Source of the DNA: Fimbriimonadaceae bacterium
GTDB taxonomy: Bacteria; Armatimonadota; UBA10988
NCBI GenBank assembly: GCA_020850355.1
Contig: JADZEX010000090.1
Span: 1-47,185 of the forward strand
DNA length: 47,185 bases
Reading direction: 5' to 3'
The notes beneath the pieces are model-generated. The model was not told the DNA's origin. It did not search any database and was given only the letters and a program-made list of their open reading frames with translations. Of this stretch, positions 1 to 47,185 are shown piece after piece. Positions within the stretch are counted from its first letter, which is position 1, and every line of letters begins with the position of its first letter. The position numbers and the translations under genes are program-made.

Positions 1-300
1 GAGCCCCGAAGGGGCGGCTGAAGCGAGCCCAGGGCAACGCCCTGGGCACCACCGGGCTACCGTGACTCGCGCCGTTGGCGCTCTGCGAATGGAGCCCCGA
101 AGGGGCGGCTGAAGCGAGCCCAGGGCAACGCCCTGGGCACCACCGGGCTACCGTGACTCGCGCCGTTGGCGCTCTGCGAATGGAGCCCCGAAGGGGCGGG
201 TGAAGCGAGCCCAGGGCAACGCCCTGGGCACCACCGGCGCACCTCGAACGGAGCCCCGAAGGGGCGGCTGAAGCGAGCCCAGGGCAACGCCCTGGGCACC
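1..300. repeat. Tandem repeat with paired GC hairpins
   Basis: Four head-to-tail units begin at 1, 92, 183 and 251, giving periods of 91, 91 and 68 bases. Each unit has a core of about 53 bases starting GAGCCCCGAAGGGGC. The first hairpin is GCCCC-GAA-GGGGC; the second is a 9-bp perfect stem, GCCCAGGGC-AAC-GCCCTGGGC, at 27-47, 118-138, 209-229 and 277-297. The linker between cores is nearly identical after units 1 and 2 and replaced by a shorter one after unit 3. The tract lies just downstream of the minus-strand pseudopilin gene, so the hairpins may also act in 3'-end formation. I recall similar core sequences in planctomycete genomes. Open frames across the tract only reflect the repeat. Confidence 0.9.
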
Positions 301-344
301 CCGAAGCGGGCGACCACGGTGGCGACGACATGCCGGCGCCTGGA

Positions 345-1064
345 CTACGGCGGGGCTGGCGCTGTGATTGGCTGCCGGGCCAGGGCGCTCGACGGCGGCA
401 GGGCCGGGTCCCACTGGCCGTAGGTGAGCTGCCCCAGGGTCAGCCACTTGGCATGACCGTCGGCGAAGGCGGTGTTGAGGCCGTCCTGGTGCCAGGCGGT
501 CGGCAGGGCGCGCCGGCCCAGGTAGTGGCCTTGGCCGATCCGCTCGTAGAGGCTGCCGCCGGGGCTGCAGGCGCGGTAGCAGTCGGCCCAGGGGTTGTAG
601 CCATCGCAGAAGGCGACGGCGCTGGCGGGTGCGTCGGCGGCGGCTGGGGGCAGGCGCAGCAGCAGGTAGTTGCTGCTGTAACTGCCCCGCCGCGGACGGT
701 GCGTGTCACGTGAAGGGTCTGTCGTAGAGTAGTCCCAGCCCTCCTGCTCAGGGCAGCGGACCAGGTCGTCCTGCCGCAGGTACGGGCGCAGCGCCCAGAG
801 GCAGGTGTAGTGGTAGCCGTCGATGCTCTGGCCGGTGGTTTGGTCGGCGAAGCAGGCGTAGGCGCCTTGGGGATAGGCGTCGTCGTAGTCCTGCTGGTAA
901 CAGGCCAGCGCCGCGCCCAGTTGCTTGAGCTGCGACAGGCAGACGGTCTGCCGCGCTTTGGCCCGGGCGCGGGCGAAGACCGGGAAGATCAGCCCTGCCA
1001 AGATGGCCAGGATGGCGATCACGACCAGCAGCTCGAGCAGCGTGAATCCCCGTCTGGGCTTCAT
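345..1064 (-). CDS. Type II secretion-like pseudopilin with H-X9-DG motif
   Basis: A 239-residue prepilin-like protein. The N-terminus is MKPRRGFTLLELLVVIAILA: a short basic leader, the GFTLLE prepilin peptidase site, and one hydrophobic helix. A segment typical of this family follows (FPVFARARAKARQT, then CLSQLKQLG). Near residue 210 the sequence HQDGLNTAFADG fits the H-X9-DG signature of the DUF1559/TIGR04294 families common in planctomycetes and relatives. The start at 1064 is chosen because it forms an ATGA overlap with the stop of the upstream gene and has a GGAGGG ribosome site 8-13 bases before it; longer frames reach into the upstream gene. It is the last gene of the minus-strand envelope operon. 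It is probably processed by a PilD-like peptidase and inserted in the cell envelope; its exact role is unknown. Confidence 0.9.
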   Translation of the reverse strand: MKPRRGFTLLELLVVIAILAILAGLIFPVFARARAKARQTVCLSQLKQLGAALACYQQDYDDAYPQGAYACFADQTTGQSIDGYHYTCLWALRPYLRQDDLVRCPEQEGWDYSTTDPSRDTHRPRRGSYSSNYLLLRLPPAAADAPASAVAFCDGYNPWADCYRACSPGGSLYERIGQGHYLGRRALPTAWHQDGLNTAFADGHAKWLTLGQLTYGQWDPALPPSSALARQPITAPAPP

Positions 1065-3148
1065 GGCTGGCCCTCCGGACGGACTGGCGGGCGCTCGAAC
1101 CGCAGCGGCGCCAGCCACAGATCGGGCGCCTGGGGAGCGCTGGCTGACGTGAGGCTCGCCGCCGACAGCCGCGGCAGCACGCGGCCCAGGGCGCGCCGCA
1201 CGTAGGCCGCGTCGACCTGTGCCCAGTTGCGGACGGGCTCGGGCAGCACCCCCGCCAGGAAGCACTGCTGCACCGGCGTCAGCGCGGCCGGCTGGCAGCC
1301 AAAGAAGCGCTCGGCGGCAGTGCCGATGGTCTCGGCGCCTAACCCGAAACGGGCCGAGTTGGCGTAGATCTCGAGGATCTGCGGTTTGGGCAGCCGCGCT
1401 TCGAGCGCGCCGGCCAGGACGATCTCGTCCACCTTGCGGCGGACCGTCTTCTGGCGCCCGAGCCAGACGTACCGCGCCACCTGCATCGTGATGGTGCTGC
1501 CGCCGACGGCCAGCCGGCGGACCTGCACGTTGTGGCGGGCCGCGGCGCGCAAGGCGGGCCAGTCGACGCCGCGGTGCACCCAGAAGTGGCGGTCCTCGGC
1601 TGCCACCAGGGCGTCGATCAGGAGCGGCGGCAGTTGCTCGTATGGCGTCCAGCCCGGCCGTGTGCGGAGCGCCGCGACGGCCTCCGGGAGCGTCGCCAAG
1701 GTGGCTTCAGCGCGGGCGCTCTGCCAGGTCAGCCAGGCTGCCGGGAGCAACAGCAAAGCACCCGCGGCCAGCTCCGGCCGGGCCGGCCAGCGCCAAACGC
1801 GGGACGGTCGAGCGGCCGGTGGCGGCCGGTCGCTGGCGCCGGCCAGCGGCACCGCCAGAGCGATCAGGACGGCCACCAGGGCATTGGCGCCAGTGCGCCG
1901 CGGGTCGAGGATCGGGGTGTCGAAGAGCCCGTCGGCGACGACCCCGAGCAGCGCGGCTCGGATGGCCAGCGACTCCCACCACCACGCCGCGGCAGGTAGC
2001 GGCAGCCGCCAGAACGCCACGGCGACGGCCAGCAAGGGCAGTAGCCCGAGCAGGCCCTGCTCCGCGGCGACCGTCAGCAGCAGGCTCTTGGCCTCCGTGT
2101 TGCCGGGCCGGAAGCCTGCCAGCAGCGGAGTCAGGCGCTCCCGCTGCGCCGCGCCGTAGCACCCCAGGCCATGACCGACCAGCGGACGGTCGCGGAAGCA
2201 ATCCCAGGCGACCTCCCAGATGGCCAACCGGCCGAGGCTGGAGCGGTCGTTGTCACCCAGCGGCAGTTGGCCGTGAGTCCGCACCAGCAGGGTCGCCAGC
2301 AGCACCAGCGTCGAGCCGGCCACAAACCCGGCCCAGCGCCAGCGCCGGCGGCTCGCGGCGCCGGGCCAGCGCGCCAGCAGGCAGCCGCCGAGCGGCAGGA
2401 CCGCCAACCAGCCACTCCGGCTGAAGGTCAGCAGCAGCCCGAGCGCGGCGGCCAGCGCGATGCTCCACCCCGCCACGCGCTGCCAGCGCCGGGTGGCCTG
2501 TTGCGCTAGACAGGGCCCTAGGGCCAGCGCCGGCAGGAGCACGGTCTTCAGTTCATTGGGGGAGCTGTACCCGCCGCTGGTGCGTCGCAGGAAGACGGCG
2601 GAGTGGAACTGCCGGTAGTCGACCAGCCAGTACCCGACCGCCAGCGCCGCCTGCAACCCGAGCAGGACGAGCACCCATCGCAACAGCCCCCGGGCGGTTG
2701 GCGCGTCGATCCAGAGGACCACCGCGAGCGCTGCGCCGCCGACTTGCCAGATCGCCAGCAGCGGCGGCCAACGCCAGCCGTGGGGCGGGTTCACCACGAC
2801 CTGCCCCAGCGTGGCGCCGACCAACGCTGCCAGCGCTGCGGCCAGGGCGCCGGCTGGCCCCGGCTGGAGCCCGCGCCACCGCTCCCTGAGCACCACCACC
2901 AGCATTGCCGCGACCAGGCAGCCCAGGGCCAGCGTCGCCGCCGCGGCCCCGTCCGGTGAGGTCGCCGCGCCGAGCCCCAGCCCGCGCGCCAGGGCCTCGG
3001 CCGGTCGGCGCCAGAGCCCCGCACCGGGGTAGTCGGCCAGCACGCGGATCGCCAGCCACCAGCCCAGCAGCACACCCGCCCCGACCGCCCCACGGCGCTG
3101 GCGCGCGTCCGCTCCCAAGAGCGCGGCATCAGGGGCAGTGGCAGTCAC
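1061..3148 (-). CDS. O-antigen-ligase-like membrane domain fused to GT51 transglycosylase
   Basis: A 695-residue protein with two parts. Residues about 20-435 are polytopic membrane sequence with features of the Wzy_C/O-antigen ligase family: LLTFSRSGWLAVLPLG near 241, IWEVAWDCFRDRPLVGHGLG near 311, and a later TVAAEQGLLGLL. After another hydrophobic helix (about 462-475), residues about 500-660 carry the GT51 peptidoglycan transglycosylase motifs: EDRHFWVHRGVD (518-529), GGSTITMQ (549-556), RRKVDE (570-575) and KPQILEIYAN (588-597), ending GTAAERFFG. Both expected catalytic glutamates are present. The start is the GTG at 3148 with GGAGGA just upstream, overlapping the DUF1573 gene by 20 bases; a TTG at 3169 is an alternative. 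A multi-helix glycan polymerase/ligase fused to a monofunctional GT51 is not an arrangement I know. The substrate cannot be read from sequence. Confidence 0.88.
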   Translation of the reverse strand: MTATAPDAALLGADARQRRGAVGAGVLLGWWLAIRVLADYPGAGLWRRPAEALARGLGLGAATSPDGAAAATLALGCLVAAMLVVVLRERWRGLQPGPAGALAAALAALVGATLGQVVVNPPHGWRWPPLLAIWQVGGAALAVVLWIDAPTARGLLRWVLVLLGLQAALAVGYWLVDYRQFHSAVFLRRTSGGYSSPNELKTVLLPALALGPCLAQQATRRWQRVAGWSIALAAALGLLLTFSRSGWLAVLPLGGCLLARWPGAASRRRWRWAGFVAGSTLVLLATLLVRTHGQLPLGDNDRSSLGRLAIWEVAWDCFRDRPLVGHGLGCYGAAQRERLTPLLAGFRPGNTEAKSLLLTVAAEQGLLGLLPLLAVAVAFWRLPLPAAAWWWESLAIRAALLGVVADGLFDTPILDPRRTGANALVAVLIALAVPLAGASDRPPPAARPSRVWRWPARPELAAGALLLLPAAWLTWQSARAEATLATLPEAVAALRTRPGWTPYEQLPPLLIDALVAAEDRHFWVHRGVDWPALRAAARHNVQVRRLAVGGSTITMQVARYVWLGRQKTVRRKVDEIVLAGALEARLPKPQILEIYANSARFGLGAETIGTAAERFFGCQPAALTPVQQCFLAGVLPEPVRNWAQVDAAYVRRALGRVLPRLSAASLTSASAPQAPDLWLAPLRFERPPVRPEGQP

Positions 3149-4145
3149 GGGGATCCTCCACCGTCCCAACGAGCGGCACGAGCAGGCTGTGCTCCGGCGT
3201 GGCGACCCGCACCACCGCCTGCAATGGCCCAGGCGGGACCCGCCGCGGGTCGACGGTGACCTGCACCAGGCTGCCCTGGTCCGACGCAGTCAGCGCTCTG
3301 GTGGTCACGATGATGGTCCGATCATCCGACCGCGCCACGGTGATCTCGTCCGCCTGCAGCCCTTTGACGCGTAGCGCCGCTGCCTGTGGTCCTGCCTGTC
3401 GCCGCAAGAACCCGAAGAAGATCTCGCGGTCTTCGGGTTGCCACGGGCTACAAACCTCGCCCCGGACGGCAACGGGCAACCCGCCCTTGGCGACTCCGCG
3501 GCAGTAGAGCCGGAGCTGTGTATCGAACGGCCCCAGCAGCGGCTGGGAGACACGCACCACAGCCACTGCCTGAGTCGGTGCAGTACGGTGCGCCATCACG
3601 CTGAGCCGGCCATCCCGAGTCGTTGCACGGAGGCCATCCAGGTCATCGGGGTGATCTGCCACGAGCCGTACGCTCGCGCGCGGTCCGGAGACCGCGTCGA
3701 ACTCGCCAAAGTCAATCGCGAGCGGCGACACCACCACTCTGGGAATGACATTCGCACGGACCTCCAGAACGACCGACTGCAGTGGTTCGCCAGAAACGGG
3801 AGACGTCGCGCGTAGCACCAGGCGACGACGAGTAGGTCCGTTCGCAAGCGCCGGGTCGAAGGTGACCAGAACGCTGCCAGTTCCACCGCCGGCCAGGTCA
3901 GACGTGCGCCTCGTCGCCGCGAAGCAACTGCAGTCGGTCTGGGCCGCCACCAACCGTACCGGCTCGGCGCTCCAGTTGCGCACCTTGTAGCTGTGCTGCA
4001 GCACCGCGGACGCATCGATGGTGCCGCACTGCCAGGATGGCGCCTCTACCGACACGAGCCGGCCGGCGTGGACGCGGACGACGACCAGCGCCGTGGCACC
4101 AGCCAGACCCGCCAAGCCAGCCAGCCCGCGCCATCGCCGCGTCAT
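3129..4145 (-). CDS. DUF1573-type secreted or membrane-anchored protein
   Basis: A 338-residue protein with an N-terminal hydrophobic segment (about 5-25) acting as signal or anchor, then beta-rich domains. The first domain has the DUF1573 pattern: HSYKVRNWSAEPVRL, then a TDCSCFAAT segment corresponding to the conserved SCGCT, then GGTGSVLVTFDP. At least one further Ig-like repeat follows. DUF1573 domains are ASH/MSP-like folds of unsettled function on exported proteins. The start at 4145 forms an ATGA overlap with the preceding gene and has GGAGGG upstream, almost the same translation-initiation site as at 1064, so the operon is probably translationally coupled. The C-terminus ends DCHCP within the overlap with the ligase/GT51 gene. 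Domain call is good; role is unknown. Confidence 0.8.
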   Translation of the reverse strand: MTRRWRGLAGLAGLAGATALVVVRVHAGRLVSVEAPSWQCGTIDASAVLQHSYKVRNWSAEPVRLVAAQTDCSCFAATRRTSDLAGGGTGSVLVTFDPALANGPTRRRLVLRATSPVSGEPLQSVVLEVRANVIPRVVVSPLAIDFGEFDAVSGPRASVRLVADHPDDLDGLRATTRDGRLSVMAHRTAPTQAVAVVRVSQPLLGPFDTQLRLYCRGVAKGGLPVAVRGEVCSPWQPEDREIFFGFLRRQAGPQAAALRVKGLQADEITVARSDDRTIIVTTRALTASDQGSLVQVTVDPRRVPPGPLQAVVRVATPEHSLLVPLVGTVEDPRDCHCP

Positions 4146-5503
4146 GGCTGCCCTCCGGTGCTGGCGCTCCGGCGGCGGCGGCCGAGGATGCCCAGGGCCA
4201 GCAGCGCCACGCCGATCGTCGCCAGCCAGACGCGGCCGGGCCACCCCCGGACCGGCGCCGGATCGGGCCGGCGACCCGTCAGAATGCGGTGCTCCCGCTG
4301 TTGCAGTGCCTGGCGGTCGGCGTCGTAGGCGAACAACTCACGGTCCGTCAGCAACTGGTCGTGGACCGTGTACTCCAGTGGCGGCCGAAAGCGCCGGTCC
4401 ATCACGCGGCTGCCGACCGGCATGGCGAGCTGTGCGCAGGCCAGTGGCGGGACCTCTTGAGCCAGGTCCTCACGGGTTTCGTAGGTCACGCCGGCGACCA
4501 CCTCGCGGGCGCCCTGCGCCGAACTGTACCGGCGGTAGGTCAGCCGTGGGCCCGCCGGCGGACCCGCGTGATAGACCCAGTCCAGCCGCCAGGTGGTCAT
4601 CGGCTGGGGCAGGCGCGGGCTGGAGAGCTGTTGCCAGAGCGCCACGGGTCGGCCACCATGGGCGGTATCGCAGACCAGGTGGCAGTCGTCGGTACCGCCC
4701 TTCACCGCGGCCCGAAAGACCGCTTCGAGGCGGTTGGGACCGACCGCTCGCACAACCACCTGGCGGTAGTAATCGGCGCGCTGCCCGAAGGCGCGGCAGA
4801 GACCGTGGGCCAGGGCGACCTCCGGCCACTCCACAGTGGGCCGGTCGACCTGCAACAGTGGTGCCACCCATGGCGCGCCCAGGGGACCCGAACTGCTCTC
4901 ACGCCGCCCGATCCGGGCGACGATGGCGGCGTTCTGGCGGGCCAGCGCCGCGGTGCTGGGCACCTGGGCGTCGGCCTGGCGGTCAGGTAGGAGCAGCCAG
5001 CTCCGGCGCCAATCCGGTGCCGTATCGGTTCGCAACAGGCTGAGCCCGTCCCGACGATGTTGGTAGAGCAGCTCAAACCGCTGCGGCGCGGGCCGGTACG
5101 GCGGCAACAGGAGGTCGAGTCGACCTTGATCCCACTGCGGTGGGCGTCCGCCGCTGTGGGCCGTCTGCAACCGGGCGCGGCCCGGCTGGCGCTCCCAGAA
5201 GAAGTCATTCCCCGTGAGCGGGTCGCGGACGGCTTCCACCACCCAGCCCTGGCCGATGCTCAACTGCACCCAAGTGCCCGGTGGCCTGGTGCGGTCGCCC
5301 AGTTGCTGCCGCGGCCGCGACAGTTCCTGTCGCGTGCCCCGCACGACCCCGCTATTGTGGGCCAGCTCGCTGTCCCAAGTGGCTCGCAACGCCGCGGGCC
5401 AACGCGCCGGGAAGGACGGCGGCGGCGCCGCCGCCCAACCGGGTCGCAAGATCAGCCACCAGCACCACAGGGCCGCGAATCGCCAACGCTGCAAGGCAGG
5501 CAT
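4142..5503 (-). CDS. Secreted protein with C-terminal membrane anchor, unknown family
   Basis: A 453-residue protein I do not recognise. It has an N-terminal signal peptide (hydrophobic about 8-24, ending WAAAPPP) and near the C-terminus a single hydrophobic helix (VWLATIGVALLALGILG) followed by RRRR. That tripartite tail is consistent with a membrane anchor or a processing signal read by a sorting enzyme, but no PEP-, LPXTG- or GlyGly-type motif is obvious. The body is rich in Trp, Arg and Pro and probably beta-structured. GGAGGGG precedes ATG 5503. Its stop overlaps the start of the DUF1573 gene. It lies between the Cys-rich exported protein and DUF1573, so a cell-surface role shared with them is the best inference. 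Confidence 0.75.
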   Translation of the reverse strand: MPALQRWRFAALWCWWLILRPGWAAAPPPSFPARWPAALRATWDSELAHNSGVVRGTRQELSRPRQQLGDRTRPPGTWVQLSIGQGWVVEAVRDPLTGNDFFWERQPGRARLQTAHSGGRPPQWDQGRLDLLLPPYRPAPQRFELLYQHRRDGLSLLRTDTAPDWRRSWLLLPDRQADAQVPSTAALARQNAAIVARIGRRESSSGPLGAPWVAPLLQVDRPTVEWPEVALAHGLCRAFGQRADYYRQVVVRAVGPNRLEAVFRAAVKGGTDDCHLVCDTAHGGRPVALWQQLSSPRLPQPMTTWRLDWVYHAGPPAGPRLTYRRYSSAQGAREVVAGVTYETREDLAQEVPPLACAQLAMPVGSRVMDRRFRPPLEYTVHDQLLTDRELFAYDADRQALQQREHRILTGRRPDPAPVRGWPGRVWLATIGVALLALGILGRRRRSASTGGQP

Positions 5504-5572
5504 AGTGGACCCCTCCGGTGCGTCACGACCCAGCCGGCGCCGCGCCGGCGGCGCGGCGCAGGATGGGGACCT

Positions 5573-5956
5573 CTACTCCGTCGGGCAGTCAGTGACGGTG
5601 TAGTAGCCGGTGTGCGTCGCGTACCGGATAGTCCCGTCGTCCTTGCAGGCGCACCCACCCCACCGCCACTCGCACGGGAAGTAGACCCGGTAAGGCCAAG
5701 ACTGCTCCGCATACCAGCAGGTGGTGTTTGGGTTGCCGGTGTAGACGCATTGCCCTGCGTTGAAGGAGTCGTTGCAGGTGGGCCCGATTTCGCACGGGAA
5801 GTCACCGCACGAGTAGACCTGGCGGTAGCCGGCCTCCACGTCCACCTCGAAGCCATCGCACATCGGAACGCTCTGGGCTGGCCACGCGGCGAGCCCCAGG
5901 AAGACTGCTCCCAACGCGCTCGCCAACCGAAGCCAACGAGTCATGCGCTTAGTCAT
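5573..5956 (-). CDS. Small Cys-rich exported protein
   Basis: A 127-residue protein: signal peptide (MTKRMTRWLRLAS, then hydrophobic residues, likely cleavage after WPAQS) and a mature part of about 100 residues with ten cysteines, many aromatic residues and no long hydrophobic segment. The cysteine spacing (SCGDFPCE, FPCEW, GCACKDD) suggests a disulfide-bonded domain or a metal site. The start at 5956 has a GGAGAG ribosome site; a second in-frame ATG at 5944 would shorten the leader by four residues. It is the first gene of the minus-strand operon ending at 345. I recognise no family. Small exported peptides next to DUF1573 genes are something I recall from Bacteroidota, which hints at a functional pair but is not proof. 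Confidence 0.72.
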   Translation of the reverse strand: MTKRMTRWLRLASALGAVFLGLAAWPAQSVPMCDGFEVDVEAGYRQVYSCGDFPCEIGPTCNDSFNAGQCVYTGNPNTTCWYAEQSWPYRVYFPCEWRWGGCACKDDGTIRYATHTGYYTVTDCPTE

Positions 5957-6233
5957 CGCTCTCTCCGGCGCGACGTCCACCTGCGTCTCTGGCCTCCCGC
6001 GACCCGTCCCGACGCGGAAGCCCCCTACTCGAGCTGACGACGCAGGCACGCTGGTGCGTCGAAGGTGGATCGTCTCAAGGGAAAACCCGCGGATCCCCCG
6101 GCGCAACCGATGGTATGGTATCCCTCGACCGGTCCGATGGATATTGAGTTTCTGTGATCTGGTTCGAGAGTCCGGTTTGCTACCCCCGGGCGTTGAGGGC
6201 AGCCCTCCTGGACGCAGCATCAGCCCTGCCACC
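5957..6233. other. Intergenic gap, probable promoter of the envelope operon
   Basis: These 277 bases hold no convincing gene. They separate the minus-strand lectin-like gene (stop at 6234) from the Cys-rich gene (start 5956), so the promoter of the envelope operon is likely here. The stretch 6090-6170 is less GC-rich than its surroundings (GATGGTATGGTATCC, GGATATTGAGTTTCTG). I could not assign clear -35/-10 hexamers or a terminator. Confidence 0.4.
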
Positions 6234-6926
6234 CTAGTTCCTGACTGTTTCAGAACTCCAGACAAGCTCATCCACATACAACCGATACCCCCGCTTGCCG
6301 GGGTAGGTATTGAGGTGCAGCCAGCCGTAGGCCGGTGGGGCGGTGCAGGGCACGCTCTGGGGCGGGCCGAGCGGGGTCACGGTGCCGTCGGCCGAGAGGC
6401 TGGAGAGTTGGGCGGTCGCCGTGGCGGTGGGGGCGAGTTGGGTGGGCAACCAGAGGGTCAGGCGGTACCAGGTGTCGGCGGTTAGTTCGCCCACTGTGGC
6501 GGCCTGCTTATACTGGTGGTCATGGAGCGTCACGCGGAGGCTGGTGAGGCCAATCGCAGCGACCTGGCGGGCCCCGTCGGCGGCGCGGATTTCGAAGCCG
6601 CCGCCGATTGACTGAGCGGCGCCATCGACCAACAGGGTCAGCTCCAGCCTGGCAGACGGGGTGGTCGGGTTGGGCAGCGGGCGGCCGCAGCCCCATTGCT
6701 CGGCGTTCTGGCCGCTGGCGCGGTCGAGCAGCAGGGCGCGGCCGTCGCGGGCGCGGCAGTTGCTGACCAGCAGCAGGTCGTCGCCCTGCTCGCCCCAGCG
6801 GTGGAGCCAGTGGGCCGGGCGGTCGCCCGGGACCTCGCCGCGGAAGTCCTGCCAGAAGAGCGGCGCCGGGCCAGCGCTGAGGGTCAGCCAGAAGCCCAGC
6901 AGGGCGCTACCAATAGGTGAAGACAT
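6234..6926 (-). CDS. Secreted concanavalin-like (LamG/DUF1080-type) domain protein
   Basis: A 230-residue protein with a short signal peptide (MSSPIGSALLGFWLTLSAGPA), then one beta-sandwich domain. The order of elements fits concanavalin-A-like lectin/glucanase folds of the LamG or DUF1080 type: FWQDFRGEVPGDRPAHW at the start, an AARLEL-like strand, a GFEIRAADGAR strand, TWYRLTLWLP in the middle, and LYVDELVW at the end. Such domains bind or cleave glycans; no catalytic residues can be named, so binding is as likely as hydrolysis. The start at 6926 overlaps the end of the GH2-like gene by 20 bases and has GGAGGG about 11 bases upstream, so the two are co-transcribed and likely act on the same polymer. 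Confidence 0.72.
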   Translation of the reverse strand: MSSPIGSALLGFWLTLSAGPAPLFWQDFRGEVPGDRPAHWLHRWGEQGDDLLLVSNCRARDGRALLLDRASGQNAEQWGCGRPLPNPTTPSARLELTLLVDGAAQSIGGGFEIRAADGARQVAAIGLTSLRVTLHDHQYKQAATVGELTADTWYRLTLWLPTQLAPTATATAQLSSLSADGTVTPLGPPQSVPCTAPPAYGWLHLNTYPGKRGYRLYVDELVWSSETVRN

Positions 6927-9900
6927 AGGGGTCGGCGCCCTCCCAGCGCGGGTCGTAGAGTCGGGCCCCGTCGGGCCGGTCGCCGGCCAGCCGGGCCGGA
7001 TCCCAGCCGGGCGCCGAGAGACTGGCCCAGAAGCCCGCGCCGCGGCTGCCCGGCAGCAGCAGCAGCAACAGCTCATTGGCGCCGGCGCGGAGGTCCAGGT
7101 CGACCTGGTGCCGGTTCGCCGCCGGCGCGCCGTGCGGGCTCGCGACGCGGTAGACCAGCTCGTCGTTGAGCCAGGCGGCGAGGTAGTAGTCGACCCCCAA
7201 CCGCAGCCGCGCGCAGCGCGCCATCGGACTGGTGATGGTGGCGGCGGCCCAGACCGCCTGCCCCTCGCGCAGACCACGACCGGCGGCCAGGTCGACCAGG
7301 CCGTCGCGGTCGGGCGTCAGCGCGGCCCAGGCGGCGCGGCCGGCGAGCGCCGGGAGTTGGCCGCCAAGGCTGGTCAGCACCGCGGCGGGGGGACCCTGGA
7401 CGGTGACCGCCGGGCCGACCCGCCAGGCGGGCAGGTCCTGGAACTCGGCACCCAACACCGGGCTGGTCAGCCGCCTCGCGACGGCCTCGCCAGCCGGCAG
7501 GCCGGCCGCCGTCAGGACCTGCGCCAGGAGCTGGGTGAGCCGCTGCACGCTGAGCTGCACCGCGGCGCGGCGGGCGGCGTCGTCGGGGTAACGGTCAGCC
7601 AGCGCGGCGGGCGACAGTTGCAGGAAGACCTCCCAGCCCGGCCCGCTGACGCGCCGTGCGGCGAGGCCGTCGGCGAGGACCTCGACGCCGGCCGGCTGCC
7701 CGGTCGACGCGAACCCATCGACGCGCAGTTCGTCGCGCCAGCGCCAGAGGCCGAGCCCGCTGCCGGTGAACGGTGCGCCGCTCGGCGGCGTGGTCCGGTA
7801 GAGCCGCACCGGAGCGCTGGCGAAGCCGAGTCGGGTGAGTTCGGCCGCCGGCCGGGGCAGCCAGATCACCCGTCCCCCGGCGGCGGCGAAGCGCCGCACG
7901 GCGGCTGGGTCGACCGTCGCGGCCTCGCCGATCAGCAGCACCGCGTCCGCTGGTTTGGCCAGGTCAGGCGGGCCGGCGGTGACTCCCAGGTCGGTCAGGA
8001 GGGCCGCACCGGCTGGCCCGCCGGTGTACTGCGCCCGGCGCGGCGCCGGCAGGGGGCGTTGCAGGTCGAGCACCAGGTTACGAGCCAGCGTGGTGGCGGC
8101 CGGGTCGGCGCCGACGCGGTCGGTCAGGTCCAGCGTCGAGCAGAGCAGCTCGCCGCGGCCGACCTGCCAGCGCAGCAGGGCGGTGTAGTCGAGGTCGAAC
8201 TCGCCGACCAGCTCGGCGCGGCTGCCGACCACCTGCGGCAGGCGCAACAGCAGCGAGGCCAGGGCGTGGGTGTTGCTGCCTTTCGGGGCGTGCTGCGCCT
8301 GTTGCTCACGGGCCTGGCGCCCGGCCGGCAGCAGGTCGGGCGCGCCGCGCCAGTTGACCAGATCCGCGGGTTGCAGCCCGGCGCTGACACCACCCAGCCC
8401 GGTACGGGCGTAAAGCCGCCGGGGCATCACCTCAAGCACTTGCAGCCCGAGACCCTCCCAGACGCCCGCCTCCTGCTCGGCGAGCAGCACCCGCAGCCCG
8501 CGGGCCAGGGCGGCCTGGCCGAACGGCAGCGGCCGCCCCGGCTGCAGCGCCTGCCGCCCGATCACCAGCACGCCGCGCTCCGGCAGCGGCTGTCCCGGCG
8601 TCCAGGCGGTGCAGCGCACGCCCAGGCTGCTCAGCCAGGGCACGGTCCGGCCGACCGGATCCCAGACCAGCCAGGTCGGGGCCGGCGTCAGCCGTGGTGT
8701 AGGCGCGAAGACCTGCAGCGGCAAGGAGTCGGTCGCCACCGTCGCGGCCTCCCGGCGGACGGTGAGCTCGAGGCGCAGCTCGGTGCGCGCCGCGACCTGT
8801 GGCAAGGTCAGCGTGAACGGCAGCAGGCGGATGTCGCCGGGTCCGAGCGTTGCCGTGAGGCTGCCCTGGGCGCGGGTCTGGCCCGTGGCCGTGACCAGCC
8901 GCCAGGAAGCCTGGGCGGCGAGCGGGCCGGGCCCGTCCCAGACCAGCGCCACCTGCTTCGTGAGGCGCTCCCCGCTGCGGTAGGCGTGCGTCTGGTCGGT
9001 GTGTTGCGGATGCCCCGCCAGATAGGCCAGCAGCGGCTGGTTCTGGGCGCGATAGAGGTCCCAGCCGGGACCAGCCCAGGCCGGTTTGGTGGTCAACGGT
9101 TCCGGCAGACTGGCATACCTTCCAAAGACATTACCGCGATAGCCGGGCGGGTCGCCATAGGCCAGGCCCCAGTTCCAGTACATCCAGCCGCCATTGACGC
9201 CCCAGGTGCGCCAGGCCCGGTCGGTGGCCGTCACAAACAGTTGCTGGAAATCCCAGTAGCCCGGGTAGTCGGCCAGATCAACCGCACTCATTGCTCCGTG
9301 GCCCGAGGTGTTGGCGAGGCCATAGTCGACGGTTCTTCGCAATCCAGCGAGTCCTTCGCGGCGATAGGCGACATCTCCCTGATAGATCGCCAGGTACTCG
9401 GTCAGCAGGAAGCGGCTACCCTTCCAGAAGTTGGCGGTGTAGGGCTCCCCGAACTCGACGGCGGAGTAGGGCAGCTCGCCGTCGGTGGCCCACTGCTGCG
9501 GCCAATCTTGGCGCTCTTGCAGTGGCACGAAGTTGAGGTACACATTGGAGGTGGAGAGGTCCCCGGTGCTGCCATCGGCGTGGGAGAAGACCAGGCGGGT
9601 CGGGTCGAGCTGCCGGGTGAGCTGGCAAGCCCGCTCGATCACTGCCGCCTGCGGCCCCTGTTTGGCCGGGCGGCGGCCCATCCCGGCGGCGTGGATGTTG
9701 GCCGGCGGGCAGTAGCTGTTCATGCCGACCGCCCAGGCCAGCACGCAGGGGTGCTGGCGGTAGCGGCGGACCCAGCGGGCCAGCTCGCGCTGGTAGTCGG
9801 CGGCGGCCCGCGGATCGCTGAGCAGCGCCTGCCGCAGGTTGGCGATCGATGGCGCCGGCAGCGTCAGGCCGCAACCCTGGGCGTCGAGGTGGTCCAGCAA

Positions 9901-10977
9901 CGCGTCGTCGTAGAGCGGAGTCTCCGACCAGTTGCCCCACCAGGCGCTGGGGTTGGGCTGGATCTGGATCACGTTGTAGCCCAGCAGGCGGTACAGCGAG
10001 AGGCTGTTGACGTTCAGCCCCAGCGGCATCACCAGGCGCCACCGGCTGGGGTGGCCGTTCAGCAGCAGTTGGCGCCCGGCGGTCCAGATCTCGCGGAAGC
10101 CGAAGGTCTGCGGGGGCAGCGCCTCGACCAGCTTGCCGTCCCGCTCCAGCCGCAGGTGCAGCCGGTAGAGGTGGGCCGCCTCCAACTCCCAGGGCGTCGG
10201 GTTGGCCCAGGGCACGATCAGGCGCTGCACGCTGCGGCCGGCCGGCACGCTGACCTGCTGCGCCGGTAGCTCCAGCGCCGGGCGACCGGCGAGCTCCTGG
10301 ACCTGCCCGGCCAGCGTCACGGTGACGGCAGTGGCGGCGTCGAGTTCCACATCGACCGTCAACTCGCGCCGCCGCCAGGAGGTCTGCACGAAGGTATCGG
10401 TCACCGCCACCGGTCGCGGCCAGGCGAGCAGCGTCACCGGCGCGGTGATCCCGAGCGGCCACTGCCCCAATGGCTGGTCGGCAGCGCGGGCGGTCCGGCG
10501 CAGCGGGTCGTCGGCCAGGCCGCGGGAGAGGCCGTGGTAGTCGCGGGTCACGTAGACCCGCAGCGTGTTGGCCTGGCCGCAGCGCAGGTGCGCCGTCAAG
10601 TCGACCTCGCCACCGGGGCGCAGCAGTTCGGTGACTCGCTGGTCGTTGAGGTAGACGAGGGCGTCGCCCTCGATCCGGCGGAAGTCGGCGAGGATCCGCT
10701 GGCCCTGCCAGTGGGCCGGCGGCGTGACGCTCTGGAGGTACCACAAACGGTGGACCGTGGCGTGGTCGACCGCCCGCCAGGGCGGCTGCCCGACCGGCTG
10801 GGTGCCGCGCCAGTCGCGGGCCGGGAAGGCGGCCCAGGCGGTCGGGTCCGGCGCCTGATCCGGACCTGCGGCCGGCTGCACCTGCCAGGTCTCAGGCAGC
10901 ACCAAGGCCTCGCGCGCCGCACCGCCGCGCACCAGGAGCCCCAGTCCGGCGACCGTCCACAGCCAGCGTCGTAGCAT
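6907..10977 (-). CDS. Large secreted GH2-like glycoside hydrolase lacking the usual acid/base Glu
   Basis: A 1356-residue protein with a signal peptide (MLRRWLWTVAGLGLLVRGGAA). Residues about 25-180 form a GH2 sugar-binding jelly roll (WYLQSVTPPAHW, LVYLNDQRV); about 190-310 an Ig-like domain ending TFGFREIW; then a TIM-barrel starting LLLNGHPSRWRLVM. The nucleophile region VEFGEP is near 508-511. The strand that normally ends in Asn-Glu reads VLAWAVGMNSY, with Ser421 where the acid/base glutamate should be. Residues after about 650 contain more beta domains, a segment resembling the trimerisation/GATase-like fold seen in some glycosidases, and a C-terminal jelly roll. It follows the sulfatase by 18 bases. 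Best reading: GH2 superfamily, specificity unknown, possibly inactive or mechanistically unusual. Confidence 0.82.
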   Translation of the reverse strand: MLRRWLWTVAGLGLLVRGGAAREALVLPETWQVQPAAGPDQAPDPTAWAAFPARDWRGTQPVGQPPWRAVDHATVHRLWYLQSVTPPAHWQGQRILADFRRIEGDALVYLNDQRVTELLRPGGEVDLTAHLRCGQANTLRVYVTRDYHGLSRGLADDPLRRTARAADQPLGQWPLGITAPVTLLAWPRPVAVTDTFVQTSWRRRELTVDVELDAATAVTVTLAGQVQELAGRPALELPAQQVSVPAGRSVQRLIVPWANPTPWELEAAHLYRLHLRLERDGKLVEALPPQTFGFREIWTAGRQLLLNGHPSRWRLVMPLGLNVNSLSLYRLLGYNVIQIQPNPSAWWGNWSETPLYDDALLDHLDAQGCGLTLPAPSIANLRQALLSDPRAAADYQRELARWVRRYRQHPCVLAWAVGMNSYCPPANIHAAGMGRRPAKQGPQAAVIERACQLTRQLDPTRLVFSHADGSTGDLSTSNVYLNFVPLQERQDWPQQWATDGELPYSAVEFGEPYTANFWKGSRFLLTEYLAIYQGDVAYRREGLAGLRRTVDYGLANTSGHGAMSAVDLADYPGYWDFQQLFVTATDRAWRTWGVNGGWMYWNWGLAYGDPPGYRGNVFGRYASLPEPLTTKPAWAGPGWDLYRAQNQPLLAYLAGHPQHTDQTHAYRSGERLTKQVALVWDGPGPLAAQASWRLVTATGQTRAQGSLTATLGPGDIRLLPFTLTLPQVAARTELRLELTVRREAATVATDSLPLQVFAPTPRLTPAPTWLVWDPVGRTVPWLSSLGVRCTAWTPGQPLPERGVLVIGRQALQPGRPLPFGQAALARGLRVLLAEQEAGVWEGLGLQVLEVMPRRLYARTGLGGVSAGLQPADLVNWRGAPDLLPAGRQAREQQAQHAPKGSNTHALASLLLRLPQVVGSRAELVGEFDLDYTALLRWQVGRGELLCSTLDLTDRVGADPAATTLARNLVLDLQRPLPAPRRAQYTGGPAGAALLTDLGVTAGPPDLAKPADAVLLIGEAATVDPAAVRRFAAAGGRVIWLPRPAAELTRLGFASAPVRLYRTTPPSGAPFTGSGLGLWRWRDELRVDGFASTGQPAGVEVLADGLAARRVSGPGWEVFLQLSPAALADRYPDDAARRAAVQLSVQRLTQLLAQVLTAAGLPAGEAVARRLTSPVLGAEFQDLPAWRVGPAVTVQGPPAAVLTSLGGQLPALAGRAAWAALTPDRDGLVDLAAGRGLREGQAVWAAATITSPMARCARLRLGVDYYLAAWLNDELVYRVASPHGAPAANRHQVDLDLRAGANELLLLLLPGSRGAGFWASLSAPGWDPARLAGDRPDGARLYDPRWEGADPYVFTYW

Positions 10978-10995
10978 CGCGGTTCTCGCGACCGG

Positions 10996-12369
10996 TCACT
11001 TGGGCGCAGGCGCCCGCAGGACCTCCCGGAGCTGCGCGATTTGGCCCGACCAGGTCGGGTCCTCCGCGACGTTGTGCCACTCGCCCGGGTCACTCTGGTG
11101 GTCGTACAGCTCGCGGGCCGGGCTGCCCTCCGACCACTCGGTGTAGCGCCACCGCGCGGTGCGGACCGACCGGCCGCTGAGCCTGCCGCGCTGCACCTGG
11201 GTGTAAGCCGGGCGGTCCCAGGCGGCAGTCGGCTGGGCCAGCAGCGGCCGCAGGCTGACGCCCTGCAGCGCGGCCGGCGGCGGCAGCGCGGCGTAGTCGG
11301 CGATCGTTGGGTAGAGGTCGAGCAGCTCGACCGGCGCGGGGCAGCGGCCGGGCCGGTCGGGACCGGGCGGTCGGATCACCAGCGGTACCCGGGCGCTGTG
11401 CTCGTAGAGCGTGTCCTTGTTCCACCAGCCCCGCTCGCCGAGGTGGTAGCCGTTGTCGCCGAGCAGGATCACCAGCGTCGAACGCCACAGGTCGTGGCTG
11501 GTCAGGGCGGCCAGGACCTTGCCGAGTTGGGCGTCGGTGAAGGTCAGGCCGGCGTAGTAGGCGCGCCGGAACTCGCGTCGTTCGGCGTCGCTGAACTGCG
11601 CGAAGATGCCGCGGGCGCCGGCCGGGATGGTCTGCGGCGTGTCGGGCGAGGCGTCGGCCGGGTCGCGGTGTACGGCGATCTGGTCCAGCGGGTAGCGGTC
11701 AAAGTACTCGGCGGGTGCCACGAAGGGGTCGTGCGGCTTGTTGAAACCGACCGCCAGGAAGAAAGGCCGCTCGCCGGCCTGCTCCAATCGCGCGATGGCC
11801 CGGGCGGCGATCTGTCCGTCGGGCTGATCGTCAGCGCCCCCTTCGGCGGCCCGCCAGGCGCACCAGGCCAGCTTGCCGGCGGTCAGGTTGCGGCCCGTCC
11901 CGCGGCGGCCCAGTGCGGTCGCCTGCGGCTGTTCGCAGACCTCCCAGGCCGTCGCGTCGTAGGTCGGCTGGTGGTAGATCTTGCCGTAGGCGGCGGTGCT
12001 GGCGCCGTGCTGCCGGAAGAGCTGCGGGAGGGTCAGCCAGTCGGGATGCTGCTGCCGGAAGTCGGTGTTGTTGTTGAGCACCCCGGTCTGGTCGGGCCGG
12101 CGGCCGGTCAGCAGTGAGGTGCGGCTGGGGTTGCAGACCGGGTACTGGCAGTAGGCCCGCTCGAAGAGCACCGCGCGCTGCGCCAGGGCGTCCCAGTGCG
12201 GCGTCTGGACCGCGGTCTGACCGAAACAGGCCAGCTCGGGCCGCAGGTCGTCGAAGGCGACCAGCAGGATGTTGCAGGCCGGCATGACGGCAGCCCGCGC
12301 CGCTCGCCGCAACGGTGCGGCGGCGACCCCGGCGAGGATCTGCTGGCAGAACCGGCGGCGATCTGGCAT
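10996..12369 (-). CDS. Exported S1 family sulfatase (iduronate-2-sulfatase-like)
   Basis: A 457-residue type I sulfatase. The modification site is CNPSRTSLLTG with Cys79 converted to formylglycine by an FGE-type enzyme (C-x-P-S-R consensus). Metal ligands are suggested by AFDDLRPELA (40-41) and by GDNGYHLGERG later on. The N-terminus MPDRRRFCQQILAG has a twin-arginine motif. The pattern GKIYHQP and GFNKPHDPF resembles the iduronate-2-sulfatase subgroup (S1_7), so removal of sulfate from a glycan is expected. The start at 12369 has GGAG about 10 bases upstream; the longer frame would cross the divergent promoter region. It is the first gene of a minus-strand unit with the GH2-like and lectin-like genes. 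Confidence 0.92.
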   Translation of the reverse strand: MPDRRRFCQQILAGVAAAPLRRAARAAVMPACNILLVAFDDLRPELACFGQTAVQTPHWDALAQRAVLFERAYCQYPVCNPSRTSLLTGRRPDQTGVLNNNTDFRQQHPDWLTLPQLFRQHGASTAAYGKIYHQPTYDATAWEVCEQPQATALGRRGTGRNLTAGKLAWCAWRAAEGGADDQPDGQIAARAIARLEQAGERPFFLAVGFNKPHDPFVAPAEYFDRYPLDQIAVHRDPADASPDTPQTIPAGARGIFAQFSDAERREFRRAYYAGLTFTDAQLGKVLAALTSHDLWRSTLVILLGDNGYHLGERGWWNKDTLYEHSARVPLVIRPPGPDRPGRCPAPVELLDLYPTIADYAALPPPAALQGVSLRPLLAQPTAAWDRPAYTQVQRGRLSGRSVRTARWRYTEWSEGSPARELYDHQSDPGEWHNVAEDPTWSGQIAQLREVLRAPAPK

Positions 12370-12493
12370 GCTGCACTCCAACGGTCCGGCGAGACGATAG
12401 CAGCCGGCGGCCGGGGCCGCAAGCGGCCCGCAGCAGCGGCCGTCGCCGGTGTTGAGCGGAGTCGTCGGCGGAGCCGCACCGCACGGAGGCGTG
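12370..12493. promoter_or_regulatory. Shared divergent promoter region of two sulfatase genes
   Basis: The two sulfatase genes diverge from this 124-base gap, so promoters for both units must lie here or inside the flanking coding ends. It is GC-rich and has a short repeated GCAGCAGC/GCAGCCGG character, but no hexamers or operator that I can call with confidence. Divergent arrangement suggests coordinated control of both glycan-degrading units. Confidence 0.5.
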
Positions 12494-14005
12494 ATGTCCA
12501 CAGCACAGTCCCGACGCACCTTCCTGGCGACCGCCGCCGCGGGGGCGGGCCTCTTGGCCTGCAGTCGGCGGCTGCCGGCGCAGCGGCGACCGAACGTGAT
12601 TCTGCTGCTGGCCGATGACCTGGGCTACGCCGATCTCGGCTGCCAGGGCTGCCGCGACATCGCCACGCCGGCGATCGATGCGCTGGCGACCGGCGGGGTG
12701 CGCTGCACCGACGGCCACAGCAACCACCCAGTCTGCGCGCCGACCCGGGCGGCGCTGCTGTCGGGGCAGTACCAGCACCGCTTCGGCTTCGAGCACAACC
12801 CCGGCCCGGCCGAGCAGGCTGACGCCGCTTTCGGCCTGCCGCGGGAGGTGCCACTGTTGCCCGAACGTCTCAAGGCGGCCGGGTACGCCACCGGCATGGT
12901 CGGCAAGTGGCACGTTGGCTTTCGCGAGGGACTGCGCCCGCACGAGCGCGGTTTCGACAGCTACTTCGGCTTCCTGGGCGGCGCTCGAAGCTACTACCCG
13001 GACAACCCCAAGGCCGACCCGCTGGTGCGCAACGGCGAGCCGGTGACCGCCGAGCGGGAGTACCTCACCGACGCCTTCGCCCGCGAGGCGGTGAGCTTCA
13101 TTGAGACGCACCGCCGCGAGCCGTTCTTCCTGTATGTCGCCTTCAACGCGGTCCACGGACCGCTGGAAGCGGCCCGTGCCTACGAGGCGCGCTGCGCCGG
13201 CATCACCGATCCGAAGCGGCGAACCTACGCGGCGATGCTGACGGCGCTGGACGATGCGGTCGGCCGGATCGTCGGCAGCCTGGACCGCCACGGCCTGCGG
13301 CAAGACACGCTGGTGCTGTTCATGAGCGACAACGGCGGGCCGACACCGCAGACGACCAGCCGCAACGACCCGCTACGGGGCTTCAAGGGCCAGGTCTACG
13401 AGGGCGGGATCCGCGTGCCGTACCTGCTCAACTGGCCGGGCAGGCTGCCGGCGGGGCAGGTCTACGGCGCGCCGGTGGCTGGCTTCGACCTCCACGCCAC
13501 GGCCCTGGCGGCGGCCGGCGTGAGCGTGGCGCCGGGGCAGGCGATCGACGGCGTCAGCCTGCTGCCGTTCGTCAGCGGGTCGCCGACGGCTGTGCCGCAC
13601 GAGCAGCTCTGCTGGCGCGCCGGCACGCAGCACGCCGTGCGGCAGGGCGACTGGAAGCTGCTGCAACTGCCCGGCGGGCCGCCCGAGCTGTACAACCTGG
13701 CCACCGATCTCGGAGAGCAGACCAACCTGGCCGCGCGCGAGCCGGCCCGGCTGGCCGCGCTGCAGGCGGCTTACACGGCCTGGGACCAGCAGATGGCAGC
13801 GCCGCGCTGGAAGCGGCACGACGGTCGCGGGCAGGGCGGTCTGGGGCAGCGTTTCAAACAGCTCGATCAGGACGGCGACGGCCGCCTGACCCGCGATGAG
13901 GTGCGACAGCAGGAGCTGTTCGACCGCGCCGACGCCGATCACGACGGCGTGGTCACCCAACGCGAGGCCCGGGCCTGGCGCGCCGCCGATCCCGACGACG
14001 AGTAG
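12494..14005 (+). CDS. Exported S1 family sulfatase with C-terminal EF-hand pair
   Basis: A 503-residue type I sulfatase. The active-site motif is CAPTRAALLSG with Cys81; C-x-P-T-R is a variant often seen in planctomycete enzymes. Other core motifs: LLADDLGYADLG, GKWHVGF and MSDNGGPT. The last 55 residues carry two EF-hands (DQDGDGRLTRDE and DADHDGVVTQRE), a fusion familiar from planctomycetes and likely used for calcium binding in the secreted protein. The N-terminus has a twin-arginine motif (SRRTFLAT) followed by LLAC, which could be a lipobox. GGAGG precedes ATG 12494. It is divergent from the other sulfatase and upstream of the HzsA-related gene. Substrate is presumably a sulfated glycan. 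Confidence 0.92.
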   Translation: MSTAQSRRTFLATAAAGAGLLACSRRLPAQRRPNVILLLADDLGYADLGCQGCRDIATPAIDALATGGVRCTDGHSNHPVCAPTRAALLSGQYQHRFGFEHNPGPAEQADAAFGLPREVPLLPERLKAAGYATGMVGKWHVGFREGLRPHERGFDSYFGFLGGARSYYPDNPKADPLVRNGEPVTAEREYLTDAFAREAVSFIETHRREPFFLYVAFNAVHGPLEAARAYEARCAGITDPKRRTYAAMLTALDDAVGRIVGSLDRHGLRQDTLVLFMSDNGGPTPQTTSRNDPLRGFKGQVYEGGIRVPYLLNWPGRLPAGQVYGAPVAGFDLHATALAAAGVSVAPGQAIDGVSLLPFVSGSPTAVPHEQLCWRAGTQHAVRQGDWKLLQLPGGPPELYNLATDLGEQTNLAAREPARLAALQAAYTAWDQQMAAPRWKRHDGRGQGGLGQRFKQLDQDGDGRLTRDEVRQQELFDRADADHDGVVTQREARAWRAADPDDE

Positions 14006-14076
14006 CCCGGTCGCGCAGGGTTGCCGGCGGCGCCGCCGAAACGGCCCGCGAGCGCCCCGAGGGCGGTGAGGCGACG

Positions 14077-17000
14077 ATGCTGTCTGCCTGCTGGTTGCTG
14101 GCTCTGACCTTCAGCCTGGCGCCGGACGACGACCTGGCCGCGCGGCTGGACTTGGACACTCCGCGCTGGGACGCGCCGCGGGCGACGCTGCGGCGACCGG
14201 CGGACGCCACGGGCCAGACGATCCTGCGGCTGCGGCTGCGCGAGCCGGCGGGCGACTACGCGCCGCTGAGCTGGCGCGGCGACGACACCTGGTACGGCTC
14301 GCCCTACTGGAGCGGCCCGAACTGGACCCGCGTCGGCCGCGACTGGCAGCATCCGGGCGAGGCCACCCCCAGCGTACGCTGCTGGCGCGCCCCGCGCGCG
14401 GGCGCCGTGGAGGTCACCGGCCGCGTTCGTAAGCTCCACCTCGACGGCGACGGCGTGCGAGTCAGCATCGTCCACAACGCCGCTGCAGTCTGGCAGGCCG
14501 AGCTCGACGGCCGGGACGGCACCGGCCGCGAAGCGCGGCTTGAGCTGACCGTCCGGCAGGGCGACACGTTGCGTTTCGTGGTCGAGAAGCGTGGCCAGAT
14601 CTTCTGCGACACGACGGGCTGGGACCCGACCGTCAGCTACCACGGCGAACCCGCCGGGCCGGCCTCGGCCGCGTTCGGGTCGGCGCAGGGCGGTGGCGGC
14701 TGGTCGTACGAGCTGCACGGCAGTGCCGACGGCAGCGTGCCGCAGCCGCGGCTGCTTGGACTCGACCGCCAGGGCTGCCTGCGAGAGGTGGCGCTCACCG
14801 GCGGCGCGACCGTCGCCTGGTCGGCCGACGAGTTCCTGCCGGCCTGGCTGCTGGCCGACGGCGACCGCTCGGGGCTGGTGCTGCGCGCGGCCGCCGCGGC
14901 CGACCTGACGGCCGACTGGGGCGCTGACGGCTGGCTGACGGTCAACGTGGCGGCCCCGGGCGGGCTGCTGCTGGAGCGCCATCGCGGGGCTCGCGCCGCC
15001 GGGCTGCTGCGCCTGGGCGCCGCCCTCGCCGCGCCGGCGCGGGACACCTTCGAGCAGCTCACCAGCTCGCTCCGCTGTCCGCCCGACTTCGACCTGCTGC
15101 TGCTGGTGCAGGCCGAGTGGCGGCGCGAGGACCGCCTCAGCGAGACCGTGGACTCCTACCGGTCGGCGCAGCAGGCCCAGGCCGCCCGGCTGCTGGCCCT
15201 GGGCGGGCAACCGCCCGCGGCGGCGGCCGGCGATCTGCCCGGCTGGCGGCGGCACTGGCTGCGCACCCGCCTCGCCAAGCGCGATGCGCTGCTGGCCCAG
15301 CCACTGGTGCCGCGCGGGCCGCTGCTGTTCTGCCGCCGGGCGCAGCCCAGTTACAGCCACCTGGTGGGGCAGTACTTCGGGTGGCGGCAGCGCCCGGGTG
15401 GCGATCTGGCGATCCTGGAGCAGCCCGGCGAGTCGCTCCGGGCGCGCGTCCTGGTCGGTCCGCAGTTGCCGCCCGGCAGCTTTCTGGAGCCGACGCTGTC
15501 GTACGACGGGCAGCGCGTGGCCTTCTCCTATGTCGAGACGCCCGCCGTCGCTCCGGTGGCGACGACCTTGGCGGTCAATGAGGAGGGCGACGGCACGGGT
15601 TACTTCCACCTCTGGGAGATCGGCGTCGACGGCCGCGGGCTGCGGCAGCTGACCAGCGGCCGCTACGACGACCTGATGCCCTGCTGGCTGCCCGACGGCG
15701 GGATGGCCTGCGTCTCGACGCGCCGCAAGGCCTACTCGCGCTGCTTCGGCGGCGGCTTCAGCCGGCGCTGGCACAGCTACACCCTGCACCGGCTCGAGGC
15801 CGCCGGTGAGCCGCGGATCCTGTCGGTCAACGATGTCAACGAGTGGTTCCCAACCGTCGGCCACGATGGCCGGCTGCTGTTCGCGCGGTGGGACTACATC
15901 GACCGCGACGCCGTGACCCACCAGAACCTCTGGGCGGCGCGCCCCGACGGGACCAACCCCGTGGCGGTCTGGGGCAACGCCGCTCCCGCGCCGCACTGCA
16001 CTTTTCAGGCGAAGCCGGTGCCCGGCAGCCGGCGGATTGTCTTCATCGCCTCGGCGCACCATGCCATCACCGGCGGGCCGCTCTGCCTGCTCGACCCGGC
16101 GGTGGACCCGAATCGGCTCGACGCGGTGCGGCGCCTGACGCCGGGACCGTTGCCGGAAGCTGAGGCGGGCGCCGTCAGCGAGTACTACAACGCCCCCTGG
16201 CCGCTCTCGGAGGACCTCTTCCTGATCGCCTACAGCGCCGACCCGCTGGTCTTCGAGGGGCAGCACCCGACCACGCCGAACCCGGACCACGCGCTGGGGC
16301 TGTACCTGCTGGACGCCGCCGGCAACCGCGAACTGCTCTATCGCGACGGCGAACTGAGCGCCACCAACCCGCAACCGCTGGCCGCCCGGCCGGCGCCGCC
16401 GGCCTTGCCCAGCAGCCTGCCCGCGGCGGCGCCGAGTCACGGCGAGCTGCTGCTGACCGACGTCGCGCAGGGCCTCGGCGACGTCGATCCGGCCGAGTTG
16501 CGCAGCCTGCGGGTTGTCGAGGTGCTGCCGAAGACCAGTTGGCTGGCCAACTGGCCCCGGATCGGCATTGCTGGCGAGGAGAACGTGCGGCGGATCTTGG
16601 GCGACGTGCCGTTGCAGCCCGACGGCTCGGCGCGCTTCCGACTGCCGGCGCTGACGCCGGTGCTGTTCCAGGTGCTGGACCGGCAGGGGCGGGCGTACCA
16701 GACGATGCGCTCGACGACCTACCTGCAGCCTGGCGAGCGGACCGCCTGCGTCGGCTGTCACGAGAGCCCAACCACCGCCTCCTACGCCCCCCGCGGCCGG
16801 CCACTGGCGCTGCGGCAGGCGGCGCAGGAGCCACAGCCCGGGCCGCTGGGCGGCCAGCCCTTCAGCTACCCCCGCCTGGTGCAGCCGATCCTCGACCGGC
16901 GCTGCCTGCCCTGTCACGGCGGCGCTCAGCCGGCCGGCGGCAAACTGCTGACTGACGCGGCGCACGAGGGCTTCAGCCGCAGCTACTGGACGCTCTGCAG

Positions 17001-17229
17001 CGGCGACGACCCGGCGCTGGTGCCCCGCTATGCGCAGCGCAACCAGGTCCAGGCGACCGCGCCCGGCGGCCAGATTGGGGCCCGCGGCAGCCGCCTGCTG
17101 CAGCTCCTGGCCGACCACCACGGCGTGCGGCTGGAGGACGCCGAGCGGCGCACGCTGGCCGCCTGGATCGACCTCAACGCCGTCTACCGCGACGACTATG
17201 CCGAGCCGCCCGCCGTGGCGAGTCGCTGA
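14077..17229 (+). CDS. HzsA-related secreted di-haem protein
   Basis: A 1050-residue exported protein (signal peptide MLSACWLLALTFSLAP). The N-terminal third is beta-rich and ligand-binding-like. The middle (about 420-780) has repeated strand patterns like TolB/WD40 propeller blades: LSYDGQRVAFSYVE, LMPCWLPDGGMACVSTRR, TVGHDGRLLFARWD. The C-terminal part has two haem c sites, CVGCH at 891 and CLPCH at 943. This order matches proteins annotated as HzsA-related, after the alpha subunit of anammox hydrazine synthase, which are widespread in non-anammox planctomycetes and relatives. Nothing here suggests hydrazine synthesis; no hzsB/C genes are near. GTGAGG precedes ATG 14077. Linked to sulfatases and a beta-helix protein, an extracellular redox role in glycan use is a guess. 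Confidence 0.82.
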   Translation: MLSACWLLALTFSLAPDDDLAARLDLDTPRWDAPRATLRRPADATGQTILRLRLREPAGDYAPLSWRGDDTWYGSPYWSGPNWTRVGRDWQHPGEATPSVRCWRAPRAGAVEVTGRVRKLHLDGDGVRVSIVHNAAAVWQAELDGRDGTGREARLELTVRQGDTLRFVVEKRGQIFCDTTGWDPTVSYHGEPAGPASAAFGSAQGGGGWSYELHGSADGSVPQPRLLGLDRQGCLREVALTGGATVAWSADEFLPAWLLADGDRSGLVLRAAAAADLTADWGADGWLTVNVAAPGGLLLERHRGARAAGLLRLGAALAAPARDTFEQLTSSLRCPPDFDLLLLVQAEWRREDRLSETVDSYRSAQQAQAARLLALGGQPPAAAAGDLPGWRRHWLRTRLAKRDALLAQPLVPRGPLLFCRRAQPSYSHLVGQYFGWRQRPGGDLAILEQPGESLRARVLVGPQLPPGSFLEPTLSYDGQRVAFSYVETPAVAPVATTLAVNEEGDGTGYFHLWEIGVDGRGLRQLTSGRYDDLMPCWLPDGGMACVSTRRKAYSRCFGGGFSRRWHSYTLHRLEAAGEPRILSVNDVNEWFPTVGHDGRLLFARWDYIDRDAVTHQNLWAARPDGTNPVAVWGNAAPAPHCTFQAKPVPGSRRIVFIASAHHAITGGPLCLLDPAVDPNRLDAVRRLTPGPLPEAEAGAVSEYYNAPWPLSEDLFLIAYSADPLVFEGQHPTTPNPDHALGLYLLDAAGNRELLYRDGELSATNPQPLAARPAPPALPSSLPAAAPSHGELLLTDVAQGLGDVDPAELRSLRVVEVLPKTSWLANWPRIGIAGEENVRRILGDVPLQPDGSARFRLPALTPVLFQVLDRQGRAYQTMRSTTYLQPGERTACVGCHESPTTASYAPRGRPLALRQAAQEPQPGPLGGQPFSYPRLVQPILDRRCLPCHGGAQPAGGKLLTDAAHEGFSRSYWTLCSGDDPALVPRYAQRNQVQATAPGGQIGARGSRLLQLLADHHGVRLEDAERRTLAAWIDLNAVYRDDYAEPPAVASR

Positions 17230-17232
17230 CCG

Positions 17233-18936
17233 TCAGCGGCTCAGCAGCGGCTCGACCCAGATCCCCCAGTCGCTGCTGTTGCCGTCGCCAGCGTCCTCGA
17301 CCAGCAGCTCCAGGCGCTGCACGCCGGCCAGCTCGACGGTCGCCTCGCGGCGCATGTGGTCGCTGACCTTGGCCGAGCGGAAGAGCTCGCGGCCGTCGCC
17401 GCGGATCACGAAGACGACGCTGCCGCCGGCGCCATCCTCGAGGCCGTAGCCGGTGGCCAGCCGGCGCCAGGCACCGCCCAGGCGGACCTCGTGACGGGCC
17501 GGCGCGTGAGCGTACAGCCCGCGCTCGCAGACCGTGCCGCCCAGGCTCAGGAACGGCTCGCCGCGCTCGGTGGGCACCTGGTCACGCAGCGGTGGGCCCC
17601 AGCCGGTGCGGGCGTCGGCCCACGCGACCGTCGACAGCGCGACGGTCGTGGTGGTGGCGGGCAGCGTCGCCAGGGCGACCGGCGGCACCGGCTGCAGCAG
17701 GCGTTGCAGCAAGTCGAGCCGGCGGCCGAGTTCGGCATCCTGTGGCGCGGCGGCCCGCGCCGTGGCGGCGGCGGTGCGCAGGGCGGCGGCGTCCGATCTG
17801 GCGAAGGCAACCACCGCCGGCGCCAGCAGTTGGGTCCGCCGGAGCGGCGCCAGGTCCGGGCGGCCGGCCGCATCGACGGTCAAGTCCCAGCGCTGGTAGC
17901 TGGCGCTGCCGTCGGTCAGGCAGGCCCGCAGGCGGATCTGCGTCGGGCCGGGCTTGAACTCGCCGACGCCGACCTCGAAACGGCCGTCGGCGGCCACCGG
18001 GGCAGCCCACGAGACCGCATCGTAGTCCGCGGCAGGGGTCACCGGGTCCTGATAGGCAACCACCCCGTAAGCGGCCGGGCGGGCCGCCAGGCGACCGCGC
18101 AGGACCACCTGGCCAGCCTCCTGGCTGAACTCGACGGCCTGCAGCTCGCAGTTTGCGGCGCTGGTCGGCGCGGGCTGGCCGGTGAACAGGGGGTGCTTCG
18201 CCAACGGCCAGGCGCTGGCGGCGCTGAGCACACTGCCGGGACCTTCGCCGCGTTGCTCCTCACCGTAACTGTGGTTGCCGGCGCCCATCAGCGACCGCGG
18301 CACCGCGCGGCCGGCGCCGGGCTCCTTGTCGTGGGGCAGCCCCAGGGCGTGGCCCAGCTCGTGGGCCACGCCGCCCAGGTAATGGCTGTTGAACTCGCCA
18401 AGGCTGCAGGGCCGCATGTAGTAGCCGCCCGGCTCTTTCGACGACAGCTTGGCGGGATCCAGGCGGGGGTCGTCGTAGACCCAGCAGGTGCCGCTGGTGG
18501 CACTGCCCCCGCCGACGTACGGCCCCACTTCGAGGGCCTTGCCGTCCTGCCAGTCGAGCAGCACCTGGAAGATGATCACGTGGGTCCGTTGCGGGTCCAG
18601 GCCAGCGGCCTGCAGCACCGGCCGCACCTCGGCGGCGACCTGCCCCGCGGCGTTGCGCCCGTACGAGGCGGCCGGGCCGTGGGCGTCGACGCGGTGGACC
18701 AGCAGCTTGCCCGCCGCATCGCGAGCCAGGTCGAAGGTCAACCGACCAAAGCCGTGGGCCGCCATGCCGCGGGCGTAGAACTCCCGGACCTCCTGCATGA
18801 TGCGGTCGATCCGCTCGACATAGCCGGGGATCGGCTGACGGTCGGCCGGCACGAAGTAGGCGACCTGTAGCAGCGGTCGCGGACCGGGGGCCAGCAGCGT
18901 GGCGGACGAGAGCAGGGCGGCCAGGGCGAGACTCAT
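17233..18936 (-). CDS. Secreted metzincin-like metalloprotease with NPCBM domain
   Basis: A 567-residue protein with a signal peptide. Residues 192-203 read HELGHALGLPHD, the extended zinc site HExxHxxGxxH of metzincins, and SLMGAGN about 13 residues later supplies the Met-turn. A beta domain (about 245-345) follows. The last 115 residues look like an NPCBM carbohydrate-binding module (LGGTVCERGLYAHAPA, then a YGLEDGAGGSVVFVIRGDG strand and DWGIWVEPLL). The combination suggests a protease aimed at glycosylated protein or held on glycan. GAGGTGAT precedes ATG 18936. It is convergent with the HzsA-related gene, the two stop codons lying 3 bases apart, and divergent from the beta-helix gene. Confidence 0.87.
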   Translation of the reverse strand: MSLALAALLSSATLLAPGPRPLLQVAYFVPADRQPIPGYVERIDRIMQEVREFYARGMAAHGFGRLTFDLARDAAGKLLVHRVDAHGPAASYGRNAAGQVAAEVRPVLQAAGLDPQRTHVIIFQVLLDWQDGKALEVGPYVGGGSATSGTCWVYDDPRLDPAKLSSKEPGGYYMRPCSLGEFNSHYLGGVAHELGHALGLPHDKEPGAGRAVPRSLMGAGNHSYGEEQRGEGPGSVLSAASAWPLAKHPLFTGQPAPTSAANCELQAVEFSQEAGQVVLRGRLAARPAAYGVVAYQDPVTPAADYDAVSWAAPVAADGRFEVGVGEFKPGPTQIRLRACLTDGSASYQRWDLTVDAAGRPDLAPLRRTQLLAPAVVAFARSDAAALRTAAATARAAAPQDAELGRRLDLLQRLLQPVPPVALATLPATTTTVALSTVAWADARTGWGPPLRDQVPTERGEPFLSLGGTVCERGLYAHAPARHEVRLGGAWRRLATGYGLEDGAGGSVVFVIRGDGRELFRSAKVSDHMRREATVELAGVQRLELLVEDAGDGNSSDWGIWVEPLLSR

Positions 18937-19040
18937 CGGATCACCTCGCAGAGTGCGACGATTGTAGCGCTGGCCGCGGTTCCCGAGAAGCGCTGGGAGG
19001 AGCCGGCCGGGCGCGGCGAAGCGGCTGGCGGGAGACGACG

Positions 19041-21368
19041 ATGCGCCGGACCGGGCTGCTGCTGCTCCTGACCGTGGCCACCCTGCGCGCCCAGACCGGG
19101 CCGGGCGGCGAGCCGGGTTCCTGGCTCAATGCTGCCGACCTCGGGGCGTCGGGCTCGGCCTTCACCACCACCGCCACCACCACCGCGGGTGCCAAAGACA
19201 TCACCGTCGCCGACATCGGTGACCTGAAGGTCGGGCAGGGGGTAATGATCAGCCGCTGTCTGGTGCGCTACACCAACCCCAAGTTGTGGGGTCCGCGCGC
19301 CAAGTACGGCGCCAGCCAGCCGCTGGGCGACAAGGTGGAGATCCGCGGCTACGACGGCGCGGCCGGGAGTTGGATTGTCTACGCCCTGGACGTGCTCCCC
19401 GGCACCCCGGCGCAGTTCCGCTGGAGCGACGACCTCGGGCGCACCTGGCACCCGCCGCAGCCGCTGACTCGCGACTGGGTGACCCTCAGCGGCGGCACCG
19501 AGGTGCGCTTCCAGGAGTTCGGCTGGTCCGACGGCTACACCGTCACCTTCAGCGCACGCGACCAGCTCGTGACCCGCATCGAGGCGATTCACGGGACCAC
19601 CGTGACGCTCCGCGAGGCGCCCAACCGCAGCGCTGGCGACGCCGTGCTGCGGCACTGTGACGACGCCGCGTTGCAGGCGGCGATCGACACCGCGGTGAAG
19701 CAGCGGCAGCACCTCTATATCGCGCCGGGTACCTATCGGCTGACCCGCAGCCTGGCGGTCCGCAACGCTGCCGGAATGCGGCTCGAGACCAGCTCGCCGG
19801 AGCACACCACGCTCGACATCAGCGAGGGCGAGGGGAGCTGCTTCGCGCTCTACGGCGGGACCGACATCACGCTGCGCAACTTCAAGATGGTCGGTCACAC
19901 CGGCTTCGCCGACCGCGACATCGCCGGCTACTTCAACACCCTCGGCGCGCGGGGCATCTGGGGCTTCTACCTCAAGAACTCTTGCGCCGTCAGCATGGCC
20001 GCGCCGGAGCGGGTGCTGATCGAAAACTGCCACGGCACGCGCATGTCGTGCGAGTGCTTCGTCTCAGGCGGCCCCAGTCGCGGCCTCGCGGCACAGCCTA
20101 ACGAGCGGCACACCAAGTCGCTGACCTACCTCCGCTGCTCGGCGATCGACTGCGGCCGCAACGGTTTCAACGACTGGAACATCGGGCCCGAGAACACCAA
20201 CATCCTGAACTGCCGGATCGTCGACGTGGGGGGCTGCGCCTGGGAGAGCGCCTCGCGCTTCGTGCGGTTCGTCGGCAACTATGTCCGCAACGCCGGGACG
20301 GTGGCGATTGGCAACCTGGGGGTGGACAACCGCGATCCGACCTGGGCCGAGCTGGGCTCGGGCCAACACGTCGTCGCCGACAACGTCTTCGAGGGGCGGG
20401 TGCCCTACGGCATCTGCGCCATCCGCACCGCCCGCGGGGCGACGCAGGTGATCATCCGCCACAACACCTTCGTCAACTTTGGTTCGCCGGCGATCGAGGC
20501 CAGCGGGCTGGTGACGCCGAACGAGTTCCCGTCGGCCAACACCAGCATCGTCGGCAACATGTTCGACATGACCGACCGCAGCGCCGGCCCGCGGGTGGCG
20601 ATTGACGTCAGCGCCGCCGACACGTTGATTGCTGACAACCAGATCGTCGTCCGGGGCGCGGTCGACCCCAACGTCACCGCCCTCCGACTCACCGAGCCGG
20701 CGCTCAACGTGACCGTCCACGACAACCTGATCCGCGGCTGCGGCACCGGCATCCGCACCACCCGGTCCGGGGGCCGAGTCGGCGAAGTGGTCAGTCCGAC
20801 CGAGTTCGTGCCGTCGCTGCGGACGGTGGCCGGCGAACGCGGCCGCGCCACGCCGGGCAGCGGCGACCGGCTGGTCTGGACCGCCGCCGCGCCGTGGCAG
20901 GTCTCGACGGTCACCTCGTTCGACCCGGCGACGTTTCGCTACACGCTGGCCGCGCCGCGCGACAGCAAGGTGGGGGAGCCGTTTGAGGTGATCCCGGCCG
21001 CTGGCCCGCGCTGGCTGCTGCACCACAACACCGTCGAAAGCTGCAGCGCGCCGCTGGTCTTCGATTCCTACGGCGGTGACAGCGCCATCGTGCGCGACAA
21101 CCTCTTCGCGCGGGGCGAGGCCAGCGGGGTGCAGCAGGCGGTCGAGCTGCGCGGGCGGTGCGACCTGCTCGACAACCGCTTCAGCGGTTTCGACGAGCCC
21201 GACAGCACGGTGCTGGCGCTGTTTCCCGGCAAGCTGGGCGACCTCTCGCCCAGCCTGCTGCGCGGTAACGTCTTCCGGCGCTGCCGCACACCCGCCACCG
21301 CGCCGGTGCCGGAGCTGTGGACCCCGGCCGACGCCGCGGCCAACGTGGTGTTGGACGCTGTGCCGTAG
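19041..21368 (+). CDS. Secreted right-handed parallel beta-helix protein
   Basis: A 775-residue protein with signal peptide MRRTGLLLLLTVATLRAQ. From about residue 205 there are repeated short strands with Asn ladders (VLIENCHG, TNILNCRIVDVGG, VIIRHNTFVNFG, TSIVGNMFDM, DTLIADNQIVV, VTVHDNLIRG, WLLHHNTVESC, AIVRDNLFARG), the hallmark of the pectate-lyase-like beta-helix fold. Before it, AALQAAIDTAVKQRQHLYIAPGTYRLT is the usual entry to this fold. Such proteins are polysaccharide lyases, hydrolases or epimerases; no catalytic set can be assigned by eye. GGAG precedes ATG 19041. Neighbouring sulfatases, GH2 and dehydrogenases support a role in uronic-acid-containing polysaccharide breakdown. Confidence 0.85.
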   Translation: MRRTGLLLLLTVATLRAQTGPGGEPGSWLNAADLGASGSAFTTTATTTAGAKDITVADIGDLKVGQGVMISRCLVRYTNPKLWGPRAKYGASQPLGDKVEIRGYDGAAGSWIVYALDVLPGTPAQFRWSDDLGRTWHPPQPLTRDWVTLSGGTEVRFQEFGWSDGYTVTFSARDQLVTRIEAIHGTTVTLREAPNRSAGDAVLRHCDDAALQAAIDTAVKQRQHLYIAPGTYRLTRSLAVRNAAGMRLETSSPEHTTLDISEGEGSCFALYGGTDITLRNFKMVGHTGFADRDIAGYFNTLGARGIWGFYLKNSCAVSMAAPERVLIENCHGTRMSCECFVSGGPSRGLAAQPNERHTKSLTYLRCSAIDCGRNGFNDWNIGPENTNILNCRIVDVGGCAWESASRFVRFVGNYVRNAGTVAIGNLGVDNRDPTWAELGSGQHVVADNVFEGRVPYGICAIRTARGATQVIIRHNTFVNFGSPAIEASGLVTPNEFPSANTSIVGNMFDMTDRSAGPRVAIDVSAADTLIADNQIVVRGAVDPNVTALRLTEPALNVTVHDNLIRGCGTGIRTTRSGGRVGEVVSPTEFVPSLRTVAGERGRATPGSGDRLVWTAAAPWQVSTVTSFDPATFRYTLAAPRDSKVGEPFEVIPAAGPRWLLHHNTVESCSAPLVFDSYGGDSAIVRDNLFARGEASGVQQAVELRGRCDLLDNRFSGFDEPDSTVLALFPGKLGDLSPSLLRGNVFRRCRTPATAPVPELWTPADAAANVVLDAVP

Positions 21369-21490
21369 CGCCCGCCGTCTGGACAGCGCCCGGCGATTGT
21401 GCTTTCATCGCGCCGGTCCGTTCGAGCGTCGGCCGCTGGGCCGGGCGTTGCTGAGTTGGACAGGTTCGTGGGGAATGCGAGGAGCAGGCC

Positions 21491-22591
21491 ATGAGTGAGA
21501 TTCGGATCGGCTTCGTGGGCGTGGGGCAGATTGCCAAGAGCCACCTCAAGCAGTACCAGGGCGTGCCCGGCGCCAAGGTGGTCGCGGCGACCGACATCAA
21601 CCCGGACGAGCTCGCCCGTGTCGCCGCCGAGTACGGCATTGAGCATACCTACAGCGACTTCCGCGAGATGCTGCAGCGGGACGACCTCGATGCGGTCGAC
21701 GTCTGTCTGCACAACAACTTCCACGCCCCGGTGACCATCGCCGCGTTGCAGGCGGGCAAGCACGTCTACTGCGAAAAGCCGATGGCCGGCGCCTACGTCG
21801 ACGCCGTGGCGATGCAGCAGACCGCCGCCGAGACTGGCCGCAAGCTGCACATCCAGCTTTCGACGCTCTACAGCAAAGAGGCCAAGATCGCCAAGAAGCT
21901 GATCGACGAAGGCCACCTGGGCACGGTCTACCACGCCCGCAGCACCGGCTTTCGGCGGCGCGGCCGGCCGTTTGTCGATGGCTACGGCACGCCCAGCTTC
22001 GTCAAGAAGGAAGTCGCCGCCGGCGGCGCGCTGTACGACATGGGCGTCTACCACATCAGCCAGATCCTCTGGCTGCTGGGCCTGCCCGAGGTGCAGCGGA
22101 TCAGTGGCAAGGTCTATCAGGAAACCGAGATGGATCCGGGCCGGCAGGCCTCCAGCGGCTACAACGTCGAGGAGCTCGGCCTGGGCTTCGTGAAGTGCGC
22201 CGGCGGCGTCACCATCGACCTGATCGAGGCCTGGGCGATGCACCTCGGCGGCCTCGAGGGCAGTTGCCTGCTCGGCTCCCGCGGCGGCCTGCGGATCGAG
22301 CCGTTCAGCTACTTCAACAACACCGCCGACGTGCCGATGAACGCCACCTTCGACATCAGCGGCGCCGACTGGCGGTGGCACCAGCTCGACCCGACGCAGG
22401 CCTGGTACGACAGCTCGCAGCACCACTGGATCGCCGCGCTGCAGGGCCACTGCGACCTGTTGCCGACGGCCGCCACGGCGCTGGCGACGATGCTGATCAG
22501 CGAGGGGATCTACCTCTCCGACCGGCTCGGCCGCGAGGTCACCCGCGACGAAGTGCTGGAGATGTCGGTCTCGACCGCCATCAAGCTGTGA
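21491..22591 (+). CDS. Gfo/Idh/MocA family oxidoreductase
   Basis: A 366-residue NAD(P)-dependent sugar dehydrogenase-type protein. The Rossmann domain begins IRIGFVGVGQIAKSH with the GxGxxA pattern, continues with VVAATDINPD (acidic residue at the end of strand 2) and has YCEKPMAG, the conserved EKP whose Lys is catalytic in this family. The C-terminal domain (from about 125) has the family's alpha/beta architecture, including GGALYDMGVYHISQILWLLG. Members oxidise or epimerise sugars, inositols or their derivatives; the substrate cannot be assigned. AGGAGCAGGCC precedes ATG 21491. It lacks a signal peptide, so it would act on imported products of the secreted enzymes encoded nearby. A hairpin and a second paralogue follow. 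Confidence 0.92.
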   Translation: MSEIRIGFVGVGQIAKSHLKQYQGVPGAKVVAATDINPDELARVAAEYGIEHTYSDFREMLQRDDLDAVDVCLHNNFHAPVTIAALQAGKHVYCEKPMAGAYVDAVAMQQTAAETGRKLHIQLSTLYSKEAKIAKKLIDEGHLGTVYHARSTGFRRRGRPFVDGYGTPSFVKKEVAAGGALYDMGVYHISQILWLLGLPEVQRISGKVYQETEMDPGRQASSGYNVEELGLGFVKCAGGVTIDLIEAWAMHLGGLEGSCLLGSRGGLRIEPFSYFNNTADVPMNATFDISGADWRWHQLDPTQAWYDSSQHHWIAALQGHCDLLPTAATALATMLISEGIYLSDRLGREVTRDEVLEMSVSTAIKL

Positions 22592-22600
22592 GTCGAGACG

Positions 22601-22634
22601 GCGCCGCCCTCCGGCCCACCCCGGAGGGCGGCGC
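22601..22634 (+). terminator. Perfect 14-bp hairpin between paired dehydrogenase genes
   Basis: The arm GCGCCGCCCTCCGG (22601-22614) and its exact complement (22621-22634) flank a 6-base loop. No T-tract follows, so it is not a standard intrinsic terminator. The GGGAG ribosome site of the next gene begins immediately after the stem, so the hairpin may insulate messages, stabilise a 3' end or modulate access to that ribosome site. Confidence 0.65.
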
Positions 22635-22645
22635 GGGAGCACGCC

Positions 22646-23659
22646 GTGAGCAGCCCACTCCGCCTGGCCGTGCTGGGCCTGGTCCATGACCATGTCTGGA
22701 GCAACATCCCGAACCTGCTGCAGTCGGAGGCGATCACCGTGGTCGCCGCCGCCGACCGCCACGAGCCGCTGCGAGCGCAGTTCAGCAGCAAGTACGGTGG
22801 CGCCGTCTACGAGACCGCCGAGGCCTGCCTGGACCACGAACGGCCCGACCTGGTGCTCTGCTGCGACACCAACCGGCGGTCGGTCGAGCTGGTCGAGCTG
22901 GCCGCCGCCCGCGGCATCCACTGCGTCGTTGAGAAGCCGCTCGCCAACCGGCTCGCCGGCGCCGACCGGATGCTGCAGGCCTGCGCCGCGGCGGGGGTCA
23001 GGCTGGTCGTGAACTGGCCAACCGCCTGGCAACCGGCGCTCTGGCACGCCGCGCGGATCGTGCAGTCGGGCGAGCTGGGACCGGTCTGGCAGGCGCGCTA
23101 CCACGCCGCCCACAACGGCCCGGCCAGCGCCGGTGCCAGCGACTACTTCTGCGGCTGGCTCTACGACGAGGCCGAGAACGGCCCCGGCGCTCTGATGGAC
23201 TACTGCTGCTACGGCGCCGCGCTGTGCGCCTGGCTGCAGGGCCGCCCGGAAGCGGTGACGGCGTTCGCCGGCAAGTTTGTGAAGGACTTCGACATCCCCT
23301 GCGACAACGCCGTGATGCTGCTGCGGTACCCGGGGGCGATCTCGCTGCTGGAGGCGAGCTGGACGCAGATCGGTGCGGTGCCCTGGAAGGGCGCCACCAT
23401 CAACTGCGTCGCCGGCGCGCTGCAACCGCGGGGGCAGGAGCTGCTGATTAGCAGCGCGGCCGACCCGCAGGGCAGCCTGGTGCCAGCCGAACCGGCGCCG
23501 CTCTGGGCGCGCAGTCTGGGCGCCTACACCGTCGCGCTGCTGCGGGAGGAGATCGAGCCGCAGGGGATCCTCTCGGCGGAGGTCTCGCGGCTCGGGCAGG
23601 CCATCCTGGAGGCCGGGATCGCCAGCATCGCCGACGGCCGGGCGCATCCGGTGTCGTGA
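22646..23659 (+). CDS. Gfo/Idh/MocA family oxidoreductase, second paralogue
   Basis: A 337-residue Rossmann-fold protein. The first strand is LRLAVLGLVHDHVW, where the nucleotide-binding loop departs from GxGxxA: glycine-poor with two His residues. Strand 2 ends AAADRHEP, and the catalytic-lysine motif is VVEKPLAN. The C-terminal domain has FCGWLYDEAENGPGALMDYCCYGA and a closing IEPQGILSAEVSRLG. The start is GTG 22646 with GGGAG 7 bases upstream. It shares little sequence with the preceding dehydrogenase, so the pair is probably two steps of one catabolic route and not a recent duplication. The substrate is unknown. Whether the odd first loop still binds NAD(P) is open. Confidence 0.87.
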   Translation: MSSPLRLAVLGLVHDHVWSNIPNLLQSEAITVVAAADRHEPLRAQFSSKYGGAVYETAEACLDHERPDLVLCCDTNRRSVELVELAAARGIHCVVEKPLANRLAGADRMLQACAAAGVRLVVNWPTAWQPALWHAARIVQSGELGPVWQARYHAAHNGPASAGASDYFCGWLYDEAENGPGALMDYCCYGAALCAWLQGRPEAVTAFAGKFVKDFDIPCDNAVMLLRYPGAISLLEASWTQIGAVPWKGATINCVAGALQPRGQELLISSAADPQGSLVPAEPAPLWARSLGAYTVALLREEIEPQGILSAEVSRLGQAILEAGIASIADGRAHPVS

Positions 23660-23719
23660 GCGCTGTCGCGGCGTCGGCTGGTGTGGCAAGATAGCAGCGG
23701 CCCGAGCGAGGAGAGCGTG

Positions 23720-25717
23720 GTGAAGGGGCGACCGCTGGCGCTGGCAATCGGACTCCTGCTGGGCGCGCTGCTGCGCCTGGCCGCCGAGGAGCCGCTGCAC
23801 CTGGCCCTCGACGAGCCGCTGGCCCACGCCGAGGCGGTGGTCCTGGCCAACGACCTGACCATCGCCGGCAGCACCGTGCCGCTGGCCACGGTGACCTTGA
23901 CGCGGGACGGCATCCTGGCGCAGACCGTCACCGCCGACTCCGCCGGCCACTTTGCCTTCGACCCGCTGCCCCTGCGCGACGGGGCCAACCCGCTGCGCAT
24001 CAGCACCCGCCGCGGCGACGAGGTGATCGACCTCGACCGCCGCGTGCGGGCGTTGCGCCGGCTGCCGCGGCTGAGCGTCAGTGCCCCGGGGCCGGAGTTG
24101 CCGACCACCGCCGCCGAGCAGGTCACCGTCAGCGGGACCAGCGAGCCGGGCATCGCCATCCTCGTCGCGGCCGCTGGCGAGGTCGCCACGGTCCGGGCCG
24201 CCGAGGATGGCAGCTTCAGCCTGGGCTCGCCGGGGGTGCTACAGCCCGGCGCCAACCAGATCGTGGTGACCGCGACCGACAGCCTGGGCACCAGCAGCAG
24301 CGTCGAGCGGCTGGTGCTGGTCGATCGCGAGCCGCCCCTGCTGCAGGTCCTGGCGCCGTTCGACGTCGATGGCTGGGTCAACCGTCGCAGCGCCGATCTG
24401 CAGGTGCGCACCGAGCCGGGCGCCACCGCCAGCCTGCAAGTCGCCGACGGCCCGCTGCTGCAGAGCGTCGCCGGGGCCGACGGGCTGGTCACCTTCGCCG
24501 GGACGGTGCTGCGCGATGGGCCGAACCAGGTGGTGCTGACCGCCAGTGACCCGGTCGGCAACGTCACCCGGGCGTCGCGGCTGTTGCGCTGCGATGTCGA
24601 GCCGCCGCCGCTGGTCTTGGCCGCGCCGCTCCACCGGCCAGCCGTCCGGACCAGCGCCACGAGTTGGCTGCTGCAGGGGCGGTCGGTCTATGGGCAGACC
24701 ATCCACCTGACCCACAACGACCGCGCCGTGGCCGACCTGGCTGCCGACGCCGAGGGCCGGTTCAGCAGTCCGGAGCTGGCACTGGTCGACGGCGACAACC
24801 TGTTGCGGTTGTGGACCACCGACGAGGCCGGCAACTCGACGCAGGTGCATCGTGTGGTTTGCTGCGACCGCGAGCCGCCGACTCTCCAACTGACCGCGCC
24901 CGGGCCGGTCGAGTACGTCGAGACCGCCACCGTGCTGCTGGCCGGCCGCACCGAGCCGCGGGCCGCGGTGGTGCTCGGGGGGCCGTTCAACCTGGTCACC
25001 CAGTCCGACGCCGGGGGGCGCTTCCGGTTTGCCGAGGTGCCGGTTGCCGACGGCCTGAACAGCTTCTTGCTGACCCTCACCGACGACCTCGGCAACGCCG
25101 CGGTCTGGCCGCTCGAGGTCTGGGGGCGCGTCAGCCCGCCGACCTTGCAGGTGCTCGCGCCGCAGGACGGCTGGCAGGCGGCGTCGCCCCGCGGCGTGCG
25201 GCTGCTGCTCGAAGAGGGCCTGCGCCTGACGGCGACCTTGGACGGCCGGGCCTTGCGCGACTGGGAGCTGACGGCGGCCGATCCGGTGGGGCTGCCCCGA
25301 CAGACCGCGCTGGCGGCCCTGCCGGACCTGGCGCCTGGGGAGCACCTGCTGCAGGTGGCGGGCGTCTCGTCGGCGGGCGGCCGGCGGGCCGAGGTGACCC
25401 GGCGGTTTCATGTGCCCGGCCCACCGCGCACGCTGCGCTACCAGTTCGAGCCGGCCGCCAGCGGTGGGGGCCAGCTCACCGCCGAACTGCTCGACGCCTG
25501 GAGCCAGCCGGTGGCCGACGGCACCACGCTGACGCTGTTGATTCCCAGTGGCTGGGAGACCGCCCTGGCCCAGACCGGCGAGGTCCGGCTGCCGACCCGC
25601 GTCGGCCGGGTGGTGGCGCCGCTGACGCCGCGCCGCGGCGCGCGGGCCGCGAGGCTGCAGTTGGTCGGGCTGGGCGTGATCGAAAGCGTGCGCCTGGATC
25701 CGCCAACGCGACGCTAG
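23720..25717 (+). CDS. Secreted protein of repeated Ig-like domains
   Basis: A 665-residue protein with a signal peptide (VKGRPLALAIGLLLGALLRLAAEE) and about six consecutive Ig-like domains of 80-90 residues. Each has a pattern such as VTVSGTSEPGIAILV, then an AEDGSFSL strand, then PGANQIVVTATDSLG, joined by VDREPPLLQV-type linkers. This is the glucodextranase-B / bacterial Ig-like type used as stalks on surface proteins. No catalytic domain is seen. Two GTG codons are possible; 23720 is favoured because GGAG at 23710-23713 is better spaced from it than from 23717. It is followed after 43 bases by the PEGA protein gene, so the two likely form an operon. Function is probably structural or adhesive. 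Confidence 0.78.
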   Translation: MKGRPLALAIGLLLGALLRLAAEEPLHLALDEPLAHAEAVVLANDLTIAGSTVPLATVTLTRDGILAQTVTADSAGHFAFDPLPLRDGANPLRISTRRGDEVIDLDRRVRALRRLPRLSVSAPGPELPTTAAEQVTVSGTSEPGIAILVAAAGEVATVRAAEDGSFSLGSPGVLQPGANQIVVTATDSLGTSSSVERLVLVDREPPLLQVLAPFDVDGWVNRRSADLQVRTEPGATASLQVADGPLLQSVAGADGLVTFAGTVLRDGPNQVVLTASDPVGNVTRASRLLRCDVEPPPLVLAAPLHRPAVRTSATSWLLQGRSVYGQTIHLTHNDRAVADLAADAEGRFSSPELALVDGDNLLRLWTTDEAGNSTQVHRVVCCDREPPTLQLTAPGPVEYVETATVLLAGRTEPRAAVVLGGPFNLVTQSDAGGRFRFAEVPVADGLNSFLLTLTDDLGNAAVWPLEVWGRVSPPTLQVLAPQDGWQAASPRGVRLLLEEGLRLTATLDGRALRDWELTAADPVGLPRQTALAALPDLAPGEHLLQVAGVSSAGGRRAEVTRRFHVPGPPRTLRYQFEPAASGGGQLTAELLDAWSQPVADGTTLTLLIPSGWETALAQTGEVRLPTRVGRVVAPLTPRRGARAARLQLVGLGVIESVRLDPPTRR

Positions 25718-25760
25718 ACTGGCAACGTTTCGGCGCGGCAGGCCTCCAAACAGCAGAACC

Positions 25761-27608
25761 ATGCGTCCTAGCCGCCTGTTGCTGCTGTTGCCGCTGTTGC
25801 TGCTCGCCGGCCCCGCCCCCGCGGGCCAGCGCAAGGTCACCCTGTACGGTTTCCAGACCCGTGGCGAGGGCCTGCGGTTGGCCGCCGCGGCCGCCAACCG
25901 CGCCGTGGTGCTGGCGCTGGCGGCGCTGCCCGAGACCACCGCCAGCCGCCTCGAACCCGCCAGCGGCGCCGCCGCCCCGGACCGCACCTGGGCGCTCGGC
26001 GAGCTGAGCGGCAAAATCGCCGAAGTGACCGCCGCCGACCTGGTGCTGTGCGGGGTGCTGACCCGCAGCGGCGAGCAGGTGCTGGTCAGCCTGACCGGCT
26101 ACGATGCCGCCAGCCGGGAACTGCACCTTTCTGCCGCGCTGCAACTGACGCGGCCCACCGGCCGGCCGTCGGCCGACTGGGAGCAGGCCGTCTGTCAGGC
26201 CGCGCTGGCCGCGGTGACGCGCTGGAGTTGGCCCAGCGGCAGCGTCAGCGAGGTGGTCGAGGGGCCCCAGGGGCAGGTCCTACGGCTGCGCTGGACCGCT
26301 GGCCAGGCCGTCCTGGGAGCCACCGCCGCGGCCTGGCGCCGCCCAGCCGCGCGGCTGGCCCTGCAGACCGGTGACCGCTTCGCCGCGCCTTTGGAGCCGC
26401 TCGGCGCGGCCACCCTGGTGCGCACCGAAGGGTCCACCGCCTGGCTGGAGTTGCCCGCCACGCCGGCCGTCACCGCCGGTGAAACGGTCGTCCTGGCCCC
26501 GCTCGGGGCCGCCGTCGAGGAGCCGCCGGGGGTCGTCTTGACCAGCCAGCCGTGGGGGGCGGTGGCCGCCGTCGACGGGCGGCTGCGCGGCGTCACGCCG
26601 CTCTGGGTGCCGCTGGCGATGGCCGGCGAGACCGACCTGCAGTTGCAGCACCCCGACACCACGCTGTGGCGGCGTGCGGTGACCTCGGAGGTCCCGCCGG
26701 GCGGGCTGCTGGAAGCGCTCTTGACCTACGGCAGTGGCGTCAGCGCCCCGGAGACGACCGGGCTCAGCATCAGCGTCGACAGTCGCCCCGCCGGGGCCGA
26801 GGTGCTGCTGGACGGCGTGCCCCAGGGACTCACCCCGGTGCGGCTGACCGGCCTGCGCGGGCGGCCGCTGTTGCTGGTGCGGCGCGAGGGCTACCTGCCG
26901 TGGCAGATGCAGTTGGCCACCAGCGGTCCGGCCGCGGTGGTCGCCGAGCTGCAGCCGGCCTTTGGCGGCCTGGCCGTCAGCAGCCGGCCCGCCGGCGCCG
27001 AGGTCTACGTCGACGGCCACCGCCACGGCGTGACGCCGTTGCGGCTGACCGGCTTGCCGACCGGACCCCACCAGGTGCGGCTGCACGGCCCGGCCGGCCG
27101 CGCGGTGGCCCGCGAGGTGACCATCGCGGCCGGCGGCGAGGCCCAGTTGGAGGTCGACTTCAGCGCCCTCGAAGGCCCACCGGCCCCACCCGAGGACGGC
27201 GCGATCCCGGCCCCGGCGGCACCGTTGCCCGGCCAACTCGCCGTGCAGGGTATCGCCTGGCAGCGCAAGTTCAACGTCGCCCCAGCCAGTCGGCTGCATC
27301 TCGTGGCCGCCCGCCTTGACCGTGGTGGCTTGCTCAGTTGCGCCCTGGCGCCGGTCCGCAGCTACTACGCCGAGCCCGTCGCCGGCGGCTTTCAGATCAC
27401 TTGGCGCGATCTCCCAGTGACGCTGGCCCGGGAGCTGATCGGCGCGGTGACCCTGCCGGAGATCCGCTCCATCGAGCTGCGCGGCGACGGCCAACGGCTG
27501 GTCGTCACCGTGCTGACCGCGCCCGGGGTGGCCGTCAAGGTGCACGACAGCTCCGGCCTCGACCGCCTGCGCGTCGTGCTACTGCCGCCGGGCCCCCCGG
27601 CACCCTAA
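25761..27608 (+). CDS. Exported PEGA-repeat protein with AMIN-like C-terminus
   Basis: A 615-residue protein with signal peptide MRPSRLLLLLPLLLLAGPAPA. The N-terminal 200 residues look like an envelope protein domain that computes on repeated helices (AAAAANRAVVLALAALPE). From about 255 there are three PEGA-type segments: SQPWGAVAAVDGRLRGVTPL, SRPAGAEVLLDGVPQGLTPV and SRPAGAEVYVDGHRHGVTPL. The last 110 residues, after a Pro/Ala linker, resemble an AMIN-like beta domain (IRSIELRGDGQRLVVTVLT). PEGA domains are small surface beta modules. Only a weak ribosome site (GCAGAACC) precedes ATG 25761, which suggests coupling to the Ig-like gene. Its stop codon overlaps the stop of the convergent small gene at 27605. 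Confidence 0.78.
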   Translation: MRPSRLLLLLPLLLLAGPAPAGQRKVTLYGFQTRGEGLRLAAAAANRAVVLALAALPETTASRLEPASGAAAPDRTWALGELSGKIAEVTAADLVLCGVLTRSGEQVLVSLTGYDAASRELHLSAALQLTRPTGRPSADWEQAVCQAALAAVTRWSWPSGSVSEVVEGPQGQVLRLRWTAGQAVLGATAAAWRRPAARLALQTGDRFAAPLEPLGAATLVRTEGSTAWLELPATPAVTAGETVVLAPLGAAVEEPPGVVLTSQPWGAVAAVDGRLRGVTPLWVPLAMAGETDLQLQHPDTTLWRRAVTSEVPPGGLLEALLTYGSGVSAPETTGLSISVDSRPAGAEVLLDGVPQGLTPVRLTGLRGRPLLLVRREGYLPWQMQLATSGPAAVVAELQPAFGGLAVSSRPAGAEVYVDGHRHGVTPLRLTGLPTGPHQVRLHGPAGRAVAREVTIAAGGEAQLEVDFSALEGPPAPPEDGAIPAPAAPLPGQLAVQGIAWQRKFNVAPASRLHLVAARLDRGGLLSCALAPVRSYYAEPVAGGFQITWRDLPVTLARELIGAVTLPEIRSIELRGDGQRLVVTVLTAPGVAVKVHDSSGLDRLRVVLLPPGPPAP

Positions 27609-27862
27609 GCGCTGGGGCCCTCGTCGCCGAACACCCGCAGCCGCACATAGTCGCTTAGCGAGCAGCCGCTGGCCGCGGCCAACTGCTCCAGGAGCGACTT
27701 CTCAGCAAACGACAGCCGCAAGTTGAGCTGCGTCTGCATGCGGCTCTCGGCCCGACAGCAGCGCCCGCGCCGCGGCCCGTGGGGGCAGCCGCAGCGCGGG
27801 CAGCACGGCCGGTCGGCCGCCGGCTCCGGGCCATCGGTCGGGTCAGGAGCCGTGGCAGTCAC
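27605..27862 (-). CDS. Small zinc-ribbon plus ribbon-helix-helix protein, possible autoregulator
   Basis: An 85-residue protein starting at GTG 27862, inside the 3' end of the NifX-like gene (20-base overlap). Residues 20-36 contain CCPRCGC and a later RCC, a likely zinc-binding knuckle. The C-terminal 44 residues (MQTQLNLRLSFAEKSLLEQL, then SGCSLSDYVRLRVFG) have the ribbon-helix-helix pattern: a basic/hydrophobic strand, a helix, a turn and a second helix, as in MobC/CopG/MetJ-like DNA-binding proteins. ATG 27739 would give the RHH part alone. The perfect palindrome at 28290-28309 upstream of the NifX-like gene is a natural candidate operator. Its stop TAG overlaps the TAA of the convergent PEGA gene. 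Metal-dependent control is an inference. Confidence 0.6.
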   Translation of the reverse strand: MTATAPDPTDGPEPAADRPCCPRCGCPHGPRRGRCCRAESRMQTQLNLRLSFAEKSLLEQLAAASGCSLSDYVRLRVFGDEGPSA

Positions 27863-28277
27863 AGCCGCAACCCGCCTCGCCGTGATGGTGTTCGTGGTGC
27901 TCGTGGGGTGTCCCGCAGTCCGGGGCCCGACGCTCGGTCGGGGCGCTCTGAAGGTACTCCTGCACCGCCGCCAGCACCGAGTCCTGGCGCGACGAGACCA
28001 CTTCCAGACCCAGTTGCCGCAGCGCGCGGGCCATCGGGGCGCCCATCCCGCCGGCCACCACCACCTGGCAATCGCCCAGCAGCGCCGCCAGGCGATCATG
28101 GGGATCGACCGGTGCGGCGCCCAGCGCCAGCAGCGCATTCGCGGCTGCCCGGCGGCGGTACTCTGCGGCCTGTGGCAGGTCGCCGTCGACTTCCACCACC
28201 GTGAACCCCTGGGCCCGCCCGAAATGCTGGCAGAGCGCCTGGCCGTCATCCGACGGCACGGCAATCCGTAGTCCCAT
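27843..28277 (-). CDS. NifX/NafY-like dinitrogenase cofactor domain protein with His/Cys-rich tail
   Basis: A 144-residue protein. Residues 1-110 match the dinitrogenase iron-molybdenum cofactor fold (PF02579): LRIAVPSDDGQALCQHFGRA at the start and CQVVVAGGMGAPMARALRQLG later, the latter the usual glycine-rich loop. Homologues outside nitrogen fixers are common and are thought to bind metal clusters. The last 22 residues are HEHHEHHHGEAGCGCDCHGS-like, a strong metal-binding tail. No nif structural genes are near. GGAGATGGAAG precedes ATG 28277, and a perfect 20-bp palindrome lies 13-32 bases upstream. It lies 70 bases downstream of the SPL-like radical SAM gene and overlaps the small RHH gene by 20 bases, suggesting one regulated unit. 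Confidence 0.88.
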   Translation of the reverse strand: MGLRIAVPSDDGQALCQHFGRAQGFTVVEVDGDLPQAAEYRRRAAANALLALGAAPVDPHDRLAALLGDCQVVVAGGMGAPMARALRQLGLEVVSSRQDSVLAAVQEYLQSAPTERRAPDCGTPHEHHEHHHGEAGCGCDCHGS

Positions 28278-28289
28278 CTTCCATCTCCA

Positions 28290-28309
28290 GCGTATAGACG
28301 TCTATACGC
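28290..28309. promoter_or_regulatory. Perfect 20-bp palindromic operator candidate
   Basis: GCGTATAGACGTCTATACGC is its own reverse complement over all 20 bases, AT-rich within a GC-rich genome, and lies 13-32 bases upstream of the NifX-like start. The core AGACGTCT equals the met-box consensus bound by MetJ, an RHH repressor. It may overlap the promoter or leader of the NifX-like gene. The small RHH protein encoded at 27605-27862 is the natural candidate binder; this is an inference. Confidence 0.75.
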
Positions 28310-28347
28310 CATCCAGTGTACCGCGGCGGCCGCGAGTTGACCAGGGC

Positions 28348-29652
28348 TCAGACGGCGACGGGCGAGCCATCGAGGTGGACCGGCCGGGCGATCCGCCAGG
28401 GGCTGGACGACAGGCGGACCAGGCCGGGCGTGGCCTGCGGGCCGCAGCCGCAGGGGTAGTCGCCGGGCCGGTAGCCCAGCGCCGGGCCGAGTTCCTGCCA
28501 CATCGGCAGGCTCTCGGTACACAGGCTGATCGGCACCTCGGCGCTGTAGCGGCGGATTTCGCGGATGCAGAACTCGTACACCTCGCGGCGCAAGTCGTGG
28601 GGGAACGGCCGGACTCGGACCCCCTTCAGCTCGTCCGCGGCGGCCGCGGCGCCGGCCAGGAAGCGTGGGTCGAGCAGGCTGGTGTCGGCCGCCGCGACCA
28701 GCTCCTGGTAGTCCATCCAGGCCAGCGTGAAGAGCGAGATCAGATCGGGCTGGACGGCCGCGAAGAGGTGCTCGATAAGGGTTGCCATTTCGGCTTGCCA
28801 GCCGACCACCGGGACGATCGGCTTCAGCTTGAAGCGCACCGGGTAGCCCCACGATTGGGCCAGCCGGGCGGCCTCGAGGCGTTCCAGCCAGGTGCCCGAG
28901 CCGGGCTCCATGACGGTGCTCTGGGTCGGTCCGGTGAGGCTCCAGACCAGGATCGTGCGCCCGCGGTGCGGCCGGTCCTGGAGCCAGCCAACGTTGGCCG
29001 ACTTGGTGTGTACGATGATGTGCTGGTCGGGCGTGCCGGCGGCCCACTCCAACAGCGCCGGCAGGCCGCCGTACTCGGGCTCGAGCGCCAAGGCCTCGGC
29101 GTCGTCTTCGTAGAGCCAGGTGGTCTGCCAGGGGTTGAGCCGCGACATCCGGTCGAGTTGCGCGACGACTTCCTCGACATTGAGCATCGCGCACCAGGGC
29201 TCGTGGAGGCCGCAGTAGAAGCACTTGTGGGGACAGCCGTAGGTCAGGTGCAGTCGCCAGGCCGGGCGGCAGACGTGGTCCTGCTGCGGCCGGGTCGCGG
29301 AGTGGTGGCTGTCGAACCAGGCGAAGGCGTCGTAGCCATGGGCCGGCTTGAGGGAGTACGGCGCTCGTGGCCAGGTGGCGCGGATTGCCTGCCAGGTCGC
29401 CGGCCAGGCGTCGTCGAAGCGCATCAGTCCCAGGAACAGCCCCGGATCGCGGGCCGGCGGCGGCATCCCCATGCGGCGGTTGTAATGCCAGCCGAACATC
29501 TGCGCGACGTCGGCGATCTGGTCGCGCCGGCAATCGGCGCACGGCGTGTCGGGCGGCAGAGCCGCCAGCAACCGTGCGGCGCGCGCGGCAGTCAGCGGGT
29601 CCTGCCACACCTCGTCGAGCAGAATCACGTACGGCGGCGCCACCGCATACAT
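28348..29652 (-). CDS. Radical SAM protein, spore-photoproduct-lyase-like family
   Basis: A 434-residue protein with the radical SAM cluster motif CPHKCFYC (Cys140, Cys144, Cys147) in YGCPHKCFYCGLH. The following region fits the SPL family: EDDAEALALEPEYGG, IIVHTKSANVGWLQD, then ILVWSLTGP, which parallels the TKS-NVD...WSLN segment of spore photoproduct lyases. SPL repairs a thymine dimer photoproduct, but many SPL-family proteins in non-sporulating bacteria have no known substrate. Extra cysteines (CADC at 38-41 and a late CGCG) may add metal sites. GGGAGGTCGGC precedes ATG 29652. It is upstream of the NifX-like and RHH genes on the same strand. Whether it shares their operon is uncertain since the palindrome lies in between. 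Confidence 0.82.
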   Translation of the reverse strand: MYAVAPPYVILLDEVWQDPLTAARAARLLAALPPDTPCADCRRDQIADVAQMFGWHYNRRMGMPPPARDPGLFLGLMRFDDAWPATWQAIRATWPRAPYSLKPAHGYDAFAWFDSHHSATRPQQDHVCRPAWRLHLTYGCPHKCFYCGLHEPWCAMLNVEEVVAQLDRMSRLNPWQTTWLYEDDAEALALEPEYGGLPALLEWAAGTPDQHIIVHTKSANVGWLQDRPHRGRTILVWSLTGPTQSTVMEPGSGTWLERLEAARLAQSWGYPVRFKLKPIVPVVGWQAEMATLIEHLFAAVQPDLISLFTLAWMDYQELVAAADTSLLDPRFLAGAAAAADELKGVRVRPFPHDLRREVYEFCIREIRRYSAEVPISLCTESLPMWQELGPALGYRPGDYPCGCGPQATPGLVRLSSSPWRIARPVHLDGSPVAV

Positions 29653-29797
29653 GCCGACCTCCCGGCCGCGGCCCGGCGGGCTCGCGGACCCGGTGTTACA
29701 GTTCGCCTACAGACAACCGGCCACCTGCACTGAACCGCCTGAGCAGGGCGGCGTCTGTCGCCGCAGAAGGTTGTCTCAGACGGCCAAGGAGAAAGAG

Positions 29798-30811
29798 ATG
29801 CAGCAGCTTTGGCGCTTGGGGTGCCAGTTGGCGGGTTGGACGTTGGCGATCAGCAGCCTCGCTGGCGCGGCGCCGGAGGGCGACAAGCCGAAGCACGAGC
29901 CGGGCGCGCTGTTCGAGCGGTTCGACAAGAACGCCGACCAGGTCCTGACGGCCGACGAGGTCCCGGCGCAGGTCTGGGCCAAGCTGAAGCAGCGCGACGC
30001 CAACCAGGACGGCCAGGTCACCCGCGAGGAGCTGCGCCCGAAGGACGGCGAGGCCCGCCCCACCGCCGAGCAGATGTTCCAGCGGCTGGACAAGAACCAG
30101 GACCAGGCGCTGACTGCAGATGAGGTGCCGGTGCCCGTCTGGGAGCGGATCAGCAAGGCCGACGCCAACGCCGACGGGAAGCTGACCCTGGACGAAGCCA
30201 AGGCGGCCCTGGCGGCCCGCGAGGGTGGCGAAGGCGGCAAGCGGCACGAGCAGTTGTTCAAGCAGTTCGACGCCGATCAGGACGGCTGCCTGACCCAGGC
30301 CGAAGCCCCCACCGAGGTCTGGCAGCGGATCGCCCCAGCCGATGTGAACACCGACGGCAAGGTCAGCGCCGACGAGCTGAAGGCTCTGGCCGAGGCCGGC
30401 CTGGCCGACAAAGGACGCCCCGGCAAGCCGGGCGAAGGCCGCCCCGCCGGCGAGCTGTTTGCGAAGTACGACAAGAACAAGGACGGCGCCCTGACCCAGG
30501 ACGAAGTCCCCGCCGAGGCCTGGCAGCGCCTCAGCAAGGCCGACGCCAACCAGGACGGCAAGATCACCGCCGCCGAGTTCGAGGCGGCCCGCGCGAAGGG
30601 CGCCGCGGGCCAAGGTGGTGAGGGCAAGGGTGGTGACGGCAAGCCGGGCGAAGGCCGCACGCTGGCGGATCTGTTCAAGAAGCTGGACGCCAACACCGAT
30701 GGCAAGGTGACCGCGGCCGAAGCCGGCGAGCGCTGGGAGAAGCTCTCGAAGCTCGACCGCGATGGCGACGGCGCCGTGTCGCTGGAAGAGGCCAAGGCTG
30801 CGCCGAAGTAG
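29798..30811 (+). CDS. Secreted protein with ten EF-hand motifs
   Basis: A 337-residue protein with a signal peptide (MQQLWRLGCQLAGWTLAISS, cleavage near AGAA). The rest is five pairs of EF-hands, ten in all, with loops such as DKNADQVLTADE, DANQDGQVTREE, DADQDGCLTQAE, DKNKDGALTQDE, DANTDGKVTAAE and DRDGDGAVSLEE, separated by Gly/Lys-rich linkers. A few loops have Gln in place of the usual central Gly. It should bind several calcium ions outside the cytoplasm; such proteins are frequent in planctomycetes. The start is ATG 29798 with AAGGAGA upstream; the longer open frame would run into the divergent radical SAM gene. A hairpin terminator follows at 30844. Confidence 0.93.
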   Translation: MQQLWRLGCQLAGWTLAISSLAGAAPEGDKPKHEPGALFERFDKNADQVLTADEVPAQVWAKLKQRDANQDGQVTREELRPKDGEARPTAEQMFQRLDKNQDQALTADEVPVPVWERISKADANADGKLTLDEAKAALAAREGGEGGKRHEQLFKQFDADQDGCLTQAEAPTEVWQRIAPADVNTDGKVSADELKALAEAGLADKGRPGKPGEGRPAGELFAKYDKNKDGALTQDEVPAEAWQRLSKADANQDGKITAAEFEAARAKGAAGQGGEGKGGDGKPGEGRTLADLFKKLDANTDGKVTAAEAGERWEKLSKLDRDGDGAVSLEEAKAAPK

Positions 30812-30843
30812 CCATCGCCAGCCTGCCTGCAGGCGCTTGTTCA

Positions 30844-30878
30844 AGCCGGTGTCGCCTTGGCGGCACCGGCTGTTTACT
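30844..30878 (+). terminator. Intrinsic terminator after the EF-hand gene
   Basis: AGCCGGTGTCGCC (30844-30856) pairs with GGCGGCACCGGCT (30859-30871) apart from one G-U wobble; opening the inner pairs leaves a normal loop. The run GTTTACTTT follows, giving a moderate U-tract. The position, 33 bases after the EF-hand stop, fits. Confidence 0.78.
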
Positions 30879-30973
30879 TTGGGCTGGTTCGTTAGGGGCT
30901 ACACTAGCGGCGGATGGGGACTTGACCGCAGGCGGCGGACTGGACCGGGTTGCCGGTCACAACGGGGCAGGCC

Positions 30974-33373
30974 ATGGCCGGTGGCGAGCAGGGCGGGCAG
31001 CACACGGTGGGCGACCTCCGCGCCAGGTTGGCCGCGTCCGACGCGGAACGGGCGCGCCTCCGCAGTGAGGTCGCACAGTATCGCGCGCTGGTTGAGCAGC
31101 AGACCGCGATGCTCGTGCGGCTGCGCCCCGACGGCACCATCGTCTACGCCAACCAGGCCTTTCAGAGTTACTTCGGGCGCGGCTGCGGCGGCTGCTACGA
31201 GGACCTGATCCACCGCGACGACCGCAGCTTCGTACGCACGCTGCTGGGCAGTCTGGAGCCCGATCATCCCACCGCGGAGTGCGAGCACCGCGTCAACGGC
31301 GCGGCCGCCTACGTCCGCTGGGTGCAGTGGACCCTGACCGCACTGTTCGGCGCCGACGGCGAGGTCGACGGCTACCAGGCCGGCGGGGTCGACTGCACGC
31401 TGCGGCGGCAGGCCGAGCAGGAACTGGCGCGGCTGGTCGACTTCACGTCAGCCGTCCTGGAGACCACCCCGGCGCTGGTCGTGGTGCTCGACCGGGCCGG
31501 GAAGATTGTGCGCTACAACCGGGCCACCGAGGAGTTCAGCGGCTATCGCTTCGCCGAGGTGCAGGGCCGCTTCTTCTGGGATATCGCCCTCCGGCCCGAC
31601 GACGCGGCGACCGGCCGGGCCAACTTCTGGGACGTGATCGCTGGCGGCCGGCCCTGGCACGGACCGCTCGACTGGCGCTGCCGCGACGGCGTCTGCCGCA
31701 CCGTCGACGTCTCGACCGCCACCCTCAATGAGGATGGCCGCACGCAGTACCTGCTGCTCGCCGGGCACGACATCTCGGCTCGCCTGGCCGCCGAGCAGGC
31801 CCTCCGCGAAAGCGAAGCGCGGTTCCGGGCGGTGCTCGAAGCCGCTCCCTTCGGGCTGCACCACTACCGTCTGGACGGCGAGCGGCTGACCTTTGTAGGC
31901 GCCAACCCGGCCGCCGACCACCTGCTCGGCGTCGATCACCAGCTTTTCCGCGGGCTGAGTCTCGAGGCGGCCTTTCCGCCGCTGGCGGCGACCAGCCTGC
32001 CGGCCGCGTACCGTGACGTGGTGCGCAGTGGCCGGCCGTTTCACGACAGCCAGGTGACCTACGACGACCGCGAGATCCGTGGCGCCTTCGATGTCCAAGC
32101 CTTCGCCACCGGGCCGCAGACGCTGGCCGTGATGTTTCGCGACATCACCGAGGAGGCTCGCGCCGCGGCCGCCGTGGCCGAAAGCGAAGCCCGCCTGCGC
32201 GCCATCTTCGACGCCAGCTCGGACGGCATCCTGGTCCTGCGGCAGGGGCTGGTGACCGCCGCCAACCCGGCGGCGGAGCGGCTCTTCGGGCGGGCGGCGG
32301 CCGATCTGTGCGGGCGACCCTGTGGCGAGCTATGTGGTGAACAGGGCGGCGGCGAGGCCGTCGTCGCCGCCCTGCGCAACGCGGCCAGCGAGGCGCAACG
32401 CTTCAGTTGGCAGGTCCTCCGGGCCGATGGCCAGGTGCGCTTGACCGAGGTTGTTGCGACGGGCGTCGAGCAACCGGGAGGCCCGGCGGTGCTGCTGGTG
32501 CTGCGGGCCCTGCGTGGCCGCGCCAGGCTGCGCGAGGTGCTGGTCAACATCGCCGGCGCGTTGACCGCCGAGACCGGCCCCGAGTTCTTCCGATCGCTGG
32601 CGCAGCAGGTGGGGCAGACGCTAGAGGCCACCGCGGTGCTGATCGCGGCCCGTCCGACGCCGGGCGACCGCTACCTGGAGACGGTCGGGGCCTGGGTGCG
32701 CGGCGAGCTGGTCAGCGACTTCAGCTACTCCTGGGCCGGCACCGCCAGCGAGCGCGCGCTGCTGGAGGGCGAGGTGGTCTGCGAACGCGACGCGCGCGCG
32801 CAGCACCCCGACGACCTGCTGCTGGAGCAGCTCGGGATCGACAGCTACCTCGGCCTGCGGCTGCTCGACAGCCAGGGCCAGGCGATTGGCGTGATCACCG
32901 CGCTGAGCGCCGCGCCGCTGGATGATGTCGCCTTCGCGCAGTCGCTGCTGCGGATCTTCGGCACCCGGGTGGCCGCCGAGATCGAACGGCTGCAGACGGT
33001 CGAGGCGCTGACCGCCCGCGAGGAGCTCTACCGGGCCTTGACCGACACGCTCCCCGAGATGGTCGCGCTCCGCCAAGGTCGGCACCTGCTCTACTGCAAC
33101 CCAGCCTGGCAACGGCGGCTCGGCACTTTCAACGGCGCCGCCAGCGACTCGGACTTCTGGCTGCAACGCCTCGCGCCGGCCGACCGCGCCCGCGTGAGTG
33201 GCTACGTCGCGGCCCGTGAGCGTGGCGAGTCGGCGCCGCGCGACTTCGAGTGCCAAATCCTGGACCGCAGTGAGCAGCCCTTCGGCGCGCGGGTGCAGGT
33301 CCTGCCAACTCTCTACCACGGTCAGGCGGCCTGGCTGCTGGTGGTCACCGAACGGCCCGCCGCCAACTCCTGA
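30974..33373 (+). CDS. Multi-PAS/GAF sensor protein without an output domain
   Basis: A 799-residue cytoplasmic protein with no transmembrane segment. A short coiled coil (about 10-40) leads to at least four PAS domains: MLVRLRPDGTIVYANQAFQSYFGR near 45, VVLDRAGKIVRYNRATEEFSGY near 175, a third near 290, and a fourth with DGILVLRQGLVTAANPAAERLFGR near 420. A GAF-type domain follows (about 530-690), and a final PAS-like domain (LPEMVALRQGRHLLYCNPAW) ends the protein. No histidine kinase, GGDEF, EAL or DNA-binding domain is present, so it must signal through a partner. ATG 30974 is chosen over an earlier in-frame codon because of GGGGCAGG upstream. A bidirectional hairpin and the Amt gene follow in convergent orientation. 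Confidence 0.87.
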   Translation: MAGGEQGGQHTVGDLRARLAASDAERARLRSEVAQYRALVEQQTAMLVRLRPDGTIVYANQAFQSYFGRGCGGCYEDLIHRDDRSFVRTLLGSLEPDHPTAECEHRVNGAAAYVRWVQWTLTALFGADGEVDGYQAGGVDCTLRRQAEQELARLVDFTSAVLETTPALVVVLDRAGKIVRYNRATEEFSGYRFAEVQGRFFWDIALRPDDAATGRANFWDVIAGGRPWHGPLDWRCRDGVCRTVDVSTATLNEDGRTQYLLLAGHDISARLAAEQALRESEARFRAVLEAAPFGLHHYRLDGERLTFVGANPAADHLLGVDHQLFRGLSLEAAFPPLAATSLPAAYRDVVRSGRPFHDSQVTYDDREIRGAFDVQAFATGPQTLAVMFRDITEEARAAAAVAESEARLRAIFDASSDGILVLRQGLVTAANPAAERLFGRAAADLCGRPCGELCGEQGGGEAVVAALRNAASEAQRFSWQVLRADGQVRLTEVVATGVEQPGGPAVLLVLRALRGRARLREVLVNIAGALTAETGPEFFRSLAQQVGQTLEATAVLIAARPTPGDRYLETVGAWVRGELVSDFSYSWAGTASERALLEGEVVCERDARAQHPDDLLLEQLGIDSYLGLRLLDSQGQAIGVITALSAAPLDDVAFAQSLLRIFGTRVAAEIERLQTVEALTAREELYRALTDTLPEMVALRQGRHLLYCNPAWQRRLGTFNGAASDSDFWLQRLAPADRARVSGYVAARERGESAPRDFECQILDRSEQPFGARVQVLPTLYHGQAAWLLVVTERPAANS

Positions 33374-33390
33374 GGCTGCCTCCCAACGAC

Positions 33391-33419
33391 CCCGTCGGCC
33401 GGACGGGCCGGCCGACGGG
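33391..33419. terminator. Bidirectional hairpin between convergent PAS and Amt genes
   Basis: CCCGTCGGCCGG (33391-33402) is exactly complementary to 33408-33419 with a 5-base loop. There is no clear T-tract on either side. It lies between two convergent stop codons (33373 and 33454), where a shared terminator is expected. Confidence 0.7.
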
Positions 33420-33453
33420 GTGGTCACCTGCGTTGCCCGTGTCGGGCTGGCGG

Positions 33454-35241
33454 TTACTCCAGGCTGCCGTGGCCCAGGAAGGCCGGGTAAGCGACCATCC
33501 CGACTTCCGGCAGGTCCAGGCCCTCCATCTCGTCCTCTGGCTTCGACCGGATGCCCATCAGCTTGTCCTGCACCTTGAAGAAGATGAAGGACATTCCGAA
33601 GGCCCAGACGATCACCACCACCGCGCCGATCAACTGCGCCACGAACTGGCTGGCGTCACCGTAGAACAGCCCCTTGACGGTGCCCTCGACGCCGTTCCAG
33701 CCGCCGCCGTAGGAGCCGTCGGCGAACAGCCCGAGGGCCAGGACGCCCCAGATGCCGTTGACGCCGTGGACCGCGAAGGCGCCGACCGGGTCGTCGACCT
33801 TCAGCTTGTGGTCCACAAAGACGACGGCCCAGCAGACCAGCAGGCCGGCGATGGCGCCGATGATCACGGCGTCGCGGGCGTTCACGAAGCCCGACGGCGC
33901 GGTGATCGCCACCAGCCCGGCGAGCAGGCCGTTGATGGCCATCGAGGGATCGGGGACGCCGTTCTTGGCCCAGGTGTAGAAGACCGCCGAACAGGCCCCG
34001 GCCGCACCGGCGAGCATCGTGACGGTGGCCACGATGGCCGCCCGCATCCCGCCGCCGCCGGACATCGCCAGGGTCGACCCGGGGTTGAACCCGAACCAGC
34101 CGAAGGCCAGGATGAAGCAGCCGATGAAGGCCATCGGCAGGTGGTGGCCCGGAATGGCGTTGGCCGAGCCGTCCTTGTTGTACTTCCCGATCCGCGGCCC
34201 GAGCACGATGGCGCCGGCCAGGCCGCACCAGCCACCGACCGCGTGCACTACGCCAGAGCCGGCAAAGTCGACGTAACCGTGGCCGATCCCGAAGTTGGCG
34301 CCGAGGTCGGCCAACCAGCCGCCGCCCCAGGCCCACATCGCGAAGATGGGGTAGAGGAAACAGGCCATGAAGAAGGCGTAGACGCAGAAGGCACTGAACT
34401 TCCAGCGCTCGGCCATCGCGCCGGTCGGGATCGTGCAGGCGGTGTCCATGAAGACCATCTGGAACAAGAACATCGCAAAGACGCCAACGTCGTAGACGTC
34501 ACCGCCTAGGAAAAAGCCCTTGGTGCCGAACAGCTCGAAGCCGCCGATGCTGAAGGGGGTGCCGTTGAGCACCGCCATGCCACCCAGCCCGGCGTTGCCG
34601 CCGCAACTGCCCATTTGCAGCGCGAAACCGCAGATCCAGTAGCCGATCAGGCCCAGCGAGTAGACCAGGAAGTTCATCAGCATCACGTGCGTCGCGTTCT
34701 TGGCCCGGCAGAAGCCGGTCTCGACGCACGCGAAGCCCGCCTGCATGAACATCACCAGGAACCCGGTGATCAGCACCCAGGTGAGGTTGATGGCGACTTT
34801 GTTCTGTCCGACCGAGTTGGCCAGCTTGGCGGCCAGCGGCTCCTTGGCCGACATCGCCTCGAGGTCGTCCGAAGTGGGCGAATCGGGACCGATCCCAAGG
34901 GCGTCGCTGGCCTTGCCAGTCTTGCTGCCGTCCGGATCCGGTACCGGCTCCGGCGCCTCGGCCGGCGGGTCGACCGGCGGCGCCGGCTCGGCAGCGCTGT
35001 CCGCCGGCGCGGAAGCTGTTGCACTGGCATCGTCCGAGGTCCCGCCAGCCGGCTCCGCGGCGGCGTCCTTGGCCGGCTCGGCCGGGACGTCCTTGGCCGG
35101 TTCCGCAGCCTTGGCCGGCTCGGCGGCCGGCGGGGTCTGGGCGAAGGCATCCTTCACCAAGGCCAACGAGACCCCCATCAGGAACGCCGCCAGGAGCATT
35201 GTCCCCGCGCGCCTGGGTTGTTGCATCCATCGCGTAATCAT
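33454..35241 (-). CDS. amt: Amt-family ammonium transporter with long N-terminal linker
   Basis: A 595-residue protein. After a signal peptide (LLAAFLMGVSLALVKDAFA) come about 110 residues rich in Ala, Pro, Glu and Asp with repeated AEPAKD motifs, then an ordinary Amt core of eleven or so helices. Recognisable elements: MQAGFACVETGFCRAKNATHV, FFMACFLYPIF, DFAGSGVVHAVGG, and FAVHGVNGIWGVL, the last two holding the two pore histidines. The C-terminal cytosolic tail ends with a short Glu/Asp-rich segment. Usual Amt proteins are about 400-450 residues. ATG 35241 is preceded by GGGAAGG; ATG 35226 is possible. No glnK gene is adjacent, so PII control, if any, acts from elsewhere. It may be regulated by nitrogen, but I saw no sigma-54 site. 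Confidence 0.93.
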   Translation of the reverse strand: MITRWMQQPRRAGTMLLAAFLMGVSLALVKDAFAQTPPAAEPAKAAEPAKDVPAEPAKDAAAEPAGGTSDDASATASAPADSAAEPAPPVDPPAEAPEPVPDPDGSKTGKASDALGIGPDSPTSDDLEAMSAKEPLAAKLANSVGQNKVAINLTWVLITGFLVMFMQAGFACVETGFCRAKNATHVMLMNFLVYSLGLIGYWICGFALQMGSCGGNAGLGGMAVLNGTPFSIGGFELFGTKGFFLGGDVYDVGVFAMFLFQMVFMDTACTIPTGAMAERWKFSAFCVYAFFMACFLYPIFAMWAWGGGWLADLGANFGIGHGYVDFAGSGVVHAVGGWCGLAGAIVLGPRIGKYNKDGSANAIPGHHLPMAFIGCFILAFGWFGFNPGSTLAMSGGGGMRAAIVATVTMLAGAAGACSAVFYTWAKNGVPDPSMAINGLLAGLVAITAPSGFVNARDAVIIGAIAGLLVCWAVVFVDHKLKVDDPVGAFAVHGVNGIWGVLALGLFADGSYGGGWNGVEGTVKGLFYGDASQFVAQLIGAVVVIVWAFGMSFIFFKVQDKLMGIRSKPEDEMEGLDLPEVGMVAYPAFLGHGSLE

Positions 35242-35515
35242 CGGTGCTTGCCTTCCCTTAACTGCCGGGCCCGCCACCTGGTGGCCCCTGGCCGCCGACC
35301 GTCGGTCGCAGCGCGGCGCCCGCAGTACCGCTAATCTACCGAGCCTGCATTGCTGATTGATTTCGGGCTGGTCAAAGCTCCTCGCCTCGAAACGAAACAA
35401 TGCGGCGGGCGGACATCGCGGCGAAACCTGCTCGCACGGGGCGCTGGCGGGTCGTCACCGGCCGCCGGGCGGTCGTGGCGTCAGGCTTGCAGGTGGCCCG
35501 GCGGTGAGGTGTGGC

Positions 35516-36991
35516 ATGGGATTGACGGCTGCGGCGCGGTGGCGAGTGGTGGCGGCGTGGCAGGCGATCCGGCCGGTCACCACGCGCCTGCCCTTCAAGT
35601 ACGGCGCGGCGGTGCTGACCAAGGTGCCGGTGCTGCACCTCGGCCTGCGGCTGGAGGGGCCCCGCGGGCAGCAGGCGACCGGCTACAGCGCCGACTGCCT
35701 GCCGCCGGGCTGGTTCGATAAGCGGCCGGGCCGGACTCTCCGCGATGATGTCGCCTCGCTGCTGTTCACCGTCGACCAGGCGGTGGCCACGGCGCTCGCG
35801 GCCGAGCCACGCACCGCCTTCGAGCACTGGCTGGCGGCCTACCACGCGGTCCGCCGAGTCGGCCTGGCGCGGGGCGAGACGCCGCTGACCTGTGGCTTCG
35901 GGCCGGCGCTGCTGGAACGGGCGCTGCTCTGCGCCCTGGGCCGCGCCGCCGGCTGCGAGTTCCACCAGACCCTCCGCACCAACCTCGCCGGACTCGACTT
36001 CGCCGCGCTCAACTCGCTGCTCGGCAGCCTGACCCCAGAGCGAGTGCTGGCGGTCGACCCGCTCGAGACGATTGGCGTGCGGCAGACCATCGGGCTGCTC
36101 GATCCGCTGACCCCTGCCGACCAGCCGCCCGGCAGCCGCCTCGGCGACGGCCTGCCCGAGACCCTCGAGGAGTACCTCCTGGTGCGCGGCCTGCGCTACC
36201 TCAAGATCAAGGTCGGCGGCCAACTTGACCGCGACCTCGACCGGCTGCGGACCATCGCCCGGCTGATCGACCTGCACGTCCCCGCCCGCTGCGTCGTCAG
36301 CCTCGACGGCAACGAGCAGTACCAGAGCCTCGGCCAACTGGCCGTCCTGCTCACCGCGATCCAGGCCGACCCCGCGCTGCAGCGCCTCTGGGCCGGGATC
36401 GAGTACGTCGAGCAGCCACTCACCCGCGACCGCGCGCTGGCCCCCGCGCTGCTCGCCGACTTACCCGCCATCAGCGCCCTGAAGCCGGTGATTGTCGACG
36501 AGAGCGATGACAGCCTGGAAACGTTCCCGCGGGCGATTGAGCTGGGTTACCGTGGTATTTCGGTGAAGAACTGCAAGGGCGTCAGCAAGGCCTTGCTGAA
36601 CACGGCGCTGGCGGCCTGGCATAACGCCCAGCGGCGCGAGTCGCGCTACTTCCTGACGGGTGAAGACCTCATGAACACGGCGGTCGTGCCGGTGCAGCAG
36701 GACCTCTGCACGGCGATGTCGCTGGGGCTCTCGCACGTCGAGCGGAATGGGCACCACTACGTTCGTGGCCTGGACCACCTCTCGCCCGATGAGACGGCGA
36801 GCTGCCTCCGCGACCATGCCTCGCTCTACGAGCCGCTGCCGCCGCACAGCGGGCAGCTTCGGATCTGTGACGGCCTGCTCGACGTGCGGTCGCTACGCTG
36901 CATCGGCTACGGGGTGGCCGGCGAGCCCGACTGGGGCTGGCTGACCCCCCGCGAGCAGTGGCGCTACGAGGATCTCGGCCTCAGCGACTGA
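35516..36991 (+). CDS. Enolase-superfamily (mandelate racemase / muconate lactonizing-like) enzyme
   Basis: A 491-residue protein. The C-terminal barrel has the superfamily signature set: KIK at 230-232, Asp264 in SLDGNEQY, Glu299 in EYVEQP, Asp328-Glu329 in IVDESDD, and Lys351 in ISVKNCKG. The Lys pair and three acidic metal ligands support a Mg-dependent alpha-proton abstraction. It is longer than typical family members (about 370), mainly in the N-terminal and C-terminal parts. No function can be named; sugar-acid dehydratases or racemases would fit the glycan genes upstream. GAGGTG precedes ATG 35516. It is convergent with argH, overlapping its 3' end by 11 bases. Confidence 0.83.
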   Translation: MGLTAAARWRVVAAWQAIRPVTTRLPFKYGAAVLTKVPVLHLGLRLEGPRGQQATGYSADCLPPGWFDKRPGRTLRDDVASLLFTVDQAVATALAAEPRTAFEHWLAAYHAVRRVGLARGETPLTCGFGPALLERALLCALGRAAGCEFHQTLRTNLAGLDFAALNSLLGSLTPERVLAVDPLETIGVRQTIGLLDPLTPADQPPGSRLGDGLPETLEEYLLVRGLRYLKIKVGGQLDRDLDRLRTIARLIDLHVPARCVVSLDGNEQYQSLGQLAVLLTAIQADPALQRLWAGIEYVEQPLTRDRALAPALLADLPAISALKPVIVDESDDSLETFPRAIELGYRGISVKNCKGVSKALLNTALAAWHNAQRRESRYFLTGEDLMNTAVVPVQQDLCTAMSLGLSHVERNGHHYVRGLDHLSPDETASCLRDHASLYEPLPPHSGQLRICDGLLDVRSLRCIGYGVAGEPDWGWLTPREQWRYEDLGLSD

Positions 36992-38462
36992 GCGCCGCGG
37001 CGACCAGTCGGGCGGTCTCGTCGCGGGCGGCGCTGACCGCGGTCACCCGCTGCCGCCAGTCGGCCCGCGCCGCCGCCAGCGCGGTCTGGTAGCCGGCGAT
37101 CAGGCGCGCCGTCTCGCCCGGGGCGGGTCCGCCCTGGCTGGCCTGCCGCTCGACCCCCTGCAAGGGGTCCAACACGGCCGCCACTTCGGCGGCGCTTGCC
37201 GCGATGCCGGCGCCGGCGAGCTGGGCCACCACCTCGGCGGTGGCGGTCAGGGTGCAGCCCTGGCGGGTGAACTCGCCGACCAGCCGGCCGACGATTTCGT
37301 GGGCTTGCCGGAACGGCACGTCGCGCGCCGCCACCAGCCAGTTGGCCAACTGCGTGGCGGTCGCGAAGTTGGCGTCGACCATCGCGCGCATCCGCTCCGG
37401 GCGCAAGGTGATGCTGCCGAGGGCGCCGGTCAGCACCCGCAACGCGCCGTGGACCTGGTCGAGGGCGTCCCAGACCGGGGGCTTGTCCTCCTGCAGGTCG
37501 CGGCTGTAGCCCAGGCTGACCGACTTCAGCACCGTCAGCAGTTGCACCAGGTCGCCAATCACCCGGCCGGCCTTGCCCCGCGTCAGTTCGGCGCAGTCGG
37601 GGTTCTTCTTCTGCGGCATGATGCTCGACCCGCTGGTGAAGGCGTCGGCCAGCTCCAGCAGCCCGAACTCGTGGCTGCTGAACCAGACCAGCTCCTCGCC
37701 GAGCCGGCTCAGCGCAACCATCAGCAGCGTCAGCGCCGACAGCGCCTCGGCCAGGAAGTCGCGCGCCGAGGTGGCGTCCAGAGCGTGTTCCAGCACGGCG
37801 TCGAAGCCGAGCAGGCGGGCGCTGTACTCGCGGTCCGTGCGCAGATCGGTGCCGGCCAGCGCACAGGCGCCGAGCGGTGAGGTGTTGAGGTTGCGGTAGG
37901 CGGCCTGCAGGCGACGCAGGTCGCGCAGCCAGCCGGCGACATGTGCCGAGAGCCAGTAGCCGGCGGTGATCGGCTGGGCGTGCTGCGAATGCGTGTAGCC
38001 CGGCATCACCGTGCGAGTGTGCTGCGCGGCCAGCGCCAGGGTGGTCGTGGCCAGCTCCAGCAGGGCGTCCTCGACGCTTAGCAGGCGGGCGCGGACGTAC
38101 AGGCGGCAGTCGGTGAGCACCTGGTCGTTGCGGCTGCGGGCGGCGTGCAGGCGCCCGCCGAACTCGGCGCCGGCGCCCTGAATCAGGTAGGTCTCGACGT
38201 TCATGTGAACGTCTTCCAGCTCTGCCCGCATCACGAATGAGCCCCGCTCGTGATCGGCGCGGGCGCGCTCCAGCCAGTGCAGGATGGTCGCCAGCGCGGC
38301 GTCGTCGAGGTGGCCGCAGCGGTGCAGCATCAGGGCATGGACCTGGCTGCCCCAGATATCCTCGGCGATCATCCGCGCGTCGACCGCCAGGGACTCGGTG
38401 TAGGCGGCCATGCTGGCGGCCATGTTGCCGGCGAAGCGGCCGGCCCAGGGATTGCTGCTCAC
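36981..38462 (-). CDS. argH: Argininosuccinate lyase
   Basis: A 493-residue enzyme of the aspartase/fumarase superfamily that splits argininosuccinate to arginine and fumarate, the last step of arginine biosynthesis. Signatures: NPWAGRFAG at the N-terminus, AARSRNDQ (108-114), GYTHSQHAQP (155-164, holding the catalytic His) and GSSIMPQKKNPD (278-289), the flexible catalytic loop. It is slightly longer than usual (about 460). The start is GTG 38462 with GGAGCGAGG upstream. No argG or other arg gene lies nearby. It overlaps the enolase-superfamily gene tail by 11 bases in convergent orientation and is divergent from the TPR gene. Confidence 0.95.
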   Translation of the reverse strand: MSSNPWAGRFAGNMAASMAAYTESLAVDARMIAEDIWGSQVHALMLHRCGHLDDAALATILHWLERARADHERGSFVMRAELEDVHMNVETYLIQGAGAEFGGRLHAARSRNDQVLTDCRLYVRARLLSVEDALLELATTTLALAAQHTRTVMPGYTHSQHAQPITAGYWLSAHVAGWLRDLRRLQAAYRNLNTSPLGACALAGTDLRTDREYSARLLGFDAVLEHALDATSARDFLAEALSALTLLMVALSRLGEELVWFSSHEFGLLELADAFTSGSSIMPQKKNPDCAELTRGKAGRVIGDLVQLLTVLKSVSLGYSRDLQEDKPPVWDALDQVHGALRVLTGALGSITLRPERMRAMVDANFATATQLANWLVAARDVPFRQAHEIVGRLVGEFTRQGCTLTATAEVVAQLAGAGIAASAAEVAAVLDPLQGVERQASQGGPAPGETARLIAGYQTALAAARADWRQRVTAVSAARDETARLVAAALSR

Positions 38463-38564
38463 GCCTCGCTCCCGCCCGCGAAGGGGCGCCGCGGCCGGTG
38501 GCGAAGATCACCGCGGCCGGCGGCATGATACCACGCGCCGCGGTCGGGCCAACCTGGAGCGACG

Positions 38565-39548
38565 ATGCGACGACGGGAGTGGCTGGCGCTGGCCCTGCTG
38601 GGACGCCCGGCCGCGGCCTGTCTGTGGGATCGCGACACCCTGGCCGCCGAGGCCGCCGGCCTGCCCGGGGTCTGGGAGGCGATCAGCGGGCTGTACCCGC
38701 GCCACACCCGCGAGTACTACCAGCAGCGGCGCGACACGGTTGGCGCCGAACCCACCACGCCGACGGCCTTCGACGACCTGGCGGTGGCGGTCGAACGCCT
38801 CGGCGACCCGCGGCGGGCGGCCAGCCTGATGGTCGAGAAGGAGCGCCGCTGGCCGGGCCAGTACACCACCTGGGCCAACTACGGTACCTTCCTGGCCCAC
38901 GCCGGTCGCCTCGACGAGGCGGCCGTGGCGCTGGAGCGGGCGCTGGCGATCAACCCGCAGGCCCACTTCGGGCGGGAACGGTACCAACTGCTCGCGGTGC
39001 GCTACTTCCTCGACGCGCAGCGCCACCCCGCGGTGCTGACGTCGCGCTGCTGCCTCGGCTTCGAGTTCAGCGAGCGGCTTGGCGAGGCCTTCCGGCTGAG
39101 CGCCCCGCGCGAGCTCGATGACCGCACGCGCCCGACGCAGCAGCGGCATGTGCTGGAGCGGCTGAACCTGCAGCCCGACGTCTACGACGGCCTGATCGGC
39201 ATGATGGTGATCGCGCAGCAGGATCCCCCCGAGTTCTACTACGTGCTCGGCGAGTTGCTGGCGGCGCGCGGCGACCGGCGGATGGCCTGGCACGCCTACC
39301 AGCGGGCCTACGATCTGGAGCACCCCCGCAGCGCCGATCTGCCGCTCTACCAAGACGAGGTCCGCCGCGCGCTCGACCGGCGGCAGCAGGACGAGTTGAC
39401 GAAGCCCCGTCACTGGGCCTGGCGGCGCCGCGTGCTGGCCTGGGTCGACGCTTACCAGACCTGGGAGCGGGAGCTGCTGCGCAGCGGCGGCGACCCCAAC
39501 GACCCGGCGCGCCGGGCCGAGTTCGACGAAGCCCATCCGAAGCCCTGA
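38565..39548 (+). CDS. TPR-like protein
   Basis: A 327-residue protein with a short hydrophobic N-terminus (MRRREWLALALLGRPAAACLW), which may be a weak signal. Residues about 55-140 contain TPR-type helices (FDDLAVAVERLGDPRRAASLM and TTWANYGTFLAHAGRLDEAAVALERALAINPQ), and another near 225-255 (EFYYVLGELLAARGDRRMAWHAYQRAYDLE). Such proteins mediate protein contacts. The context gives no partner, though the next gene, an OppF-like ATPase, starts 8 bases after the stop, so they are co-transcribed. CTGGAGCGACG precedes ATG 38565. Confidence 0.78.
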   Translation: MRRREWLALALLGRPAAACLWDRDTLAAEAAGLPGVWEAISGLYPRHTREYYQQRRDTVGAEPTTPTAFDDLAVAVERLGDPRRAASLMVEKERRWPGQYTTWANYGTFLAHAGRLDEAAVALERALAINPQAHFGRERYQLLAVRYFLDAQRHPAVLTSRCCLGFEFSERLGEAFRLSAPRELDDRTRPTQQRHVLERLNLQPDVYDGLIGMMVIAQQDPPEFYYVLGELLAARGDRRMAWHAYQRAYDLEHPRSADLPLYQDEVRRALDRRQQDELTKPRHWAWRRRVLAWVDAYQTWERELLRSGGDPNDPARRAEFDEAHPKP

Positions 39549-39555
39549 GGTGTCC

Positions 39556-40518
39556 ATGAGCGACGTGCTGCTGACGGTCGAGGATCTTCGGGTGACCTAC
39601 CGCGGGCGTGACGACGGCGCTCCGTTGCGGGCGGTCGACGGGGTCAGCTTCGAGCTCCGGGCGGGGCAGACCCTCGGCCTGGTTGGCGAAAGCGGCTGCG
39701 GCAAGAGCACCACCGGCCGGGCGATTCTGCGGCTGGTGCGGGCCGCCGGTGGGGCCTGTCGTTTCGCGGGTGACGACGTCCTGCGCTTCGACGCTCGTCG
39801 GCTGCGCGCGTTTCGCAGCGAGGCCCAGATCGTTTTCCAGGACCCTTTCAGCAGCCTCAACCCGCGCTTCACGGTGCTGCAGACCCTGGCCGAGCCGCTG
39901 CTGTTGCACCGCCGCTGCGGCCGCTCGGGCGTGCGGGTGCGGGTGGCCCAGTTGCTGGAGCGGGTCGGCCTCGACCCGGTCTGGCTGCACCGCTACCCGC
40001 ACGAGTTCAGCGGCGGGCAACGCCAGCGGCTGGGCATCGCGCGGGCCCTGGCGGTCGAGCCGCGACTGATCGTCTGCGACGAGCCCCTCTCGGCGCTCGA
40101 CGTCACGGTGCAGGCGCGGATCGTTAACCTGTTCCAGGACCTGCAGCGCGACCTCGGGGTGGCCTATCTGTTCATCAGCCACGACCTCAGCGTGGTGCGC
40201 CACCTGTCGCACGAAGTGGCCGTGATGTACCTCGGCCGGCTGGTCGAACAAGGTCCCGCGGCGGCGGTCTACCAGGACCCGCAACACCCCTACACCCGCG
40301 CCCTGCTGGCGGCGGTGCCAGTCCCCGACCCGGCGGTGCGCCGCGAGCGCCTGCCACTCGGCGGCGACGTGCCCTCGGCCGCAGCAATGCCCCCCGGCTG
40401 CCGCTTCCATCCCCGCTGCCCCCTCGCCACCGCCCGCTGCGCCCGCGACGAGCCCACCCCCCGCCCCGTCGCCGGGCGCCAGGTCGAGTGCTGGGAGGCC
40501 GGCCCACCACCGGCCTGA
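39556..40518 (+). CDS. Oligopeptide/dipeptide ABC transporter ATPase (OppF/DppF-like)
   Basis: A 320-residue ATPase. Walker A is GESGCGKST (44-52), the Q-loop is VFQDPFSSLNP, the signature motif is SGGQRQR (152-158), and Walker B is LIVCDEPLSALD (171-182). After the ATPase core comes the OppF/DppF C-terminal extension with a cluster-type CxxxxRCxxx pattern (PPGCRFHPRCPLATARC). It would energise peptide or similar solute import with an OppD partner and OppB/C permeases, none of which is in the window. ATG 39556 is chosen with GAGGTG upstream; a GTG at 39550 is the alternative. The long gene-free tract with an intrinsic terminator follows. Confidence 0.92.
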   Translation: MSDVLLTVEDLRVTYRGRDDGAPLRAVDGVSFELRAGQTLGLVGESGCGKSTTGRAILRLVRAAGGACRFAGDDVLRFDARRLRAFRSEAQIVFQDPFSSLNPRFTVLQTLAEPLLLHRRCGRSGVRVRVAQLLERVGLDPVWLHRYPHEFSGGQRQRLGIARALAVEPRLIVCDEPLSALDVTVQARIVNLFQDLQRDLGVAYLFISHDLSVVRHLSHEVAVMYLGRLVEQGPAAAVYQDPQHPYTRALLAAVPVPDPAVRRERLPLGGDVPSAAAMPPGCRFHPRCPLATARCARDEPTPRPVAGRQVECWEAGPPPA

Positions 40519-40634
40519 GCGAGCCGCCCCCACCGCGAGCAGGATGCCCATCGGCCGGGGCGGGCGAGGCCCGGTAGCGGCAACCCTGGCGCTTGCCGCC
40601 GAGGGCGACCACCCCCGCGGACCGGCGGCGAAAC

Positions 40635-40677
40635 AAGGGTCAGGACTATTGGTACCCCAATGGTCCTGACCCTTTTT
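40635..40677 (+). terminator. Strong 18-bp hairpin with T-tract
   Basis: The arm AAGGGTCAGGACTATTGG (40635-40652) pairs with 40657-40674 apart from one wobble, with the 4-base loop TACC, and TTTTT overlaps the 3' side. It is a good intrinsic terminator for the OppF-like gene 117 bases upstream. A second copy at 40905-40948 has an additional mismatch. Confidence 0.8.
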
Positions 40678-40798
40678 CGGTGCCACCACGTACCGCCGGA
40701 ACGGACCAGCGGTCGACAGCCGACCCGATCGGGTGCGGCCGGAAAGGGGTCTGGACCAGGGCGGGGGGCGTGGGGCGGGGGCGACGGACCCCCCTGCG

Positions 40799-40820
40799 GT
40801 CCCCCCGAAATCGGGGGGAC
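40799..40820. repeat. Short perfect GC hairpin
   Basis: GTCCCCCCGA and TCGGGGGGAC are exact complements separated by only two bases, so the outer eight pairs would form a stem with a six-base loop. It lies between the two 70-base repeats. Confidence 0.7.
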
Positions 40821-40904
40821 GACACGGGTACCGACCCGCAAGCTGCGCACCTGCGGCGCCGGCGGTTGCCGACGCGGACGCCCCCCACGCACCGGCGGCG
40901 AAAC

Positions 40905-40948
40905 AAGGGTCTGGACTATTGGTACCCCAATGGTCCTGACCCTTTTTC
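40905..40948. repeat. Second copy of the 18-bp hairpin repeat
   Basis: Same design as the hairpin at 40635, with T in place of A at one arm position (AAGGGTCTGG), making an internal mismatch, and the same TTTTTCG after the 3' arm. It is 270 bases downstream of the first copy, inside the same 70-base repeat unit. Confidence 0.8.
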
Positions 40949-41045
40949 GCTGCCACCACGTACAGCCAGCCCGGACCGGCGGTGGTGGGCGGGCCTGACC
41001 GGGTGCTGGCTGGTCACCACCTCCCACCCCGTAACACCCCCAACC

Positions 41046-41164
41046 GCTTGTCCTGAGCCGCCGCGCAGCGGCGAGTCGAAGGGCCAGGCACCCGGTCCAG
41101 CCAGATGCCCCAGCCGTCGCCAACCTCGCCCTTCGAGACGGCCTGCGGCCTCCTCAGGACAAGC
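41046..41164. repeat. Inverted repeat of REP-like elements
   Basis: GCTTGTCCTGAG...TCGAAGGGC at 41046-41084 faces GCCCTTCGAG...CTCAGGACAAGC at 41128-41164, about 43 bases apart. Each arm also has an internal dyad. CTTGTCCTGAG / TCGAAGGG resembles interspersed palindromes I recall from many bacterial genomes. It may be a REP-pair or small non-autonomous element. Confidence 0.75.
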
Positions 41165-41255
41165 AGATTGGGGCAGGGGGTGGAGGAGCAGAGCGGCCAC
41201 ACCGCCCAGCCCACAGAGACCGGCGGCGAAACAAGGGTCTGGACTATTGGTGGCC

Positions 41256-42890
41256 CTACACCCGGTACCGCCGCAGCTTGACGTGGCGGAAGACGGCGCG
41301 CTTGATGACGCTGCCATCGGATTGGGTCTCGTCAACGCTGTCTCGGCGGGTGGTGGCGTGGTAACAGGCGATGCCCTGCCGCTCGAACTGCTGCACCAGG
41401 TAACAGGTCACTCCCGGCTCGCCCTGGATCAGCGCGCAGTCGCCGGGTTGTAGGCCGGTTAACAGGCCGTGGTGCAACTGCACCAACCAGGGGGCGATCT
41501 GCCGCCCTTCGAGCAGGTCAGCGGTGGCGTCGACGTTGGCGAAGGCCGCGCGGTGCTCTGGGGCGGGATAGACGACGGCGGTGACCTGCAGCTCGCGCTC
41601 CGCGTCGGCCAGTTGCTCGGCGGTCGGGTCGTGGTTCAGGACCACCAGCAGACGCCGACCGTCCTGCCGGAGGGGTGGATCCGCGAAGGCGGCCACCAAC
41701 GGCTGCATTGTCGCCACCTCCCGAGGGCCATCCTCCTCCAGCCCCTGATGGGTGGCGAAGTCCTGCTGGCCGCCCTGCCAGGCGTGGTTGAGGGCGTTGC
41801 GATGCCGCGAGACGATCCGGTAGCTGGCCGCCAGCCGAGCGCCGTAGGCACCGGCGCGATTGGGCAACTGCTCCACCCGCGAACCCACGGTCGCGCGCTT
41901 GGAGCCCGGCAGCAGCCGCCCCATGATCTCGAGCTGCACCTCTTCGAGCAGCGTGTAGCCGGCCTGCCACTGGCGGTGGTCAAAGAGCAGTTGGGCGGCC
42001 GCCAACTGCGCCTGGAGCTGGGCCGCCAGCCCCTCGCCCTGGGGCGCCAGCGGGGCATAGCGCTCACGGATCGGCTGCAGCACCTGCTGCACTGGCGCCA
42101 GCTCCGGCGGCAGGTCTAGCTGCGCCACCTGAGGCCACAGCGCCGCCAGGGCGGCGGCTCGCGTGGCCGTCGCCGCGGCCGCCGCGGCGCTCAACGCGGC
42201 CGCCAGGTCACCGACCGCCTGCCCATACTCCCGCAGCGCCGGCTGCGCGCCGTCCTGCGTCGCGGCGGCGATGCGGTTGGCCAGCCGGGTGGCGTTGCCG
42301 GTGTCGAGCAGTTGGCTGACCGCCGTGGACCAATCGAGCAGCTCCAGCAGCGGGCTGAGGTCGAAGACCGGCGCCACGCCCTGCTCGTCTTTGGCGTCGA
42401 AGGCGCCGTAATAGACCTGCCGCAGGTGCAGCCCCTGGACCTGTTTCAGAAACGCCAGCGCGATGCACAGCACGATCGGGAAGCAACGGAAGCCGTGGGT
42501 GACATCGACGACCAGATCGTGATCCGGCCGAATCGCCGCGGTGATTCGCTCGAACATCGTCCAGAGCTCGGCCTCGGTGCGCCCCTCCGGGAAGGACTCG
42601 ACCGGCTCGATCACCACGCCGCAGGCCTGCAGGCCGGGCTCCAGGCCGGGCCGCGGTGAGGTCTCTCCTTTGGCCAGGCGGGCCAGCTCCCAGTTGTGCT
42701 CCGCCGCGGCTGCCGTGAGGCACACCGTGACGCGCTCCACCGGCCGCGCCTGCTGCGCCAGCAACTTGACCAGGGCGACTTGGACAAACGGCTCCGGCGC
42801 AGTACACTGCGCAGCGAGGCGGTACGGCACGGCAGTGTAACTGCCTGTGCCCAGAAACGTCAGCAACTGGATCGGTCGAGTTGCACTCAT
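41256..42890 (-). CDS. CRISPR CARF-HEPN effector (Csx2/DxTHG type) fused to Csx20-like domain
   Basis: A 544-residue protein. Residues 8-200 match the TIGR02221 DxTHG family: LLTFLGTGSYTAVPYR, SEELW-like RTEAELWTMF, DVTHGFRCFP (129-138) and YYGAFDA; this is a CARF sensor for cyclic oligoadenylate. Residues about 210-400 are helical with R-x4-H (RNALNH, 364-369), the HEPN ribonuclease site. Residues 412-544 form an extra domain (LLVVLNHDPTAEQLADA, GDCALIQGEPG, ATTRRDS, FRHVKLRRY) that matches my memory of Csx20, a family proposed to be a ring nuclease that degrades the activator. So sensor, RNase and off-switch may lie in one chain. GAGGGGAGCG precedes ATG 42890. It is divergent from the CARF-nuclease gene. 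The Csx20 match needs a profile search. Confidence 0.85.
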   Translation of the reverse strand: MSATRPIQLLTFLGTGSYTAVPYRLAAQCTAPEPFVQVALVKLLAQQARPVERVTVCLTAAAAEHNWELARLAKGETSPRPGLEPGLQACGVVIEPVESFPEGRTEAELWTMFERITAAIRPDHDLVVDVTHGFRCFPIVLCIALAFLKQVQGLHLRQVYYGAFDAKDEQGVAPVFDLSPLLELLDWSTAVSQLLDTGNATRLANRIAAATQDGAQPALREYGQAVGDLAAALSAAAAAATATRAAALAALWPQVAQLDLPPELAPVQQVLQPIRERYAPLAPQGEGLAAQLQAQLAAAQLLFDHRQWQAGYTLLEEVQLEIMGRLLPGSKRATVGSRVEQLPNRAGAYGARLAASYRIVSRHRNALNHAWQGGQQDFATHQGLEEDGPREVATMQPLVAAFADPPLRQDGRRLLVVLNHDPTAEQLADAERELQVTAVVYPAPEHRAAFANVDATADLLEGRQIAPWLVQLHHGLLTGLQPGDCALIQGEPGVTCYLVQQFERQGIACYHATTRRDSVDETQSDGSVIKRAVFRHVKLRRYRV

Positions 42891-42991
42891 CGCTCCCCTC
42901 CGCACCGCACCGCAGTTCGGCGGAGCAGCCCCGGGGTCCTTCAGGCGATCGAGCGCGACTGTGACGGTTGGCTGCGGGAGGGCGCAAAGCG

Positions 42992-44362
42992 ATGGCGACG
43001 ACAGCTTACCCTTGGGCCAGGCGACTGCAGGTGGTACGCCAGCAACTGGCACCGGTGCAGGTGGACACGCTGTTCTCGACGGTCGGCAGCAACCCCCTGC
43101 CGATTGCCGTCACGGCTCGCCTGGTGCTGCGCGAAGGCGGCCACCTGGTGCTGGTCCACACCGCGGGCACCCGCCGCTGCGCCGAGGCGCTGCACGGTGT
43201 GATCGGTCCGTCGCGCGACGGCTGCCGGGTCAGCAGCTTCGAGGTGCCCGACAGCGATCCCGCGGTGATCTACTCGACCGTGCAGCAGCAGGTGCCCCGG
43301 TTGGCGCCCAGCGGCGCGGTCGGCGTCGACTTCACCGGCGGCACCAAAGCAATGTCGGTCTTCGTCTCGACCGCGGCCACCGCTGCGCTCGGATCTCGGC
43401 CGCACTTCAGTTACTACCTCGACGACCGGCGCGACCTGTTGCACACCGTCTGCCACCGCGACGGCGGACAGGCCAGTGGTCCGCAGGCGGCGGTCGGCCT
43501 GCAACCCGTGCTGCTGCCGGCCGAGGTGCTGTTGTTGCACGGCCAGATCCCGATCAATGCGCTCGCTCCGCCGCGGCCGCAGCTCGCCCAGACCACCCAG
43601 GTGCTGGCCCAGGTCTACGCCAAATGGGACCCCCGCAAGGCCTGGTGCGCGTGGTTGGACCGCCTCACGCACTATGAGACCTGGCAGCAGGTCGACCGAC
43701 AGCGGCAACGCCTCACCCGCGACACGCCGCAACCCGACCGGGACGGCCAGGAGCGCCCGGGCTGGGACTGGGGCGCCTGGCCGACGAAGCACCCGCTGTT
43801 GGGCCGGCTCCGGGAGTCGCTGCAGGCCGAGTCGGGGGTGTGCTGCGCTCCGGGGGTGCAGCCCGCGGACTTCACCGCAGCCCTCGGCTGGGCCGAAGGC
43901 GAGTTCGTCGATTGGCTCCGCGGCAAGTGGCTCGAAGACCACACCTATGCCGCGATCGCCGTCCTGCCGCCTGAACTGGGCTTGCGGCCGCACGGCGTCA
44001 GCGTGCACTGCGAGCTGGTCGGCGTCGATGCCAGCGGGACCGCCGCGATGGATCCCGAGACGCGGTTCGAGGTCGATGTCCTGGCCACTCGGGGGTACCG
44101 CCTGTGGGGCTGCAGTTGCACCACCAGCGGCGACCGCAAGCTCTGCAAGACCAAGCTCTTCGAGGCCGCGCAGCGTTTCCGCCAGCTCGGCGGCGGCGCC
44201 GCGCGGGTGATCTTGGTCTGTGGCGCCACCAACGCTGGGGCCATCGAGAAGCAGACCCAGACGCTCTTCCAGGACCACAACCAGCCCTGGGTCGCTGGCG
44301 CGGCCGCCTTGCCCGACCTCGCCGGCTGGCTCCACCGCCGACTCGCCGCCCGCTGCACTTGA
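42992..44362 (+). CDS. CARF protein with PD-(D/E)xK-type nuclease domain (Card1/Can2-like)
   Basis: A 456-residue protein. The N-terminal CARF domain contains GVDFTGGTKAMS (111-122), the canonical D-x-TGGTK nucleotide-binding loop. The C-terminal domain (from about 300) starts EGEFVDWLRGKWLEDHTYAAI, typical of the DUF1887 nuclease family, then FEVDV (359-363, candidate catalytic Glu/Asp) and GCSCTT (373-378). The last motif is ECKT in standard Card1/Can2, so the second acidic residue and lysine are replaced by Ser and Thr. Lys386 and Lys388 on the next helix could be a migrated lysine. It should be a cyclic-oligoadenylate-activated DNA/RNA nickase or a derivative. ATG 42992 is preceded by GGAGGG 11 bases upstream. 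It is 69 bases upstream of the membrane CARF gene. Confidence 0.85.
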   Translation: MATTAYPWARRLQVVRQQLAPVQVDTLFSTVGSNPLPIAVTARLVLREGGHLVLVHTAGTRRCAEALHGVIGPSRDGCRVSSFEVPDSDPAVIYSTVQQQVPRLAPSGAVGVDFTGGTKAMSVFVSTAATAALGSRPHFSYYLDDRRDLLHTVCHRDGGQASGPQAAVGLQPVLLPAEVLLLHGQIPINALAPPRPQLAQTTQVLAQVYAKWDPRKAWCAWLDRLTHYETWQQVDRQRQRLTRDTPQPDRDGQERPGWDWGAWPTKHPLLGRLRESLQAESGVCCAPGVQPADFTAALGWAEGEFVDWLRGKWLEDHTYAAIAVLPPELGLRPHGVSVHCELVGVDASGTAAMDPETRFEVDVLATRGYRLWGCSCTTSGDRKLCKTKLFEAAQRFRQLGGGAARVILVCGATNAGAIEKQTQTLFQDHNQPWVAGAAALPDLAGWLHRRLAARCT

Positions 44363-44430
44363 CGCGCGCCCGAGCGCTTGAGTAGACTCCTTCCCGAGCC
44401 GTCGCCACCGCGGCGGCGGGGAGGGTTGAG

Positions 44431-45168
44431 ATGAGCTACGGCAGTTCCTACCGGCGGGCGTTCGACGCCATCTTCCAACCGCGTAACATCGGCTTGTTCC
44501 TGGTCGCCACGGTGGCACTCAACTTCGCCACCAGCGCCGCCTACGACCTGCTGCGCAACTCGCTCGGGCCAGACGTCGGGCGGCTCTGGTGGGTGCTGTT
44601 GGCGAGCATTCTGGCGGTCGTGCTGTTGGTCTGTTGGTTGCGACGCCTGGCGGTCCCTCGCGAGCAGATGGTGATCCACAGCCACGCCGCGCCATCTGCC
44701 CGCCGGGGGCTGATCTGCTTGTTCGGCCGGTCCGAGGTGGTTGAGCAGTCACTAAGGCACCACAGCGGAGAGTTGGAGCGCGTCTGGCTGCTCACCTCGC
44801 TACGCGACCTGCCTGAAGCCCAGCGCTTGGCCGCGGAGCAGCCCGACCTGGGCTGGGCGCAGCCGTTCGTGCTCAACGACCTGTACAGCCCGAGCGCTGC
44901 GTTTGCGGCAGTCAACCAGGTGCTCGACAACCTGCCCGAAGGCTGGACCAATGCGGACCTGGTGGGCGACTTCACCGGCCTCACCGCCCAGTGTTCCGTT
45001 GGCTTGGTGCTGGCCTGCCTGAACCGTGAGGTCGCCCTGCAGTACACCCCAGCCGCGTTGGACAAAGACGGCAAGGCGAACGGCTCCATGCCGCCGATCG
45101 AAACCCGGTTGGACTTCGTTGTTGCCACGGAGGAGGCGCCGGTGACATGCCCCGCACCCTCTGGGTGA
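44431..45168 (+). CDS. Membrane-anchored CARF-like protein (Cam1-like)
   Basis: A 245-residue protein with two hydrophobic helices at 20-41 and 52-71, followed by a soluble domain. In that domain, GLICLFGRSEVVEQSL resembles the first CARF strand and helix, and LVGDFTGLTAQCSVGLVLACL (178-198) matches the D-x-TGGTK-x-M loop in altered form (GLTAQ instead of GGTKA). Membrane CARF effectors such as Cam1 bind cyclic tetra-adenylate and depolarise the membrane; Cam1 has the same helices-then-CARF order. Loss of the second Gly and Lys may change ligand. The gene lies between the CARF-nuclease and cas2, with a 22-base overlap with the latter, so it belongs to the CRISPR operon. GGGAGGGTTGAG precedes ATG 44431. 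Confidence 0.75.
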   Translation: MSYGSSYRRAFDAIFQPRNIGLFLVATVALNFATSAAYDLLRNSLGPDVGRLWWVLLASILAVVLLVCWLRRLAVPREQMVIHSHAAPSARRGLICLFGRSEVVEQSLRHHSGELERVWLLTSLRDLPEAQRLAAEQPDLGWAQPFVLNDLYSPSAAFAAVNQVLDNLPEGWTNADLVGDFTGLTAQCSVGLVLACLNREVALQYTPAALDKDGKANGSMPPIETRLDFVVATEEAPVTCPAPSG

Positions 45169-45446
45169 TTGCCTACGACATCACCGACGACGGCCTCCGG
45201 ACGCGGGTGCAGCACGCGCTCGAACCGGTCGGCGAGCGGCGGCAGCGGAGTGTCTTCGAGTGTCGCCTCAGCGACGAGGAGCTGCGGGTGCTGTGGCAGC
45301 AGCTTGCCCGGCTGATCGATCCAGCTACCGACAGCGTGCTGGCCTGGCCGCTGACCGCCGCCGGACACGGCCGCAGCCGCGCGCTCGGCTGCGCCACGGT
45401 CAGCCCCTACGAACTGCCCGCCTGGCAGGTCGCCGGACCGGAGTGA
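45147..45446 (+). CDS. cas2: CRISPR-associated Cas2
   Basis: A 99-residue protein of normal Cas2 length. It starts RTLWVIAYDITDDGLRTRVQHAL, the ferredoxin-like first strand with the conserved Asp, followed by the R-rich helix and QRSVFECRLSDEEL, the second strand typical of Cas2. Cas2 dimerises and acts with Cas1 in spacer integration. Here it starts within the 3' end of the membrane CARF gene and ends 4 bases before the reverse transcriptase gene, so all three are probably translated from one message. GGAGGAGG lies about 12 bases upstream of ATG 45147. No cas1 is in the window, which is unusual next to cas2. Confidence 0.93.
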   Translation: MPRTLWVIAYDITDDGLRTRVQHALEPVGERRQRSVFECRLSDEELRVLWQQLARLIDPATDSVLAWPLTAAGHGRSRALGCATVSPYELPAWQVAGPE

Positions 45447-45450
45447 GGCG

Positions 45451-46533
45451 ATGTCCAGCCTGCTGCTGCCAGCCGTCGTCAGTCCGGACAACCTCTGGCA
45501 GGCCTGGCAGGCCGTGCGCGAGCGGGACAGCGCGCCGGGGCTGGACGGGCAGGCCGTGGCCCATGTCGCCAGCGATCCGGAGCCCTGGCTGCGGAAGCTC
45601 CGCGGCGAGGTGCTCGCCGGGCGCTACCGCCCCTGGCCGCGGCGGCGAGTCTGGGTGCCGAAGGCCAGCGGCGGCCGGCGGCCGCTGGGGATCGCCACCC
45701 TCCGCGACCGCCTGCTGCAACGCGCGGTGCTGCAACTGCTGCAGCCGCTGGCCGAACCGCTGTTCAACGGCAGCAGCTTCGCCTACCGTCCGGGGCGCAG
45801 CCTGCGGCAGGCCGTGCGGGCCGTGCGGCAGGGGCAGCGGCACGGCTTCCACCTGATCCTGGAGGCCGACGTCGACGACTGCTTCGACAGCCTCGACCAC
45901 GACCTGCTCCGCAGCGCCGTGCGCCGGCTGGTGCCAGCCGACGACCTCCGCGCCCTGATCGGCTTGTGGCTGCGCGCCGGTGTCGTCGAGCGGGGCCGCC
46001 TGGTGGTGCCCGAACGGGGCGTCTCGCAGGGCGACATCCTCTCGCCGCTGCTCTGCAACCTCTACCTCGACCCGCTCGACGACGCCTGCGAAGCCGCCGG
46101 GCACCGCCTGGTGCGCTACGCCGACGACTTCATCGTGCTCTGCCGCAACGGCGCCGCCCTGCGCCAGGCCACCGCCTGTGTCGAGCAGACCCTGACCGCC
46201 CTGCGGCTGCGGTTGGAGCCAACCAAGACCGGCCCCAGCAGCTTCGAGCACGGGTTCACCTTCCTGGGAGTCCAGTTTCAGGGCAACCGCGCCGCCGCCG
46301 TCTCACCCCGCCTCGGCTTCGACGCCGCCGGCGAACTGCGCGCCAGGCCGCAGCCGCGGTACGAGGACCGCCCGCCGGGCCCCGCCCAGGACCACGCCAG
46401 CCGCGTCGAACGGACTCTCAACCGCCACGCCGCCATCGCCAGCCGCGGCCACCGGCCCCCCAACCAGGTCGCCCACGCGCTGCAGGAGGCTCTCGAACAC
46501 AGAGGAACATGGGACGATCTAGAATGGATTTGA
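45451..46533 (+). CDS. CRISPR-associated stand-alone reverse transcriptase
   Basis: A 360-residue reverse transcriptase of the group II intron/CRISPR type. Conserved blocks: RPLGIATLRDRLLQRAV (motifs 1-2), FAYRPGRSLRQAV, EADVDDCFDSLDH (motif A, Asp140), GVSQGDILSPLLCNLYLDPLD (about 190-210), YADD at 223-226 (motif C) and EPTKTGPSSFEHGFTFLG. A C-terminal tail of about 80 residues is rich in Pro/Arg and lacks an intron-type thumb/HNH endonuclease or a Cas1 domain. CRISPR-linked RTs usually are fused to, or next to, Cas1 in type III systems and permit spacer acquisition from RNA. Here it follows cas2 by 4 bases and precedes the leader and array. GAGG precedes ATG 45451. Functional pairing with an out-of-window Cas1 is inferred. 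Confidence 0.9.
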   Translation: MSSLLLPAVVSPDNLWQAWQAVRERDSAPGLDGQAVAHVASDPEPWLRKLRGEVLAGRYRPWPRRRVWVPKASGGRRPLGIATLRDRLLQRAVLQLLQPLAEPLFNGSSFAYRPGRSLRQAVRAVRQGQRHGFHLILEADVDDCFDSLDHDLLRSAVRRLVPADDLRALIGLWLRAGVVERGRLVVPERGVSQGDILSPLLCNLYLDPLDDACEAAGHRLVRYADDFIVLCRNGAALRQATACVEQTLTALRLRLEPTKTGPSSFEHGFTFLGVQFQGNRAAAVSPRLGFDAAGELRARPQPRYEDRPPGPAQDHASRVERTLNRHAAIASRGHRPPNQVAHALQEALEHRGTWDDLEWI

Positions 46534-46782
46534 CCACAGCTCCGTTACTGACGAATCTCGGCCACCCCCCTTCTTGGGCCGTCTCTCGTCAGTTGGGCCA
46601 AGATCGGCCTGTAGAGCCAATCGTCGCCGCGGCGAGGGCCCTCCGAAGCCCCCAGAACCGGTTGCGAAACGATGACAGGACGGCTGCGAAACCGCGACTC
46701 GTCAGTGCAAGAATATCGCAAGAAAAAAGATGGCCCGCAGAGCCAGATTCTTTGGGGGTCGGAAGGAGGGAAATGCGGGTGG
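46534..46782 (+). promoter_or_regulatory. Probable CRISPR leader
   Basis: A 249-base non-coding stretch between the RT stop and the first repeat. It is locally AT-rich near 46709-46735 (AATATCGCAAGAAAAAAGA), unlike the genome average, as is usual for leaders. The first four repeats next to it are identical while later ones vary, which supports this side as the leader end. I could not assign a promoter hexamer. Confidence 0.65.
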
Positions 46783-47185
46783 GTCGACAAGGCAGCAGCG
46801 CCTACTCAGGCGTGGAAACGGCCAGGAACAAGATGGTGGCGCTGGGGTTGACCAGCGTCGACAAGGCAGCAGCGCCTACTCAGGCGTGGAAACTTGTTCG
46901 TCTCGGGGTCGTGGGCATAGCCCGACCGTCGACAAGGCAGCAGCGCCTACTCAGGCGTGGAAACGTGCTGCTTCGGCCACCACACACCAGGCCGCCCGCG
47001 GTCGACAAGGCAGCAGCGCCTACTCAGGCGTGGAAACCTGGTCAGATGGTCGCGCAGCTGTTCGAGCGAATGGTCGACAAGGCAGCAGCGCCTACCCAGG
47101 CGTGGAAACGTCCGCACAGCAGACGCCCGACATAACTGGGGTACAGTCGACAAGGCAGCAGCGCCTCCTCAGGCGTGGAAACTCA
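46783..47185 (+). CRISPR. CRISPR array, truncated by the window edge
   Basis: Six 37-bp repeats start at 46783, 46857, 46928, 47001, 47073 and 47146; each begins GTCGACAAGGCAGCAGCGCC and ends GGCGTGGAAAC. The five full spacers are 37, 34, 36, 35 and 36 bases. Repeats 1-4 are identical. Repeat 5 has T to C at 47096 and repeat 6 has A to C at 47167, both within the 4-base loop of an internal hairpin (CGCCT-ACTC-AGGCG), so the stem is kept. The GAAAC 3' end supports left-to-right transcription. The array continues past 47185. Confidence 0.98.

Follow-up and report, generated by a model that had tools for sequence, protein, structure and literature searches.

Genes and features of the locus

In the window, by which we mean the whole analysed stretch of 47,185 nucleotides, a minus-strand array comprises, in this order, a radical SAM gene, 38 bp of spacer, a perfect palindrome, a further 12 bp and the start codon of a NifX-like gene, the stop region of which overlaps a gene for a ribbon-helix-helix (RHH) protein (Table 1). 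The palindrome is thus contained within the 70-bp gap ahead of the NifX-like gene and the RHH gene belongs to the same unit, just as the earlier note had described the neighbourhood. No synteny of the radical SAM gene was detected in relatives, and its paralogues elsewhere do not adjoin a NifX-like gene. A convergent gene for a PEGA-domain protein (25761-27608, plus strand) and the RHH gene overlap at their stop codons (27605-27608). Elsewhere in the window, a CRISPR-associated cluster (41256-46533) contains a Cas2 gene (45147-45443; PF09827) adjoining a reverse transcriptase gene (45451-46530; PF00078); the open reading frames ahead of Cas2 gave no Pfam match and have a CARF/Csx-type look by eye.

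Table 1. Coordinates of the features discussed in the text
Feature	Position	Strand	Remarks
RHH protein	27605-27862	-	85 aa from GTG 27862, or RHH-only from ATG 27739
NifX/NifB-C-terminal-like protein	27843-28277	-	144 aa, His/Cys-rich tail; PF02579, E = 1.4e-15, above cut-off
20-bp perfect palindrome GCGTATAGACGTCTATACGC	28290-28309	none	two abutting 8-bp boxes, GTATAGAC and GTCTATAC, with GC/GC flanks
Putative weak sigma-70-like promoter, TGGTCA-17 bp-TACACT	28315-28343	-	8 of 12 matches, read from sequence
SPL-like radical SAM protein	28348-29652	-	upstream same-strand gene; PF20903, E = 4.4e-12; stop 38 bp before palindrome
TATATG-N7-CATATA, relative L010	982, 1452		
TATATG-N7-CATATA, relative L021	966, 1426		
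TATATG-N7-CATATA, relative L029	1436		
TATATG-N7-CATATA, relative L033	994		
TATATG-N7-CATATA, relative L037	996, 1460		

The NifX-like protein matches PF02579 with 57.8 bits (curated cut-off, 26.3), and its best relatives of solved structure are 1t3v and 1o13. It does not reach the NifX equivalog cut-off, and we therefore claim no nitrogenase function for it. Homologues were found neither in plasmids nor in viral contigs. The RHH protein, in turn, scores 30.9 bits against the NikA-like family PF21983 (curated cut-off, 27) and is the only member of this family in the genome. Its start is uncertain: the GTG codon yields the 85-residue protein of the earlier note, whereas the internal ATG yields an RHH-only protein of 43 to 44 residues. 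Codon statistics lend coding support only to the RHH half, from about Met43, and are neutral for the Cys-rich first part, which may accordingly not be translated. The short form, at about 44 residues, would come close in size to CopG (45 residues) and Arc (53 residues) (PMC4803016). A zinc ribbon had also been attributed to this protein. That assignment is not supported: the cysteine cluster (CCPRCGC...CC) is non-canonical, with none of the CxxC...CxxC pairs of a standard zinc ribbon, and translation of that part is doubtful. An AlphaFold model computed from the single sequence is poor (pLDDT 61), forming two helices but not the strand; Arc and TacA come out as the closest folds, without statistical significance (E>4).

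Upstream of the palindrome, the hexamers TGGTCA and TACACT, spaced by 17 bp, might constitute a weak promoter, which falls below the threshold of 9 of 12 matches in a consensus promoter scan. The -10-like TACACT ends 5 bp ahead of the palindrome. Read in this way, the pair would start transcription at roughly base one of the palindrome, where repressor operators are classically located.

Sequence and rarity of the palindrome

The palindrome GCGTATAGACGTCTATACGC is identical to its own reverse complement over 20 bp and is the longest perfect palindrome of the window, the runners-up having 18 bp. As the earlier note had remarked, it is AT-rich, within DNA of 72% GC. Its length by itself is unremarkable, since base composition alone predicts 0.26 perfect 10-bp arms per window. 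If at least 10 of the 20 positions are required to be A or T, however, the expectation drops to 0.01 per window in a Markov-1 simulation and to 0.0015 per window for independent bases. In a 328-kb sample of the same genome, four perfect palindromes of at least 20 bp were found, all of them GC-rich, and the only other equally AT-rich palindrome of at least 18 bp was the parS-like TGTTTCACGTGAAACA (18 bp). This perfect parS-like sequence is located at positions 3314-3331 of L079 (G000:C19). It is composition and position, more than length, that make GCGTATAGACGTCTATACGC unusual.

The 16-bp core of the palindrome consists of the abutting boxes GTATAGAC and GTCTATAC, each symmetric at six of eight positions. 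Within it, TAGA subsites are present in inverted orientation (TATAGA/TCTATA), with hexamer centres 8 bp apart. MetJ subsites are likewise spaced by 8 bp. The 8-mer AGACGTCT, which spans the junction of the two boxes, equals the met-box consensus, for which the chance expectation is 0.39 per window. In the met-box register, the central box matches at eight of eight positions and the adjoining boxes at only four and five of eight. MetJ operators are built of tandem met boxes and belong to gammaproteobacteria (PMC4239095). A profile search that found the control in E. coli recovered no MetJ (PF01340) from the present genome. The identity of the core with a MetJ site, as drawn in the earlier note, is hence correct for the 8-mer, whereas the parallel with MetJ fails on the lack of PF01340, on the lack of a good tandem partner and on the Arc-like Q-N-R strand of the RHH protein.

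Distribution of the palindrome and of its gene neighbours

A second copy of the palindrome, at up to three mismatches of 20 or of 16 positions, does not exist in the 6.67-Mb genome, and none of 290 other genomes of the phylum contains it at up to two mismatches. Pilin-like sequences of these relatives point to Armatimonadota as the phylum. At three mismatches, 14 of the 290 genomes give a match, compared to about 39 for a reversed-letter control. These counts make a global regulator unlikely. The exact 16-mer GTATAGACGTCTATAC occurs in two viral contigs (L017, 1540-1555; L018, 2055-2070), with GTATAGA/GTCTATAC half-sites close by; these contigs are low in GC, no related genes were seen on them, and the sites may serve the contigs themselves as operators or iterons.

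A search for orthologues of the RHH protein came up empty in the 290 other phylum genomes, in plasmids and in viral contigs. Matches within the phylum proved to be TacA-type antitoxins accompanied by GNAT toxins rather than orthologues, and the TacA-type operators in L012 and L013 (TGTGTACAATGTACG) are unlike GCGTATAGACGTCTATACGC; one match from a wider scan of genome contigs, in Collinsella, is a transposase-type zinc ribbon and an artefact. A systematic search of this phylum retrieved no orthologous pair of NifX-like and RHH genes, and the NifX-like genes of 29 other phylum genomes have neither a similar palindrome nor an RHH neighbour. Looking for the palindrome upstream of homologues, a check proposed at the outset, thus gave a negative answer that neither refutes nor supports the idea, because the RHH gene is absent from those genomes too and its absence leaves no fair test of conservation. 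The palindrome is as narrowly distributed as the RHH protein, which, as a single example, is consistent with a local regulator of a single target but is no proof of it. Nothing useful was found in the literature on the palindrome sequence or on a pairing of NifX with RHH proteins.

In four relatives (L010, L021, L033 and L037), a PadR-family gene lies directly upstream of the NifX-like gene. Palindromes of the form TATATG-N7-CATATA are present before padR, in the padR-nifX gap or in both places, whereas shuffled sequences predict 0.024 per locus. Judged from this arrangement, the relatives likely harbour a metal-protein operon under PadR control.

Candidate regulators and comparison with known systems

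Which factor might act at the palindrome? We consider it likely that the palindrome serves as an operator for some DNA-binding regulator. The more specific proposal, that it is the single-target operator of the NifX-like/RHH unit and that the unit's own RHH protein represses through it, is the simplest reading and the one we prefer, at about even odds. Arc contacts its TAGA box with Gln9, Asn11 and Arg13 (PMC12645479), and the RHH repressor RelB, which binds neighbouring 6-bp repeats of the operator palindrome at its own operon, shows that autorepression can depend on subsites that directly adjoin (PMC2812701). Autoregulation by the RHH protein is supported by this RelB precedent and by the probable PadR-regulated NifX-like operons of relatives; by the position of the palindrome, 5 bp past TACACT and 12 bp ahead of the start codon; by a perfect AT-rich symmetry far above local chance; by the single genomic copy, as expected of a local rather than a global regulator; and by a second gene whose RHH domain passes the Pfam cut-off and which is the sole PF21983 member of the genome. 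The strand TQLNLRL of this domain, moreover, carries the Arc-like Q-x-N-x-R, and the palindrome contains TATAGA/TCTATA. Because N-x-R is also found in RHH antitoxins (a TacA antitoxin among them), the match to Arc comes down to about one extra residue and is suggestive only. In the scenario we envision, each of the two 8-bp boxes would be occupied by an RHH dimer, the two dimers lying next to each other. Their beta-ribbons would enter the major groove to read the inverted TAGA/TCTA subsites, and RNA polymerase would thereby be kept from the transcription start.

Several observations cast doubt on this scenario. There is no orthologous pair and hence no evidence from conservation, the putative promoter is weak and the structure model poor. 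The gene of the presumed regulator comes second in the unit, and the NikA-like family consists of relaxosome proteins, which do not usually repress promoters. Subsites of Arc are spaced by 11 bp, and TAGA subsites at this spacing are not found here, the TAGA/TCTA hexamer centres being 8 bp apart. Of the autoregulated, metal-responsive circuit initially put forward, an operator for an RHH autoregulator remains plausible by virtue of position, AT-rich symmetry, uniqueness and the RHH gene in the unit. The response to zinc or metal, which has its only basis in Cys/His-rich tails, is not supported, and it would be speculation to make repression dependent on metal or the NifX-like protein. That the NifX-like protein might be a metal-cluster carrier acting as sensor or co-repressor for the palindrome-bound RHH protein, the two forming a metal- or cofactor-sensing autoregulatory pair and a counterpart of the PadR-NifX pairs, strikes us as rather improbable.

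Alternatively, the operator might serve a regulator from another locus, such as a repressor of the GntR/HutC type. Both GTATAGAC and GTCTATAC fit the HutC consensus GTMTAKAC (PMC4494728) and are the only such sites in the window (two or more arose in 5 of 100 shuffles), and the genome encodes one GntR protein with a UTRA domain. The gene for the latter, however, is found on a different contig, next to one for an oxidoreductase, and no GTMTAKAC site lies near it; from a global regulator one would expect more than a single site across 6.67 Mb; and HutC dimers bound to both of the abutting 8-bp boxes would presumably get in each other's way. We regard this explanation as unlikely. An RNA hairpin at the extreme 5' end of the transcript, which might protect the mRNA or tune translation, seems improbable, even though the minus-strand leader can fold into a 9-bp hairpin (-12.1 kcal/mol, z -2.7) near the predicted transcription start and just before the ribosome site. 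Such a hairpin is a consequence of any perfect palindrome, and the symmetry continues through the loop (ACGT), which is unneeded for a hairpin and expected of a DNA site. In addition, the leader has no match in Rfam, and no U-tract follows, so that the hairpin is not an intrinsic terminator. A chance palindrome devoid of function would fit the 0.26 10-bp arms per window predicted by composition and the finding that the palindrome is conserved nowhere. This explanation is made quite improbable by the AT-rich composition, which lowers the expectation to 0.001-0.01 per window, and by the intergenic promoter position, which lowers it further.

If autorepression by the RHH protein were confirmed, a NifX-like protein from an uncultured bacterium would have a circuit of one operator and one regulator. 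Together with the PadR-linked operons, this would suggest that these small metal-cluster proteins frequently come with a dedicated regulator, whose fold varies from case to case. The circuit itself would be of an ordinary kind, and no general concept would be altered even then.

How does the proposed arrangement compare with known systems? With the autoregulated RHH operons of P22 Arc, E. coli relBE (RelB) and CopG, it shares a small RHH protein that would govern the very operon encoding it, and a palindromic operator near the promoter with adjoining subsites of 6-8 bp. It differs in that the regulator comes second, its partner is NifX-like instead of a toxin or a replication protein, and binding is predicted. 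The likeness to Arc extends to the Q-x-N-x-R strand and the TAGA subsites, the latter lying 8 bp apart rather than 11 bp. MetJ and its met boxes resemble the present case in the core 8-mer AGACGTCT, the RHH fold class and the 8-bp unit, whereas here only one box is perfect, MetJ and methionine genes are missing and the strand residues differ. Operators of the GntR/HutC type are similar in that each palindrome half fits GTMTAKAC, and dissimilar in that the sites abut here and no HutC-type gene is nearby. The PadR-NifX operons of the same phylum have in common with our locus a NifX-like gene that is preceded by palindromes and accompanied by a locally encoded DNA-binding protein; theirs place PadR upstream and use TATATG-N7-CATATA, whereas here the RHH gene lies downstream.
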